From Lactobacillus sp. CBA3605 (lineage in GTDB: Bacteria; Bacillota; Bacilli; Lactobacillales; Lactobacillaceae): DNA of 64,000 nt. Where the stretch lies: contig NZ_CP027190.1 in assembly GCF_002970915.1 (NCBI RefSeq), positions 806,001-870,000 on the forward strand, written 5' to 3'. This document shows positions 1 to 64,000 of the stretch, one piece after another; positions within the stretch are counted from its first letter, which is position 1, and the number at the start of each line of letters is the position of its first letter. The notes beneath the pieces were generated by a model, which made no database searches, was not told the DNA's origin, and saw only the letters and a program-made list of their open reading frames with translations. The position numbers and the translations under genes are program-made.

Positions 1-357
1 CTTGGTTCCCAATAATTCAATTTTAAGTGCTGTTAAAATACCGGAATCTGCTAATTCCATCGCCATATTTAGCCCTTGTTGTCCACCTAAAGTCGGCAGA
101 ATGGCATCCGGATGTTCCTTACGCAGAATTTGCGAAACGAACTCTAAAGTGATTGGTTCTAAGTAAACCTGATCGGCAATTTCTTTGTCCGTCATAATGG
201 TCGCTGGATTTGAGTTAACTAAAACAACTTCATAGCCAAGTTCTTTTAAAGCTAAGCAAGCTTGGGTCCCAGAATAATCAAATTCAGCAGCTTGCCCAAT
301 AATAATGGGGCCCGAACCAATGACCATAATTTTATGAATATCTGTGCGTTTAGGCAT
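1..357 (-). CDS. carB: Carbamoyl-phosphate synthase large subunit (N-terminal part, cut by window start)
   Basis: Only the first ~119 residues are inside the window; the gene runs off its left edge. The protein starts [18 protein letters not shown] and shows the glycine-rich nucleotide-binding start and the [12 protein letters not shown] segment typical of the first ATP-grasp half of CarB. With CarA it makes carbamoyl phosphate from glutamine-derived ammonia, bicarbonate and two ATP for pyrimidine (and possibly arginine) synthesis. Its ATG (355-357) lies inside the end of carA, so the two overlap by 8 bases and are probably translationally coupled. It belongs to the pyr operon read from the pyrR promoter. 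Confidence 0.95.
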
Positions 358-1444
358 TGAAATTGCTTCCTTTCTGCGTCGTTGCTTGTGCAGCCATTAA
401 ATCAATAAATTCATCAAAAACATGGTCAGCATCATGGGGGCCCGGGGCGGCGTCCGGATGATATTGAACTGAAAAGGCCGGATAGTGCCGATGTCTAACG
501 CCTTCGACGGTACCGTCATTAATTTCTTCGTGCGTTATCATCAAGTCGGTTTGTACTAATGAGGCCCGATCCACCGCATAACCATGATTTTGGGACGTAA
601 AGTCAATTCGGCCCGTCGCAATTTCTCGCACCGGATGATTGAAGCCCCGATGTCCAAATTTCATTTTGAAAGTATCGGCCCCATTTGCTAAAGCAAATAA
701 CTGGTGCCCTAAACAAATACCAAAGAGTGGCACGTGCTTTTCAACTTCACGAATCATCGTCAACGCTTCAGGCACCGCTTTAGGATCACCCGGGCCATTC
801 GTTAACATGATCCCATCTGGATTTAACGCTAGAATTTGGCTAGCCGTCGTGTTGTACGGTAACACGGTCACGTTACATTGTCGTTTAGCTAATTCTCGCA
901 AAATGGAATGTTTCAACCCGAAATCAACCACGACCACGTTGGGTCCAGTAGCTGGATTCGGATAAGCATTGGTGGTAGAACTTTCAGCCACAACGGCCGC
1001 ATTCAAGACTGTGGCCTGTAGCCGCGTCACAGTATCTGATTTAACCGTATCCACAATGGTCGCCTTCATCGCTCCCATCGTCCGAATATGCTTCGTTACT
1101 GCACGCGTATCAATCCCCGTAATCCCAGGAATTCCTGTCATTTTCAAGTAATCATCCAACGACATTTCACTACGCCAATTGCTGGCACGACGGGCAAGTT
1201 CATGCACGACCACGCCTTTACAAGTCGGTGTTATTGATTCATGATCATCACGATTAATCCCATAATTACCAATTAAAGGATAGGTAAACATCAAGATTTC
1301 ACCATTATATGATTGATCTGTAATCGATTCTTGGTACCCACTCATGCCGGTATTAAAAACTAACTCACCGAGTGCAACTGTTGGCGCCCCAAAAGCGGTA
1401 CCGGGATAAATTGTCCCATCCGCTAAGACTAAATATCGTTTCAT
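350..1444 (-). CDS. carA: Carbamoyl-phosphate synthase small subunit (glutaminase)
   Basis: 364-residue protein from the ATG at 1444 ([10 protein letters not shown]), which has GAAAGGAA upstream; longer in-frame starts lie inside pyrC and lack an SD. The N-terminal half is the CPSase small-chain domain. The C-terminal half is a class I glutamine amidotransferase with nucleophile Cys244 in GICLGHQL and His329 in YHPD. It hydrolyses glutamine and passes ammonia to CarB. The third triad residue, normally Glu in HPE, is Asp331 here (HPD), a conservative change. The start overlaps the pyrC stop as ATGA, and the end overlaps carB by 8 bases. The operon context suggests the pyrimidine-specific synthetase. 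Confidence 0.96.
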
Positions 1445-2733
1445 GCTTGCCGTTCCTTTCCATAAACCACCTGACCGTCCACCAAGGTCATTAATACTTG
1501 ACCATAAACTTGCCAACCAATGAAGGGCGAATTATGACCTTTTGATTGCATTTGATCGGCTTTAATCTCATAAGCTTGATCCAAATTAATAATGGCAATA
1601 TCCGCAGGAACCCCGGGAGCTAGTCGACCAGCTTTTTTTAACCCAAATAATTGAGCGGGGTGCGTGCTCATCAAGGCCACTAATTGACCCAGCGTTAACA
1701 AACGGGACTTAACTAGGGCGGTATATAACGTAGCAAAAGCCGTTTCTAGTCCCGTAATTCCAAAAGCCGCGGTTCGCATTGAACCCGCTTTTTGCGCATC
1801 CGTATGCGGCGCATGATCCGTCGCAATCATATCAATGGTCCCATCGAGTAACCCCGCAATTAAGGCGGCACGATCCTGCGGTGACCGTAATGGCGGATTC
1901 ATCTTCAACATCGGATTATCGGACGTAATATCCGTATCAGTTAATAATAAGTGGTGCGGCGAAACTTCACACGTGACGTTAATGCCAGCCCGTTTGGCGT
2001 CGCGAATCACACGCACGCTGGCGGCTGTAGAAACATGACATACATGATAATGCACCCCACTGGCTTCTGCTAACAAGACGTCGCGTGCAATTTGGGCAGA
2101 TTCTGAAATCCCCATAATTCCCGGTAACCCTAACCGATCAGCAACTGGACCAGCGTTCATCACACCACCATAAGTTAAGGAATCATCTTCCACATGGGCC
2201 GCTAACGTTAAGCCCGCTTTAGCAGCACCACACATGGCTTGATACATGGTTCCCGCGGTTTGGACGCCGGCCCCATCGTTACTTACTGCAAACGCACCAG
2301 CTTGTTTAACGCCAGCAAAGTCAACTAATTTATCGCCGGTCCGCTCAGTGGTAATGCTTGCATATTGGGCCACATGGACGTGCCCTTTTTCAGCATTGGC
2401 AGTCACCATTGCGGCTACTTTTGCCGGTGTATCTGGAACCGGTGCCACATTGGGCATGGCGCCAATCGTTGTAAACCCACCATGGGCCGCTGCCATCGTG
2501 CCCGTGGCAATGGTCTCTTTCGCCGTCAAACCAGGATCGCGTAAGTGCACATGGACATCCACCAATCCGGGAATAACGAGCTGACCGGTGGCATCAATCA
2601 ATTGGTCGGCGGCGCCATATTGTTGATTCAGCTGTTGGCCGATGGCTTTTATCCGACCGGCTTGAATTAAAATATCTTGGGTCGTTAGTTGACCAGCTAC
2701 TAAAATTTGTGCATTTTTAATTAAGGTTGTCAT
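1441..2733 (-). CDS. pyrC: Dihydroorotase
   Basis: About 430 residues. It catalyses reversible ring closure of carbamoyl aspartate to dihydroorotate, the third pyrimidine step. Metal-ligand motifs of the amidohydrolase family are visible: [10 protein letters not shown] (His61, His63), the [11 protein letters not shown] segment and ATDHAPH near the C-terminus. This is the class I (long, Bacillus-type) form. The chosen start is ATG 2733 with GGAG 8 bases upstream; a TTG immediately before it is a less likely start. The start overlaps the end of pyrB by 17 bases and the end overlaps carA by 4 bases, so translation through the cluster is coupled. Confidence 0.96.
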
Positions 2734-3676
2734 CAATGGGCTCCTTTTCTAATTGGGTCGCATCGAGCAACCCCTGCTGACCTAACAACTTGGCAACCAT
2801 TGCCATCCGAACATAAACCCCATTAGTCATTTGTTGAAAAATGCGGGATTGTGGCGCTTCAACTAACTCACTAGCTAACTCGACGCCCCGATTAACCGGT
2901 GCTGGATGCATAATAATTGCCTGTGCCGGCATGTTAGCCGCCCGAGCCATTGTAAGGCCATATTGTTGATGATAAGTCGTCGCATCAAAAGCGGCATTGT
3001 TCACCTGAGTTAACCGTTCGTGTTGCACCCGCAATAACATCATGACATCCATCTGACCGACTAAGTCATCAAGCGGCTGATACGTGCCATAGGCGGAAAA
3101 GTCACTGTTATACCAAGCTTCAGGTCCACTAAAGTACACTTCTGCCCCGAGCTGAGTTAATAACATCATGTTTGAGCGAGCCACGCGCGAGTGCTGTAAA
3201 TCACCCACAATTGCAATCTTCAGGCCTTTAAAATGACCGAATTCTTCATAAATCGTTAACATATCTAATAAAGATTGCGATGGATGTTGCCCACTGCCAT
3301 CACCAGCATTAATTAAGCTCAACGATAACTTGGCCGCCACGATAGCATCGTAATAGTGGTCTTTAGGATGACGAATTGCGACTAAATTAACCCCGATTGC
3401 GGCCACCGTTTTAAGCGTATCTAATAAACTCTCACCCTTAGTGACGGAACTCGCTTGCGGGTCAAACGGAATAACTTGCACCCCTAAGCGTCGTTCGGCC
3501 ATCTCAAAACTAGTATGCGTCCGGGTACTGTTCTCAAAAAACAAGTTCATGGCGTAGACCGGTTGCTTTAACGACACCGTTAACCCCCGTTTAAATGCTT
3601 GTGCCAAATGAATGTAGGTCATCACATCGGTGTTACTAAACTGATCAACACTCACTAGATTATTCGTTGTTTGCAT
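2717..3676 (-). CDS. pyrB: Aspartate carbamoyltransferase catalytic chain
   Basis: 319 residues. Condenses carbamoyl phosphate and aspartate. Visible motifs are the carbamoyl-phosphate loop STRTHTSFE (starting at Ser50), the [12 protein letters not shown] segment and [10 protein letters not shown] near the C-terminus. The chosen start is ATG 3676 ([10 protein letters not shown]), the first residue that aligns with the usual family start. GAGGAG lies 13 bases upstream and a closer AAAAGAG precedes it; the upstream in-frame ATG at 3697 has no SD. No pyrI regulatory chain is present, as usual in Gram-positives. It is the first gene after the second PyrR attenuator. Confidence 0.96.
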
Positions 3677-3703
3677 GCTCTTTTGCCGTCTCCTCATTAT
3701 TTT

Positions 3704-3806
3704 TAGCCTAAGAAAAAAGTCTAACCCCGTTGCAAATTTGTTTGCAAAGAGGTTAGACTCCGATTAAAATGACCACGCATGGTCAACCGTTTCGTTCCTC
3801 TCTGGA
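3704..3806 (-). promoter_or_regulatory. PyrR-dependent transcription attenuator between pyrR and pyrB
   Basis: Read on the minus strand, TTCCAGAGAGGAAC (about 3794-3807) matches the PyrR-binding loop consensus (UCCAGAGAGG core). It is followed by a terminator stem, AGTCTAACCTCTTTGCAA pairing with TTGCAACGGGGTTAGACT, ending in a T run (about 3711-3760). By analogy with Bacillus pyr operons, UMP/UTP-bound PyrR would stabilise the binding loop and let the terminator form, lowering pyrB and downstream expression. Confidence 0.88.
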
Positions 3807-3835
3807 AACAATTAAATGGTTAATTATTCAATTCA

Positions 3836-4390
<555 letters not shown>

Positions 4391-4414
4391 TCATTTTATT
4401 GGGTGGTATGGGGA

Positions 4415-4500
4415 AAAGAAAAAAGTCCCCCCGTTTTTCCTGCGAAAAGCGTGGGAGACTCCTAGTTACGTTCCCCTTGTTAGCCTCACAGGACTAATTT
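4415..4500 (-). promoter_or_regulatory. PyrR-dependent attenuator in the pyrR leader
   Basis: On the minus strand AGTCCTGTGAGGCTAAC (about 4479-4495) matches the PyrR-binding loop (UCCUGUGAGGCU). Downstream is a terminator stem, AGTCTCCC pairing with GGGGGGACT and followed by TTTTTT (about 4429-4467). The layout repeats the one before pyrB. Confidence 0.88.
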
Positions 4501-4523
4501 AAAGGTGCTCTTTAATTTCACTA

Positions 4524-4552
4524 AGTGTAACTAAATGTCAGCAGACTGTCAA
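4524..4552 (-). promoter_or_regulatory. pyr operon promoter
   Basis: Minus-strand TTGACA (4552-4547), a 17-base spacer and TACACT (4529-4524) give a near-consensus sigma-A promoter just upstream of the first PyrR attenuator. Confidence 0.8.
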
Positions 4553-4778
4553 GGAAAGATTCCAAGTTGGCAGGGCCAAGTCCTGCTATTATTATCACGC
4601 CTAACAGTCCGGCCAAAATTCCCGATTGCTCATTTCTTTAAAGACTTTTAATTAGCGACATAATCCCCGTCAATATAGGCTTTCATCCTAGTTGTACACG
4701 TGTTATCTGGGCTATGTCAACTTAAATTGCTGAACTTACGCTATACTGAATAGACAAAATTTTACTGAGGTGACTAAA
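4553..4778. other. Divergent intergenic region between pyr operon and DUF1275 gene
   Basis: No gene seen. Apart from a plausible -10 (TATACT, 4742-4747) for the rightward gene and a GAGG SD at 4767-4770, no conserved element was recognised. Confidence 0.5.
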
Positions 4779-5459
4779 TTGAAACAGCGCACTAATCCAG
4801 CCCGCGAGCAGCTGTTGTTCAGTAGTGGCTTAATGCTCGTAGCGGGAGCTTTAGAAGCTTACACGTACTTGGAGCACGGCACCGTCTTTGCTGGCTTCCA
4901 AATGGGAAACTTAATTTTATTCGGTTTACAGCTCGGCCAACTAAACTTCACCCGGTTAGGCAATTATATCGTGGCGATGCTCGCTTTCATGCTTGGAACC
5001 CTACTAGTTCAGGGCTTACACGCCTATTTAATTCGTAAGCACCATCAACCAACTTCTGGCCTACTCTGGTCAGAACTACTTATTTTATTACTAACAACAC
5101 TCTTAATGACGTGGTTACCAGAAGTCATCTTGATTGGCTTGCTAGCTTTGGCAGCGGCCGTTCAAGTTCAAATTTTTCATACCTTAAAAACGACAACTTT
5201 AACAAGTAGTCCTTTGACTGACTATTTCCGCATGCTAGCGGCTGCATTAAACGCTGGTATCCGGCATCATGACCAAGCAGCGCGCGTCCAAGCTTTGGAT
5301 ATACTCATTATTATGGGAAGCTTCGGTCTCGGAGCTGTCCTGATTGGCCTATTAGCGCCACTACTTAAAACTTATGCTTTGCTTGGCCCCGTAGTCGGCC
5401 TATTGGGCCTAATTACATGGCGCCACCAGCGCCAACAACAACGGCAATGGAAACACTAA
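4779..5459 (+). CDS. DUF1275 (YoaK-like) membrane protein
   Basis: About 226 residues, highly hydrophobic, roughly six membrane segments, with the early glycine-containing stretch (FAGFQMGNLILFGLQLG) typical of DUF1275 proteins. The cellular role of this family is not established. The chosen start is TTG 4779 (MKQRTNPARE), because GAGG at 4767-4770 is then 8 bases away; a GTG at 4770 would overlap the SD itself. It has its own promoter-like -10 and is followed by a strong terminator, so it is probably a single-gene unit. Confidence 0.75.
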   Translation: MKQRTNPAREQLLFSSGLMLVAGALEAYTYLEHGTVFAGFQMGNLILFGLQLGQLNFTRLGNYIVAMLAFMLGTLLVQGLHAYLIRKHHQPTSGLLWSELLILLLTTLLMTWLPEVILIGLLALAAAVQVQIFHTLKTTTLTSSPLTDYFRMLAAALNAGIRHHDQAARVQALDILIIMGSFGLGAVLIGLLAPLLKTYALLGPVVGLLGLITWRHQRQQQRQWKH

Positions 5460-5480
5460 CTACTGGCACGCTCGGACAAA

Positions 5481-5536
5481 AGAAACTAATCATTACAGGG
5501 ATTTTGTGAATTCTTGTAGCGATTAGTTTCTTTTTC
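5481..5536 (+). terminator. Intrinsic terminator with shared tip sequence
   Basis: GAAACTAATC pairs with GATTAGTTTC and is followed by TTTTT. The tip contains GGATTTTGTGAATTCTT, nearly the same as the tips of hairpins near 8905 and 28178. Confidence 0.85.
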
Positions 5537-5629
5537 ATTAACGGCGGCTGTTTGCTGGACACATCATTAACCCAACTAACTTTCGGCTAAATCAATTCAT
5601 CATTTTTTAATCTTATTTTCATTTAAATA

Positions 5630-5658
5630 TAGTCAAACTGCCAAATTATCGGTATACT
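5630..5658 (+). promoter_or_regulatory. Probable pucR promoter
   Basis: TATACT at 5653-5658 is a good -10. TAGTCA 17 bases upstream is a weak -35, so an activator may help. Confidence 0.5.
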
Positions 5659-5693
5659 ACTTGTGAAAGATAACCAATTTTAGGGGGGATTGC

Positions 5694-7283
5694 ATGCATT
5701 TAAAAACTTTATTACAAACCCCATCAATGCATCAGATGCGGGTCATTGCGGGCACTCAGGGCCTCAACCGGGAAATTAACACTATTGGGATGATTGAATC
5801 ACCTGACATTGCTAACTATTTAAAAGCCCATCAATTTCTCATTACTAATGGCTATCCCTTTACTAATGCCACGACTGACCCAGCAGCTTTAATTCAAGCC
5901 ATGCATCAAGCTCATTGCGCCGGACTAGGCGTAAAAGACCAGCGCTTTTTGGACCACCTACCAGCCGCTGTGATTGCATTGGCTAACGAACTTGATTTTC
6001 CTATTATTGTGACGCCCGCTGCAGAATTGATCTCGACGACCATGCGTAAAATGCTCACCATTATTCTCAGCTCACAAACGGATGAGTTGAGTCGAATCGT
6101 TCAAGTCAACCAAACCTTAGCGGACTTGTTATTGAAAGATCCGTCGCATGCCACCGTCTTGAATAAATGTAGTGACTTAATTACGCATCCGTTATTTTTA
6201 ATGGACAGCCATTTTCGCGTCGTCAGTGCTTCAGAAGACTTACCTCTGACACGTCACACGTTGACACATTATTTACGCACCGAGACCAATATCGATTATT
6301 TAAATTTACATACCCAGCTGACCTTAGACTATCATGGTCAATCCATTACGATTCACCCTTTATTTTCCACTTACAAAGAAAATAAAGCGTTTATCGGTAT
6401 TTTAAATTTCGATGCCACTAACTCCACCGATCAGATGTTGGCCCAAATCGTCTTAAACACGTTAAGCTTCGTGAATAGCCGCACTGATATGTTAAACGAA
6501 TCTGCATTTCGTAACCAAAGTGGTTTTTATTTGAACGTCATGGACGGCGGCATTTCCAATGACTTAATTCATAAAATCTTGAAGAGTCGCGAAATTGAAC
6601 CAAGCACTAAATTCCACTGTGCGACCATTCTGGTCACGACGCCGCACCAAACGCTCTTGAGCAATGCCTTGTTGGAACAAGTTCAACAGTTAACGTTATG
6701 GTTTATTAAGGAATATCAAACACCAGTCATTGCCTTCTCGCTCAAACAACAATTGGTGCTACTGATTAATGAGCGCCAAAATGCCCAACATTTTTTATTA
6801 GCACTGGTCAACTTCATTCAACCGCGGCTGGCAAAACCAGCGCGCCTAATCGCCGGTTATAGTTACTCCACATTACCGTTAACTGAACTAGCCACCATTT
6901 ATAACGAAGCCGCTGAAGCGTTGGCTTTGAGTCGACATAGTCAACAAGCCGTCACGATTTATCGCCCGAAATACGTCAAAGAACTGATTTCATTGATTCC
7001 ACATAATGAGGCTAAATCTTTTGTCGAGCGCGTTTTAGGTGGCTTAGTTGGGAGCGTGAGTGACAGTGAACAGCTAAACCTGTTAAATACGTTATATGGC
7101 TTCTTTTACTACCATCAAAATATTGCCGAAGTTGCTGGTCATCTGTCAATTCACCGTAACACCGTCATTTACCGCTTAAAGAAAATTGAAAAAATGCTCA
7201 TGCTGACCTTGGATGATCCGGAACAAACGCAGACGCTTGAAATGGCCGTTTTACTTTGGCATCATCAACAAGTAAAAAAGTGA
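5694..7283 (+). CDS. PucR family transcriptional regulator
   Basis: 529 residues. The N-terminal ~120 residues are a PucR (purine catabolism regulator) domain. The middle is a GGDEF-like region. The C-terminus has the PucR-type HTH (HQNIAEVAGHLSIHRNTVIY then RLKKIEKML). The ATG at 5694 follows AGGGGGGAT. Family members respond to purines or other nitrogen compounds and usually activate catabolic or uptake genes. Here it precedes two nucleobase permeases on the same strand, so control of purine uptake is the likely job (inference). No purine-catabolic enzymes lie in the window. Confidence 0.87.
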   Translation: MHLKTLLQTPSMHQMRVIAGTQGLNREINTIGMIESPDIANYLKAHQFLITNGYPFTNATTDPAALIQAMHQAHCAGLGVKDQRFLDHLPAAVIALANELDFPIIVTPAAELISTTMRKMLTIILSSQTDELSRIVQVNQTLADLLLKDPSHATVLNKCSDLITHPLFLMDSHFRVVSASEDLPLTRHTLTHYLRTETNIDYLNLHTQLTLDYHGQSITIHPLFSTYKENKAFIGILNFDATNSTDQMLAQIVLNTLSFVNSRTDMLNESAFRNQSGFYLNVMDGGISNDLIHKILKSREIEPSTKFHCATILVTTPHQTLLSNALLEQVQQLTLWFIKEYQTPVIAFSLKQQLVLLINERQNAQHFLLALVNFIQPRLAKPARLIAGYSYSTLPLTELATIYNEAAEALALSRHSQQAVTIYRPKYVKELISLIPHNEAKSFVERVLGGLVGSVSDSEQLNLLNTLYGFFYYHQNIAEVAGHLSIHRNTVIYRLKKIEKMLMLTLDDPEQTQTLEMAVLLWHHQQVKK

Positions 7284-7318
7284 ACGTTTTCATTATTGCC
7301 ATGAGCGCTTGTGACGAT

Positions 7319-7340
7319 TTCACGAACATTAATTTGTTCG
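7319..7340. promoter_or_regulatory. Palindromic CGAACA/TGTTCG site, PurBox-like
   Basis: CGAACA (7323-7328), six bases, then TGTTCG (7335-7340) lie just upstream of the -35 of the permease promoter. The left half, TTTCACGAACATT, resembles AAACACGAACGTT found upstream of purE. PurR-type PurBoxes share the CGAAC core; assignment is inferred. Confidence 0.5.
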
Positions 7341-7347
7341 ATTCCAT

Positions 7348-7376
7348 TTGTATTCGGTTTTCATCTATGCTAAACT
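7348..7376 (+). promoter_or_regulatory. Promoter of riboswitch-controlled purine permease
   Basis: TTGTAT (7348-7353), 17-base spacer, TAAACT (7371-7376). The start point would fall about 15 bases before the riboswitch P1 stem. Confidence 0.7.
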
Positions 7377-7396
7377 TATCCCATTCTAATACGAGT

Positions 7397-7507
7397 AATT
7401 GCCTATATAATGTCATGATATGGATGACGAGTTTCTACCCAGTGCCGTAAACACTGGACTATAAGCAAACGAGGACATCCCGTTTGCCGGGGTGTCCTTT
7501 TTTTTGG
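7397..7507 (+). promoter_or_regulatory. Purine (guanine-type) riboswitch with terminator
   Basis: The aptamer matches the purine riboswitch pattern: P1 strand TTGCCTATATAA, then ATATGG, GTTTCTACC, CCGTAAA and GGACTATAAGCAA (7399-7468). The base that sets specificity is C (GACTAT rather than GATTAT), which predicts guanine/hypoxanthine binding. An expression platform follows: AGGACA..CCCG / CGGGGTGTCCT plus a long T run (7472-7507). Ligand binding should favour termination, switching the permease off when purines are plentiful. Confidence 0.93.
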
Positions 7508-7537
7508 CATATTCGCAGAATTGAGGAGGAAGATTTT

Positions 7538-8874
7538 TTGAAAGAGACCATTGCAACCCCTAAAATCTCCAATGTCAAAGCGGCGATTTTAGGTTTTCAA
7601 CATTTATTAGCGATGTATTCTGGCGACGTGTTAGTGCCTTTATTGATTGGTGCCGCCTTGCATTTTAGTGCGCAACAAATGACTTATTTAGTTTCAATAG
7701 ATATTTTCATGTGTGGCATTGCGACTTTCTTACAATTAAAGCGTACGCCATTAACCGGGATTGGGCTGCCAGTTGTTTTAGGCTGTGCCGTCCAAGCGGT
7801 CAATCCATTAATCCAAATCGGTAAAACTTACGGTTTAGGAACAATGTACGGCTCAATTATTGGTGCCGGGATCTTCATCTTCTTAATTGCCGGCTTATTC
7901 TCTAAAATTAAAAGCTTATTCCCCCCGTTGTCACAGGATCATTAATTACAATTATTGGGTTCACTTTAATTCCTGTCGCTTTTGAAAACTTAGGTGGCGG
8001 TGATGCTAGTGCTAAAAACTTTGGTAGCTTACCTGCCTTAGGAATTGGCTTCTTAACCATTGCTATTATTTTACTCATCAGTGTCTTTGCTAAAGGATTT
8101 ATGAAGTCCGTAGCCATTCTAATCGGCATTCTGGCCGGAACTTTATTGGCCGGAGCCTTTGGGATGGTTTCACTAAAACCTGTTGCCGCCGCCAGTTGGT
8201 TCCACTTGCCGACTTTGTTCTACTTCGGCACGCCCCACTTTGAATGGTCGTCAATTTTGACCATGATTTTAGTTTCCTTAACCACTATGGTTGAATCAAC
8301 TGGTGTCTTCTTCGCATTAGGTGATATCACCGGGCGTAAAATTGAGGGTGAAGACTTAAAACGTGGATATCGTGCAGAAGGTTTAGCCGTTATTTTGGGC
8401 GGTTTGTTCAACACCTTCCCTTACTCCACTTTTTCCGAAAACGTCGGCGTCGTTCAATTATCTGGCGTCAAAACACGTAAACCAATTTATTTTTCGGCCG
8501 CCTTTCTAGTTTTACTGGGCTTATTACCAAAGGTCGGTGCCTTAGCAACGGTCATTCCGGCGCCAGTTTTAGGCGGTGCCATGGTTGTCATGTTCGGGAT
8601 TGTCGGCATTCAAGGTATTCGGATGTTGGCTCAAGTTGATTTTCAAAACAACAATAACTTATTGGTTGCCGCCGTTTCAATTGGCTTAGGATTAGGCGTT
8701 ACTGTCCAAACAAACATTTTCCAATTTTTACCCAATGCACTGCAAATCATGTTAAGCAACGGAGTCGTCGTTGGTAGTTTAGCAGCCGTCTTACTTAATC
8801 TCCTCTTTAATCGGCATGCCGCTGAAAAAAAGATTGATGATGAAGCGGTTGGGCTAAATGAAACTGATCAATAA
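7538..8874 (+). pseudogene. Xanthine/uracil (NCS2) permease, frameshifted
   Basis: Read through, this is a ~445-residue NCS2 permease (xanthine permease PbuX-like; start MKETIATPKISNVKAAILG). The TTG start at 7538 follows GAGGAGGA with about 8 bases between. The reading frame breaks at the C run 7921-7926: six C give TTC CCC CCG and a stop after QDH (stop at 7943), whereas seven C would give FPPVVTGSLITIIGF and continue without a stop to 8874. The broken copy could be a real inactivation, a slippery run with low-level -1 frameshifting, or a homopolymer error. A purine riboswitch controls it, consistent with purine uptake. Confidence 0.85.
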
Positions 8875-8904
8875 TATAGTCTAACGAGACTGAGACAACA
8901 GAAG

Positions 8905-8948
8905 AAAAGTGCTGCAAGAATTTCGTGACTTCTTGTAGCACTTTTTTT
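8905..8948 (+). terminator. Intrinsic terminator after the permease
   Basis: AAAGTGCTGCAAGAA pairs with TTCTTGTAGCACTTT around TTTCGTGAC, followed by a T run. It shares its tip pattern with the hairpins at 5481 and 28178. Confidence 0.88.
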
Positions 8949-8983
8949 GTCCTCAAGGTTGTCGAAAGAGGCGCCAAAAATCA

Positions 8984-9020
8984 GTTCGTGCCGCTTAACC
9001 CGAAACCACTATGTTATACT
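8984..9020 (+). promoter_or_regulatory. azgA-type permease promoter with GTTCGTG motif
   Basis: TATACT at 9015-9020 is a good -10; no good -35 is seen. GTTCGTG (8984-8990), the reverse of CACGAAC, lies near the -35 position and matches motifs at the other two purine promoters. No riboswitch was found here. Confidence 0.45.
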
Positions 9021-9069
9021 GGATAATTGTTGAATTGTTAAGTTTTTACTACGTTAGGAGTGGACCATT

Positions 9070-10374
9070 ATTTTAGAGCAATTATTTCATTTGAAGCAAC
9101 GTCGCACAACCGTCCGGGCCGAATTGATTGGCGGATTGACGACCTTCTTAGCCATGTCTTACATTCTTGCCGTCAACCCCGAACTATTAGGGAGTGCCGG
9201 CATGAACAAATCTGCCGTCTTCACAGCTACCGTTTTAGCTGCAATTGTCGGTTGCTTATTGATGGGACTAGTCGCGAACTTTCCCGTTGCATTAGCGCCT
9301 GGGATGGGCTTAAATGCCTTTTTTACTTATACTGTCGTCCAAGAATGGCATATTCCATGGCAAACGGCCTTAGCGGGCGTATTTGTCGCTGGGATTTTAT
9401 TTATTTTATTAACCCTTTCTAAATTACGCGACCAACTAATCAACTTGATTCCAAGTGCGCTGAAATACGCTGTTTCTGCCGGAATCGGCTTATTTATCGC
9501 CTTTTCTGGATTACAAACTTCCGGCATTATTGTCGCCAACAAGTCCAATGCAGTCGCTTTAGGTAACTTGCATAATCCGACTGTTTTATTGGCAATCTTT
9601 GGGATTGTCGTTGGGGTGATGTTAGTCACGGCTAACGTGACTGGTGGCATTTTCTGGGGCATGTTCATTACTGCCGCAGTGGGTATGATTTTCCAGATCA
9701 TTCCGTTACCAACTGGTATTGTTAGTGGTGTTCCCAGTATACAGCCAATTTTCGGTCAAGCACTGACCCATTTAACTGATATTAACTCGTTTCAAATGAT
9801 TATCGTTATTCTCACGTTCTTCATTATCGGACTCTTCGATACTTCTGGGACTTTAGTTGGGGTCGCCACTGAAGCCGGCATGGTCAACCATGACACCGGT
9901 GAAGTTAAGGGTGTTGGTAAAGCCTTGTTTAGTGGGGCTTTAGCCACGACAATCGGCGCTATCTTCGGAACTTCTCCTACTACCGCTTACGTTGAATCAA
10001 CCTCCGGCGTGGCGGTCGGTGCTCGTACCGGGCTATCTTCAGTCGTTGCGGCGGCCTTATTCGTTGTTGCCGCCTTCTTCTCACCAGTTTTAACGGTAAT
10101 TACCTCAGCCGTAACTGCCTCTGCTTTGATTATCGTCGGGATTTTAATGCTATCAAACGTCCAATATATTGATTGGACTAAATTTGAAATTGCCGTCCCG
10201 GCCTTTTTCACGATGATCATGATGTTATTGACTTACAGTATTTCAGAAGGTCTCGCGGTCGGCTTTATTTTCTACCCGATTACCATGACGGTTAAAGGCC
10301 GTTGGCGTGAAGTTAATGCCTTAATGTGGACCATGATGGTTGTCTTCATCTTATATTTTGCTTTTGTTGCTTAA
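9070..10374 (+). CDS. NCS2/AzgA-type hypoxanthine-guanine permease
   Basis: About 434 residues with many hydrophobic segments. Family signatures include GGLTTFLAMSYILAVNP, FPVALAPGMGLNAFFTYTV and FGTSPTTAYVESTSGVAVG, as in PbuG/PbuO/AzgA proton symporters for hypoxanthine, guanine or adenine. The start is unusual: AGGAG (9056-9060) is well placed for ATT at 9067 or 9070, giving (M)LEQLFHLKQRRTTVRAE, which matches the usual family N-terminus. The first normal start, TTG 9091, lies 30 bases from the SD. This permease may carry the purine uptake load if the upstream NCS2 gene is dead. Confidence 0.88.
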   Translation: MLEQLFHLKQRRTTVRAELIGGLTTFLAMSYILAVNPELLGSAGMNKSAVFTATVLAAIVGCLLMGLVANFPVALAPGMGLNAFFTYTVVQEWHIPWQTALAGVFVAGILFILLTLSKLRDQLINLIPSALKYAVSAGIGLFIAFSGLQTSGIIVANKSNAVALGNLHNPTVLLAIFGIVVGVMLVTANVTGGIFWGMFITAAVGMIFQIIPLPTGIVSGVPSIQPIFGQALTHLTDINSFQMIIVILTFFIIGLFDTSGTLVGVATEAGMVNHDTGEVKGVGKALFSGALATTIGAIFGTSPTTAYVESTSGVAVGARTGLSSVVAAALFVVAAFFSPVLTVITSAVTASALIIVGILMLSNVQYIDWTKFEIAVPAFFTMIMMLLTYSISEGLAVGFIFYPITMTVKGRWREVNALMWTMMVVFILYFAFVA

Positions 10375-10418
10375 CTAATTAAGCTCACAGGCCAAACTGA
10401 TTTTTGCGAACGAATACG

Positions 10419-10464
10419 AAAAAGTTGCTGCCGGAATTCAAAACTTCTGGCAGCAACTTTTTTT
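10419..10464. terminator. Bidirectional intrinsic terminator
   Basis: AAAAAGTTGCTGCC pairs with GGCAGCAACTTTTT. It lies between convergent genes (permease on plus, MetE-like on minus) and can serve both. Confidence 0.87.
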
Positions 10465-10480
10465 AACTTACTTTGCTTAA

Positions 10481-11635
10481 CTAAGCGCCCCAAACTTCGG
10501 TTGCAATTGACTTAACGAGGGCGATTTTAGCCCATTGTTGCGCTTCCGTCAGGACGTTGCCTTCTTCGGTTGAAGCAAAACCACATTGCGTGCTCAAACA
10601 TAACCGTTCCAAGGGGACATACTTGGCCGCTTCGTGGATGCGATCAATAATCGTTTGACGTGCTTCTAACTCACCAGACTTTGAGGTAATTAAACCGAGC
10701 ACCACCAATTTATCCGCACTCACTAACTGTAATGGCTCAAAACCACCGGCCCGATCACTGTCATATTCCAAGTAATATGCGTGAACATTCTCATGATTGA
10801 ACAGCGGATCAGCTACCGTATCGTAACCCCCAGCTGAGGCCCAAGTCGAATGATAATTACCGCGACAAATATGCGTATTAATCGTTAAGTCAGCTGGTAA
10901 ATCTTGAATAGCCGCATTATTAACCGTTAAGTAGAGTTGTTTATTTTCAGTCAGCACCGCATCGTTACGCTTCGAAACTGCACCAGTTTCCGCACCTTTG
11001 GCATGGTTTCCCGCTAACATTCCCCAAGTACAATCATCCAGTTGAATTGTGCGTGCACCAGCTGCATACAAGGCTAACAGAACTTGATGATACGCCGCTG
11101 CTAAATCAGCCACCACCGCTTCATCAGTCGCATAGACCCGCCGTAAAGCCGCTATATTTTCAGGCCGTTGTAATTCAGCTAAACATTGCGCCGGTGCAGG
11201 TAAGGTCTGCTTGACTTGAATACCCGCACTGACATGTGCTTGAACAAATTTAAAATGATCAACAAACGGATGATTAGCACCACTCAGCTTGCCAGTAACG
11301 GTTGCTGATTCGGCCCGCGTTTCTTCATCATGGAAAACGTACCCTTGATCAAGGGTCTTCTTAGTGATTCCTTGTAAACCCCAGAAAAAATCTAAATGCC
11401 ACCAACTGCGCCGGAATTCACCATCAGTCACCGCCTTTAAACCTGCCGCCTCTTGTTGTTTGATCAGGGTCACAATGGCTTGATCTTCCACCGCCGTCAA
11501 TTGTTTAGCGGTAATGGTGCCTTGGGCAAATTGTGCCCGGGCCGTCTTTAAGGCTTGTGGGCGTAAAAAGCTCCCAACTGTGTCGTACCGAAATGGGGAT
11601 GTCGTTTGCTTAGTAAAAACTGCTGTTGTTGTCAT
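10481..11635 (-). CDS. Cobalamin-independent methionine synthase-like protein (YxjG/YxjH type)
   Basis: 384 residues, corresponding to the C-terminal catalytic barrel of MetE only, as in Bacillus YxjG/YxjH. Predicted zinc ligands are present: His255 and Cys257 (NTHICRGN), Glu290 (YYLEYDSD) and Cys351 (STQCGFAS). It probably transfers a methyl group to homocysteine or a related thiol; the methyl donor cannot be told from sequence, because the N-terminal half that binds folate in full MetE is missing. The ATG at 11635 follows GGAGG. A Met-type T-box lies directly upstream, supporting a role in methionine supply. Confidence 0.88.
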   Translation of the reverse strand: MTTTAVFTKQTTSPFRYDTVGSFLRPQALKTARAQFAQGTITAKQLTAVEDQAIVTLIKQQEAAGLKAVTDGEFRRSWWHLDFFWGLQGITKKTLDQGYVFHDEETRAESATVTGKLSGANHPFVDHFKFVQAHVSAGIQVKQTLPAPAQCLAELQRPENIAALRRVYATDEAVVADLAAAYHQVLLALYAAGARTIQLDDCTWGMLAGNHAKGAETGAVSKRNDAVLTENKQLYLTVNNAAIQDLPADLTINTHICRGNYHSTWASAGGYDTVADPLFNHENVHAYYLEYDSDRAGGFEPLQLVSADKLVVLGLITSKSGELEARQTIIDRIHEAAKYVPLERLCLSTQCGFASTEEGNVLTEAQQWAKIALVKSIATEVWGA

Positions 11636-11677
11636 AAAAAAAACCTCCGTTTAAAATTAAATTTAATGCCAATAATC

Positions 11678-11968
11678 AAAAAAATCGCCCCTTCTAACCA
11701 CAATTGTGATTAAAAGGGACGATCCTTTGCGTGTTACCACCCTAACTTCGCCAGTTGCTGACACAACTAGCCTCATCAGTACCCAAAATAGTGGATACCT
11801 GACAAGTTAACGGTTGTAACCGGCCAGACAGCGTGAACCATCTGACATGCTCAGAGCTCATCTTCAATTTCAACTATAAGCCCCGTTTGCACTAGTCGGG
11901 GTCACTGCGACTTAAGTTTGAAATTTACTCTTCTCTTCAACGCAAATATTAGATTACGATTAAATGTT
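11678..11968 (-). promoter_or_regulatory. T-box leader, probable methionine specifier
   Basis: Minus-strand AGGGTGGTAACACGC (11743-11729) is the conserved T-box sequence that pairs with the tRNA acceptor end. Upstream, an internal stem AAATTTCAA / TTGAAATT is followed by GAAGATGA, placing ATG (11861-11859) in the specifier-loop position. Downstream, ATCGTCCCTTTT pairs with AGAAGGGGCGAT before a T run (terminator, about 11678-11725). Uncharged tRNA-Met should allow read-through. Confidence 0.9.
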
Positions 11969-11974
11969 GATTAA

Positions 11975-12003
11975 ACTATAAGTCGTTTTGACCGACTTGT
12001 CAA
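11975..12003 (-). promoter_or_regulatory. Promoter of T-box/MetE-like unit
   Basis: Minus-strand TTGACA (12003-11998), 17-base spacer, TATAGT (11980-11975). Confidence 0.82.
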
Positions 12004-12018
12004 GGTAGCTGCCGCCTT

Positions 12019-13254
12019 TTATTTTTCGGCTAATCCCTGCTGACCAATATCGGTCCGATAGATTAAGGGCCCGACGTTCAACTGATCAAGTTGCGCATAA
12101 GCTGCTGTTTGGGCAGCCTTTAAATTAGCCGCGTGGGCCGTCACCATCATCACCCGACCACCTGCACTAACTAACTGTTGCGGCGTCCCGGTGACGCTAG
12201 CGTAATCCGCTCCGGCTAAGGTTGGTACCGCAACCCCCTTCTTAGTCGGTCCAGGATAGCCGGGTGCCGCCAAGACTACCCCCAAATAAGTCGCCGTGGT
12301 TTGCCAATGCACTGCAGGTTGCTGATGATGGATCAAAGCTAAAATCACTTGATAAAAATCACTTTGCAACTGTGGTAATAAAATTTGCGTTTCCGGATCA
12401 CCCAACCGTAAATTATATTCAATCACTTGCGGCCCAGTCGGGGTAATCACCCCACCGACATAAATAACGCCTTCAAAACTTAAGTGCTCCGCTTTTAACC
12501 CAGCCAACGTCGGTACCACAATCTGATCAATGGTGGCTTGAGTGATTGCCGGTGTCACTTGTGGCACTGGGGAATAAGCGCCCATCCCACCAGTATTAGG
12601 CCCCTGATCATTATCCCGTAATCGCTTATGATCCTGCGCCGTTGGTAACATCACATAGTGTTCGCCACCAACCAAGACCATTTGTGAAAATTCAAAACCA
12701 GCGACATAAGCTTCGATTAAGACCGTATCAGTCGTTGCAAACGCTTGGGTTAAGGCCGCCGCAGCTTGATCATACGTCGCTGCCACGGTGACGCCTTTGC
12801 CTGCCGCTAAGCCATCAACTTTAATCACTTGGGGTAATGATCCTTGGCGACTGGCCGTTAAGGCCGTCGCTAAATCATGAAATAGCTGATAATCTGCAGT
12901 CGGAATCTGATGTCGTTGCATAAACTGTTTGGCAAAAACTTTCGAGCTCTCTAAGCGAGCCGCTGCTTGTTGCGGACCAAAAACCGTTAAGCCAGCTGCT
13001 TGAAAAGCATCGACAATCCCAGCAGCTAATGGAACTTCTGGCCCAATGAACGTTAAGTCAATCGCTTTTTCGTGGGCAAAGGCCACTAAAGCCACAAAAT
13101 CCAGCGCCTCAATTGCGACGGTCTGAATCAGATCCAACTGCATCCCTGGATTTCCAGGTGCACAATAGACCGTCGTCACTTGTGGACTTGCGAGCATTGC
13201 TTTGGCAATGGCATGCTCGCGGCCACCGCCACCAACAACTAGAACTTTAGCCAT
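12019..13254 (-). CDS. purD: Phosphoribosylamine-glycine ligase (GAR synthetase)
   Basis: 411 residues, ATP-grasp ligase joining glycine to phosphoribosylamine (step 2 of purine synthesis). N-terminal [18 protein letters not shown], the central [17 protein letters not shown]-grasp loop and [11 protein letters not shown] are all present. The ATG at 13254 follows AAAAGGGGGACTAAGC. It is the last gene of the pur operon, 15 bases after purH. No obvious T-rich terminator hairpin follows it, so transcription might run towards the MetE-like promoter region. Confidence 0.97.
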
Positions 13255-13269
13255 GCTTAGTCCCCCTTT

Positions 13270-14802
13270 TTAGTGCCGGAAGTGCCGAACACCAGTTGTC
13301 ACCATTGCAATTCCATAACGATCGGCCATTGCAATCGACGCTTGGTCTTTAATACTACCACCCGGTTGAATAATCGCTCGAATGCCGTGTTGCGCAGCAT
13401 AGGCGACACAATCATCCATCGGGAAGAAGGCATCCGAAGCCAAAATGGCATTTTCATAGCCTGACTTCGACATGGCTTTTTCAATCGCAATCTTCGTCGA
13501 ATCAATACGGTTCATTTGACCAGAACCAACCCCTAGAGTCCGGTCTGCTGTTGTCACTACCATGGCGTTACTCTTGATATGTTTAACCACTTGTTGACCA
13601 AATGCGAGGGCAGCTAATTGGGCTGGCGTCGGTTGTTGTTTCGTCACTACCGTAAAATCAGCCGGTTGTTCAAAGGCTTGATCAACTTCTTGACGTAAGA
13701 GACCGCCACCGACTGAAATCGTTTCAAATTGATCCGCCGTATGTGCTTGATCAAAATCAACCGTCAATAACCGTAAATTCTTCTTCTCAGCTAAAACAGC
13801 ATAGGCCGCATCATCAAAACTTGGCGCAATGATAATTTCTAAGAATAATTGATGCATTTTTTCAGCAGTGGCTACGTCGACGGGCCGATTTAATGCAATA
13901 ATGCCACCAAAAATTGAAATGCTATCAGCTGCATAAGCCTTATCCCAAGCTGATTCTAAGGTATCGCCTAACCCAACTCCACAAGGATTCATATGTTTCA
14001 TGGCAACGACGGCTGGCCGTTGATATTCACTGACCATCCGCAATGCGGCATCCGCATCTTTGATATTGTTGTAGGACAATTCTTTACCATGTAGTTGATG
14101 GGCAGCGGTAATAGAGAACGGCGTTGGTAACGCATTCTCATAAAAAGCCGCCTGTTGATGACTATTTTCACCGTAACGTAATGCTTGCTTTTTATCGTAA
14201 GTCAACGTTAATTTCGCTGGAAATTCATCAGTTGTTAAGTATTGGGCAATTAGTGCGTCATAAGCAGCGGTATGTTGGAAAACTTTTGCTGCTAAACGTT
14301 GCCGTAAAGTTGGTGTCACCGCGTCGGTTTGGAGGGCGGTTAAAATTGGTTGATAATCAGCTGGATCAACGATTGGTAAAACAGCAGCAAAATTCTTAGC
14401 TGCCGAACGTAACATTGAAGGACCGCCAATATCAATTTGTTCAATCGCAGCTGCTTGCGTGACATCTGGCTGTTGAATGGTTGCTTTGAAGGGATACAGA
14501 TTAACGACCACCATATCAATCGGCGTAATTCCAGCCGCCTTTAGTTGCGCCATATGGTCCGGCAAATCACGACGAGCTAACAAGCCAGCATGTACTTTAG
14601 GATGCAAAGTTTTCACGCGACCATCTAACATCTCAGGAAAGCCAGTCACGGTTTCAATCCCAATAACTGGAATTCCAGCCGCTTCCAAAGCTTTTTTGGT
14701 GCCACCGGTTGAAACTAACTCATAGTCTAAAGCCACTAACCCGCTAGCAAATTCTGTTAATCCTTGTTTATCAGATACACTTAATAATGCCCGTTTTGTC
14801 AT
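13270..14802 (-). CDS. purH: Bifunctional AICAR transformylase / IMP cyclohydrolase
   Basis: 510 residues, the last two steps to IMP. The N-terminal ~200 residues are the MGS-like IMP cyclohydrolase ([20 protein letters not shown]). The C-terminal part is AICAR transformylase ([31 protein letters not shown]). The ATG at 14802 follows AAAAAAGGAG and overlaps the purN stop by one base (TAATG), which favours coupled translation. Confidence 0.97.
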
Positions 14803-15380
14803 TAGATTGCTCCTTTTTTGATGAGTGCTTGTAAGACGTCTGGATAAAATTGATGTTCCGTCGCATGAATTCGTGTCGCTAAAGTGGTCACGGTATCCTC
14901 TGGTTTAATGGGGACTGGCCGCTGCGCAATAATTTGGCCGGTATCAATCCCAGCATCAATAAAATGAATCGTGACCCCAGTCGTCGCAACCCCTGCAGCC
15001 AATGCATCTTCAATGCCATGTCGACCCGGAAAATGTGGTAGCAATGCCGGATGTAAATTAATAATCTTATGGGGATAAGCCGTGAGCAAGGTATTGCCAA
15101 TAATTCGCATATACCCTGCCAGTAAAATGGCTTCAATGTGATGTATTTGTAACGCCGTCAAAATTTCAGCTTCGGCCGCACTTTTACTGGGATAGGCTTT
15201 AAAATCAATCACATAGACGGGAATCTCGGCAGCTTGCGCTTTTTTAATCACGGGCGCTGTTGCCTGGTCACAGACCAACAAGCCAATCGTCGCTGGAATA
15301 GCTCGCGTTTGAATGGCTTGTTGCAAAGCGACAAAGTTAGTCCCTTCCCCAGAGGCAAATATCGCCAATCGTTTAAGCAT
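14802..15380 (-). CDS. purN: Phosphoribosylglycinamide formyltransferase
   Basis: 192 residues from ATG 15380 ([15 protein letters not shown]), preceded by GGAGG; upstream in-frame starts sit inside purM. It transfers formyl from 10-formyl-THF to GAR. The catalytic region is present: [16 protein letters not shown] (Asn, His) and [17 protein letters not shown] (Asp). It overlaps the end of purM by 8 bases and purH by one. Confidence 0.96.
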
Positions 15381-16398
15381 GGGTTGCCTCCTGAAATTGG
15401 ACCGCTTGGTCAGCAACGGTCACTTGTCCGACTTGATAATAAGGCTGATCTTGGCGCGTTAAGGTAGCTTGTACCGCCGCTAATTGGTCCGGATGAACAA
15501 TGAGCACTAGCCCTAACCCCAGGTTGAAAGTTGAGCGCACATCCATGGGAGTCAACTGTCCTAGTTCAGCCAATAAAGGCATAATCGGTGGTACCGGCCA
15601 GCTCCCCATTTCAAAGACTGCGCTTAATTTCGGTGGCAATGCACGCGCGACATTTTCGATTAATCCCCCACCAGTAATATGGGCCATACTGACAACCAAG
15701 TTTTGTTGTAGTAGTGGTAACACACTATTGACATAGATTTGAGTTGGCCGGAGTAATTCCGTTTGCAGGTCATGTCCTAAGACCTCAAAAACTTGATCTA
15801 ATTTAAAAGCGTGCTGCTTGAACAAGATGTCGCGGACTAAACTAAAGCCATTCGCATGGAGACCGTTCGACGGTAAGCCAATCAAAACATCACCGGCTTG
15901 AACTGCCGTTGGCATCAATAAATCAGCCCGGTTGGCAATTCCGACCGCAAACCCAGCTAAATCATAATGCTTAGCCCCATACATATCCGGCATTTCAGCT
16001 GTCTCACCACCGATTAATTGTACCCCAGCCTGCTCACAGCCCTGCACAACCCCTTGCAGAATTGCTTTAACTTGCTGCGGATTCGTATGACCCAAGCCAA
16101 GATAATCCAAGAAAAATTGTGGCCGCGCCCCTTGCGCTAAAATATCATTGACACACATTGCGACTAAATCAATGCCAATGGTGGTGTGTTGATTAGCTTC
16201 AATGGCAATTAAGAGCTTAGTCCCAACGCCATCAGTTCCCGCTACCAAAACCGGTTCATTGGCAACTGCCGCATCCGATAACGGAAAAGCCCCGCCAAAA
16301 CCACCAATCTGGGCATTACCGCTAAGTTGTTGTACGGTTTTTAAGACTTCATAACCCGCGTTCAAATCGACCCCCGCGGCTTTATACGCATCACTCAA
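15373..16398 (-). CDS. purM: Phosphoribosylformylglycinamidine cyclo-ligase (AIR synthetase)
   Basis: 341 residues starting with TTG at 16398 (MSDAYKAAGVDLNAGYEV), directly after the purF stop codon with no gap and with AAGGAG 8 bases upstream. It makes AIR from FGAM. Typical motifs: GGFGGAFPL, DGVGTKLLIA, GGETAEMPDMY and AHITGGGLIENV. The zero-spacing TTG start suggests its output depends on purF translation. Confidence 0.96.
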   Translation of the reverse strand: MSDAYKAAGVDLNAGYEVLKTVQQLSGNAQIGGFGGAFPLSDAAVANEPVLVAGTDGVGTKLLIAIEANQHTTIGIDLVAMCVNDILAQGARPQFFLDYLGLGHTNPQQVKAILQGVVQGCEQAGVQLIGGETAEMPDMYGAKHYDLAGFAVGIANRADLLMPTAVQAGDVLIGLPSNGLHANGFSLVRDILFKQHAFKLDQVFEVLGHDLQTELLRPTQIYVNSVLPLLQQNLVVSMAHITGGGLIENVARALPPKLSAVFEMGSWPVPPIMPLLAELGQLTPMDVRSTFNLGLGLVLIVHPDQLAAVQATLTRQDQPYYQVGQVTVADQAVQFQEATHA

Positions 16399-17850
16399 CT
16401 AATCACTCCTTGATTGGCTTTTTTGCAACTGGCGAATTTCTTCATCATATTCGGCTTGATAATCATATAAGGGGGTTGGGTAGTCACCATTAAAGTACGC
16501 CATACAGAGCCCACCATATGGCGCCGTAACTGGTAAGCCTACCGACTCAATCACACCGGCCTCACTCAAGAATCCCAAGGAATCCGCTCCAAATGTGTGA
16601 CACATCTCGGGAATTGTTTGTTGGGCTGCAATTAACTCCTTCGTCGTTTGAATATCAATGCCGTAAAAGCAAGGATAACGTAAAGGCGGTGACGCAATCC
16701 GTAAATGAACTTCTTTCGCGCCAGCGGCCTTTAATAACGCAACGATTCGCCGACTCGTGGTACCGCGCACAATCGAATCATCAATCAAGACCACCCGTTT
16801 ACCCGCGACGACCCCTTTGACAGCGGATAGCTTCATGCGGACCCCTTGCTCTCTTAACGCTTGGGTTGGTTGAATAAATGTCCGGGATGAATACTGGTTC
16901 TTAATCAGCCCCATTTCGTATGGCAATCCACTGGCTTCCGCATACCCGGTCGCTGCTGACAACGACGAATTAGGAACGCCGACAACAATATCAGCATCCA
17001 CTGGTTTTTCCTGAGCCAACCTTGCGCCCATCCGTTTCCGAGCTGAATGCACATTCACCCCATAAATATCTGAATCCGGGCGCGCAAAATAAATAAATTC
17101 CATCGAACAAATAGCGAGTTGGGTCTGCGTCGTATAATGGTCAATCTTGATGCCATTTTGATCAATCGTTAAAAGCTCCCCCGGATGCACATCTTGGATG
17201 AAAGTTGCGCCAACTGCATCTAGCGCACAGGTTTCACTACAAACGACATAGCCACCAGTAGGTAACTGCCCGACAACTAATGGCCGAAAACCATTCGGGT
17301 CAAGGGCAGCGAATAAGCGATCATTAGTCAACAATAAGTAAGCAAATCCACCATGCACTTGTCGCAAGCCAGCCTTTAATTGACCAGTCAACGTTGGCGC
17401 TGAACTGCGTCGAATCAAGTGCATTAAAATCTCACTATCAGAACTGGCATGAAAAATTGCCCCATCCGCCTCTAAGTCTCGGCGCAATGTCACCGCATTC
17501 GTTAAATTACCGTTATGCGCTAATGCAAACTGGGCATCGCTAAAATTAAATTCTAGTGGTTGGATATTTTCTAACCCGTGATTACCAGCAGTCGCATAAC
17601 GCACATGACCAACTGCCGCAGTACCGGTCAAACGTGCCAATTTCGCTGGATTGCGAAAGACATCCGCTAACAACCCCAAGCCGCGTTCTGATTGAAGTAC
17701 CCCGTGGTCATTGGCCGTAATACCGGCACCTTCTTGACCACGATGTTGCAACGCATGTAATCCAAAATACGTGAGTTGGGCGGCATCTGGTGACCCCCAG
17801 ACGCCAAATAAACCACATTCTTCATTTAATCCTTTTACTTCAGTAGGCAC
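16399..17850 (-). CDS. purF: Amidophosphoribosyltransferase
   Basis: 483 residues, the committed step of purine synthesis (PRPP plus glutamine). The chosen start is GTG 17850, 7 bases after AAGGAG; ATG 17868 would add six residues and overlap the SD. An 11-residue propeptide precedes the nucleophile Cys12 ([11 protein letters not shown]). The PRPP loop [16 protein letters not shown] is intact. Bacillus PurF carries a 4Fe-4S cluster with two ligands near the C-terminus; here the equivalent segment reads [13 protein letters not shown], with Tyr where a second Cys is expected, so a standard cluster is doubtful. It overlaps purL by 16 bases. Confidence 0.96.
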
Positions 17851-20054
17851 GGTAAGGCTCCTTCCCATAGCCGTTTAGCAAAACTAACGGGTAAATCAAA
17901 CGTCTGATCAGCGGTGGCTACTAATAATCGATCTGCCGTCGTAGTCTGTCCTAAATAAGTGGCATAATTTCCCATTAAATTGTCGAATTCAGCCTGTTGA
18001 TCAGCTGATACCGAAATCACAAACCGTGATTGCGTTTCTGCAAAGAAGTGAGCGGCCGGCATAGTACTCGTCAATTGCACCCCTAACGCATTATCGAAGC
18101 AAGCCTCCGCAATTGCAGTAATCAGTCCCCCTTCGGAAACATCATGCGCACTAGCAACCAATCCTTTTTGAATGGCTCGTAACATCAAGCGTTGATTTTG
18201 ATGTTCCGTAACCAAGTCAAAATCAAAGAGGTCACCCGCAATCTCACCGGTTAACATTTTTTGTAACTCGCTCCCATTAAAATCAGCCCCAGTCTGACCT
18301 AAAACATAAACTGCGTCACCAGCTTGTTTAAAGGCCTGCGTCGTAATATCACGTTGATGTTTAATCAACCCGACCATTCCAATCATGGGTGTTGGATAGA
18401 TGGCAGCGCCATTTGATTCATTATTTAATGAGACATTGCCAGAAATCACTGGGGTATTAAACAACTGACAAGCCCGAGCAATGCCCAGCACCGATTCATC
18501 TAAATCATAAAATTGTTCAGGCTTTGTCGGATCACCATAATTTAAGCAATCCGTAATTCCAAGCGGCTGACCACCAGAAGCCACAATGTTGCGGGCAGCT
18601 TCAGCAACGGCAATTTCGCCCCCAATACGTGGATTCAAATACAGGTAGCGCCCATTCACATCAGTCGTGACGGCTAAAGCTTTATCCGTATGTCGAATGC
18701 GAATAACCCCAGCATCTGACCCCGGTTTAACAACCGTATTCGTTTGAACCTGTGAGTCATATGTTTCATAAATGGCTTTTTTTGAGGCAATCGTGGGTTG
18801 CTGTAGCAGTTTCTTTAAAGCCCCCGTCGCATCGACAATCCGTGGCATAAATTGATGATGACTGGCCTGACTGAGACGACTCGGCCTTTTTTTCTCCCGT
18901 TGATAAACTGGTGCTTGCGTCGCCAAGGCATCTACTGGAACATCCGCCACCAATTGACCATGCTGGAATAGTTGATACTGATGGCCTGGAGTCACATGAC
19001 CAATCGTAACGGCTGACAAGCCATATTTTTCAAAAACATGATAAATTTCGGCTTCGGCGCCGGCTTTGACACACAGTAACATCCGTTCTTGCGATTCGGA
19101 CAACATTAACTCATATGGTGTCATGTCACTTTCACGTTGTGGCACTAAGTCCAGGTTTAATTCCAAACCACTACCAGCCTTGGACGCCATTTCGGCCGAT
19201 GACGAAACCAGACCTGCGGCGCCCATATCTTGAATCCCGATTAGGACTGCAGCATGGTCATGGATAACTTCTAAGCAGGCATCCATTAACAGTTTTTCCA
19301 TAAATGGATCGCCAACTTGAACGGCCGACCGTTGTGTTGTTTGCGCATCGTTAAATTCAGCGGAGGCAAAAGATGCCCCGTTAATACCATCACGACCCGT
19401 TTTAGCTCCCACGTAAATCACGCTATTGCCAATACCAGTAGCCTGCCCCTTTTGAATATCCGCTTGATTCAAAATACCGACACACATTGCATTCACTAAG
19501 GGATTCTTTTGGTAACACGCGTCAAAAGCAGTATCACCACCAATTGTGGGAATGCCAATACAATTACCATAGCCACCAATTCCGGCAACAACTTGTGAAA
19601 TCAAATATTTAGTATGGGCATCAGTTGGTTCACCGAACCGTAAACTATCCAGTAAAGCAATTGGTTTGGCACCCATCGAGAAGATGTCGCGAATAATGCC
19701 ACCAACTCCGGTCGCCGCGCCCTCATAAGGTTCAACAGCGGACGGATGATTATGACTTTCGGCTTTAAAAACGACCGCCTGACCATCGCCAATATCAATA
19801 ATGCCAGCACCTTCGCCGGGCCCTTCTAACACTTGCTCACCTTGGGTCCAAAACTTTTTTAAGACTGGTTTGGAGTTCTTATAGGAACAGTGTTCACTCC
19901 ACATTCCAGAGAATAAGCCAGCCTCAGTATAATTAGGTAACCGGCCCAACACCTCTTTACTAATGAGCTGATATTCCGCATCGGTAAGGCCCCAATCCCG
20001 ATAAGCTTGCGTATCACGCAAGGCTTCCGGCGTCAATTCAGTCGTTTTAAGCAT
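17835..20054 (-). CDS. purL: Phosphoribosylformylglycinamidine synthase subunit II
   Basis: 739 residues, the small (Bacillus-type) PurL that needs PurQ and PurS. The start is ATG 20054 ([10 protein letters not shown]), with GGAGG upstream. Motifs: [13 protein letters not shown] near the N-terminus, [19 protein letters not shown] and [14 protein letters not shown]. It converts FGAR to FGAM using ammonia from PurQ. It overlaps purQ by 8 bases. Confidence 0.97.
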
Positions 20055-20721
20055 GTTGTGCCTCCTGATAATGTTCAAGTAATGACTTGAAAAGTCCTAA
20101 CCCATCCGTCGAACCGAGTAAGGCTTCCACTGCCCGTTCAGGATGTGGCATCAAACCCAAAACATTGCCCTGCCGATTCATAATGCCCGCAATGTTAGCC
20201 ACACTCCCATTCGGGTTATCCGCATACTCAAAGACAATCTGATGATGCGCGCGTAACGACGCTAATGTCGTCGAGTCACAATAATAATTGCCCTCACCGT
20301 GTGCAATCGGCAATTGAATCGTGGTGGTGTCATAAGCCGTTGTAAACTGCGTATCAGGATTGCGGATAATGAGCTCACTCGTCCGACAAATAAACTTAGC
20401 CGACCGATTCGCCTGCAAGACGCCGGGCAATAGACCCGCTTCCGTTAAAATCTGAAACCCATTGCAAACACCTAAAACCGGTTTGCCGGCCGCCGCGAGC
20501 TTTTTTACAGCCTGCATCACTGGCGCAAAGCGCGCAATTGCGCCCCCACGTAGGTAATCGCCATAAGAAAAGCCACCGGGTAAGACGACCGCATCATAAG
20601 CGGCTAAATCAGTCGTTGCAGCTGATACCAGCTCCGCTTCCGCCGATAAACTATCCCGTAAAGCATTAACCATATCCTGATCACAATTAGAACCTGGAAA
20701 AACTGGTACGGCAAATTTCAT
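20047..20721 (-). CDS. purQ: Phosphoribosylformylglycinamidine synthase subunit I (glutaminase)
   Basis: 224 residues, class I glutamine amidotransferase: nucleophile Cys in [16 protein letters not shown], and His/Glu in MPHPERAVE. It supplies ammonia to PurL. The ATG at 20721 follows GGAGG; it is two bases after purS. Confidence 0.97.
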
Positions 20722-20723
20722 AA

Positions 20724-20978
20724 CTACTCAGCCTCCATCTCGGTAATTTCATAACGATAGGTCTCCATATTAACGTTCGCTAATAACTGATCACACATCG
20801 CATCCACTTCGGTTTCAACTGGTCGGTGCCCCGCCTGTAACTTAATTTCAAAATATTTACCTAAGGCCACTTCAGTCACATTAGTATAACCAAGACGATG
20901 GAGCGCATCGTTAATTGCTTCACCCTTAGGATCAAGAATTGACGCTTTATAGGTCACATAGACTTTAACTAAGTACAT
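20724..20978 (-). CDS. purS: Phosphoribosylformylglycinamidine synthase, PurS subunit
   Basis: 84 residues ([20 protein letters not shown]), the small bridging subunit of the PurLQS complex, with the usual [11 protein letters not shown] segment. The ATG overlaps the purC stop by one base (TAATG). Confidence 0.96.
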
Positions 20979-21712
20979 TAAGCTTGGCTCCCTTCAACAG
21001 CGGTTAGACGTTGTAACACTTCTTGATACACCGTGGTTAAATCACCGGTATTATTGCGAAAAACATCTTTATCTAAGGAAGCCTGTGTCTGCTGATCGAC
21101 TAATCGACAACTGTCTGGTGAGATTTCATCCGCCAACAAGACTTTGCCTTGATCAGTAAGGCCAAATTCAAGTTTAAAATCAACGAGTTGAATCCCCATT
21201 GCCTTAAAAATCGTCTGCAAGCGCGTATTAACCAACAACGCTTGCCGCTTCATTTCAGCGACAACTGCCACACTAGCGACATCTAAAGCCGCAACTTGTG
21301 ACTCATTAATAAAGGGATCATCTAACCGATCACTTTTATAGAAGAACTCTAAAACAGGGGTCGCAAATTCGGTTAGATGCGGCACTGCAAATTTACGTTC
21401 AAAACTACCAGATGCCGCATTGCGAACAACCGTTTCCAAGGGAATCATTTGGACGCGCCGCACTAATTGAACTCGCTCTGACAACTGTTCAATAAAATGA
21501 TTTTCAATACCATGCTGCTTCAAATCCGTAAAAATCAAGCTAGCAATCCGATTGTTCAGCAGCCCCTTTTCAGTCACGGCCACTTTCCGCTTACCATTTA
21601 AAGCGGTCGCCTGATCTAAATATTCCACCCATAAAATGTCTGGATCATTGGTCGCATACATCTCCTTTGCCTTACCGGTATATAACAACGCACCTTTTAC
21701 AAGTTCTGCCAT
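20978..21712 (-). CDS. purC: SAICAR synthetase
   Basis: 244 residues. Ligates aspartate to CAIR. N-terminal LLYTGKAKEMYAT, central VVRNAASGSFERKF and DEISPDSCRLVD are family signatures. The ATG at 21712 follows GGGAGC and is three bases after purK. Confidence 0.97.
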   Translation of the reverse strand: MAELVKGALLYTGKAKEMYATNDPDILWVEYLDQATALNGKRKVAVTEKGLLNNRIASLIFTDLKQHGIENHFIEQLSERVQLVRRVQMIPLETVVRNAASGSFERKFAVPHLTEFATPVLEFFYKSDRLDDPFINESQVAALDVASVAVVAEMKRQALLVNTRLQTIFKAMGIQLVDFKLEFGLTDQGKVLLADEISPDSCRLVDQQTQASLDKDVFRNNTGDLTTVYQEVLQRLTAVEGSQA

Positions 21713-21715
21713 GAT

Positions 21716-22846
21716 TTATTGTGCTCCCTTCAGTAGTTGCAATGACGCTAACGCTTGATCAATATCATTATTTAAGACGGTAATGTGGCCCAGCTTTCGT
21801 TGAGGTCGAATATCTGCTTTACCATAGTCGTGAAAGTGCCATTCCGGATGGGTTATTAAATTGTTACGCGCAATCGTTAAATCCGCTCCTAGTAAATTGC
21901 GCATCACGGCCGCCTGAGTTTGCTGGATTGCCGGAATGGGCAACCCACAAATACTACGAATATGGGCTTCAAATTGTGAAATATTACAGGCCTCAATCGT
22001 GTAATGCCCAGAATTATGCGGGCGTGGCGCTAATTCATTCACTAGTAATGTATCATCTGGTAAAACGAAGAATTCGATACCTAAAACCCCCCGTAACTTC
22101 AAGGCTTGTGCAATTGAAACCGCAATTTTGCGGGCACCAGCATGCACCTTTTCGTCCACATTAGCGGGAGCAATCGTCGTATGCAAAATATGATGTTGGT
22201 GGCGGTTTTCAACTAAAGGAAAGGTCGTTACGACACCAGCCGCACTGCGCGTGACCATCATCGAAACCTCTAATCGAAAGACTTGCCGGGCTTCTAGAAT
22301 ACAAGGCTGTTTTAATAACGCTAAGCCGGCGGGCGTTAAATCAGCTTGATTTAAATCGGCTTGCCCATGACCATCATAACCACCCGTGACAGTCTTCAAA
22401 ATAGCGGGCATCCCGACCCGTTGACACGCATAAGTCAATGTTTTTTGGTCCGTTACGGGTGCAAAAGGAGTCACTGGAATACCGTGATCATGTAAGAATT
22501 GTTTTTCATTTAACCGATTCCCAGTAATGTGTAGGAGTTGTGTACCTTGTGGTAAGGCAGCATACTGTTGGGCAGCTTTTAAAGCCGTTTCATCAACATT
22601 TTCAAATTCATAAGTTAAAACAGCACTACGTTTAGCTAAAGCTAACAAAGCAGTCTGATCATCATAGGCGGCCGTGATTTGAAAATCAGCCACTTGGGCA
22701 GCTGGCGCTTGCGGCGTAGGATCCAGTACGCCGACATGATAGCCCATTGCTTTAGCACTTAACGCCATCATCTGACCAAGCTGGCCACCGCCAATGATGC
22801 CGATTGTTGCTGGCGGTAAAATTGGTTGTTTAGAATTGCTGTTCAC
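21716..22846 (-). CDS. purK: N5-carboxyaminoimidazole ribonucleotide synthetase
   Basis: 376 residues, ATP-grasp enzyme that makes N5-CAIR from AIR and bicarbonate. Motifs: [18 protein letters not shown] and, later, [18 protein letters not shown]. The start codon is GTG 22846, with GGAGG 9 bases upstream. It overlaps purE by 17 bases. Confidence 0.96.
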
Positions 22847-23312
22847 TAGCTTCTGCCTCCTGACGTTGTCGCTGGCGAAAGGCGATAACTGCTTGTTGCA
22901 CTGTTGGGGTCGTTAAGCCTAGAATCTGGGCTGCCATTAGTGCAGCATTTTTCGCACCGGCTTCGCCAATCGCCATCGTGGCGACCGGAATCCCCGCCGG
23001 CATTTGCACAATTGACAGTAACGAGTCTACGCCATTCAAAGCCCGCGTCTTAATCGGCACCCCAATCACTGGCAAAACGGTATTAGCCGCGAGCATGCCC
23101 GGTAAGTGAGCGGCACCACCTGCGCCCGCAATAATGACCTGTAGCCCGCGATCAGCAGCCTGTTCACCGTAAGTTTGCAGGGTTGCCGGCATCCGATGAG
23201 CTGAAATAACATGTCGCTCGTAGGAAATTCCCAACGCTGTTAACTGGTTAGCCGTCAACTGCATGACCGGCCAATCCGAAATCGATCCCATTACTAAACC
23301 AACCTTCGCCAT
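22830..23312 (-). CDS. purE: N5-CAIR mutase
   Basis: 160 residues, class I PurE. Motifs: [19 protein letters not shown] and [11 protein letters not shown]. It converts N5-CAIR to CAIR together with PurK. It is the first gene of the eleven-gene pur operon. The ATG at 23312 follows AAAGAGGGATTGAA. Confidence 0.97.
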
Positions 23313-23342
23313 TTCAATCCCTCTTTCTTTGTTTTCACCATT

Positions 23343-23371
23343 AGTTTAGCAACTCCACGGACAACTGTCAA
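23343..23371 (-). promoter_or_regulatory. pur operon promoter
   Basis: Minus-strand TTGACA (23371-23366), 17-base spacer, TAAACT (23348-23343): near consensus and about 31 bases before the purE ATG. No purine riboswitch is present here, unlike the Bacillus pur operon. Confidence 0.85.
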
Positions 23372-23403
23372 CGAATTTCTTAACTTTATCAACAAGCATC
23401 TGT

Positions 23404-23552
23404 TTTAACGTTCGTGTTTAAGAGGTTAATATTTTAGAAATATTAATATATTTCTAAAATGTTCGGCCTTTAACCGCTTGATTAGAGCGACTTCACTATC
23501 CCATTAAGTAGCCTCAGTCATCATAATATTTATATTAAAAGGCCGAACAATA
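23404..23552 (-). promoter_or_regulatory. Upstream pur control region: PurBox-like sites and AT-rich palindrome
   Basis: Minus-strand AAACACGAACGTTAAAA (23420-23404) is centred about 75 bases before the predicted start point. A second site, AAAGGCCGAACATTTTA (23473-23457), lies further upstream and is repeated in inverse orientation as TTGTTCGGCCTTT (about 23539-23551). Between the first two lies a perfect 13-base inverted repeat, ATTTTAGAAATAT / ATATTTCTAAAAT, with a 4-base spacer (23431-23460). The CGAAC core fits the PurBox of PurR; position near -75 recalls activating PurBoxes in Lactococcus. Function is inferred. Confidence 0.55.
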
Positions 23553-23590
23553 AAAAAACGAGCCTGGAATGCTCCCAAGCTCGTTTTTTA
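23552..23590 (-). terminator. Terminator after the FMN reductase operon
   Basis: Minus-strand AAAAAACGAGCTTGG pairs with CCAGGCTCGTTTTTT. Confidence 0.85.
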
Positions 23591-23629
23591 ACCTTTTAAT
23601 TTTGATTGCAATAAGACGTGATGTTCCAA

Positions 23630-24901
23630 TTATTCGTTCGCTGAAGCACCTGAAATACTGTCCACTACTGGTGTCGTTGGTACTGGATTTGGTTCTGAAT
23701 CAGCGGAAGCCCCCGTCACACTATCTGGTTTAGGTGTTGCCGTTTTCGCTGAAGCGCCGGTGACGGCATCGGCCTTCGCCGTTAGATCCTTGGCTAAGAC
23801 TTGCCCAGTATGTTCGAGATAATACTTAACAATTGGCATTAAATCAAGCACAAACTCATTAATCCCTTGATAGTCACCTTGCTGATCATGCATCGCCTGA
23901 TAATAATGCATGATGTATTTTTCGGGACCATTGCCAGGCACTGGCAACTTGAATAACTTAGTCTGCCCAGTCCGTAACATATGAATGACTTGTTGAACAT
24001 GGGGAATAGCCCGTTTAGGATGACAATCGGCCATCGGGTTTCCCGCCTGGGCTGGCGTTCGGGCAGCCAACATATCAGCCGCGTCCGCATTGTGATTATA
24101 ATAAATAAATTGGTTATTTGCATCCGCAAACGTCAATTCCATTGGCATTGAATTCAAGAAATAATTCAATTGATCAACGGTTAGAACACCACGATCCAAC
24201 TTCACATAATCCTGACCTTCAGCCGCGCCCGTCTTTTTAGCAGCTTGTTCAACCCAATCAGCGGCGTGCATATCCACCCCATCAATCGTGGTTGCCACAT
24301 GCCCGGTCGCGTTCAAGTCTTCTGACTGCCAGTCGTCAGCGTCAACTTTGGCATTCATTTGATTAATCACACCGACAAACGTCACGAATTTAGTTAGGGT
24401 TGTTTTTAAGAACCCGACCGTTTTAGGATCTTTTAAGTTATTTTGATCATCAAACGCCGTCTTAACTTCACCTAATAAAAATTCATTGCCGGGCATAACC
24501 GTTGCGTCAACCCCCGGTGCTTCTAAGATTTGTCGTAAATTGAGCTGCGCCCGCGATGACCCTTGATCATAGTATGACGCGCCAACAATCATCACTGGCT
24601 TGCCAGATAAAGGATGAATCTTAAACGAAAGCCATTCAATCACACTTTTTAAGCTCGCCGTAATCGTATGATTATGTTCTGGTGTGGCGATAATCACCCC
24701 ATCAGCTTGTTTGATTTTACGACTTAGATATTGAATTGCTTCACTATTGGTTTGATCATCACTCTGATTAAACATCGGAATGTCTTGAATATCTAACAAC
24801 TCTAAGTCAACCATGTCACTAAAATGATTCGCCATAAATTTTAAAAGCGTCCGGTTATAAGACTGGTCGGCTACTGAACCCGCAATTCCAACTAACTTCA
24901 T
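23630..24901 (-). CDS. NADPH-dependent FMN reductase fused to a PAS-like domain with three C-terminal flavinylation motifs
   Basis: 423 residues. Residues 1-180 form a flavodoxin-like NADPH-dependent FMN reductase domain ([49 protein letters not shown]). Residues ~240-370 look like the PAS-like domain found with DUF438 ([36 protein letters not shown]). The tail carries three copies of the ApbE FMN-transferase target pattern D-x-x-[ST]-G-A-[ST]: DAVTGAS (378-384), DSVTGAS (393-399) and DSISGAS (414-420), in a Pro/Ala/Thr-rich linker. No signal peptide or membrane segment is seen, so it should be cytosolic. It may pass electrons from NAD(P)H through up to three covalent FMNs. No apbE lies in the window. 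Confidence 0.85.
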
Positions 24902-24916
24902 TTGAAAGACTCCTAT

Positions 24917-25525
24917 CTATAAATTATCCCAGTCAAGATCACGAACTTCTTGCTGGTTTGCCGCATTGGCATGCTTTAATTGGGTCGTGATGGTCACAAA
25001 CGTTTGAAAATCAGCTAATAATCCCGTTAACTTAGCTAACTTTTGCTGATCGATTAATTGTCCCTGGTCATCAAATGCCTGTAACGAATGGCCTAATAAG
25101 AATTCTGAACTGGGCATAATGCGCGCTCGTAGTTCGGGTGAATCCAGAATCTGTCGCAAGTGAGCTTGGGCTCTGGAAGTCCCTAATGACCCGTAGGACG
25201 CCCCAATAATCATGACTGGTTTATCGACAAACGGATGGATATGATACGATAACCATTCCAAAGCATTCATTAAAACGGCCGGTGCCGCGTGATCATATTC
25301 GGGCGTACTAATGATAACGCCATCGGCTTGATCAATTTGGGCAGCAATGGCTTTAACTGCTGCCGGAACTTGTTTATCCGCTGGTTTGTTGAATATCGGT
25401 AACGCCTTAATCTCAACCAAGTCTAACTGCGCCTGGTCGGCAAAATGAGTCTGCATAAACTGTAATAGCTGGCGATTAGTTGACTGATCCGAATTCGTCC
25501 CAGCGATTGCGATAAATTTTTGCAT
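24917..25525 (-). CDS. NADPH-dependent FMN reductase family protein
   Basis: 202 residues, a single flavodoxin-like domain and clear paralogue of the first half of the next gene (IAIAGTNSDQSTNRQLLQFM; STPEYDHAAPAVLMNALEWL; GASYGSLGTSRAQ). It lacks the PAS-like domain and the flavinylation tail. It starts at ATG 25525 and is separated from the fused gene by only 15 bases, so the two are co-transcribed and may form a heteromeric reductase (inference). Its C-terminus, DLDWDNL, resembles the linker [10 protein letters not shown] of its partner. Confidence 0.87.
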   Translation of the reverse strand: MQKFIAIAGTNSDQSTNRQLLQFMQTHFADQAQLDLVEIKALPIFNKPADKQVPAAVKAIAAQIDQADGVIISTPEYDHAAPAVLMNALEWLSYHIHPFVDKPVMIIGASYGSLGTSRAQAHLRQILDSPELRARIMPSSEFLLGHSLQAFDDQGQLIDQQKLAKLTGLLADFQTFVTITTQLKHANAANQQEVRDLDWDNL

Positions 25526-25565
25526 TTAATTCAGCTCCTTATATAATTTAGGAATCGTTATTGAT

Positions 25566-25594
25566 ATTGTAAGCGATTTCACAATTTAAATCAA
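25566..25594 (-). promoter_or_regulatory. FMN reductase operon promoter overlapped by a perfect cre site
   Basis: Minus-strand TTGATT (25594-25589), 17-base spacer, TACAAT (25571-25566). Between and over the -10 lies TGAAATCGCTTACA (25581-25568), a full match to the cre consensus TGWNANCGNTNWCA. CcpA bound here would block the promoter, so the operon is predicted to be repressed by preferred sugars. Confidence 0.82.
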
Positions 25595-25744
25595 AGTGCT
25601 ATTTTGACAAATTTTAAAAAGTAGGACTTCCCCACGGTAGCCCCACCTAGTCAGTCAATATTCAGTTGCTGGTGCTGGTTGATCAACAATCGGCCAACTA
25701 ACATGCCTTGGACTAGTTAAATAACGCCGTCGTGCACTGCCCAC

Positions 25745-26536
25745 TTAATTTAAATAGATTTTCCTTAAATCTGACATTTCTTGTTTAGTTAAGTTCAATT
25801 CAGTCCGTAAATAATGTTCGACATTACCCGATTGCCGTTTAATTTCAGCTAATGCCGTATCTAAATAATCTTCATTCACAGACCAGAGCGCTTTAATGCT
25901 GGCAATCGTTGCTGCCGAGGCGCCTTGATTAGTGGCCGCTTGCACAGCACTCGTAATGCGATCCGCCGAAGCAGTATTAGTTAATAAATAATCCTGCCGA
26001 ATCGTTGCTTGGTCCACACCCAGGGCGCTTAACAAATAAACTGCCCCCATCCCAGTACGATCCTTACCAGCTGTACAATGGAATAATAAAACATCGTCGG
26101 GCTGGTCATTGGCTAATAAACTATCAAAGAAACGCCGATATTCATATTTCGCATGCGCTTCATTGGCAATCATCCGATAGACTTTCAGCATGTGCCGATA
26201 GCCACTATCCGGATGAGTTTCCAAATTAGCAGTCATTTTATCCGTCCCATCCGAATTTTTAGTTTCATCTACATTAAAAACTGGCGCATACTGATACTTG
26301 GCCTGACCAGGGACCCGGTCGGGACTATCCAAAACTTCTTTTGGTGACCGAAAATCAATATCATAACGGACACCATATTGATCTAAGTAAGCTAAGTCAG
26401 TTTGAGTCAAGCTATCTAGGCCACCGCTTCGCAGTAATTTTTGCCACTTCACGGTATGCCCATCTTTAGTCTGATACCCCCCTAATTCTCGGAAATTAAA
26501 TCCTTGCTGTATTGGTAATACCCGCTGTTTTTCCAT
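25745..26536 (-). CDS. Tyrosine/dual-specificity-type protein phosphatase
   Basis: About 263 residues with the P-loop FHCTAGKDRTGMGAVYLL (CX5R) and the upstream FNFRELGGYQTKDG motif of the Y_phosphatase3 group (bacterial LipA-like phosphatases). Substrate may be phosphotyrosine or phosphoinositide-like; it cannot be told here. Chosen start is ATG 26536 (MEKQRVLPIQQG), with AGGTGG 8 bases upstream; a GTG four codons earlier overlaps the SD. It has no signal peptide. Confidence 0.85.
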   Translation of the reverse strand: MEKQRVLPIQQGFNFRELGGYQTKDGHTVKWQKLLRSGGLDSLTQTDLAYLDQYGVRYDIDFRSPKEVLDSPDRVPGQAKYQYAPVFNVDETKNSDGTDKMTANLETHPDSGYRHMLKVYRMIANEAHAKYEYRRFFDSLLANDQPDDVLLFHCTAGKDRTGMGAVYLLSALGVDQATIRQDYLLTNTASADRITSAVQAATNQGASAATIASIKALWSVNEDYLDTALAEIKRQSGNVEHYLRTELNLTKQEMSDLRKIYLN

Positions 26537-26620
26537 TGCACAATCCACCTATTCTATAAGTTATCACGCTTCTAGTTTAACATTGCTAAGCGCTTTCGCC
26601 GAGATAATGTTCATCATTAA

Positions 26621-26649
26621 TTGACAAAGTTGCCGACGGTGGGAAAATA
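26621..26649 (+). promoter_or_regulatory. Possible carbonic anhydrase promoter
   Basis: TTGACA (26621-26626) is followed 17 bases later by AAAATA (26644-26649), a weak -10. Confidence 0.4.
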
Positions 26650-26682
26650 AGACTAAGCAACTAAAATACGGAGGTTTTTCAC

Positions 26683-27315
26683 ATGACATCAAATATACAA
26701 CCAACTGGCTGGCAACCAGTCGCTGGTAACCATCAATCACCACTCGATTTAGTCACGACCAATGCGGTCAGCTCACAGCTTTCAGCAATTAGTTGGCGAC
26801 GCTTGTACCAAGCCAAATCTCGGCTAGCCGATACAACGACCCTGAAAGTTGCTGGCAGCGGTGCGGCTTATTTAAACGATCGTGATTTTGCTTTTCAACA
26901 ATTACATTTTCATATTCCAGCCGAACACTTAATTGACGGTCAAGCCGCACCAATTGAATGGCACCTCGTTCATCAAAGCGCCACTGGTCAGCTGGCCGTT
27001 GTCGCCATCTTTGGCCGGATTGGCAAACCCAATGCCAGCTTTCAAGCCCTGCTAGATCAGGCCACTACGACTGGCGATGACGACTTTGCCACCCCGATTG
27101 ATTTAACTGAATTATTACCTGATACCGGTACGGTTTATCACTATCTTGGCTCATTAACAACGCCCCCATTCACGGAAACCGTTGAATGGTATGTCTGTAG
27201 TGATGCCGTAATGTTGGGCGTCGACCAATTAGCCGCCTACCAAGCACAATTTGCCACTAACCAACGAGCCGTCCAACCCTTGAACGAGCGACCAATCATT
27301 GCCGAACGATTTTAA
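26683..27315 (+). CDS. Alpha-type carbonic anhydrase
   Basis: 210 residues. Interconverts CO2 and bicarbonate. The three zinc-binding histidines of alpha carbonic anhydrases are visible as His75 and His77 (QLHFHIPAEH) and His94 (IEWHLVH), with NHQSPLDL near the N-terminus and LGSLTTPPFTETVEW near the C-terminus. The ATG at 26683 follows GGAGG. There is no signal peptide, although most bacterial alpha-class enzymes are exported, so this one is probably cytosolic. It might supply bicarbonate for the carbamoyl-phosphate and PurK reactions encoded nearby (inference). Confidence 0.9.
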   Translation: MTSNIQPTGWQPVAGNHQSPLDLVTTNAVSSQLSAISWRRLYQAKSRLADTTTLKVAGSGAAYLNDRDFAFQQLHFHIPAEHLIDGQAAPIEWHLVHQSATGQLAVVAIFGRIGKPNASFQALLDQATTTGDDDFATPIDLTELLPDTGTVYHYLGSLTTPPFTETVEWYVCSDAVMLGVDQLAAYQAQFATNQRAVQPLNERPIIAERF

Positions 27316-27332
27316 ATAAATGAGGTGTGCTT

Positions 27333-28142
27333 ATGCCCAAAAAAGTTAAATGGGGTTTAATTATTTGTGGTGTTTTTCTATTATCCATTATTGGGCTTGG
27401 ACTGGCTACACAGTTGCATACTGATAAGACCAGTCACGTTATCACCGATCAGCGCCGGCCCTTAATCATGGTGGGTGGCAGCAACAGTACCAAGACTGAC
27501 TTTAAGTCATTAACCATGGCCCTCAACGCCCAACATCCGCACCCAACCATTATGGTGACGGTTGATCGGCAACAGCACATTTCAGCGACGGCAACGCGCG
27601 TTGAAAATACCAAAATTGATGATACTTTAATTGTCATTTATTTTGAAAACAGTACTGATACCAATGCAAACATCATCGTCCAAACTCAAGGCCTGGTCAA
27701 AGCCATGCGGTACTTAGCCGATCATTATCACGTCAAAACGGCGAATGCCCTCGGTTACTCTAATGGTGGCTTAATTCTCAGCCGCTATGTCGCCGGCACT
27801 ACTGCCAGTCAAGCAGTGCCGCTTCACGATCTCATGTTGTTAGGAACCCCCTTCTTGGGCACCAACGCTCGGCAACCGGATCGTACCTTATTCACGCCGT
27901 TATTGACCCATAAAAAGCGCTTCAAAACTTTACATGCAGTCATTAATATTGCTGGTGACACTGGTAATGGTAACGATCAAGTCGTCCCACTTAGTAGTGT
28001 GACAGCGGGTGGACAGCTCTTTATGAACGAAGCTAAGCGTTACACTGCCATGACCGTCACAAAAAAAGAAATCAGTCACACGAATTTGATTCAAGATCAT
28101 TATTTAGCTCGGCTGGTGCGCCAAAATATTTTAAATCAATAA
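27333..28142 (+). CDS. DUF915 alpha/beta hydrolase, membrane-anchored or secreted
   Basis: 269 residues with an N-terminal hydrophobic segment (WGLIICGVFLLSIIGLGLAT) that could be a signal anchor. The fold is alpha/beta hydrolase, with nucleophile Ser in LGYSNGGLILSRYV, as in lactobacillus cell-surface DUF915 hydrolases. Substrate unknown. Start at ATG 27333, 7 bases after GAGG. It begins 18 bases after the carbonic anhydrase gene, so the two are likely co-transcribed, and a strong terminator follows. Confidence 0.8.
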   Translation: MPKKVKWGLIICGVFLLSIIGLGLATQLHTDKTSHVITDQRRPLIMVGGSNSTKTDFKSLTMALNAQHPHPTIMVTVDRQQHISATATRVENTKIDDTLIVIYFENSTDTNANIIVQTQGLVKAMRYLADHYHVKTANALGYSNGGLILSRYVAGTTASQAVPLHDLMLLGTPFLGTNARQPDRTLFTPLLTHKKRFKTLHAVINIAGDTGNGNDQVVPLSSVTAGGQLFMNEAKRYTAMTVTKKEISHTNLIQDHYLARLVRQNILNQ

Positions 28143-28177
28143 CCCAACCAGCCAATCAAAAAAGTAGTTTGACACAG

Positions 28178-28228
28178 AAAAATAGCCGTCTTAAGAATTT
28201 TGTGAATTCTTAAGACGGCTATTTTTTT
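28178..28228. terminator. Bidirectional terminator with 22-base perfect stem
   Basis: AAAAATAGCCGTCTTAAG..AATT pairs perfectly with its complement around a TTGTG loop. It separates the converging DUF915 and asparaginase genes. The tip AAGAATTTTGTGAATTCTT recurs in other terminators of this window. Confidence 0.9.
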
Positions 28229-28298
28229 ATCGTCAAGACGACTAAAACGTGCGGCCAAAATCCGATAATTCTGCCGACCTCACGCTTAATTTTTCAAT

Positions 28299-29273
28299 TT
28301 ATGAATTAGCCGTAGCGACAAAGTGCGCCAGCTTAGCGCCAGCCATACCAGCACTAACTCCGACTAATAATTTAATCCGCGCTTTTTGCCCATTTAAGCC
28401 CTGACAGAAAATCACGCCCATCTTTTTCAATTGGACGCCACCACCTTCGTAATCATAAACATCTTGTGCGATACCATTAAAACAACGTGAAACTAGCACT
28501 ACTGGAATCCCCTGATCAATTAACGCTTGAACGGCAGGTAAGGTCACTGGTGGTAAATTACCTGCGCCTAGCGCTTCAATCACCACGCCATTAGTCGTTG
28601 GTTGCGCAATAGCTTCAAATAATTCCGGTCCCATACCAGCATACGCTTTAATCAAGAAAACATGATCCGCCACCGTTTCAATCGGACAGACGGTCGAACG
28701 TAATAAGGATTCAAAAAACACAATGCCATGCTTAGCCACTAACCCAATCGGACCAAAGGTTGGCGTCCGAAATGTGGCGACATTCGTGGTATGTGTCTTA
28801 GTCACATACCGGGCCGAATGAATTTCATCATTCATCACTACCAAGACCCCTTTATCAGCAGCATCAGGGGTACTAGCCGTTTGAATTGCGGTTTCGAGAT
28901 TGTGCAGGCCATCGGAACCAATCTCATTGGCCGACCGCATGGCCCCAGTTACCACAACTGGCAACTCATTTGGTAATGTTAAATCTAAAAAGTAGGCGGT
29001 TTCTTCCAAAGTATCGGTCCCATGGGTCACCACCACACCGTCAATTCCCTCATGGGCCGCCTTTGCAATGCGCTGTTTCAGTGCCAGCATCTGGATTGGG
29101 GTCATGTGCGGTGACGGTAAATTAAAAATATCTTCCGTTTCCAATTGGATTTCACCACTAAATGGATTTTCATAACTATCCAACGGATTTTGCGCCCCTG
29201 GTGCCATATTTCCTGCAGCATCGGCTGACATCGCAATCGTGCCGCCCGTATGTAACACTAATATCTTCTTCAC
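28299..29273 (-). CDS. L-asparaginase, type I-like
   Basis: 324 residues from GTG 29273 (VKKILVLHTGGTIAM), about 10 bases after GGAGG; the longer ATG start has no SD. It hydrolyses asparagine to aspartate and ammonia. Catalytic motifs: HTGGTIAM near the N-terminus and VVTHGTDTLEETAYFLDL. No signal peptide, so it is cytosolic. Aspartate so made could feed pyrimidine and purine synthesis (inference). Confidence 0.9.
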   Translation of the reverse strand: MKKILVLHTGGTIAMSADAAGNMAPGAQNPLDSYENPFSGEIQLETEDIFNLPSPHMTPIQMLALKQRIAKAAHEGIDGVVVTHGTDTLEETAYFLDLTLPNELPVVVTGAMRSANEIGSDGLHNLETAIQTASTPDAADKGVLVVMNDEIHSARYVTKTHTTNVATFRTPTFGPIGLVAKHGIVFFESLLRSTVCPIETVADHVFLIKAYAGMGPELFEAIAQPTTNGVVIEALGAGNLPPVTLPAVQALIDQGIPVVLVSRCFNGIAQDVYDYEGGGVQLKKMGVIFCQGLNGQKARIKLLVGVSAGMAGAKLAHFVATANS

Positions 29274-29422
29274 TTGTTCATTTCCTCCTAGCCCGTACGA
29301 CCAAATCTTAGTAAGCATAATTTTAGGCTAGGCTAGCATTGATTGCAATCACAAAACCGCGTCTCTTCTAATAATGTTACTGGTCCATCAGCAGAATGCC
29401 ACAATTAATCACTAAAATGCCA

Positions 29423-29470
29423 TTGACAGATTGGTCCGTCACCTTTATAGTTAGTTACATAAGTAATTAA
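29423..29470 (+). promoter_or_regulatory. Promoter and putative operator of the six-gene ABC transporter operon
   Basis: TTGACA (29423-29428), 17-base spacer, TATAGT (29446-29451). The inverted repeat TTAGTTAC-ATAA-GTAATTAA (29451-29470, one mismatch) covers the start point. It is the best candidate operator for the YtrA-type GntR regulator encoded in the same operon. Confidence 0.7.
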
Positions 29471-29511
29471 CCACACAACGAACGAACGACTAAAAAAGGA
29501 GTTATTCAATT

Positions 29512-30270
29512 ATGACAAACAATCCAATCATGACGGTCACCGACCTTCACAAAACTTACGGCAAAGCCGGTAGTAAACAATACGAAGCTTTAAAAGGCAT
29601 CAACTTCAACGTTAACGCTGGTGAATTCGTCGGCATCATGGGCGCTTCTGGCTCTGGGAAGACGACGTTACTCAATATGTTAGCGACCTTAGACCAACCA
29701 ACTAGCGGGCAAGTCACCATTAATCAACAACCAATTACCCATTTAAAGGGCAATCAATTAGCTGATTTCCGGGCGAAAGAAATTGGGTTTATATTCCAAG
29801 ACTTCAACTTGTTAGAAACGATGACCGCTTATGAAAATATCGCCTTACCATTAACGCTTCAAAATACACCGGCCAAAAAAATCAAACCAGCAGTGGCTGC
29901 TGTTGCCACCCATTTGGGTATCAACGACTTCTTAACGAACTATCCTAATGAACTGTCAGGCGGCCAAAAACAACGAGTAGCCGCCGCACGGGCGCTCATC
30001 AACGAGCCTGCCATCCTATTCGGTGATGAACCCACTGGGGCGTTGGATTCAAAATCAGCGCGCGAATTATTAGACCTATTTACCACCATCAACGCCGCAC
30101 AAGCCGTTTCAATCTTGTTAGTCACTCACGATCCGTTTTCTGCCAGTTACTGTCAACGGATCTTATTCATCAAAGACGGGCAAATTGGGCAAGAATTAAA
30201 CCGTGGGACCCAAACTAGACAAGCCTTTTATCAACAAGTACTCGATACTCTTGGCACATTCGAACAATAG
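29512..30270 (+). CDS. ABC transporter ATP-binding protein, BceA-like
   Basis: 252 residues. Walker A GASGSGKTTLL, signature LSGGQKQRVAAARAL, Walker B AILFGDEPTGALD, H-loop VTHD. The LolD/MacB/BceA type. Together with the next gene's FtsX-type permease it forms a BceAB-like transporter, a class usually linked to resistance against cell-wall-active peptides such as bacitracin. No BceRS two-component system is next to it. ATG at 29512 follows AAAGGAG. Confidence 0.9.
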   Translation: MTNNPIMTVTDLHKTYGKAGSKQYEALKGINFNVNAGEFVGIMGASGSGKTTLLNMLATLDQPTSGQVTINQQPITHLKGNQLADFRAKEIGFIFQDFNLLETMTAYENIALPLTLQNTPAKKIKPAVAAVATHLGINDFLTNYPNELSGGQKQRVAAARALINEPAILFGDEPTGALDSKSARELLDLFTTINAAQAVSILLVTHDPFSASYCQRILFIKDGQIGQELNRGTQTRQAFYQQVLDTLGTFEQ

Positions 30271-30283
30271 AAAGGAGCTTCTC

Positions 30284-32074
30284 ATGTTAACCAAACTTGC
30301 TATGACCGGTTTTAAGCATCGTTGGCGCGATTATCTCGTCCTATTCTCCGGTTTAATTATGTCCAGCGCCATCTTCTATATGTTCGAAGCCTTGGCAACT
30401 AATCAAACTTTTCTCAAACAAAATACCAGTATTAGTATGGTCGGCATTATTTTCCAATTTGGTTCTGTCCTCCTGACCATCATTACCTTGGTCTATATCG
30501 GTTACGCCAATTCATTTTTGCTGAGTATGCGCAAACGTGACTATGGCCTCTTCATGTTAGTCGGCGCTCGCAAAGGTAAAATTGGCCAATTGATTTGGCT
30601 AGAAACCTTACTAGTCGGCATCACCGCGACCATCATCGGTATCCTGGTCGGACTATTATTAACGGCTGGAATCAGTCAATTATTAATCGCCAGCTTAGGG
30701 CTGACCTTACACCATTTGTCCGCTTGGTATTTTCCAGCGGCTGTCACAACCTTACTCCTCTATTTAGGGTTATTCTTATTAGCCGGTCTGTTCAACTTAA
30801 TTACCTTAACCAAGACCCCGGCTTTGAAACTGTTACACAGTAATGACCAACCCAATCGTCCACAACTAAAACCAATTCGGCAACTAATTGAAGTCATCAT
30901 TGGTCTCATCTCAATTGGCGTCGGCTACTGGTCAATGGCCCATTTAGGCGACCTACAACTAGCTGGTATTGGCATTGCGCTAGTCACGATTGTTGTCGGC
31001 ACTTACTTGCTGTTCAATGCCGTTTTCGTTTGGCTAGTAATTTTATTAAAGCGGCTACCATTCGCGCAACGCGGTTTAAACGGCTTTACGTTATCACAAC
31101 TCGGTTTCCGAATTCGTAATTACACTAAGATATTGTCGATTGTTGCGATGTTGTTTGCTTTGGCGTTAGGCGCAATCACAACTGGGATGGGCTTCCATCG
31201 CCAGGCACCGTTAATGGCCGCTGCTAGCAACGGCTACGATATGGGGCTCGTTAATGCCACTACTGCTGAAAAGCAACAAGTTGCTAAGCTACACCCAACA
31301 CGTCAAGCAACTTATCACTTTAAAGTTGGTAAAAAAGCGATCTATTATCAAGCCACTGACTTTAATCAACAGCCGTTCACGACAGTTGAAAGCCATGGTA
31401 AAGATCAATTAACTTTCAAGTCACAATCGAATAATGCCCAGCAGTTTAGAAAATCGACTGCCAGCTATCAGCTTGCTCAACTTCAAGGTAGCGCTAATCA
31501 ACAATTACCAGCAATCTTAGTTTCGGCTAAGACTTTTGCCCAATTACCGCAAGCTTCAAAACAATTATTAGTCTTTGCAACCAAGGACGTAACGGCCCAG
31601 TTACCGACTTTAAAGCAGTTAGCTCGGCAACAACAGCAACGTGATGCTGGCCTAAAAGCCGAAAACTTAGGTGGCCGTTATGGCTATTATCAGCTGCTTA
31701 ACGGGATGTACTCTGGCTTAGAATTCATGGGCTTTTTCTTAGGGGTCGCTTTCTTAGCTATGCTAGCCAGTTGTCTGATGTTCAAAATCTTATCCGGGGC
31801 TGCAGCTGACCGACAACGTTATCAGATGTTAAACAAGATTGGCACCCGCTCAGCCCAACAGAATCAGGCGTTAGCTAAAGAAATTGGGATTCTCTTTGCC
31901 TTACCTGGTATTGTCGGGGTCGTGCATGTCTTATTCGGCCTGCAGATGTTCAAGTTTTTGATGGTTGGCTCACCTTATGTTGGCATCTGGTTACCATTCG
32001 TTATTTTTGCCGTCTTATATCTGAGCTATTACTTGATTACGGTCCACATTTATCGGCGCATTGTTTTGCATTAA
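30284..32074 (+). CDS. ABC transporter permease, BceB/FtsX-like
   Basis: 596 residues, about ten membrane segments with a large hydrophilic loop of roughly 200 residues (around positions 335-480), the typical BceB shape; the loop is thought to bind the peptide or its lipid target. Start at ATG 30284 (MLTKLAMTGFKHRWRDYL), with AAGGAG upstream. It begins 13 bases after the ATPase gene. Confidence 0.88.
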   Translation: MLTKLAMTGFKHRWRDYLVLFSGLIMSSAIFYMFEALATNQTFLKQNTSISMVGIIFQFGSVLLTIITLVYIGYANSFLLSMRKRDYGLFMLVGARKGKIGQLIWLETLLVGITATIIGILVGLLLTAGISQLLIASLGLTLHHLSAWYFPAAVTTLLLYLGLFLLAGLFNLITLTKTPALKLLHSNDQPNRPQLKPIRQLIEVIIGLISIGVGYWSMAHLGDLQLAGIGIALVTIVVGTYLLFNAVFVWLVILLKRLPFAQRGLNGFTLSQLGFRIRNYTKILSIVAMLFALALGAITTGMGFHRQAPLMAAASNGYDMGLVNATTAEKQQVAKLHPTRQATYHFKVGKKAIYYQATDFNQQPFTTVESHGKDQLTFKSQSNNAQQFRKSTASYQLAQLQGSANQQLPAILVSAKTFAQLPQASKQLLVFATKDVTAQLPTLKQLARQQQQRDAGLKAENLGGRYGYYQLLNGMYSGLEFMGFFLGVAFLAMLASCLMFKILSGAAADRQRYQMLNKIGTRSAQQNQALAKEIGILFALPGIVGVVHVLFGLQMFKFLMVGSPYVGIWLPFVIFAVLYLSYYLITVHIYRRIVLH

Positions 32075-32097
32075 GCTTTTGGAGGAGAAAATAAATC

Positions 32098-32373
32098 ATG
32101 GTATACTTTGGATTAGTCGCTTTGTTAATCGTTATTACCCCCGTCCACCGTTTCGGTCTGGCCAATCGCCAGACCTTTTGGTTGGGTGGACTCATGCCAA
32201 TCCTGTGGCTCGTTGCAAATGGGATAATCGCCAATATCACATTATATGCACACCAAGATATGCTCCTGGCAGTGCTTGGCACCCTATTGCTCGGCTCAAG
32301 CTGGATTGCCGCTCGGATTGACCGAACGGAACAGCAATTAACCTTAACTCACCACAAGATTGCGGCCAAATAA
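32098..32373 (+). CDS. Small membrane protein of unknown function
   Basis: 91 residues with about three hydrophobic segments and a charged C-terminus. Not recognised. ATG at 32098 follows GGAGGAG. It lies 23 bases after the permease gene and 30 before the regulator, within the same operon, so it may be an accessory of one of the two transporters. Confidence 0.6.
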   Translation: MVYFGLVALLIVITPVHRFGLANRQTFWLGGLMPILWLVANGIIANITLYAHQDMLLAVLGTLLLGSSWIAARIDRTEQQLTLTHHKIAAK

Positions 32374-32403
32374 CGCTTAACCCACTGCAATGAGGTGAAA
32401 AAT

Positions 32404-32772
32404 ATGCAGTTCAACTTTAATAGTACTGAACCAATTTACTTGCAAGTCGCTGATCAAATCGAAGAAGCCATCTTCGCGCAAACCTTTGCTGAGGGGGAAC
32501 AGATTCCTTCAACCACTGAAATTTCAAAAGAGTTTCATATTAATCCGGCCACTGTTTTAAAGGGTATGAACATCTTAGTCGATGCCAGCCTCATCGAAAA
32601 GCGGCGTGGGGTCGGCATGTTCGTTATTGCCGGCGCTCAAAGTCGGATTGTCGCAAAGCGCCGTGATCAATTTTACGATGACTACATTAAAAATCTCGTG
32701 AGTGAGGCCCGTAAGCTTCACATCACTAAACAAGAACTGGCACAACTAATCGAACGGGGGTTTTCAGCATAA
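32404..32772 (+). CDS. GntR family regulator, YtrA subfamily
   Basis: 122 residues. N-terminal winged HTH (PIYLQVADQIEEAIFAQTFA; GEQIPSTTEISKEFHINPAT) and a short C-terminal helix region as in YtrA. YtrA-type proteins repress adjacent ABC transporter operons and respond to cell-wall antibiotics. Start at ATG 32404, 8 bases after GAGG. Its stop overlaps the next ATG by one base. It probably acts on the inverted repeat at 29451-29470 (inference). Confidence 0.88.
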   Translation: MQFNFNSTEPIYLQVADQIEEAIFAQTFAEGEQIPSTTEISKEFHINPATVLKGMNILVDASLIEKRRGVGMFVIAGAQSRIVAKRRDQFYDDYIKNLVSEARKLHITKQELAQLIERGFSA

Positions 32773-33644
32773 TGGGGATTCAAATTCAAGCGCTCAACAA
32801 GCGTTTCCATCATCAACAAATTCTAGACAATATTAATTTGACTATCGAGCCTAACAAGATTTATGGGCTCTTGGGCCGTAACGGCGCCGGCAAAAGCACT
32901 TTACTCAACATTATTAGCAATCGGATTTTTGCCGACAGTGGCACCCTCATTTTAGATGAGGAACCGCTACCCGATAATGATCACGTGTTAAATAATATCT
33001 ATTTAATGAGTGAAGTTAATCTATACAATGAACGGACCCGGCTCAATAAGCTCTTCAAAACGACCGCCCTTTTCTACGGGAGCTTTGATTTGGCTTACGC
33101 GACAGAACTGGCCGATAAATTTGGCTTAGATTTGACTTCTCGGTTCGGTAAATTATCAACCGGTTATCGCTCAATTTTTAAATTAATTATTGCCTTGTGT
33201 GTCCCCGTCGATTACATTTTCTTAGATGAACCAGTACTCGGGTTAGATGCTAATCACCGCGAATTGTTCTACCAGGAACTGCTTGAAACCTATGCTGATC
33301 GACCACGGACATTTGTGATTTCAACCCACTTAATTGAAGAAATCACTAATTTAATCGAGCATGTTTTCATTTTAAACGACCACCAAATTACCGTTAATGG
33401 CGACGTTTCCGATATTTTGGACCGTGCTTATACCATCACTGGACCACAAAAAGATGTTCAACAATATACACAAGGGTTGAATATCATCGGTGAAGACCAC
33501 CTCGGGGGTATTACCGCCCATTATGTTTATGGCCCGTTGGAAGATGATCGACCACTCCCAGATACCGTTCAGCTGGAACATGCTGACCTACAGAAATTGT
33601 TCGTTAACTTGACGAATACTAAGGAGGAAGCACATGCCAACTAA
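32772..33644 (+). CDS. ABC transporter ATP-binding protein (YtrB-like)
   Basis: 290 residues. Walker A GLLGRNGAGKSTLLN, Walker B VDYIFLDEPVLGLD, H-loop ISTHLIEE. The signature region reads LSTGYRS, a degenerate LSGGQ common in this subfamily. It pairs with the following permease. The start overlaps the regulator's stop (ATAATG). Confidence 0.9.
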   Translation: MGIQIQALNKRFHHQQILDNINLTIEPNKIYGLLGRNGAGKSTLLNIISNRIFADSGTLILDEEPLPDNDHVLNNIYLMSEVNLYNERTRLNKLFKTTALFYGSFDLAYATELADKFGLDLTSRFGKLSTGYRSIFKLIIALCVPVDYIFLDEPVLGLDANHRELFYQELLETYADRPRTFVISTHLIEEITNLIEHVFILNDHQITVNGDVSDILDRAYTITGPQKDVQQYTQGLNIIGEDHLGGITAHYVYGPLEDDRPLPDTVQLEHADLQKLFVNLTNTKEEAHAN

Positions 33645-34434
33645 AACCCGGGCCGTGACTCGTCACTTACTAAAAGAATATGTGCAAACCTTGGGCTGGT
33701 CATACGCCATCGTCTTAATTGTCCTCGTAGCCTTACCGGTCCTATTTTCATTATTGACTGGCAAAATTAGCAGCTACAATTTTGCTAGTAGTTTTGCTAA
33801 TTTAAATATCGGGCTGATTTTTGGCTTCGTGGTCTTCATTCTCTATGCGCTGACCTATGATAATTTCAAATTACTCATTCAAAATGGGATTTCGCGCAAA
33901 ACATATTGGCAAGCACGCCTCAGTAGCCTAATTATCTTCAGTTTATTGGGCACGCTAATTGCTTTTATTTACAACTATGGCATCGCTGCCCCATTATTGA
34001 ATACCACTTTACAGAGTGAATTAAATAGCACTTATTATCAACCCTACAGTCATTTTTTCGGGACACAACTGCTTTGGAATCTTCTCGGTAACACGCTGTT
34101 TACTTGGATTTTCTTCATCGCCTTAGGAACTTTTGGCATGGCAATTGGGAGCATCTTTGCCTTACTGACAAAGTTCGTTCGTCGACTTTGTTTCGTCGTC
34201 ATTCCAATCCTTGGGGTCTTCTTGCTTGGGTTCATCTCATCAGTCACGGTGACACACCTAAATGACCGCTATGCTTTCGATGGCTTTGCTAATTTTGTTA
34301 AATTTCTCGTTGGTTATCATGCCAAAAACGGCTACTTCAATCCTTGGATGCCCATGGCCACGATGATCATTGGGAGTGTCATTACGGCTGCCATTGCTTA
34401 CTGTTTCAATCAGAAGTTAAAAATTAAAAACTAA
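33634..34434 (+). CDS. ABC transporter permease (ABC-2-like)
   Basis: 266 residues with about six hydrophobic segments and an arginine/lysine-rich N-terminus. It overlaps the preceding ATPase gene by 11 bases and ends the operon at a strong terminator. Substrate unknown; the YtrA context suggests envelope stress or export of a cell-wall-active compound. Confidence 0.8.
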   Translation: MPTKTRAVTRHLLKEYVQTLGWSYAIVLIVLVALPVLFSLLTGKISSYNFASSFANLNIGLIFGFVVFILYALTYDNFKLLIQNGISRKTYWQARLSSLIIFSLLGTLIAFIYNYGIAAPLLNTTLQSELNSTYYQPYSHFFGTQLLWNLLGNTLFTWIFFIALGTFGMAIGSIFALLTKFVRRLCFVVIPILGVFLLGFISSVTVTHLNDRYAFDGFANFVKFLVGYHAKNGYFNPWMPMATMIIGSVITAAIAYCFNQKLKIKN

Positions 34435-34437
34435 CGC

Positions 34438-34473
34438 AAAAAAGGTTTGGGTCAGGCGACCCAAACCTTTTTT
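34438..34473. terminator. Bidirectional terminator
   Basis: AAAAAAGGTTTGGGTC pairs perfectly with GACCCAAACCTTTTTT between convergent genes. Confidence 0.92.
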
Positions 34474-34480
34474 TATGCCG

Positions 34481-35884
34481 CTATGCATCATACGTTAAAA
34501 CTTCATCAGATAAAGGTTCCGCCTTGAGAAACAAACTAAGCACTAATAATAATCCAGCTAATGGCAGTCCCCAGCCAAAGACCGCTTGAAACGCCTGCAA
34601 GTGACTAAGCGCTGGTCTAGCCAATTGCGCTGTCAAAATGACGCCGAAAATAGCCGAACCAAACGCACCACCTAACGTTTTAAAGAAGTTCAAGACGCCC
34701 GTCGCCGTACCTAAATCCTTCACCGCTACTGTATTTTGCCCGACTAATAGCGAAATCTGCGTAAAAATACCAATCCCCAAGCCAACCGGAATTTGCCAAA
34801 GCATCAGCGACCAACTGTTGGCTAATTTTGATAACCCGTAAAAGCCGCCTAACATCAGTAACGCCCCAATGATTGGCAATGCCTTATACTTGCCCGTGCG
34901 CTCAATCACCATGCCTGCAACCATCGTCCCAATAATTAACGCCACTAAAGTTGGGATAATCTCAAAACCTGCTCGACTAGTCGTCACCTGGAAAACTTGC
35001 TGAGCCACCATTGGAACATAGACCATTGCGACAAACAAGGCGGCCGTTGATAACGCAAACATCAAACTGGCTAAGTTAAACGTCCCATTATGGAACAAGG
35101 TTAATGGCGTTAACGCACTGGCCTTCGCTCGCTGCTCAACTACCAAATACCCGACAATTAAGGCCAAATCACCTAGTAACATGCCCAACATGGTTAGCGA
35201 CAGCCAAGCAATTGTCGTCCCCCCTAACGTGACCATCATTAACGTTAGGGTCGTCATACCAGTCGCCAAACCGCCGCCTAAATAGTCAATCGTCATCGTC
35301 TCTGACTGTGATTGCGGCAACGTCAACTTGAACCCTAAAATAACCATGGCGACAACACCAATTGGCAAATTGATAAAGAAAATCCATCGCCACGTCAAGT
35401 ACTGTACAAAATAACCGCCTAATACAGGCCCAGCAATTAACGCCACCATACTAATTAAGCCAAATAAGGCCTGATACTTCCCACGTTGACGGGCAGGCAC
35501 TAGATCCGCCAATACGGCCTGAACCAGTGAATTCAAGCCCCCGGCCCCGATGCCTTGAAAACCACGTGCCAAAATTAACGTGAGCATCGAAGTCGACAAC
35601 CCGCTCAGTAACGAGCCAATCATAAATAGCCCTAGGGCCAGCTGTATGATCCGTTTACGCCCAAAGATATCGCCCAATTTCCCAAAAATAAGCGTCATCA
35701 CAGCACTCGTTAAGAGAAAACTCGTAATCACCCACACCGACTGATCCAAATGACCTAACTCCTGAACAATCCCATTCAGGGCCGTAGTGGTAATCGTTTG
35801 ATCCAAAGTTGCCATAAATAAAACTAATCCCAAAGATAAGAAGAGCCAATAACGCCGACTAGTTAGCTGTTTTTCTGATTGCAT
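34481..35884 (-). CDS. MFS multidrug exporter, DHA2 (14-TM) family
   Basis: 467 residues, about 14 membrane segments. Motif A GKLGDIFGRKRI and the motif C-like region ALIAGPVLGGYFVQYLTWRW match drug:H+ antiporters (QacA/EmrB type). It is divergent from a TetR gene and its promoter region carries palindromic operators, the classic repressor-pump pair. Drug specificity cannot be predicted. Confidence 0.9.
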   Translation of the reverse strand: MQSEKQLTSRRYWLFLSLGLVLFMATLDQTITTTALNGIVQELGHLDQSVWVITSFLLTSAVMTLIFGKLGDIFGRKRIIQLALGLFMIGSLLSGLSTSMLTLILARGFQGIGAGGLNSLVQAVLADLVPARQRGKYQALFGLISMVALIAGPVLGGYFVQYLTWRWIFFINLPIGVVAMVILGFKLTLPQSQSETMTIDYLGGGLATGMTTLTLMMVTLGGTTIAWLSLTMLGMLLGDLALIVGYLVVEQRAKASALTPLTLFHNGTFNLASLMFALSTAALFVAMVYVPMVAQQVFQVTTSRAGFEIIPTLVALIIGTMVAGMVIERTGKYKALPIIGALLMLGGFYGLSKLANSWSLMLWQIPVGLGIGIFTQISLLVGQNTVAVKDLGTATGVLNFFKTLGGAFGSAIFGVILTAQLARPALSHLQAFQAVFGWGLPLAGLLLVLSLFLKAEPLSDEVLTYDA

Positions 35885-35903
35885 CTCGTATCCATCTCCA
35901 ATT

Positions 35904-35920
35904 AAGTAACCGGGTTACTT
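35904..35920. promoter_or_regulatory. Palindromic operator for the TetR regulator
   Basis: AAGTAACC-G-GGTTACTT is a perfect 8-base inverted repeat between the exporter's start point and its ATG. A related direct repeat, GGTTACT-C-GGTTACT (35979-35993), lies near the tetR -35. Confidence 0.75.
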
Positions 35921-35943
35921 TTTCATTTTATAAAACAGGAGCT

Positions 35944-35972
35944 ATTATATAAAGTCTAATCGAACTTGTCAA
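35944..35972 (-). promoter_or_regulatory. MFS exporter promoter, perfect sigma-A consensus
   Basis: Minus-strand TTGACA (35972-35967), 17-base spacer, TATAAT (35949-35944). Such a strong promoter would need tight repression. Confidence 0.88.
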
Positions 35973-35978
35973 CAAAAA

Positions 35979-36016
35979 GGTTACTCGGTTACTTTTTAAC
36001 GAAATTATGCTATACT
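35979..36016 (+). promoter_or_regulatory. tetR promoter with half-site repeats, likely leaderless transcript
   Basis: TATACT (36011-36016) lies only six bases before the tetR ATG (36023), so transcription should begin at or next to the start codon. TTACTT (35989-35994) is a weak -35, inside the operator repeat GGTTACT-C-GGTTACT. Confidence 0.65.
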
Positions 36017-36022
36017 TAACTC

Positions 36023-36589
36023 ATGGGAAAACGAGAAGCTAAAAAGGCCGCTAAACGGCTTGAAATATTTAATGTTGCCACGAAACTCTTTATTAAATTT
36101 GGTTATGACAACGTCACGACGGCTGAAATCGCCGCCCAGGCACACATTGCTAAAAAAACGTTATTTCAATATTTTTCGTCGAAAGAAAATATTATTTTTG
36201 ATCATGAAACTGATCTCATTGACGCCTTAATTGTTGCATTGACCGCTGAAAGTAATGTCTGGAACGCCTTTGTCGATTTTGTTCGGCAAGCAATCATGAC
36301 GCCTGCCCCTCAACAGCAGGCCCTCATCCCAGAAGCACTGCAACTTCCACAAATCATTCAGGCTAGCGACGTCTTAACGGGCCGCTTACTCAAGATGTGG
36401 GACCAAGACGAACAACAATTGACTGGTTATTTCGAATCGCTTGGCTATGCTGCAGCCCCCGCTCAGGCATTAGCAATGACCATGATTAACATCTTACGCC
36501 AACTATTTGCGACTGAGATACCCTTTGAAACTTTATTAGCAGCACACGTTGATATCGCTAACCTAATCATTGCCACATCGACTGATTAG
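36023..36589 (+). CDS. TetR family repressor
   Basis: 188 residues. The N-terminal HTH is clear (FIKFGYDNVTTAEIAAQAHI; AKKTLFQYFSSKENI); the C-terminal ligand domain is divergent, as usual. It probably represses the divergent MFS exporter and itself through the GTAACC-type operators between them. There is no SD upstream of the ATG; the -10 is six bases away, so the mRNA is probably leaderless. Confidence 0.88.
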   Translation: MGKREAKKAAKRLEIFNVATKLFIKFGYDNVTTAEIAAQAHIAKKTLFQYFSSKENIIFDHETDLIDALIVALTAESNVWNAFVDFVRQAIMTPAPQQQALIPEALQLPQIIQASDVLTGRLLKMWDQDEQQLTGYFESLGYAAAPAQALAMTMINILRQLFATEIPFETLLAAHVDIANLIIATSTD

Positions 36590-36606
36590 TATTTTCAGAC
36601 ACAAGT

Positions 36607-36653
36607 AAAGGGCAGTACCGGCTGAGGTTAACTCAGCCGGTACTGCCCTTTTT
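36607..36653. terminator. Bidirectional terminator
   Basis: AAAGGGCAGTACCGGCTGA pairs with TCAGCCGGTACTGCCCTTT, between convergent tetR and uspA-type genes. Confidence 0.92.
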
Positions 36654-36661
36654 ATCCGATT

Positions 36662-37132
36662 TTATTTTTTAACTTGGGTATTATTCAAATCCGTTTTGAC
36701 AACAATCACGTCGGTTAAAGCATTGCGTTGCACGAAAGTCGTTACGGAACCTTCTAAGACCCGTTCAACTGCATTCAACCCGGTCGCTCCCATCATGATG
36801 AGATCATTATGGTGATCCCGTACGAAATCTTGCGAGATGATCGGTTTGGGACTGCCCATTCGAATATGGAATTCAATATCTGTAAAACCAGCCTTTTTAA
36901 TCTTGTCAACGGCCGCTTTTAAATAAGTTTCTGAATCTTGAACCAGTTGATACGTGATATCACCATCCGCTAAGCCTGCCAAGTTATACCCAAACTGACC
37001 GGGATCAATCACTGCTAAAACATCAACATGCGCTTCATTACGCTTCGCAACCGCAACCGCTTTATCTAAAGCAACTTCCGCTTGCTTGGAACCATCTAAA
37101 GGAACTAAAATATTTTTATATTCTTGTAACAT
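36662..37132 (-). CDS. Universal stress protein (UspA family)
   Basis: 156 residues from ATG 37132 (MLQEYKNILVPLDGSKQAE). The ATP-binding pattern of UspA proteins, GATGLNAVERVLEGSVT (G-2x-G-9x-G-S), is present near the C-terminus. It is probably a nucleotide-binding stress protein; its partner is unknown. Upstream in-frame starts precede the AAAGGG SD and were rejected. Confidence 0.9.
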   Translation of the reverse strand: MLQEYKNILVPLDGSKQAEVALDKAVAVAKRNEAHVDVLAVIDPGQFGYNLAGLADGDITYQLVQDSETYLKAAVDKIKKAGFTDIEFHIRMGSPKPIISQDFVRDHHNDLIMMGATGLNAVERVLEGSVTTFVQRNALTDVIVVKTDLNNTQVKK

Positions 37133-37300
37133 TTGCGCCACACCCTTTCCATCACCTAAGCTTATTTTACCATTTATCATTAATGAATGCGTTCCCATTT
37201 GCCGCTTTTGGCCGTGACTTTTACATAATTTTTACATAAACAAAATGGTTACTTTACATCCACCGTCTATACTTAAGTTGAAACATTGGGGGTTGTTGTC

Positions 37301-37540
37301 ATGTTAACCACTTTAAAAGCTAAAAAAGAACTCATCGTTAAGCGCACCATCAATGGGGCTGGTGCGCTGACTTATCAAATCAAATTGACCTGTGACGCTC
37401 GGCGACCATCGCCATACAACGTTAGCGTCACTGCCTTCACCTTACTGGGACGAGCCATCATTAGCCACCAATCATTCACTGAACTAAGTACCGCAAAACT
37501 TGTTTTTCAACATTATTTTACTAATTTAACTCATAAATAA
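37301..37540 (+). CDS. Small protein of unknown function
   Basis: 79 residues from ATG 37301 (MLTTLKAKKELIVKRTING), preceded by a GGGGG stretch. Basic, no membrane segment or recognised motif. It stands alone between uspA (minus) and the GtrA gene. Coding is supported by the SD, base usage like its neighbours and an open frame of reasonable length, but no family was recognised. Confidence 0.5.
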   Translation: MLTTLKAKKELIVKRTINGAGALTYQIKLTCDARRPSPYNVSVTAFTLLGRAIISHQSFTELSTAKLVFQHYFTNLTHK

Positions 37541-37615
37541 TCAATAACTCGCGCACGATTAGCTTTTTTATGCTAGGATAATAGCTATTAATTAACTAGT
37601 TGGAGCGGGGAAAAT

Positions 37616-38035
37616 TTGAAATCTATTATGCAACTTTGGCAACGCTATCGGAGTGTGTTGTCGTATTTAATTTTTGGCGGTCTAACGACGGTCGTTAACT
37701 TTGTCGTTTTTTGGGTTTTCAATGATTTTGTTCATTGGCCCGTCCTCGTCAGCAATACTATGGCTTGGATTCTTTCCGTCCTTTTTGCCTATGTCACTAA
37801 TAAAATCTGGGTTTTTGATTCTAAAACGCCTACCTTACAAGCAGTGCTTAAAGAAGCAACGTCATTTTTTGGCTTTCGCCTTTTGAGTTACTTCGTTGAC
37901 CAAGGCATTATGTTTGTGGGCATTACCTTGTTACATGGTAATCCGCTAATCGTCAAATTACTTGACCAGGTCATCATTGTTGTCATGAATTGGTTCTTTA
38001 GCAAGCTCTTCATCTTTAAAGACCGTGGTAAGTAA
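37616..38035 (+). CDS. GtrA-like membrane protein
   Basis: 139 residues with four hydrophobic segments and the GtrA pattern SYLIFGGLTTVVNFVVFW, with YVTNKIWVFDS following. GtrA-like proteins are thought to help move lipid-linked sugars across the membrane for glycosylation of wall polymers. Start TTG 37616 follows GGAGCGGGG; ATG 37628 is the alternative. No glycosyltransferase is adjacent. Confidence 0.85.
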   Translation: MKSIMQLWQRYRSVLSYLIFGGLTTVVNFVVFWVFNDFVHWPVLVSNTMAWILSVLFAYVTNKIWVFDSKTPTLQAVLKEATSFFGFRLLSYFVDQGIMFVGITLLHGNPLIVKLLDQVIIVVMNWFFSKLFIFKDRGK

Positions 38036-38044
38036 CGACAATTT

Positions 38045-38076
38045 GGCGTTTGGGCTAACACTCAAACGTCTTTTTT
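38045..38076 (+). terminator. Probable terminator after gtrA-like gene
   Basis: GGCGTTTGGG pairs imperfectly with CTCAAACGTC, followed by TTTTTT. Confidence 0.6.
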
Positions 38077-38128
38077 ACTACTACAATTTGACTTGCCCAT
38101 CAGCTAACAACCTCAAGGAGCTGTGACC

Positions 38129-38452
38129 ATGACCTTTACAACCACTGAAACTGATTATTTAATTGACTTATTAACGACCCAACTATTCACACTCTTAACT
38201 CGTGTGACCCGCTGGCAAACGCATAGCCTCTCACAACAACAATACGACAACCAAGTTGGTGAGACCTTACAACCCAACTTGGTCATGCTCCAACAACTGT
38301 CCCAAAAATTAGCACCGACTAGCGGTGACCAAGCACAATTCAAAGCTTTGCAACTTGGTCTCCAAAAGCTCAATCAGGCAACGACTTACCAACTGACACT
38401 GGCTCAATTAAGCCAAGCTAATGAACGGCGACTCAATCGACATCGACACTAA
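38129..38452 (+). CDS. Small glutamine-rich protein of unknown function
   Basis: 107 residues from ATG 38129, 8 bases after AAGGAG. Predicted mostly helical, rich in Gln, Leu and Thr, perhaps a coiled coil; no membrane segment. Not recognised. It lies between the GtrA gene and a small membrane protein. Confidence 0.5.
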   Translation: MTFTTTETDYLIDLLTTQLFTLLTRVTRWQTHSLSQQQYDNQVGETLQPNLVMLQQLSQKLAPTSGDQAQFKALQLGLQKLNQATTYQLTLAQLSQANERRLNRHRH

Positions 38453-38574
38453 TTTTTAATTTTGCTTAAACTCTTAACAAAAAATTCAAATTTCAATCAC
38501 GAGATAGCTATTTTTACCCGGTACAATGACTTTATAAGCTTGCAGAACTTCGACGAGAAAGCGGGAGGGTCAAC

Positions 38575-38757
38575 ATGTTTCTAATAGTCTATTGTGCATT
38601 AGCGATCGCAGTCTTCTTCTGGATGTTTGGCTTCACGACAGTCGCCACCATCATCGGTCTTTTAACACTGGCTTTAATTGGCTACTCCTTCATTCGACGC
38701 CAAATCGAACATCGCCGGTTCTTAAAACAACATCCTACTAATAAAAGTCGTGGCTGA
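38575..38757 (+). CDS. Small membrane protein of unknown function
   Basis: 60 residues with two hydrophobic segments (VYCALAIAVFFWMFGF and TVATIIGLLTLALIGYSFI) and a basic tail. ATG 38575 follows GGGAGGG. Followed by a terminator, so it is expressed alone. No family recognised. Confidence 0.6.
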   Translation: MFLIVYCALAIAVFFWMFGFTTVATIIGLLTLALIGYSFIRRQIEHRRFLKQHPTNKSRG

Positions 38758-38772
38758 GGCAACGATTCCTAA

Positions 38773-38812
38773 AAAATGACGTTCAAGCTAAATCGGCTTG
38801 AACGTCATTTTA
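38773..38812. terminator. Bidirectional terminator
   Basis: AAAATGACGTTCAAGC pairs perfectly with GCTTGAACGTCATTTT. Confidence 0.88.
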
Positions 38813-38824
38813 ATTAAGAGCTAC

Positions 38825-40021
38825 TTATTTCGTTAATTGATCTAAACAGGTAATGATATTTTGGACCGCCCGCTGAACATATTTCGGGTCAGTCGCCAAA
38901 TTTAACCGGACAAAGCCTTGATCATTGGCGCTGAACCACTCACCAAAATCAACCGCAAGGCCGCACTTGGCTTGAATAAATTCGCGGGTATATTCCGGCG
39001 CAATGTAGCCCCGAATATCCAACCAGGTAAGATAAGTCCCCTGCAACTCGGCGACGATAATCTTAGGCGCATGCGCCGCTAATTCGGTTCGTAAGTAGTG
39101 ATAGTTATCGCGCACAATGGCTAAAATTTGATCCAACCACGCCGCACCAGACCGATAGGCCGCTTCCCCCGCCGTTTGGCCTAGAACATTAACTTCGGTT
39201 TGATTGTTACGGGTATTAAAGGCATCATATCGTTGCCGCAAAGCATCGTTAGGGATAATCACGTGTGAATTGAGTAGACAAGCCACATTAAAAGTTTTTG
39301 ACGGCGAGTTCACAACAATCACGCGGTCGGCAAAGCGACCATTCGCAACTGTTAAAGCAGACACAAACGGATGATTGATTGGATCAATTTCAATATCTTG
39401 GTGAATTTCATCTGAAATAACTAAGACATGATATTGCTCACATAACGCCAATAATCGCGTCTCTTCCGCTGCTGTCCAAATACGGCCAACTGGATTATGC
39501 GGCGAACATTGAATAAATAACCGCACTTCGTTTGCTTTAATTTTACGTTCCACGTCATCAAAATCAATCGTGTAATGTCCCGCTGTATTCGTTAACTCTG
39601 AAGTCACTAACTGACGATGGTTATCTTGGATCGCATTAAAGAACGGATAATATACCGGCGTTAATATTAAGACGCCATCACCCGGTTGGGTATATGTGTT
39701 CACCAATGCATACAACGAGTTCACAACGCCGGTCCCAAACCGTAGCCAATCCTTTTGCAACGTCAAGCCATGCCGATCTTGTTCCCACTTGAAAAATGCC
39801 TCGTAATAACTATCTGGCGTATACGAATAGCCATAGATACCGTGCGCCACCCGCGCAGTTAACGCATCCGTGACTGCTGTTGGCACCTTAAACTCCATAT
39901 CTGCCACCCACATTGCAATTAAATCCTTATCCCCGTAACGTTCCGCTAATGCGTCCCATTTTAACGAATTGGTATTCAAACGATTCGTCGCATATTGTTC
40001 AATAAACGCTGCCTGATCCAT
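38825..40021 (-). CDS. MalY/PatB-type PLP-dependent cystathionine beta-lyase/aminotransferase
   Basis: 398 residues from ATG 40021 (MDQAAFIEQYATNRL), 10 bases after GGAAGGAG. Fold type I PLP enzyme: ADMEFKVP near the N-terminus, CSPHNPVGR, Asp204 in ISDEIHQDI, and the PLP-binding Lys242 in SPSKTFN. Members cleave C-S bonds (cystathionine to homocysteine, or cysteine and methionine derivatives). A terminator-like hairpin lies in the leader, suggesting attenuation. Its job is probably methionine/sulfur metabolism. Confidence 0.88.
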   Translation of the reverse strand: MDQAAFIEQYATNRLNTNSLKWDALAERYGDKDLIAMWVADMEFKVPTAVTDALTARVAHGIYGYSYTPDSYYEAFFKWEQDRHGLTLQKDWLRFGTGVVNSLYALVNTYTQPGDGVLILTPVYYPFFNAIQDNHRQLVTSELTNTAGHYTIDFDDVERKIKANEVRLFIQCSPHNPVGRIWTAAEETRLLALCEQYHVLVISDEIHQDIEIDPINHPFVSALTVANGRFADRVIVVNSPSKTFNVACLLNSHVIIPNDALRQRYDAFNTRNNQTEVNVLGQTAGEAAYRSGAAWLDQILAIVRDNYHYLRTELAAHAPKIIVAELQGTYLTWLDIRGYIAPEYTREFIQAKCGLAVDFGEWFSANDQGFVRLNLATDPKYVQRAVQNIITCLDQLTK

Positions 40022-40049
40022 GTCAAAAACTCCTTCCAATCGATGCCTA

Positions 40050-40086
40050 AAAGAAAAGACCTCGTCCTCATTACAAGAACGACGTC
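40050..40086 (-). promoter_or_regulatory. Terminator-like hairpin in the leader of the MalY-type gene
   Basis: Minus-strand GACGTCGTTCT pairs with AGGACGAGGTC (two mismatches) and is followed by TTTTCTTTT, all before the SD. An overlapping alternative stem, ACGAC..GTCGT (about 40078-40102), could compete. No known riboswitch or T-box motif was recognised. Confidence 0.55.
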
Positions 40087-40172
40087 TAACCTTTGTCGTG
40101 TTAACTTCCTCATCAACATATCATCTTTTAAGTTAAATCTAATTTACAACGGACTTAACTAATTGTCAATCC

Positions 40173-40679
40173 TCACTCCACGACAAACTGCGGCGTGGCT
40201 GGAATGTCATATTTGGCAATTTGCTGGTCGGCAACTGGAAATGCGCCCGCTACCAAAAAACGCTTCGCTTGCATCACCATCGGTGAACTATTCGCCCAAT
40301 TTAATTGCGTTAAGGGGATTCGCGCGGCTCCGGCCGATAAAGCGGCCGTAAAAGCTGGCCGCTTCGTCATTAACGTGCCCCCAACAGTTTCCAACAAGTA
40401 AAAGGTACTAATAATATGACGTTGGTCAGTAGTGGAATCTAAATCTGGTAACGTAAACTGAACCGTCCCTAATTGGCGCTCAATCGTGGTGCGTAATCCC
40501 GTTTCCGTCAAGGTAATTTGATTAACAGTTTCATTCAAAGTGGCATGGGTCGTAATGGCCGCCGTCGGTAAATCATAACGATTGGTAAATGGTCCCGTTA
40601 GACATTTGGTTACGACTAAAGTGGTCTCATCACCAATGACGCCACAAACGACTAACGGATTAATTTGTTCGACTATCAT
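40173..40679 (-). CDS. NUDIX-like protein with degenerate catalytic box
   Basis: 168 residues, resembling the NUDIX fold (VVCGVIGDETTLVVTK then LTGPFTNRYDLPTAAITT and LNETVNQITLTETGL). The canonical box GX5EX7REUXEEXGU is not kept: the RE and EE pairs are largely missing, so hydrolase activity is doubtful. It might bind a nucleotide without cleaving it. ATG 40679 follows a GGAAGC-like SD. Function unknown. Confidence 0.6.
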   Translation of the reverse strand: MIVEQINPLVVCGVIGDETTLVVTKCLTGPFTNRYDLPTAAITTHATLNETVNQITLTETGLRTTIERQLGTVQFTLPDLDSTTDQRHIISTFYLLETVGGTLMTKRPAFTAALSAGAARIPLTQLNWANSSPMVMQAKRFLVAGAFPVADQQIAKYDIPATPQFVVE

Positions 40680-40889
40680 CGGTTCGCTTCCTTTACAGGT
40701 TAACCTATTAATTTTATTATCTGATACTATTAATTACTCTTTAAATGTCCAAAAAATTGTGACATTTTCATTTTAACGCTTTCTTGGGTTAACTCAAACT
40801 AAAAACTGGCTTAAATCCAAATATTTAATAACTTTTATTATTTCATTATCAAAACAACCAATTTTTAAACCGGCTACGCTTATAATCGA
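40680..40889. other. Intergenic region, nothing recognised
   Basis: AT-rich; presumably holds the promoter of the NUDIX-like gene. No conserved element found. Confidence 0.4.
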
Positions 40890-40925
40890 CAAAAAAAGAC
40901 GCTAGACCTAAAAAGTCTAACGTCG
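40890..40925 (-). terminator. Terminator of the two-TM protein gene
   Basis: Minus-strand GACGTTAGACTTTTT pairs with AGGTCTAGCGTC, followed by TTTTTTT. Confidence 0.85.
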
Positions 40926-40934
40926 AACAACTGC

Positions 40935-41573
40935 TTATTCAGCTTGAATATCGGTCGTATTAATAAAGGACTGCGCTGGCACCCGAATTAACCAACGACT
41001 CATCGCTTGATGTCCAACCCGGACGCCCAACCCATTCCAAAAAGTGGGTTGATACATGGCCGTCATCTTCACCACGTACGCCTTTTCATGTCGCTGATCT
41101 TGCTTAACCAAGGCTTGGTGAGACCACGGAATGCCAGCATCCGCAATTTTAACTTGTTTCAAACTACTAATCACCGTTGCTTTATTACTAGAAACGGTAT
41201 ATTTCGCATTTTTAACCCAGTAATTATAAATATGCACGGGTTTTTTCGTTGTGCCCCGGTCAACGGCTACGTAATATGAGCCCTTAGTCCCGACACGTAA
41301 AACCAATGGCTCATAACTATAAGTTACTTTAACGGTCTTTTGATCATTTAAACTAACATGATTATTAAAAGATGCATAGCCCATCCCGATTAGTAAGCCA
41401 AAACTGACAATCAATTCACCAATCGTAATCAATAAATTATTCCACTCAAACGTATGCTGACGCGCCACAATCATTTTAATGCGACGAACGCGGATATTAT
41501 GAAATACCCACACGATTAACGCCAAAACAATAATCCAAGCAATGATTCCAATCCAATTCCATGCAGAAGTCAT
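40935..41573 (-). CDS. Membrane protein with extracytoplasmic domain, unknown function
   Basis: 212 residues. Two N-terminal membrane segments (WIGIIAWIIVLALIVWVF and LLITIGELIVSFGLLIGMGY) are followed by a ~130-residue hydrophilic domain, probably outside the cell. It resembles proteins seen in many lactobacilli without known function. ATG 41573 has a weak GAAAGG-type SD. Single-gene unit. Confidence 0.65.
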   Translation of the reverse strand: MTSAWNWIGIIAWIIVLALIVWVFHNIRVRRIKMIVARQHTFEWNNLLITIGELIVSFGLLIGMGYASFNNHVSLNDQKTVKVTYSYEPLVLRVGTKGSYYVAVDRGTTKKPVHIYNYWVKNAKYTVSSNKATVISSLKQVKIADAGIPWSHQALVKQDQRHEKAYVVKMTAMYQPTFWNGLGVRVGHQAMSRWLIRVPAQSFINTTDIQAE

Positions 41574-41771
41574 TGATAGGCCAACCCTTTCCCGATTTCC
41601 TTATTATTATGTTCTAATTGTAAATAATTCACCGCCAAATAACAAGTGATGCTCACTAAATTAACCCAAGTTCTAAGAAACCCAGATTGTGAAAAATATC
41701 ACTGAAACCTCCCAATGTAATCGAATTCATGGTAAAATAATACTATCAACTTGTAGAAAGAAGGCGTACCG

Positions 41772-42086
41772 ATGATCGCATCACTTATTTACTGGGTTGT
41801 TGTCGTAGGATTAATTGTCTGGGGTGTTTGGATGGCAATTTTATCGGCCTATTGGGCCCGTCATCAACAAAACGGCAATTTATTCTTTATTGCAATTATG
41901 AATACATTAGGCTTACTAGCCGGACTATTAGTCTGGTGGGTCTTCAATCATCAAAACTGGCAATACTACTGGTTATCTAGTACCGTCAACACGTCAAACC
42001 TATTAGGTCTTATCCTGATTTGTTACGTGGTTCTAATCGTGATTGAATTCATTCAAGGTCGCGGCATTAAACCTGAAAAAGCTTAA
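41772..42086 (+). CDS. Small membrane protein of unknown function
   Basis: 104 residues with three hydrophobic segments. ATG 41772 follows AGAAAGAAGG. A terminator lies directly behind it. No family recognised. Confidence 0.6.
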   Translation: MIASLIYWVVVVGLIVWGVWMAILSAYWARHQQNGNLFFIAIMNTLGLLAGLLVWWVFNHQNWQYYWLSSTVNTSNLLGLILICYVVLIVIEFIQGRGIKPEKA

Positions 42087-42087
42087 T

Positions 42088-42123
42088 AAAAAGACATTTG
42101 GGCCTAACCCAAATGTCTTTTTC
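42088..42123. terminator. Terminator
   Basis: AAAAAGACATTTGGG pairs with CCCAAATGTCTTTTT. Confidence 0.9.
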
Positions 42124-42185
42124 GTCATAATTATTCAGTAGTCTATCTGAGGCCGGGCTTATCAAATCAGGCTAACCGTCCTTTC

Positions 42186-43916
42186 TTAGTGCGCCTTAGA
42201 CACAGTTAAAGCAAAACCATCACTCGCAATTTGACCGGCAGTCAAGCCTGTCGCCATAATGACCGTAACCGTCGTTGGTAACGACACGGTCGTCGAGCCA
42301 AGGTTGAATATTCCCGTGACCGTTTGCGTGGCCGACTGGCGGATTAACTTGAGACAGTCGCCCTCAACGTGCCAGCTCAGCTGACTCTTGGCTAAAAATT
42401 CAGCCTGGGCTAAACGCCACCGAATCAGCTGCTTAACAAAGGTTCGCCCTTGTTGTTCAGCTACCGTTGGTTGCCAATTCATACAACGCCGATTATCCGG
42501 ATCAGCGCCACCGGCCACGCCGACTTCCGTCCCATAATAAAGACAGGGCGTGCCAGGTAATAACATGAGTAAGGTTAAAGCGGCTTGCACACGTTGCTGA
42601 TTTCCCTGTAAGACCGTCAATAAACGTGGCGTATCATGAGTATCAAGCGCATTAAACATCACCTGCTGATTCGGTTGTGGATATTGTAGTAACTGCAAGT
42701 TAGTCTTGTGAATATAGTCTTTTAGGCTTAACTCATGCTTAAACAAGGCTAAAATCGGTTGCGTTAATGGATAATTCATCACTGCATCAAATTGCCCCTG
42801 ATTCACTAACGCTTGACTACTGTGCCACGCCTCACCCAACAAATAAACATCTGGCTTAACTTGACGTAGCGCCGCACATAAGCGACGCCAAAACCCATGG
42901 TCAACTTCATCCGCCACATCGAACCGCCACGCATCAATATTAAATTGTTCGACCCAATATTTGGTGATAGCAATCAAGTAATCCTGTACAACTGGATTCT
43001 GGGTATTTAATTTAGGCATCGCGGCCCCGGTTGCGAAAGTTTCATAGTTTAAAGTGCCCGTATGTGCATCACGCCCAACCGGCCAGCCGTGAATGTGGAA
43101 CCAATCGGCAAACCGTGAGGCCGGTCCATTTTTAACCACATCTAGCCATTGCGGTGATTGATTGCCAAAATGATTAAAGACAGCGTCTAACATGACCTTC
43201 ATGCCACGCGCATGAGCGGCGTCCACTAAGGCTTGAAAATCTTTTTTAGTCCCAAAGTGGGGGTCAATTTCGAAATGATCAATCGTATCATATTTATGAT
43301 TTGAGGGTGCTGTAAAGAGCGGACATAGATATAACCCATTAATGCCTAAATCGGCCAAATCATCTAAATGATCAATAATTCCTTGCAAATCACCGCCATA
43401 AAAAGACGTTCTTTTGACTGGTCCAACGCCCCAAGGTGCTACGTTTTGCGGATCATTAGTGGCATCGCCATTGGCAAACCGTTCCGGAAAGATCTGATAC
43501 CAGACGGTCTTTTTAACCCAAGTTGGCGGTAATTGGGCGTCACTAACGTGTAAATAAGGCAAATGAAAATAGTGGCCCGTCGTTTGCCAGTTAGTCGCCG
43601 TATCCGCAAAAAAACCATCATCACCATAACCTAACGTTTGCCCAGTTAAATCCGTCAATTTAAATGCATAAATCAATCGATTCGTCGGCAACGTTAATGG
43701 GCACGTCCAGACTTGCTGGGCTGCGGTGACAAGCCCTGGCTGTAAAGCCGTCTGCTGTAAAGGCGCCCCCGTTTGCCATAAATACATATCAGCAAACACG
43801 ACTTCAACTTTTTGAATATCCTGTCGTGCTGTCTTTAACCGTAATAACAAGTGATGATCAGCTAGAATCGCCGTGTCTTCACTCTCCGGTCGGTGCAAAA
43901 TCCCTGCTAATTGCAT
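42186..43916 (-). CDS. GH13 neopullulanase / maltogenic amylase-type enzyme
   Basis: 576 residues. An N-terminal starch-binding-like domain (CBM34-type, about 1-125) precedes the GH13 barrel. Catalytic residues: nucleophile Asp333 (AWRFDVADEVD), acid/base Glu362 (LLGEAWH) and Asp428 (ALDTHDTPR). No signal peptide, so it works on imported maltodextrins or cyclodextrins. A CGGTTAC palindrome resembling cre lies upstream, suggesting control by CcpA or a LacI-type maltose regulator. It is not next to other maltose genes. Confidence 0.9.
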   Translation of the reverse strand: MQLAGILHRPESEDTAILADHHLLLRLKTARQDIQKVEVVFADMYLWQTGAPLQQTALQPGLVTAAQQVWTCPLTLPTNRLIYAFKLTDLTGQTLGYGDDGFFADTATNWQTTGHYFHLPYLHVSDAQLPPTWVKKTVWYQIFPERFANGDATNDPQNVAPWGVGPVKRTSFYGGDLQGIIDHLDDLADLGINGLYLCPLFTAPSNHKYDTIDHFEIDPHFGTKKDFQALVDAAHARGMKVMLDAVFNHFGNQSPQWLDVVKNGPASRFADWFHIHGWPVGRDAHTGTLNYETFATGAAMPKLNTQNPVVQDYLIAITKYWVEQFNIDAWRFDVADEVDHGFWRRLCAALRQVKPDVYLLGEAWHSSQALVNQGQFDAVMNYPLTQPILALFKHELSLKDYIHKTNLQLLQYPQPNQQVMFNALDTHDTPRLLTVLQGNQQRVQAALTLLMLLPGTPCLYYGTEVGVAGGADPDNRRCMNWQPTVAEQQGRTFVKQLIRWRLAQAEFLAKSQLSWHVEGDCLKLIRQSATQTVTGIFNLGSTTVSLPTTVTVIMATGLTAGQIASDGFALTVSKAH

Positions 43917-43935
43917 GCGTCGTCATCCTCTTTTT

Positions 43936-43949
43936 AGTAACCGGTTACA
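43936..43949. promoter_or_regulatory. cre-like palindrome upstream of the GH13 gene
   Basis: Minus-strand TGTAACCGGTTACT matches TGWNANCGNTNWCA except the last base; GTAACCGGTTAC is a perfect palindrome. It could bind CcpA or another LacI-family protein. Confidence 0.6.
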
Positions 43950-44068
43950 TTTTAACCAGCCTTAATTTTTTGTCAGCAGTATTAACCGCTGATTTTTGTG
44001 TAAATCCCCCCGCTCAAACGTAATTTAGTGTATCATTTATACCAAATCAACTGAAAGGACGTGCATCC

Positions 44069-45562
44069 ATGGAAACACTTTATCGCAGTACCCGCGAAAC
44101 TGCAAGTCAGACAATGACCAGCTCACAAGCCGTTTTACAAGGGCTGACCCCCGATGGCGGCTTATTCGTCCCTGTTCAACTCCCGACCGCCAACTTTGAC
44201 TTTGATTACTTGGCAACTTTATCTTATCAAGCAGTCGCTTATGAGGTTTTGAAACTCTTCTTTACCGATTACACTGAAGCCGAACTCAAAGCCTGTTTAA
44301 AAGCAGCTTATGGTGACCAGTTTGATGATCCAGCAATCGCCCCCGTCACTAAGCATGGGCAACAATACTACTTGGAACTCTTTCATGGACCAACGATTGC
44401 CTTCAAGGATCTCGCCCTCCAGCTATTGCCCCATCTAATGCTGACGGCGGCTAAAAAAAATCACTTAGAATCCGAGGTAGTCATTCTAACCGCCACCTCT
44501 GGTGATACTGGTAAAGCAGCCATGGCTGGCTTCGCCGATGTCGACCAAACTAAAATCATTGTATTCTACCCTAAGGACGGCGTTAGCGCCATTCAAAAAC
44601 AACAGATGGTGACTCAAACCGGGGCTAACACCTACGTAGTCGCCCTTAATGGGAACTTTGATGATGCTCAGACTAAGGTCAAGGCCCTGCTCAATGACCC
44701 TCAATTACACGCCGAACTGGCCCAAAACAACTTACAATTTTCGAGTGCCAACTCAATTAATATTGGCCGGCTCTTTCCTCAGGTCGCCTATTATGTCTAT
44801 ACTTATGCGCAATTGATTAAACAAGGCCGCATCAAAAATGGCGATGAAATTAACTTTAGCGTGCCGACAGGTAACTTCGGTGATATTTTAGCGGGTTACT
44901 ATGCCAAGCAATTGGGCACACCCATCCATAAATTAATTTGTGCGTCGAATCGTAACAACGTCTTAACTGATTTTTTTAATACCGGCGTTTATAACAAACA
45001 ACGGGACTTTTTCTTAACGAGCTCGCCATCAATGGATATTTTAGTCTCTAGTAATCTCGAACGCTTGGTCTTTTATCTGACTGGCGCCGATCCCGTGCAA
45101 ACAGCCAGCTTAATGCAGGACTTACAAACTAAGGGTGCTTACCAGTTGACCCCAACTATGCGCCAAGCTATTACCGATTTTTGGGCTGGATTTGTGACTG
45201 AGGACCAGGATCAACACGAAATTAATCATTTGTATGCTCATCATCACTATACAATTGATCCGCATACTGCCGTCGCTTCCGCTGTCGCAAAACAATATTG
45301 TGCCGCTACTAAGGATCAACGGCCCATGGTGATCGTCGCCACTGCCAGTCCGTATAAGTTCCCACAAGCAGTCTTGGCTGCAATTACAGGTGCGCCTGTA
45401 ACGGTTGATGGCTTGACTGCGGTCGATCAACTCCATGATTGTATCAAAACACCAATCCCAGCGACGGTGACTCAGCTACGGACTGCCACTGTCAAACATG
45501 ACCGCGTCAGCGACCCTGAACAAATGGCCGCAACGATTCGTCAAATTTTGCATTTAACGTAA
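44069..45562 (+). CDS. thrC: Threonine synthase
   Basis: 497 residues, long-form threonine synthase. N-terminal METLYRSTRETASQTM; PLP-binding Lys113 in FHGPTIAFKDLALQLL; phosphate-binding SVPTGNFGDILAGYYAK. It converts O-phosphohomoserine to threonine. ATG 44069 follows GAAAGGAC. It is followed after 19 bases by a HAD phosphatase, probably in the same mRNA. Homoserine kinase and dehydrogenase are not in the window. Confidence 0.95.
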   Translation: METLYRSTRETASQTMTSSQAVLQGLTPDGGLFVPVQLPTANFDFDYLATLSYQAVAYEVLKLFFTDYTEAELKACLKAAYGDQFDDPAIAPVTKHGQQYYLELFHGPTIAFKDLALQLLPHLMLTAAKKNHLESEVVILTATSGDTGKAAMAGFADVDQTKIIVFYPKDGVSAIQKQQMVTQTGANTYVVALNGNFDDAQTKVKALLNDPQLHAELAQNNLQFSSANSINIGRLFPQVAYYVYTYAQLIKQGRIKNGDEINFSVPTGNFGDILAGYYAKQLGTPIHKLICASNRNNVLTDFFNTGVYNKQRDFFLTSSPSMDILVSSNLERLVFYLTGADPVQTASLMQDLQTKGAYQLTPTMRQAITDFWAGFVTEDQDQHEINHLYAHHHYTIDPHTAVASAVAKQYCAATKDQRPMVIVATASPYKFPQAVLAAITGAPVTVDGLTAVDQLHDCIKTPIPATVTQLRTATVKHDRVSDPEQMAATIRQILHLT

Positions 45563-45581
45563 TTTGGAAAGGACTTATCAC

Positions 45582-46379
45582 ATGATTACAACAATTGCAC
45601 TCGATTTGGATAATACCTTGTTAACTTCTGAAAAGACGATTTCACCCCGGACGGAACGGGTCCTAAAACAACTGCACACTGCCGGTAAACGCATTGTGCT
45701 CTGTACTGGCCGCCCCATTAAAGCCATTCAGCCATTACTCAAACAACTGGCACTAACTCAACCAACCGACTACTCGATTACTTTTAATGGCGGGTTAGTG
45801 CAACAAAATACGACGGCCGCAATTTTGGCACGGACCAGCTTAACTAAAGCTGATTTAGCACCGCTATACGCTTTTGCGAAAACGTTTGGCTTTCCATTAG
45901 ACGTGATTGACCTCACTCAGGTCTATTCCCTCATCGAGCTTGGCAAATCACCCTATGAAGACTTTCTACAAGGGCTCATGCCGTTTACGGATTTAACTTT
46001 TGCGACCTTACCAGCCGATGATCTATTTGGTAAAGTCGTCAGTGCTTCCGACCAAGTACCCGCTATCCAGGCCAACTTACCCGCAGACGTTGCTGCTAAT
46101 TTCCACGTAGTGCCCTCGCGGCGAAACCTATTAGAATTTTTACCCAACCACACTGATAAAGCGAGTGGACTCACACAGCTACTTACCCACTTCAATGAAC
46201 AGGCCGCTAATTTAATGGCCTTCGGTGATGAAGAAAATGATTTAGGCATGCTCAAACTTGCTAAGGTGGGCGTCGCCATGGACAATGCCATTCCTGCAGT
46301 TAAAGCCGTGGCAACGGCAACAACGCTCAGTAATGATGATGATGGCGTTGCCGTTTTCTTAGAAAATTATTTCAGTTAA
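45582..46379 (+). CDS. HAD-superfamily Cof-type sugar phosphatase
   Basis: 265 residues from ATG 45582 (MITTIALDLDNTLLTSEKTI), 10 bases after GGAAAGGAC. Motif I DLDNTLL (Asp nucleophile), motif II CTGRP, and motif IV FGDEENDLGML. Type IIB cap. Substrate cannot be told; Cof-type enzymes dephosphorylate sugar phosphates or flavin/PLP cofactors. Confidence 0.9.
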   Translation: MITTIALDLDNTLLTSEKTISPRTERVLKQLHTAGKRIVLCTGRPIKAIQPLLKQLALTQPTDYSITFNGGLVQQNTTAAILARTSLTKADLAPLYAFAKTFGFPLDVIDLTQVYSLIELGKSPYEDFLQGLMPFTDLTFATLPADDLFGKVVSASDQVPAIQANLPADVAANFHVVPSRRNLLEFLPNHTDKASGLTQLLTHFNEQAANLMAFGDEENDLGMLKLAKVGVAMDNAIPAVKAVATATTLSNDDDGVAVFLENYFS

Positions 46380-46383
46380 CCTC

Positions 46384-46423
46384 AAAAAGCCAACGCACAT
46401 TTTATCATGCGTTGGCTTTTTGT
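46384..46423. terminator. Bidirectional terminator
   Basis: AAAAAGCCAACGCA pairs with TGCGTTGGCTTTTT between convergent genes. Confidence 0.9.
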
Positions 46424-46452
46424 GTATAATCAGGCGTAAAAAAGCACCCAAC

Positions 46453-47010
46453 TTAGCGTATAAAAGTCAAATACCACGTCAACGCACAAACCGCTTGCGC
46501 TGAATGCAATTGACCAGTTCGTAACAAGTCGATTACTTTGTCTAACGGGACTAACTGTGTATTCACATATTCGTCCGCATCAAAATGCCGTTCGACTCGT
46601 TCGCTAGGATCAATATGTGTCAAAATCAAACTCACCGTTTCATTCGTGAATCCCTCTGAAGAGCTAATCGTCGTCATCACTTGACTATCATGGGCAACGT
46701 AACCAGCTTCTTCTTGCAATTCACGAACAGCCGCCGTTAAAGGTGCCTCACCAGGGTTAATCAGCCCAGCTGGCAAACTAATGGTCTCCGCATTACGGCC
46801 CACCCGGTATTCTGAACCTAATACGACTTGGTCATCCGCTGTCAACGCTAAAATCGTCACAGCATCGCCATGATCAATCAAATCACGTTCAACAGTTAAC
46901 CCATCGGGAGTTTGAATCGTTTCTTTTAACAAGTTAAAAATCGGACCCGAATAGACCTGTTGCTTACGTAGCACTTGGCCGGGACGCCCGACATTATCCA
47001 TTGCTGCCAT
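46453..47010 (-). CDS. NUDIX hydrolase, ADP-ribose pyrophosphatase type
   Basis: 185 residues. The NUDIX box is complete: G82, E88, R96-E97, E100-E101, G103 (GLINPGEAPLTAAVRELQEE). The SGPIFNLLKETIQTPDG and GSEYRVGRNAETISLPAG segments match ADP-ribose pyrophosphatases of the NudF/YqkG type, which cut ADP-ribose to AMP and ribose 5-phosphate. ATG 47010 follows GGGGG. It lies 15 bases after an SDR gene, in an operon headed by a DUF2829 protein, which makes ADP-ribose-like ligands especially relevant. Confidence 0.92.
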   Translation of the reverse strand: MAAMDNVGRPGQVLRKQQVYSGPIFNLLKETIQTPDGLTVERDLIDHGDAVTILALTADDQVVLGSEYRVGRNAETISLPAGLINPGEAPLTAAVRELQEEAGYVAHDSQVMTTISSSEGFTNETVSLILTHIDPSERVERHFDADEYVNTQLVPLDKVIDLLRTGQLHSAQAVCALTWYLTFIR

Positions 47011-47025
47011 TAAGTTGTCCCCCTT

Positions 47026-47772
47026 TTACTTCTCTAACCAACCGCCATCAATCGGAACCACCGTGCCATGAATATAGTCAGCATGGCGACTCGCCAAAAA
47101 CAACGTTAGATCAGCAACCTCTTGTGGTTGGGCCCAGCGTTTAGCCGGGGTCTCTTGGGCAACCCATTGGGCCAGCTTACCAGTCCCAGCAAAATCAGCC
47201 GCATTCATCGGCGTGTCAATCGCACCTGGGGCCAGACAATTAGCCCGAATACCCTGGCTCGCATAATCTAAGTCGACTTGCTTGGTATAACCGATTACAG
47301 CATGTTTGGCCGCCGTGTAAGCTGCACCACCACCACCAGCGACCAAACCAGCAATTGATGCCATGTTGACGAAAACGCCATGCTGCTGTGCTAGCATAGC
47401 CGGTAAAACAGCATTCGTTACGATGAATTGACTAGTTAAATCGGTCGCTAAGATTTGTTGCCATTGGTCTAAATCGAGTGCCAAAGTCGGCTGATAGCCA
47501 TCAAGCTTGCCAGCCGTATTGCACACGATTTGAGGTTGGCCCAGTACTGCACTACCAGCCTTAATGGCTTGCGTTAATGCCGTGGCGTCACAAACATCGG
47601 CCTGCTGATAACTTAATTGGGGTTGCGACGATAAACTAGCTGGTTGCGGTTGCTGGTCAATTGCAATTACTTGGGCGTGTTGCGCTAAAAAGGCCTGTGT
47701 TTGGGCCTGTCCAATGCCAGAAGCCGCTCCCGTAACTAATACCGTCTGCCCAGCAAATTCACTGAATTGCAT
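47026..47772 (-). CDS. SDR family oxidoreductase
   Basis: 248 residues, classical short-chain dehydrogenase. Cofactor loop TGAASGIGQ (14-22), NTAG motif, catalytic Ser139, Tyr152 and Lys156 (YTAAK), and the C-terminal DGGW. The Asp at the end of beta-2 (VIAIDQ) favours NAD(H) over NADP(H). Resembles 3-oxoacyl-ACP reductase-like SDRs; substrate unknown. Its ATG overlaps the DUF2829 stop by one base (TAATG), indicating coupled translation. Confidence 0.9.
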   Translation of the reverse strand: MQFSEFAGQTVLVTGAASGIGQAQTQAFLAQHAQVIAIDQQPQPASLSSQPQLSYQQADVCDATALTQAIKAGSAVLGQPQIVCNTAGKLDGYQPTLALDLDQWQQILATDLTSQFIVTNAVLPAMLAQQHGVFVNMASIAGLVAGGGGAAYTAAKHAVIGYTKQVDLDYASQGIRANCLAPGAIDTPMNAADFAGTGKLAQWVAQETPAKRWAQPQEVADLTLFLASRHADYIHGTVVPIDGGWLEK

Positions 47773-47996
47773 TAGGCGACCAGTTGCCAGTCTTCAGCCA
47801 AAATATCACAATCCGTTGGTGACCATAAACTATAGGCTTCATCAGCGGTTTTAATCAAAAAGTAAGGGTTCAACACATCGCCCTGAAAAGTTGACGTGGG
47901 TTGTAACATTACAAAAAGTTCGGTCCCTTCCCAACCAGTCCGAACGGCGCGCTTGCCAGCCTTTAAGGCTGGTAAAATTGCTTCAAATGTCATCAT
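47772..47996 (-). CDS. DUF2829 family protein (Tad2-like fold family)
   Basis: 74 residues. It shows the DUF2829 pattern: F-x2-x-LPALKAGKRAVRTGWEG near the N-terminus, a central FLIKTAD and a C-terminal CDILAEDWQLV. Some phage members of this family (Tad2) bind and sequester the cyclic ADP-ribose-type signal of Thoeris defence. Whether this chromosomal copy binds such molecules is unknown. Start is ATG 47996 or the next codon, 47993; GGAGG is 4 or 7 bases away. It leads a three-gene operon with an SDR and an ADP-ribose-type NUDIX enzyme. Confidence 0.8.
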   Translation of the reverse strand: MMTFEAILPALKAGKRAVRTGWEGTELFVMLQPTSTFQGDVLNPYFLIKTADEAYSLWSPTDCDILAEDWQLVA

Positions 47997-48160
47997 AAAT
48001 CCTCCATTAATTAGGTCTTACTCAAATCGTAGCATAATCGACCCGATAAAAACAGCGCCTAAATTTGTACCAACAAATTTAGACTTTTGCTGGTATGGAC
48101 CAATTAATCATGCTACAATGAAAGCGAATACAACTACCAATTATGGAGGAATTAATTATA

Positions 48161-49252
48161 ATGAGTAAACTTGGTGTGTCCGTCTATCCAGAACGGTCAA
48201 CGTTTGAAAAAGATGCGGCTTATTTAGATTTGGCAACAAAATATGGCTATCAACGGGTCTTCACGTCCCTACTTGAAATTAAAGGTAACCAAGATGAAGT
48301 CATCGCTAACTTCAAAAAAGTTATCACCTACGCCAATCAGCTTGGCTTACAAGTGATGGTCGATGTGAATCCCGGGTTATTCAAACAACTCGGTGTTTCC
48401 TACGATGACCTCTCATTCTTCCACGAGTTAGGCGCTTGGGGCGTCCGACTAGACCTCGGCTTTACCGGACAAGAAGAAGCACGCATGACCCATAATGAAT
48501 ATGGCATTAAAATTGAGGTCAACATGTCTAAAGGGACTCATTACGTTGACACCATCATGGATTATTATCCTGAAAAAGATAACCTACTGGGCTCGCATAA
48601 CTTCTACCCACAAGAATACACCGGTTTAGGCTACGACTATTTTGTGGCCACTTCGAAACAATACCGGCAATATGGCATTAATACCGCCGCCTTCGTCTCA
48701 TCTAATGACGCAACTTATGGTCCTTGGCCAATGCAAGATGGACTTTGCACGTTGGAACAGCACCGCGGGCTCCCCATCGCAACCCAAGTCCAACATCTTA
48801 AGATGACTGGCTTAATTGATGATGTCTTAATCGGAAATGCCTATGCCAGCGAAGCGGAATTAAAAGCGACCGCTGACATCTTCTTCAGCCCATATCCTTT
48901 ACTACACCTCACAACGCCGGCTGACTTGTCCGCCGCTGAAAAAGCTGTAATTTTTGATCAAGCCCAAACTTATCGTGGTGACTGTTCCGACTATGTTTTA
49001 CGGTCCTCACAAACCCGGGTCATCTATAAAGACGCCGCTTTTCCAGCCAAGCATACGGTTGATATCCACGTTGGTGACGTCTTAATTGATAACGATCAAT
49101 ATGGTCAATACAAAGGTGAACTTCAAATTGCATTACGTGATTTCAAGAATACCGGGCGCATTAACGTCGTCGGTAAACTCGTTGCCACCGATCAACAAAT
49201 TCTTGCCTTATTGGTGCCATGGATGGACTTTAGGTTAGTCGCTGCAAAATAA
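48161..49252 (+). CDS. MupG-type 6-phospho-N-acetylmuramidase (DUF871)
   Basis: 363 residues from ATG 48161 (MSKLGVSVYPERSTFEKD). The N-terminal TIM-barrel domain (LGVSVYPE, VDVNPGLF, RLDLGF, LLGSHNFYP) and the C-terminal beta domain match DUF871/MupG. Known members split MurNAc-6-phosphate-GlcNAc during cell-wall recycling. No MurNAc PTS or etherase lies beside it, so substrate is tentative. GGAGG lies 11 bases upstream. The next gene follows after 12 bases. Confidence 0.85.
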   Translation: MSKLGVSVYPERSTFEKDAAYLDLATKYGYQRVFTSLLEIKGNQDEVIANFKKVITYANQLGLQVMVDVNPGLFKQLGVSYDDLSFFHELGAWGVRLDLGFTGQEEARMTHNEYGIKIEVNMSKGTHYVDTIMDYYPEKDNLLGSHNFYPQEYTGLGYDYFVATSKQYRQYGINTAAFVSSNDATYGPWPMQDGLCTLEQHRGLPIATQVQHLKMTGLIDDVLIGNAYASEAELKATADIFFSPYPLLHLTTPADLSAAEKAVIFDQAQTYRGDCSDYVLRSSQTRVIYKDAAFPAKHTVDIHVGDVLIDNDQYGQYKGELQIALRDFKNTGRINVVGKLVATDQQILALLVPWMDFRLVAAK

Positions 49253-49264
49253 AGGAGCTAAACG

Positions 49265-50449
49265 ATGACTGAAAATTTACGGTTAACAACTGATGCGGAC
49301 CGCGAAGCCTTTTATCAGTTATATCAATACGCTTTTAACAACCATGATAGTCCACAACGACGCCAATTTTTCATGGAGCGTTATCAACACGGCTGGATTT
49401 ACGGACTTCATGATCAACAACAATTAGTGAGTGGCTTATATAGTCTGCCTATGCAAGTCAACTTTCACGGCGTCACCTATCCGATGCATGGCATTGGCGA
49501 CGTGATGAGTGCCCCCGAGTATTCTGGCCGCGGTGGCGCTGGCAAATTATTAACGGCGGCGTTACATGACATGGCCGCTCAACAAGTGCCGTTGTCCTAT
49601 CTGGCACCGTTCTCGTATGGGTACTATCGTCAATTTGGTTATGAGCAGACTTTTACCCATACTGAACAGGTGTTACCTGCAGCCGCCTTGCCGCGGCTTA
49701 AGCCCACGGATCTTTCAGGGACAATTACCCGATATGGCAACGCTGGCATTACGCTCATTAACGACTTTTATGCGGCCCAGCCGATTAATCAACGCGGTGG
49801 CTTGATTCGGTCAACCTGGTGGTGTCATTATCTCACCTTAAAGCACGACTGGTCCGTTGCAATTTATCGGAATGCCGCCAGTCAAATCGAAGGTTACCTC
49901 ATTTACGAGCGTCAAGCAACCAACTTTGCCATTCAAGAATGGACAACCAGTACACCAGTCGCCTTTGAGCGATTAGCTGCTTTCATCACCAAGCATGGAA
50001 CGACGTTTGATACTTTTAGTTATATGGCACCTAGTGATGACAATAACTTGGCCGACTTAGCAGCGCCAGAAGCCTTAAGCATCCAAACAACGCCCTATAT
50101 GATGGCAAGAATTGTCGATTTACCGGCCTTTTTAAAACGGTATCCCTTTATGACAACCGACTTAGCGCCGATTCGCTTGGCGATAACTGATCCGGTCTTA
50201 ACCCAAAATCAAGGCATCTGGACACTAAGTATCACTGCCGGGACGGTCACCTTGAATCGTGTCACACCAGCCCTTAACGGTGCCGCTGACGTGCACTTAT
50301 CCATTCAACGGTTAACCCAAGCACTCTTTGGCACCCGCACCTTAACTCAAGCTTGGCAGCACGGACAAGTTACCGGCGAAATAGCGGCGATTAAACGCTT
50401 AGATGCCAGTTTTGTCACCACGAAACCTGCCTTAATTGATTATTTCTAA
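49265..50449 (+). CDS. GNAT acetyltransferase, Eis-like
   Basis: 394 residues with the Eis layout: two GNAT-like regions and a sterol-carrier-like C-terminal domain. HGIGDVMSAPEYSGRGGAGKLL is the acetyl-CoA-binding loop, and the C-terminus ends in an acidic/aromatic LIDYF typical of the family. Eis proteins N-acetylate amines such as aminoglycosides; the physiological substrate here is unknown. Co-transcribed with the MupG-type gene, so an amino-sugar link is conceivable. Confidence 0.87.
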   Translation: MTENLRLTTDADREAFYQLYQYAFNNHDSPQRRQFFMERYQHGWIYGLHDQQQLVSGLYSLPMQVNFHGVTYPMHGIGDVMSAPEYSGRGGAGKLLTAALHDMAAQQVPLSYLAPFSYGYYRQFGYEQTFTHTEQVLPAAALPRLKPTDLSGTITRYGNAGITLINDFYAAQPINQRGGLIRSTWWCHYLTLKHDWSVAIYRNAASQIEGYLIYERQATNFAIQEWTTSTPVAFERLAAFITKHGTTFDTFSYMAPSDDNNLADLAAPEALSIQTTPYMMARIVDLPAFLKRYPFMTTDLAPIRLAITDPVLTQNQGIWTLSITAGTVTLNRVTPALNGAADVHLSIQRLTQALFGTRTLTQAWQHGQVTGEIAAIKRLDASFVTTKPALIDYF

Positions 50450-50451
50450 CA

Positions 50452-50505
50452 AAAAAAGTTGCTTAGCCTGATACCGGATAATCCGGTTCAGCTAAACAAC
50501 TTTTT
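50452..50505. terminator. Bidirectional terminator
   Basis: AAAAAAAGTTGCTTAGC pairs with GCTAAACAACTTTTT around an inner CCGGATAATCCGG hairpin. Confidence 0.85.
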
Positions 50506-50528
50506 AGTTTTGCACTAATTTAGCTCAG

Positions 50529-51989
<1,461 letters not shown>

Positions 51990-51992
51990 TCA

Positions 51993-53447
<1,455 letters not shown>

Positions 53448-53482
53448 TTATTTCTATATTTTTAACGTATTTTGATAAATAA

Positions 53483-53522
53483 GGGACCCGACCAATACCC
53501 TTAAGGTATTCGTCTGGGTCCC
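53483..53522 (-). terminator. Intercistronic hairpin between PTS IIA and GH1 copy B
   Basis: Minus-strand GGGACCC pairs with GGGTCCC, with AATACC/GGTATT inside. There is no long T run after it, so it is more likely a partial terminator or mRNA stabiliser than a full stop. Confidence 0.6.
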
Positions 53523-53531
53523 CACTATGAC

Positions 53532-53882
53532 CTATTTTGCTTCAGTAGCTAACCGCCGATATAAATCAACAATTTCCCCTGCTAAATCGCGGAAGGTAAT
53601 GGCATTCATAATATGATCTTGTGAATGAACCAACAACAATGAAACGTGAGTATGTTCCCCATTAGCTTCATCAGTTAACATTGAAGTTTGTGAATTGTGG
53701 GCTTCAGTTAAGAAGTTATCGGCTTCTTTTAACTTAGCATCCGCCGTTGTAAAATCGTTCTCTTTAGCGGCTCTAATTGCTTCGAAAGCGGAACTCTTGG
53801 CGTTACCACCATTCACAATTAACCCCATAATTGTTTCTAGACTTGCTTCTGTTTCAGGTGTTGCTTGCTTTTCTTCTGCCAT
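53532..53882 (-). CDS. PTS lactose/cellobiose-type IIA component
   Basis: 116 residues. Three-helix IIA of the lactose/cellobiose family with the phosphorylated His in LLLVHSQDHIMNAI. It takes phosphate from HPr and passes it to IIB. ATG 53882 follows AAAAGGATGAGGGTCA. It lies downstream of IIB and upstream of two 6-phospho-beta-glucosidases, so the sugar is a beta-glucoside. Confidence 0.93.
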   Translation of the reverse strand: MAEEKQATPETEASLETIMGLIVNGGNAKSSAFEAIRAAKENDFTTADAKLKEADNFLTEAHNSQTSMLTDEANGEHTHVSLLLVHSQDHIMNAITFRDLAGEIVDLYRRLATEAK

Positions 53883-53928
53883 TGACCCTCATCCTTTTTA
53901 GCTTATTTTTCATCGTCTTCATGCCACT

Positions 53929-53965
53929 AAAATACTGCCTACCGACGCACGTTGTTAGGCAGTAT
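53929..53965 (-). terminator. Intercistronic hairpin between PTS IIB and IIA
   Basis: Minus-strand ATACTGCCTA pairs perfectly with TAGGCAGTAT and is followed by TTTTAG; a weak terminator or processing site. Confidence 0.6.
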
Positions 53966-53980
53966 CTCAACTCGTTTAAC

Positions 53981-54295
53981 CTATTTTTTAGCCATTGATG
54001 ATTCGGCTTCGCGTAATACTTTTTCACCATTCATCATGCCGTAGTCTTGCATATTGATTACTTCAACCGGAATATCAACCCGTTTTTGAAAGTCGCTTAA
54101 CATATAACGAACTTGTGGTCCAAGCATTAAAATATCTGGATTCTTTTCGCTTAACTTAGCATCCGCATCACTGGCAGCGGTTGCAAAAATTTCTGCGTCA
54201 ATCCCATCAGCTTCAGCAGCCTTTTGCATCTTTGAAACTAATAGTGACGTTGACATTCCTGCAGCACACACCAACATAATTGTTTTTTCAGCCAT
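53981..54295 (-). CDS. PTS lactose/cellobiose-type IIB component
   Basis: 104 residues from ATG 54295 (MAEKTIMLVCAAGMSTSLLV). The phosphorylated Cys sits in VCAAGMSTS. It is first in the operon, followed by IIA and two GH1 enzymes. No IIC permease gene is in the cluster, so the membrane part must be encoded elsewhere, a known habit in lactobacilli. A GTG-like longer start three codons earlier was rejected because the GGAGC SD fits ATG 54295. Confidence 0.92.
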   Translation of the reverse strand: MAEKTIMLVCAAGMSTSLLVSKMQKAAEADGIDAEIFATAASDADAKLSEKNPDILMLGPQVRYMLSDFQKRVDIPVEVINMQDYGMMNGEKVLREAESSMAKK

Positions 54296-54354
54296 AATAA
54301 ACACGCTCCTAGTATAGTTTATAAATTAATTTTCTTCAGCGGTTGCTTTAGTAA

Positions 54355-54404
54355 ACCGCTTTCATTACAATTAGAATTATAAGTCATGGGTACAAATTTA
54401 ACAA
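54355..54404 (-). promoter_or_regulatory. PTS/GH1 operon promoter with cre-like sequence
   Basis: Minus-strand TTGTTA (54404-54399), 17-base spacer, TATAAT (54381-54376). Just downstream, TGAAAGCGGTTTACT (about 54369-54355) resembles cre with one extra base. TACAAATT (54391-54398) inside the spacer matches the half-site of the operator next to the regulator gene. Confidence 0.7.
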
Positions 54405-54435
54405 GTCCTAATCATTAAAAACCGGGAATTTATTA

Positions 54436-54453
54436 AATTGGTACCTACAAATT
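54436..54453. promoter_or_regulatory. Putative GntR operator
   Basis: AATTGGTA-CC-TACAAATT is an inverted repeat with one mismatch, close to the TGGTA-type operators of GntR/UTRA sugar repressors, and lies just upstream of the regulator gene. Confidence 0.6.
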
Positions 54454-54488
54454 ATCACTTAATCTAAAAATTGAAAGAAGTGGTTCCA

Positions 54489-55196
54489 ATGTATCGTGAT
54501 ATTGCGACTAAACTCGTCAATGCCATTCAAGACGGGCAATTTGAAGTCAAATTGCCGACTGAAGCGCAGTTAATGGCCCATTATCATGCCAGCCGTAATA
54601 CCATCCGCAAGGCCATCGACCTCGTTTACCAACAAGGACTATTACGGCGGGTTCAAGGTAGCGGTTACTTCATTACTAATATTCAATTACAACACAAAAC
54701 GGTGGTCAACCTATCGGCCCGCGCGATGCCTAGCAGTAATTTACACCCCCGTGAATTAGTTTCTAAAATTCTAACCTTTGACACGATTCATAGCGATCCG
54801 GAACTTGCCAAGCAAATGGGGATTCCAATTGATCAGGAACTTTATCGGGTTATTCGGCTCCGGTATTGGCATGACCACCTCTATTGTCTGGAAAAGGCTT
54901 ATTATCTACGGTCAGTCGTGCCCTATCTCTCAACTGAAGCGATTAATCAGTCAATTTGGGACTTCATTTACGAGGCCTACGGGATTGGGATTGCTAATAG
55001 TGATGATTACTTATCGCTCACTAATCTAACCGAAGAAGAGGCCAAATTAATGCAATTAGGCCACGGTGATACTTATTTAGCCTTAGATTCTTGCAACTAT
55101 TATAAAAATAATAGTTTATTGGATTTTTCGCATACTGTCTTCGCATATCCCGACTTAGCCTTGTATTTTCATACGACTAACTTATCAAATCCTTAA
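54489..55196 (+). CDS. GntR family regulator with UTRA domain
   Basis: 235 residues from ATG 54489 (MYRDIATKLVNAIQDGQFEV). The N-terminal GntR winged HTH (KLPTEAQLMAHYHASRNTIR, then GSGYFITN) is followed by a UTRA effector domain. Such proteins repress sugar PTS operons and are released by a phosphorylated sugar. It is divergent from the beta-glucoside operon and likely controls it. The SD is weak (GAAAG, ~11 bases away); GTG 54480 is an alternative start. Confidence 0.9.
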   Translation: MYRDIATKLVNAIQDGQFEVKLPTEAQLMAHYHASRNTIRKAIDLVYQQGLLRRVQGSGYFITNIQLQHKTVVNLSARAMPSSNLHPRELVSKILTFDTIHSDPELAKQMGIPIDQELYRVIRLRYWHDHLYCLEKAYYLRSVVPYLSTEAINQSIWDFIYEAYGIGIANSDDYLSLTNLTEEEAKLMQLGHGDTYLALDSCNYYKNNSLLDFSHTVFAYPDLALYFHTTNLSNP

Positions 55197-55289
55197 ATTA
55201 TCGACAATTTAAGGCAAATCGCTACATTTTCATCACAATTAACGGCTATAATAGAGAATAGTATACGAAATTATGATGGAGGAATTAGC

Positions 55290-56024
55290 GTGTCTGCACC
55301 CCTTTTTTCAGTGGTTGTACCAGCGTACAATCAACATAAATTTATCAATAGTTGCTTGACCAGTCTCCAGCATCAGACAATGATGGACTTTGAAGTCATT
55401 GTGGTGAATGATTGTTCAACCGATGATACGGCCCAACAGATTCAAGCATTGATCGAAACGGATGACCGCTTTAAGGTCGTTACCCATGCTCAGAACCGTG
55501 GGGTTTCTGCCGCGCGTAATTCTGGGATGGCCGTTGCTCAAGGTCAATACTTGTGTTTCGTCGATGGGGACGACTGGGTAGAACCAAACTTTTTAGCCAC
55601 CTTTTTGGCCGCCTATCAAGCTGCGCCCCAAAGTCAGTTAGTCGTTTGTGGGCATTTCGGCTATTTAGCAGTGCCTAGTCCGGCCAAGACCTATGCTAAA
55701 AAAGAACTAGTTGCTAATATCAACTTTGGCACAGTGGGTGGTTTTTCATGGAATAAATGTTTCCTACGATCAATCATTACGACCCATCACTTAAAGTTCA
55801 ACGAAGAGATCAATTTTCTCGAAGATCAGCTGTTTGCATTCCGTTATGCGGACTATGTGCAATCAGCCGAATATCTTCCAGCCAAAACTTATCATTATCG
55901 TTGGCGCTTCCGGAGTAATCTAGCCCATTTAGGTCTACCTTTCTTCGCGGCGCGACGTAAGATGATTAAGATTTTAAAGCAAGAAAGTAAGCAAGCTTTG
56001 AGTGAAGATTGGAATAACCAATAA
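55290..56024 (+). CDS. Family 2 glycosyltransferase
   Basis: 244 residues. GT-A fold: VVVPAYNQHKFINSCLTSL near the N-terminus, NRGVSAARNSG, and the DxD-type motif FVDGDDWVE. It transfers a sugar from a nucleotide-sugar donor, probably to a wall or surface polymer. GTG 55290 follows GGAGGAATTAGC. No membrane segment. It stands alone, before the WxL genes. Confidence 0.9.
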   Translation: MSAPLFSVVVPAYNQHKFINSCLTSLQHQTMMDFEVIVVNDCSTDDTAQQIQALIETDDRFKVVTHAQNRGVSAARNSGMAVAQGQYLCFVDGDDWVEPNFLATFLAAYQAAPQSQLVVCGHFGYLAVPSPAKTYAKKELVANINFGTVGGFSWNKCFLRSIITTHHLKFNEEINFLEDQLFAFRYADYVQSAEYLPAKTYHYRWRFRSNLAHLGLPFFAARRKMIKILKQESKQALSEDWNNQ

Positions 56025-56038
56025 ATACTCAAACTAAT

Positions 56039-56088
56039 CAAAAAAATGGCTTCAACCGCCCAATTAGGGGTAGTTGAAGCCATTTTTT
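56039..56088. terminator. Bidirectional terminator
   Basis: AAAAAATGGCTTCAAC pairs with GTTGAAGCCATTTTTT between convergent genes. Confidence 0.9.
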
Positions 56089-56099
56089 TATCGTTTAGC

Positions 56100-57464
56100 T
56101 TAACCGGGCGCATCTTCTAAAGTCCACGTAATAGTCCCAGTATACTTACCAGGCAAGGCATCGCCCCGTACTTCCATCAAGACCCCCGTTTGAGCCGACC
56201 AAGTCGTCGCCGTGTCAAATAAGGTTGTCGTTGGCGTCGTCGTCCCTTGAGCGACCACTGTGCCAGTCGTTGTCAGCATCACGCGATCTTGACCCGCTGC
56301 TTGATACACGACCCACCCCGCTAAGTCGCGGCCTTGAGCCGTTTTAAAAGTGGTTGCGGCTGCGATTAAACGCCAATGTGCGCCAGCCGGTCGTTCATCA
56401 CTAATTTGCAAGTGCCAATTATCAGCGCGACCGATAACTTGTGACCGTCCGGTTAAGGTCACAGCCGTAAATGTCGCCTGCTCAGGAACTTCTTTAAAAC
56501 TCAAATCACCGCGCACATTCACCGTCAGCAGCACTGAATCCGAACGTAACTCATGTTCATCAACCGCATAGATTTCCAGGTCATTGGTCCCCGTTGTCAA
56601 TTCAGTCGCCGCCAACTCATAGACAAAAGCACCAGGCTCTGCCGCTGAATCCAATTTGAATTGTGCTAAGGTTTGGTCACCCTTTTGAATATAAATCGTG
56701 ATGTCTTCATTCTTAAAGCCACCTTGACGATCAAGTTGGCCACTAAGCTGCACCTTGCCACTTTTGGCAACGTCAAACTGGCTCTCATCTAAGCTCAAAA
56801 ATAATGGTGGTACCGGTAAAATCTGATAGTTTGGTAGTTCAAACGTCGTTCTAGCAGTATCAATGGTCGTAAATGCACTCCCACCCTCAACTGAGGATAA
56901 GCGTTTGACCCAATTAGCCGCAGCCACCACTGTGATTTCAATCCACGGATTATCAGCATTGAGCGGGGTCATAATCGTTGTGCGCACCTTACTGCTACTT
57001 GCATGGGCCGCCGTCGTTTTACCAGTAGCGGTCGTCACGGTTGCCGACTTGAAGGTTATGTTTTTCGGCCGGTTAAAGGCAAAATGCAGTTGCTCATTAC
57101 TGGGCGTTCCCGGTCGATATTGCAACCGAAATTGGTAAGTGACTTGATCACCACTCGCCACCTGGGTGTTTTTATCAACAGGGTCACCATGGGCATCTGT
57201 CACCGTGAGGCTATGATCCACTTGACTAACTGCTGGGGGCTTAGGTGCTGTGGGGATTACCGGCTCAATTACTGGTGCCACCGTCGCTGGAGGCTGTTGC
57301 TCGCTTGGCGGTTCAGTAACCGCACTGCTGGCATCAGCTGTCTCCGGTGTCACTGGCTGATTAGCGTCCACTTCAGCCGTCACCGGCACCGCTTGAACAC
57401 GGGGACTCCCCATCCCTAAACTACCCCATAGTGCCGCTATCATTATCAATTGCCATCCCCGCAT
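56100..57464 (-). CDS. WxL domain cell-surface protein (large)
   Basis: 454 residues. N-terminal signal peptide (MRGWQLIMIAALWGSLGMGS, ending about VQA), a Pro/Thr-rich linker (~30-75), a long beta-rich region, and a C-terminal WxL domain with the two motifs NWHLQISDE and YTGTITWTLEDAPG. WxL domains bind peptidoglycan non-covalently. It follows a small WxL gene, but the DUF916 and LPxTG partners usual in csc clusters are missing. It may bind polysaccharide or host/plant surfaces (inference). Confidence 0.87.
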   Translation of the reverse strand: MRGWQLIMIAALWGSLGMGSPRVQAVPVTAEVDANQPVTPETADASSAVTEPPSEQQPPATVAPVIEPVIPTAPKPPAVSQVDHSLTVTDAHGDPVDKNTQVASGDQVTYQFRLQYRPGTPSNEQLHFAFNRPKNITFKSATVTTATGKTTAAHASSSKVRTTIMTPLNADNPWIEITVVAAANWVKRLSSVEGGSAFTTIDTARTTFELPNYQILPVPPLFLSLDESQFDVAKSGKVQLSGQLDRQGGFKNEDITIYIQKGDQTLAQFKLDSAAEPGAFVYELAATELTTGTNDLEIYAVDEHELRSDSVLLTVNVRGDLSFKEVPEQATFTAVTLTGRSQVIGRADNWHLQISDERPAGAHWRLIAAATTFKTAQGRDLAGWVVYQAAGQDRVMLTTTGTVVAQGTTTPTTTLFDTATTWSAQTGVLMEVRGDALPGKYTGTITWTLEDAPG

Positions 57465-57549
57465 TATTTCAATCCTTTCTTATTTACCCGCTATGTACGT
57501 GGTGCGATCAGTTGGACCGCCCCACAACCTGCTGTTTCAATGATTCCAA

Positions 57550-58155
57550 TTAAGCACCCGTTGGCGCATTGCCTAGCGTCCAAGTAATCTTTGCTTGGTA
57601 GGTCCCGGTGCGATTACCACTGGGCACACTTAACTTAACTTGTGAGTTAATATGTTCCAATTGATAAGTTCCTAACCCCGCTCCTTTGGCAGCAGTCATG
57701 ATAGCTTGATCTTGATCACTTAAGACAATATTATTGGTCGTCACCGGCCGAACTGATGGATTATCATCCTCAGTTGGTGCAACTATCCCGCTCATTAAGG
57801 TTAACTGGGCACCAACTAACTGATTGGCACCATCTGACTGCCGATTACCAAGTCGTTTGAAATCTGAAATCTTAGCCGTGACTTGCCAACCACTCTCAAC
57901 CCCGGGATTGCGAACAATTAAGTGGTCGTTAACCGCTGTAGCCGTATAGTCACGCCGACTAGCCGATAATTCTAAATCTTTAAACTGGTATGTTGGCGCC
58001 TGATCCAACGCAATACTGTTATCCGTGGCCGATTGTTTTAAATCAACATCTGCCGTTGTTTCAGCACTTTCCGCTGTTGCCGGTATTGTACTTAATAAAC
58101 TACCTAAACTTAAAATTGTGCTCATCAACGCAAGCTGTTGTGTGACTTTTTTCAT
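57550..58155 (-). CDS. WxL domain cell-surface protein (small)
   Basis: 201 residues from ATG 58155 (MKKVTQQLALMSTILSLGSL), with AGGAG upstream. Signal peptide ending about ATA-ES, then a short acidic region and a WxL domain (first motif GWQVTAKISDF, with Val in place of Leu; second YQAKITWTLGNAP). This is the CscC-like small WxL type. It is probably co-transcribed with the large WxL gene 85 bases downstream. Confidence 0.87.
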   Translation of the reverse strand: MKKVTQQLALMSTILSLGSLLSTIPATAESAETTADVDLKQSATDNSIALDQAPTYQFKDLELSASRRDYTATAVNDHLIVRNPGVESGWQVTAKISDFKRLGNRQSDGANQLVGAQLTLMSGIVAPTEDDNPSVRPVTTNNIVLSDQDQAIMTAAKGAGLGTYQLEHINSQVKLSVPSGNRTGTYQAKITWTLGNAPTGA

Positions 58156-58398
58156 AATGTTACTCCTAACTGATGGATAGTTATTTACTGCGCGCAATTT
58201 ATCCAAGTAATATCCTAGCAAGTTTCGGGTCAGCTGTCAAACCTTTTTCTTATGATAATCATACATGATGACTTATGATTATTTTAACTAGGCCAATCAC
58301 TAATATCGGTATTATTGAATTTATGGTCAACTAAATTTGACGTTAGGTGTGACTGGTCAGTCGCTAAGCTTTTATTTTTTATGGCCTGGTTAAAAAGC
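58156..58398. other. Divergent intergenic region, mostly featureless
   Basis: Contains the promoters of the WxL pair and of the phosphatase gene. A short TTATGATAATCATA-like palindrome lies around 58250-58263. No coding frame of note. Confidence 0.4.
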
Positions 58399-58427
58399 TT
58401 GTTCTATCCTAGGCCACGCCGTACAAT
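58399..58427 (+). promoter_or_regulatory. Promoter of the histidine phosphatase gene
   Basis: TTGTTC (58399-58404), 17-base spacer, TACAAT (58422-58427). Confidence 0.7.
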
Positions 58428-58461
58428 TAAAGTATGTTAATTCATCTGAGGAGGCCTTTAA

Positions 58462-59136
58462 ATGGCAACAATTCATCTTTATCTGGTTCGACATGGTCAG
58501 ACCAGCTTAAATGCCGCTAACCGTTTACAGGGCATTTATGACTCAAAGTTAACTGCTAACGGCGTGCGATCGGCCCAACAACTCGCGCGGATGTTGGCCA
58601 GTGTCCCTTTTGATGCAGCTTATACCAGTGACTTAGGTCGAGCCCAACAGACCACTCGGATTATCACTGCCTTACATCCTGAACTAAAAAAACCGACGAT
58701 TGACGTCGGTTTACGAGAATTCAACTTTGGTGGCCTCGAAGGCACTAAAAACACTTGGGTGGTTCAACAGGTCCGCAAACAGTTAGGCATTGGGACCTTC
58801 TTAAAATTGATGCTAAGTAAAGAACGTTTTGCGACCCTTTTATGGGTTTTCAACTCCCTAGACCAAACGCGCACCGCTGAAACACTGGTTGGGGTTACTG
58901 ATCGGATTAACCGAACCTTGCGGCGAATTAGTCTGTTTGAATCCCAAACAGCTACCCAAGATCGTAATATTCTGATTGTCTCACACGGCTTAGTTTTAAG
59001 CGCTTTCCTCTATCAACTTAGTCCCCACAAATTGCCAACCCGGTTATTAAAAAACACCAGTGTCACTCGGGTTGACTATACCAATCGTCAATTTGACTTG
59101 ATCGATATTAACGTTACGCCGAGGACGCACTCTTAA
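58462..59136 (+). CDS. Histidine phosphatase family protein (phosphoglycerate mutase-like)
   Basis: 224 residues. Catalytic Arg10-His11-Gly12 (YLVRHGQTS), acidic LREFNFGGLEG and the second His in IVSHGLVLS are present. Likely a cofactor-dependent phosphatase of small molecules rather than the glycolytic mutase, given its length and divergence. ATG 58462 follows GAGGAGG. Its 3' end overlaps the convergent next gene by 23 bases. Confidence 0.88.
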   Translation: MATIHLYLVRHGQTSLNAANRLQGIYDSKLTANGVRSAQQLARMLASVPFDAAYTSDLGRAQQTTRIITALHPELKKPTIDVGLREFNFGGLEGTKNTWVVQQVRKQLGIGTFLKLMLSKERFATLLWVFNSLDQTRTAETLVGVTDRINRTLRRISLFESQTATQDRNILIVSHGLVLSAFLYQLSPHKLPTRLLKNTSVTRVDYTNRQFDLIDINVTPRTHS

Positions 59137-59605
59137 CTGTATCCAAAAGTTGAACCGTTGCCGAGCTAGTTCGAAATTGTAAGCGGGCTTGAATCCCAAA
59201 AAATGCTTTCAATTTTCGTTGTAGTTCTTGGCCGGTGGCATGGACCGTTTCACTGCTAGCCGTTGAATCACCGATAACAATTAAGACCTGACTACTCTTA
59301 GTTGTCAGATTAACTGCAACTGGCTGGTCATCTGCAACTTGTAATTGAACTGCTGAACCCGACGTTAACAATTGACCCGTTAATGCCGGTAACATTGCCA
59401 TATCCCATGCCTGCATTGCCACGTGATGCCGCTGACCAATCAACTGCAATAAATCTGCTAACGCATTTTGCGGTTGCGCTGGCTGAATTTGGCGAGTCGC
59501 CAATTGTTTTTCGATTGCCGGATTCAATTCTCGATTATCTAACCCCGTCATTGATAGGATTGCTAGGGGCACCGCCGTCGTGGCCGGTAAAATTTCTATT
59601 TTCAA
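59114..59605 (-). CDS. Hypothetical protein
   Basis: 163 residues from TTG 59605 (MKIEILPATTAVPLAILSMTG), 9 bases after AGGAA; GTG 59614 overlaps that SD. Not recognised. Composition is Ala/Gln/Thr-rich and soluble. Its last codons overlap the convergent phosphatase gene by 23 bases, with no terminator between them. Probably real, because the frame is long and has an SD, but unsupported by any family. Confidence 0.5.
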   Translation of the reverse strand: MKIEILPATTAVPLAILSMTGLDNRELNPAIEKQLATRQIQPAQPQNALADLLQLIGQRHHVAMQAWDMAMLPALTGQLLTSGSAVQLQVADDQPVAVNLTTKSSQVLIVIGDSTASSETVHATGQELQRKLKAFFGIQARLQFRTSSATVQLLDTVKSASSA

Positions 59606-59762
59606 CCAAATCACTTCCTAAAACCCATTTCCTCTTTAAGTGTGCCAAATTTGACGAAAAAGTCAATTATTCATCGCAGCTAATACCAAAATTTTAATAA
59701 TCAAAGTTAATCTTTGGGGGTTAATCCAGTTAGTTACTAAGGTTAACCAAGTTAAGTTGACC

Positions 59763-59795
59763 ATCAAAAAAAGAGTTCGAGATAATTATCTCAAA
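59763..59795 (-). terminator. Terminator of the HAD phosphatase gene
   Basis: Minus-strand GTTTGAGATAATTATCTCGAAC followed by a T run; stem arms 59771-59792. Confidence 0.8.
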
Positions 59796-59834
59796 CCCTA
59801 CATAAGCTACATAACTTGCCCGGTAATTCAGGGA

Positions 59835-60656
59835 TTATCGTGATTCTTTTTCAAAATACTGATCTAAAAAGAGCGCCAGACCATCATTATAATTTGTATC
59901 AGTTTCATAATTAGCCGCAGTCTTAACTTGTGGCAACGCATTCCCCATCGCAACTGAGAGGTCAGCCGCCGCCATCATCCCAACATCATTTAAGCCATCG
60001 CCAAAGACAAAAGTATGAGCCGCATCAACATTTTGTTCTTGTTGGATCTGTTTGACGGCGGTTCCTTTATCTGTATGCAATGGAATCATTTCAATATTAT
60101 TCGGATTAGATGACGATAAGCGTAATAATTTACTACTGGTTAACTTTTCACGGGCTGAATCTAAGCGTGACATATCCTCACGACTTAAAATAACGCCATT
60201 CGTAATTTGATCCTCAATCGCAGCTAACTGTGAGAAACTCTTAACTTCAGCATAGCCAATTGACGTTTCATCCGCATCAAAGTTAGCTGCATTCCGTGCC
60301 ACAAAGCGTGGAATCTGTTCCGTGTAATAAGCCATGGTGGGTGTAAATAACATCATTGGTAAATTATCACGCCGCGCAATTAAATACGCTAATTCAACTG
60401 CAGCCCCACCTAACTTAGTAATTTCACGTCCCTGGGCGCCATCAAAGACGGCCCCATTTGATGTGACTAAACGGACATCTGGATTCAACTTGTTGCGGAC
60501 AATCTTGGCTAATTCATACATCCGGCCGGTGGCAATATAAAACATGACATCCTGTTTTTGTAATCGTTCGATGGTGGCCTTGGTATGATCAGAGATATAC
60601 TGATGATCAGTTAACAAGGTGCCATCAATGTCCATAAAGACTAGATATTTTGGCAT
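59835..60656 (-). CDS. HAD-superfamily Cof-type phosphatase
   Basis: 273 residues. Motif I MDIDGTLLTD, IATGR motif II, and FGDGLNDVGMM motif IV. Type IIB cap as in sugar-phosphate and pyridoxal-phosphate phosphatases. ATG 60656 follows GGAGGGGTAGCGC. A cre-like sequence lies about 60 bases upstream. Confidence 0.9.
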   Translation of the reverse strand: MPKYLVFMDIDGTLLTDHQYISDHTKATIERLQKQDVMFYIATGRMYELAKIVRNKLNPDVRLVTSNGAVFDGAQGREITKLGGAAVELAYLIARRDNLPMMLFTPTMAYYTEQIPRFVARNAANFDADETSIGYAEVKSFSQLAAIEDQITNGVILSREDMSRLDSAREKLTSSKLLRLSSSNPNNIEMIPLHTDKGTAVKQIQQEQNVDAAHTFVFGDGLNDVGMMAAADLSVAMGNALPQVKTAANYETDTNYNDGLALFLDQYFEKESR

Positions 60657-60712
60657 GCGCTACCCCTCCTACATTTTAACACTTACAATTGTACGCTATT
60701 CTCATCAATAAT

Positions 60713-60726
60713 GGAAATCGCTTTCA
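60713..60726. promoter_or_regulatory. cre-like site
   Basis: GGAAATCGCTTTCA matches TGWNANCGNTNWCA except the first base. It lies between the divergent HAD phosphatase and DMT transporter genes. Confidence 0.5.
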
Positions 60727-60821
60727 AAAACGGGTCTGACTTTCAAAACAACGATTCTGCCACTACCCAGCAAACTAAGTTACAATAGATAGTAACGTTT
60801 ATTAACCGGGAGGACACACGC

Positions 60822-61766
60822 ATGCAAACCAATCATGAACTCAAAGGTCTCTTTTTAGCCAGTATCAGTGCCACCTTTTGGGGTGTTTCGGGCGCGATTG
60901 CCCAAACTTTATTTGACACGACCAATATTAACTCACTATGGTTAACCGGAATTCGGATGCTAGGGGCTGGCATCGGCCTGCTCCTCATTAGCTTGATAAC
61001 TAAAGTCGACTTGTGGTCAATTTGGCGACATCCACAAGATTTACTACAAATTACCGCCTACACACTATTAGGCCTAATGCCCGTTCAATTCACTTATTTT
61101 CTCGCAGTCGAGGCAAGTAACGCCGCTACTGCCACGATTTTGCAATTTATGGGACCCGTATTTATTGCAATCTGGCTCGTCTTAGCCCATCATCAATTAC
61201 CCACCCGGCCAGAAGGTCTCGCTATTGCCCTCGCTCTGATTGGGTCATTTTTACTGGTCACGCATGGCAATCCTGCGACATTGGTCATTTCAGTCGGCGC
61301 ACTTGGTTGGGGCTTACTTTCCGGTGTCACTTCGGCAACCAATACCTTATTGCCGACTCGCTTATTGACCAAATACAGTCCAATGACCGTTAATACCTGG
61401 TCGATGTTACTAGGTGGTATCTTATTCAATCTAGTTCAACCTGTATGGCAGATTCAAATCCCATTAACCCTTGCCAATATCAGCAAGTTGGGCTTTGTCA
61501 TTATTTTTGGGACGTTATTGGCCTTTCTCTTCTTTTTACAAAGCCTCAATTACATTCGGCCGACTGTCGTTAGTCTGTTGGACGCCTTCGAACCATTATC
61601 CGCCACAATTATTGCCGTCGTCTTGTTAGGGGTTAGCTTTCAATGGCTGGATATCTTGGGAAGTCTTTTAATTATCAGTACGGTCTTCGTCTTGGCACTT
61701 GGTCAACGCCACAATGACGCCGCAGCAGTAAACTTTCGCCAAGCTCGCCATGAGGATGACCTTTAA
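60822..61766 (+). CDS. EamA/DMT family transporter
   Basis: 314 residues, ten membrane segments arranged as two EamA repeats (repeat 1 from SISATFWGVSGAIAQTLF, repeat 2 from GALGWGLLSGVTSATNTLL). Probably exports or imports a small metabolite or amino acid; substrate unknown. ATG 60822 follows GGGAGGACACACGC. Confidence 0.9.
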   Translation: MQTNHELKGLFLASISATFWGVSGAIAQTLFDTTNINSLWLTGIRMLGAGIGLLLISLITKVDLWSIWRHPQDLLQITAYTLLGLMPVQFTYFLAVEASNAATATILQFMGPVFIAIWLVLAHHQLPTRPEGLAIALALIGSFLLVTHGNPATLVISVGALGWGLLSGVTSATNTLLPTRLLTKYSPMTVNTWSMLLGGILFNLVQPVWQIQIPLTLANISKLGFVIIFGTLLAFLFFLQSLNYIRPTVVSLLDAFEPLSATIIAVVLLGVSFQWLDILGSLLIISTVFVLALGQRHNDAAAVNFRQARHEDDL

Positions 61767-61821
61767 GCAGCCATTCATTGTGTGCAAACTCGGCTGATCT
61801 AAATTTTAATCAATCCGGTAA

Positions 61822-61867
61822 AAAGCGGGCACTTAATTTTCAAATTTGAAAATTAAGTGCCCGCTTT
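61822..61867. terminator. Bidirectional terminator with 22-base stem
   Basis: AAAGCGGGCACTTAATTTTC pairs perfectly with its complement between convergent genes. Confidence 0.9.
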
Positions 61868-61870
61868 AGG

Positions 61871-62821
61871 CTAATAGCCACGCGATAAATCAACTTGGTT
61901 ACGACACAATGTGCCTTGGTCGTTGAATTGGTCAAAATTAGCTTTGAAGATTGGAAAAACAACTGTCCTAAAATGCGCAATTTGTCCTGAAATATGGGGC
62001 GTAATCAAGACATCGGCGCGTTGCCATAATGGATGGGTCGCCGGTAATGGCTCTGGATCTGTCACGTCCAAGGCCGCCCAACTCAATTGATGCTGGTCTA
62101 GCGCAGTAATTAAATCCGCCGTAACCACTGATGGTCCTCGCCCAATGTTAATGAACATCGGGTGCTGGCCTAGTTGTTGGAACCACTGTGCATTAAAGAA
62201 GTGGGCCGTTGTCGGCGTTAATGGTAGGGCATTGACAATAAAGTTGGCGGTTGCTAAAGCCGCTGCCGTATCCGTCAATGCCACGGTCTGTGTGAAATGT
62301 GGTGCGGGATGTCCGGTTGTATTGACCCCAACAACTTGGAGTCCTAAGACTGCAGCTTTAACCGCTAAAGCCTGACCAATCTGACCGGTCCCATAAATCA
62401 ATAGCTGTTGTCCCGTTAACGTACGCGTCGTTGTTGGCAAGGTCCACTGGCGCATTCCAATCTGATTTTGCCAAGCAGCATGATACCCGCGGACAACGGT
62501 GAGCATCGCTGCTAGCGCTGACTCACTGATTGCATCCGCATGAATCCCACTAGTATTGGCAACCAGTACCCCCGCCGCTTTTAGCTGTGCGAGTGGTAAA
62601 TAGTCAACCCCCGCTGAAATCACCTGTAAGAATTTCAAATGGACCGGTGTTTGGGCCAATAGCTCTTTCAAAATCGGATGATTGCCATACATTACTTCTA
62701 CTTGCGCATATTCAGCTGGCTTTAATGTCGTGACTGTTTTGAATTGCCAAGCCGGATACATCTGTTGTAACTGTTCCAGTTGTGCTGCTTTGGTCGCTTG
62801 TACCATTAATGCAATTGGCAT
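61871..62821 (-). CDS. D-2-hydroxyacid dehydrogenase
   Basis: 316 residues from ATG 62821 (MPIALMVQATKAAQLEQL), 8 bases after GGGGGA. NAD-binding YGTGQIGQALA; catalytic Arg in FINIGRG, Glu in DPEPLPATHPLW and His in ITPHISG all present. It reduces a 2-oxoacid to the D-2-hydroxyacid or the reverse; substrate unknown. No linked genes. Confidence 0.9.
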   Translation of the reverse strand: MPIALMVQATKAAQLEQLQQMYPAWQFKTVTTLKPAEYAQVEVMYGNHPILKELLAQTPVHLKFLQVISAGVDYLPLAQLKAAGVLVANTSGIHADAISESALAAMLTVVRGYHAAWQNQIGMRQWTLPTTTRTLTGQQLLIYGTGQIGQALAVKAAVLGLQVVGVNTTGHPAPHFTQTVALTDTAAALATANFIVNALPLTPTTAHFFNAQWFQQLGQHPMFINIGRGPSVVTADLITALDQHQLSWAALDVTDPEPLPATHPLWQRADVLITPHISGQIAHFRTVVFPIFKANFDQFNDQGTLCRNQVDLSRGY

Positions 62822-62897
62822 CCTAAAATCCCCCATCTCTAAGTTTTAGAAAAGCACAACGTCAATAATGACGTTGCGCCGATTGAATTAGCTTTAA

Positions 62898-64000
62898 TTA
62901 ATAAGTGGTTGAGAAACTGTAACCATCTGTGGTGGTACTAGTTGTATCACTACTACTTGAATTATCACTGGATGCATTGCTGCTACTGCTGTCAGCACTG
63001 TAATAGCTGCTACTGTCTGCAGAACTTGTCGCCGTATCATTATCGTTCGTCGTGGTGCTATCCGTCGTCGTTGAATAAGCCGAATAACTCGAACTCGTAT
63101 CTGATGAGCTTGACTCTTCTGAACTAGATTCCTCACTAGATGAACTCGATAACGATGGTTCACTATAACTTGATGATGAACTGCTTTCGTTGGCAATCGA
63201 TGTTTGGCGTGAGCTTTCGGCTGCCGCAGCAGCGGCTTCTGACTTCGCTAACTTCTTGCGATCAGCCTTCAACCGTGCATAATCATTGCGTGCTAATTGG
63301 GATTTCGACTGGTAAGCTTTCAAGTGTTTCATAACTTTATCAACTCGACTCGTTGAAACCGAAGACTTCAACTTATCTTTCTTGGTATACAGGTCTTTAA
63401 AATCTCGATGGTAGCCTTGAACTGCCTTGACCGTTTTGCCTGTCACTGATAATTTTTCTTGATATTTAGTCGTAAAATCAGCTTTACTGGTCGCTAAATC
63501 AGTCGCCTTCAGTTGGTTGTTAGCTGTCGTAATTGTGGCTGTCGTAACACCGACTTTAATGAGCTTGTCTTCATTATACAACCCCTGATACGTCGTTCGT
63601 ACTTTTAACATCTTAACTGCCGTATCATGTTGCTGCTGCAGACTAGTTTTTTCACTTGAAGCCTTTAAATCATCAATCGCCGTTTGGAGTTGTGCTAACT
63701 TCGTGGTTGATGCGCTGGCTCGTAAATCACTTTTATCGGCCGTATAAATCTTTTTGACTTGAGCTTCAGCATTGCTTCTAGCTTGCGACTGCGTGGTCTT
63801 AGCATTGGTCCACATATACATAGACCCCACGGCGGCCACAATTAAAATAACAACCCCTAACAACATCAAGCGTCGATTACGTCGCCGCCGTTGTGGTTTT
63901 TGATGAGGCTTATTATTATTAGCCTTAGCCTTCTTCTTCAAATGCGGATTTTCGTCATTAGTTGCCGCCGCACTGACAGGCGTTTCACCATGTCGGGCCA
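62898..64000 (-). CDS. Membrane-anchored protein with Ser-rich C-terminal tail (5' end outside window)
   Basis: The frame is open to the right edge of the window, so the N-terminus is missing; at least 367 residues are visible. Order: a basic cytoplasmic part (KKKAKANNN, QRRRRNRR), one membrane segment (LMLLGVVILIVAAVGSMYMW), an extracellular helical, Lys/Ala/Thr-rich region likely to form coiled coils, then ~100 residues of almost pure Ser with Asp, Glu, Thr and Tyr. The tail has no LPxTG. The TTG at 63941 is not the true start. Probably a surface or cell-division-associated protein; the Ser-rich tail might be glycosylated (inference). Confidence 0.75.
   Translation of the reverse strand, partial: ARHGETPVSAAATNDENPHLKKKAKANNNKPHQKPQRRRRNRRLMLLGVVILIVAAVGSMYMWTNAKTTQSQARSNAEAQVKKIYTADKSDLRASASTTKLAQLQTAIDDLKASSEKTSLQQQHDTAVKMLKVRTTYQGLYNEDKLIKVGVTTATITTANNQLKATDLATSKADFTTKYQEKLSVTGKTVKAVQGYHRDFKDLYTKKDKLKSSVSTSRVDKVMKHLKAYQSKSQLARNDYARLKADRKKLAKSEAAAAAAESSRQTSIANESSSSSSYSEPSLSSSSSEESSSEESSSSDTSSSYSAYSTTTDSTTTNDNDTATSSADSSSYYSADSSSSNASSDNSSSSDTTSTTTDGYSFSTTY

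Follow-up and report, generated by a model that had tools for sequence, protein, structure and literature searches.

A FRedB-LjPAS-type FMN reductase fusion of Lactobacillus sp. CBA3605 with three predicted flavinylation sites in a conserved disordered tail

Analysis of a 64,000-nucleotide stretch of the Lactobacillus sp. CBA3605 genome (the window; positions 806001-870000 of contig C1) revealed a fusion of an FMN reductase and a PAS domain whose C-terminal tail is, judging from its sequence, very likely flavinylated, and this tail is a real feature, more conserved than one sequence could reveal and with a precedent for its chemistry. The 423-residue protein, W423 (23630..24901, reverse strand), delimited by its open reading frame, Pfam matches and orthologues, is a fusion of the FRedB-LjPAS type, for which L. 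plantarum Lp2732 and E. faecalis EF1227 are named in the excerpts of PMC4500961. Its FMN_red domain (residues 1-145; 24467..24901, reverse strand) and PAS_10 domain (residues 245-354; 23840..24169, reverse strand) matched their Pfam models above cut-off (PF03358, E 2.2e-37, and PF13596, E 8.3e-29, respectively), and a fold search placed the former near 1rtt and 3svl and the latter near 2qkp, with no function common to these matches. The C-terminal tail (residues 366-423; 23633..23806, reverse strand) is predicted to be mostly disordered, with pLDDT below 50 at residues 379-419 and 421-423. Within it, three copies of the ApbE-substrate motif D-x-x-[S/T]-G-A-[S/T] were found on the reverse strand, namely DAVTGAS (residue 378 on; 23750..23770), DSVTGAS (residue 393 on; 23705..23725) and DSISGAS (residue 414 on; 23642..23662), with Ser384, Ser399 and Ser420 as the predicted acceptors. 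The preliminary description of this DNA had placed these three motifs, spaced 15 and 21 residues apart, in a flexible linker behind an FMN reductase and a PAS-like domain, and the reading frame, the Pfam domains and the predicted disorder bear out each of these elements.

The motifs are confined to this protein, since the pattern D..[ST]GA[ST] matched three times in the 24,280 residues of the 132 open reading frames of at least 60 residues in all six frames of the window, each time in W423. When the 58-residue tail was shuffled 300,000 times, one match appeared in 1,134 shuffles and more than one in none; on both counts, a chance origin of the three motifs was rejected. A fumarate or hydroxycinnamate reductase was rejected as well, as Pfam found neither an FAD_binding_2 nor an FMN_bind domain, and the missing FMN_bind domain also places W423 outside the multi-FMN FMN_bind class. 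The closest named homologues, among the matches listed, are Lactiplantibacillus proteins.

Directly upstream of W423, on the same strand and only 15 nt away, lies the gene of a 202-residue FMN_red protein, W202 (24917..25525, reverse strand; Pfam), which we consider a FRedA-type partner. Such a pair of adjacent FMN_red genes encodes FRedA/FRedB of L. johnsonii (Valladares et al. 2015), for which the excerpts of PMC4500961 describe a heterodimer that is required for FMN binding, contains two FMN sites, is specific for NADH and reduces FMN (Km 20 uM) and FAD but not riboflavin. W423 and W202 are thus a fused version of the published FRedA/FRedB plus LjPAS arrangement, sharing with it the two adjacent FMN_red genes and the PAS_10 module, whereas in W423 this module is fused to one FMN_red domain and followed by three predicted sites. 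By this relationship, W423 is probably one half of a heterodimer with W202, and its electron donor is probably NADH, as in the purified L. johnsonii enzyme (excerpts of PMC4500961), which makes the NADPH of the preliminary description doubtful. Further upstream, a Y_phosphatase3 gene (25745..26548, reverse strand; PF13350, E 3.5e-72) is of uncertain membership in the system; a protein 34% identical to its product precedes apbE in the FMN_red-pair cluster of L. johnsonii (L175:5411-6214).

The PAS half of the published arrangement, LjPAS, is described as a 28 kDa PAS protein that, when made in E. coli, slows FRedA/B assembly (excerpts of PMC4500961). LjPAS can therefore act without flavinylation; a search of the same text for flavinyl-, covalent and ApbE gave no match. 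Our comparisons nevertheless revealed something new, in that the stand-alone LjPAS-type protein bears the same tail as W423, at the level of sequence. Full-length stand-alone PAS relatives are about 43-45% identical to W423 over about 220-244 residues, the tail included, and across the linker, the PAS_10 domain and the tail the LjPAS-type proteins reach about 43-47% identity. One to three canonical sites were present in 43 of the 44 stand-alone loci (three in 29 of them), and the sole exception without one, L162, is truncated. In L. johnsonii ATCC 33200, the corresponding protein (L124) contains the PAS_10 domain, consists of 244 residues (28.0 kDa) and carries DATTGAT, DTATGAS and DTSSGAS; on family, species and mass we tentatively identify it with LjPAS, whose source strain was N6.2. 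The genome of L. johnsonii contains a single ApbE match, by inspection without a signal peptide, and its cluster reads FMN_red, FMN_red, MupG-type, phosphatase-type and ApbE, with a 12-nt gap within the FMN_red pair that equals the gap given for fredAB in the excerpts of PMC4500961. In two other Lactobacillus-type genomes the FMN_red pair also lies close to ApbE, in one of them without the intervening MupG-type gene. A PAS_10 paralogue of 178-182 residues that ends in a single DAESGAS tag was also observed in Lactobacillus-type genomes (L110-L115).

Conservation of the tail was then followed across orthologues. The homologue search scored 1401 proteins; of the 120 listed, 103 had one or more canonical sites, whereas the other 17 lacked such a site. 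In a set of 295 genomes of one order, taken to be Lactobacillales, orthologues were counted from the match table. A full-length orthologue was present in 120 genomes, every one of which also has an apbE match, compared with 143 of the 175 genomes without an orthologue, although the relatedness of the genomes makes any p value only a guide; no orthologue occurs in the remaining 32 genomes, which lack an apbE match (20 of them were listed and 12 follow from subtraction). Loci were fetched from 60 of the 120 orthologue-bearing genomes, covering 40 genera, and in all 60 the full-length orthologue carries tail sites, which are canonical in 46 and exclusively of the Gly-to-Ser form D..[STA]SA[ST] in 14. 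Both domains and the tail are thus kept together, which answers the call of the preliminary description for such homologues and its concern that the tail might be poorly conserved. The FMN_red and PAS_10 domains show good conservation, in contrast to the tail, which differs between orthologues in its length and in its number of sites, with one to six canonical copies per tail (six in L066); three sites therefore hold for W423 but not as a fixed number, since orthologues carry one to six canonical copies or the variant only. The search for partner reductases that had been proposed earlier was equally productive, as the second FMN_red gene precedes 59 of the 60 orthologues directly, L053 being the exception. 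In 42 of the 60 loci (29 of the 40 genera) apbE lies within six open reading frames on either side, mostly second upstream, and a simple pattern located a helix-turn-helix regulator in 15 of the 60, while no apbE was found near the gene in the genus studied here (the window, L017, L018 and L086). A 713-residue relative with FMN_red and two PAS_10 stretches was observed at L055:8001-10142.

Could the tail be a degenerate disordered repeat that serves assembly, solubility or turnover and never receives FMN? The 14 loci with only the variant motif, the 17 listed homologues without a canonical site and the effect of E. coli-made LjPAS would agree with such a repeat. We nonetheless regard it as very improbable, since 12 of the 14 variant-only loci have apbE nearby, none of the 120 orthologue-bearing genomes lacks an apbE match, and the Lactococcus FMN_red extensions were flavinylated experimentally (excerpts of PMC11334425). 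In the genome of one variant-tailed orthologue (G109), the canonical motif is retained in other proteins predicted as ApbE targets; the Ser variant thus belongs to the tail, and this pattern suggests that the paired ApbE may have a wider recognition and take the Ser-for-Gly motif. In four genera, which were chosen because the pattern had been noticed there, at least two apbE matches were counted by eye, and the counts then tested, in 18 of 19 genomes with an orthologue versus 0 of 20 without. The pattern is not general, as a single apbE match is found in most orthologue-bearing genomes of genus g20, and two are found in several genomes of g39 and g24 that have no orthologue.

In the source genome (2.55 Mb), four apbE matches were identified, all of them outside the window. 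The preliminary description was right that the window lacks apbE and had left its presence in the genome to be checked; with four copies elsewhere, its absence from the window was rejected as an argument against flavinylation. Three of the four ApbE proteins lacked, in a simple test, both a lipobox and an N-terminus of strong hydrophobicity (ApbE_L014 is the exception), and three enzymes apparently without a signal peptide are thus available in the compartment of W423. A strict motif pattern matched seven times in the genome, always in predicted ApbE targets, versus four matches in the control. Besides W423, these targets comprise a 784-residue FMN_red-FAD_binding_2-FMN_bind protein, a 767-residue FMN_bind-FAD_binding_2-FMN_red protein that adjoins an apbE, and a protein with two sites whose N-terminus resembles that of lipoproteins and whose gene neighbours the lipobox-bearing apbE. 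Outside the strict pattern, an 805-residue HcrB-like protein carries DILSGAS and is accompanied by a 218-residue FMN_red gene near an apbE (L015). The FAD_binding_2 and FMN_bind domains are present in the proteins of L012, L013 and L015 and absent from W423. Around the FMN_bind-FAD_binding_2-FMN_red fusion and its adjacent apbE at L013:4043-7304, shikimate-pathway-like enzyme and transporter genes were seen by inspection. The fourth apbE (L016, C1:1017315) is an orphan with no recognised target beside it, and its product is 51% identical to the sole ApbE match of the L. johnsonii genome and clusters in the tree with the ApbEs encoded in the operons at L028 and L042 (support 94/91), albeit on a long branch and with a grouping below the tree tool's own star. 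From this identity and grouping, the signal-peptide-free orphan ApbE_L016 is probably, as far as sequences indicate, the modifier of W423.

The gene set also travels on plasmids. At E 1e-40, W423 matched 110 of 72,556 plasmid records (95 of Enterococcus and 8 of Lactococcus). On L. lactis pGdh442, a Crp/Fnr gene and a small opposite gene are followed by apbE, FMN_red and the FMN_red/PAS fusion (WP_011915228.1, with two DATSGAS sites), and five further L. lactis plasmid records that were viewed are arranged like it. The one E. faecium plasmid record viewed (L089) reads regulator, apbE, FMN_red and FMN_red/PAS, where the fusion contains only DAVSSAS and DAVTSAS as sites; this four-gene cassette is flanked by IS1216 transposase copies. 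In S. agalactiae, a microarray showed parallel changes of a gene annotated as apbE and of two successive genes for FMN reductases (-2.09, -2.11 and -2.12; excerpts of PMC6224512), yet the protein of the third gene rose 3.55-fold while its transcript fell; from the gene order, we infer that these genes are a W423-type operon. Lp_2732 was detected in an L. plantarum proteome (excerpts of PMC5430759), and a W423-type gene is therefore expressed.

Similar tags were also found beyond the reductases. Pattern searches in the genomes of L. johnsonii and of another Lactobacillus (G017) revealed that a pyruvate oxidase and a lactate-oxidase-like protein end in such tags, and D-x-x-[ST]-G-A-S tags were observed at the C-termini of Lactobacillus pyruvate oxidase and lactate-oxidase-like proteins at L234, L235, L223, L226 and L242-L271. 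Both kinds of enzyme form H2O2. For pyruvate oxidase, named from a model match above cut-off, the best 30 loci were inspected (matches occur in 53 of 61 genomes of one genus), and every one of the 30 carries a canonical tag within the final 60 residues. In 28 this tag lies nine residues before the C-terminal end; the other two have a Ser variant at that place and the canonical tag further in. For the lactate-oxidase-like proteins, which were named from source names and from a top-scoring model that stays under its cut-off (392 of 645.5 bits), a canonical tag lies in the last 60 residues of 63 of the 120 listed homologues, divided into 62 of the 86 closest (P0241-P0326, some of them fragments) and 1 of the 33 more distant ones (P0328-P0360, two of which are fragments of the closer type), with P0327 excluded from both groups. 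In L. johnsonii, the pattern was matched 14 times, compared with once in the control; besides the PAS proteins the matches include FAD-reductase-like and YtxH-like proteins and some places without the motif in an open frame, and an internal FtsH match was taken as a false positive. A looser pattern was noisy in eight genomes, as judged by matches against the backwards control (G000, 28/28; G163, 8/8; G231, 37/23; G011, 18/9; G003, 20/7; G126, 17/6; G017, 12/0; G109, 11/0), and only 20 selected places were therefore read, several of which had no C-terminal tag. At L222 (2515-4275 and 5342-7246), two flavocytochrome c-type reductases with an N-terminal motif and an extra C-terminal tag were observed.

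These findings lead us to a working model in which W202 and W423 would form a cytosolic heterodimeric NADH:FMN reductase of the FRedA/FRedB type, and a signal-peptide-free ApbE, probably the orphan at C1:1017315, would link FMN through phosphoester bonds to all three serines in the tail of W423. NADH would reduce the FMN in the FMN_red pocket, from which electrons would pass to the tail FMNs, so that tethered flavin would take the place of diffusible FMN as the substrate and the flexible tail would serve as a swinging arm, much like a lipoyl arm. Docking or gating of the tail FMNs may fall to the PAS_10 domain, and the tail FMNs would hand their electrons to an acceptor. The preliminary description had suggested a possible electron hub for an acceptor yet to be named; O2 (giving H2O2) is the best documented one in the relative, but a different flavoprotein or an acceptor used in anaerobiosis may serve instead. 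Taken as a whole, we hold this model to be moderately probable; the missing apbE beside the gene in this genus, the 14 loci lacking a canonical motif, and the activity of FRedA/B with free FMN and of LjPAS made in E. coli weigh against it. A carrier arm fits the flexible spacing, the variable site number and the independence of the tail from the FMN_red domain, and the use of FMN but not riboflavin by FRedA/B agrees loosely with a phosphate-linked FMN. The tail serines might instead tether FMN into the protein's own FMN_red pockets and provide no extra carrier flavins, which is how the Lactococcus extension was interpreted, with the motif modelled near the FMN pocket (Huang et al. 2024; excerpts of PMC11334425), and the binding of FMN by FRedA/B (KD about 2 uM), which purifies part-empty (excerpts of PMC4500961), would suit such a role. 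Yet a chain can bear up to six sites (L066), more than the two pockets that a heterodimer offers, which favours carriers, the PAS domain separates pocket and tail, and the tail also occurs on stand-alone PAS, pyruvate-oxidase and lactate-oxidase-like proteins. On balance, cofactor fixing appears unlikely as the sole role, even though a carrier arm and tethering of the pocket cofactor could both hold.

A further possibility concerns the acceptor and is therefore compatible with the swinging-arm model, namely that the tail FMNs react mainly with O2, making the protein an H2O2-forming NADH oxidase that serves as peroxide generator or oxygen scavenger and is tuned to oxygen by its PAS domain. Two points argue against this assignment: free reduced flavin forms H2O2 without a tether, and the Crp/Fnr gene next to the operon of L. 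lactis would be just as consistent with use under anaerobiosis. On the other hand, FRedA/B, which functions with free FMN, yields H2O2, knock-out of its genes abolishes H2O2 in L. johnsonii, and LjPAS expression is repressed more than 3-fold under anaerobiosis (excerpts of PMC4500961); the tagged oxidases of Lactobacillus point in the same direction. We consider an oxidase role plausible, if rather less than probable. More broadly, the Lactobacillales may possess a cytosolic covalent-FMN economy, in which FRedA/B-type reductases feed FMNs on disordered tails, either PAS_10-fused or on a separate LjPAS, oxidases are tagged, and Enterococcus-like ApbE may take D-x-x-S-S-A-S; for this wider proposal we see the case as evenly balanced. 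Within it, LjPAS would carry electrons on covalent flavin in addition to its role as a regulator, and, with a flavin tag added to the pyruvate oxidase and lactate-oxidase-like enzymes of Lactobacillus, main H2O2-forming flavoenzymes may exchange electrons via tethered FMN.

If true, the fused form of this NADH:FMN reductase, an H2O2 producer in probiotic and dairy bacteria, carries its substrate flavin on a tether, the published work on LjPAS as a regulator lacked a likely cofactor, and a tail-borne multi-copy carrier would join the known cytosolic ApbE targets, the soluble fumarate reductases. The conserved gene set, including the Lactococcus plasmid copies, makes the proposal directly testable in tractable laboratory strains, and the oxidase tags offer a second, independent test. 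In the literature searched, which covered few subscription journals, natural C-terminal flavin tags on oxidases were not found, and neither were the PAS-linked multi-site tail, its operon with apbE and the link to LjPAS, nor a confirmed case of covalent FMN on an FMN_red-PAS_10 protein.

W423 was also compared with other known systems. A precedent comes from two Lactococcus FMN_red proteins with C-terminal motif extensions that, co-expressed with their own apbE, were found to contain covalent FMN dependent on Ser/Thr (excerpts of PMC11334425), so that the flavinylation chemistry, demonstrated in 2024, is not new, and an ApbE-modified soluble FMN reductase is less unusual a design than the preliminary description had supposed. 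Like W423, these proteins have an unstructured C-terminal extension with flavinylation motifs, of which one to two are reported, compared with three in W423. A search of the available text of PMC11334425 for PAS returned no PAS domain, and its excerpts do not describe a partner FMN_red; no match of WP_021723379.1 and WP_205872264.1 from that study to the FMN_red-PAS_10 architecture was established, and the former was not found among the features listed for plasmid record NZ_CP129293.1. The pair at L015 (218 and 805 residues), which we infer to be the hydroxycinnamate reductase HcrA/HcrB, follows the FMN_red pair logic of W202/W423 with apbE nearby, and its N-terminal FMN_red is 57% identical to W423, but the HcrB-like protein has FMN_bind and FAD_binding_2 domains, whereas W423 has neither. 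The multi-FMN FMN_bind proteins (Tong et al. 2023; PMC10339131) carry several covalent FMNs per chain, as proposed for W423, although theirs reside in folded domains and the W423 sites lie in a bare tail. Finally, for ApbE a tag of only seven residues is enough and performs best when terminal (excerpts of PMC12052999).
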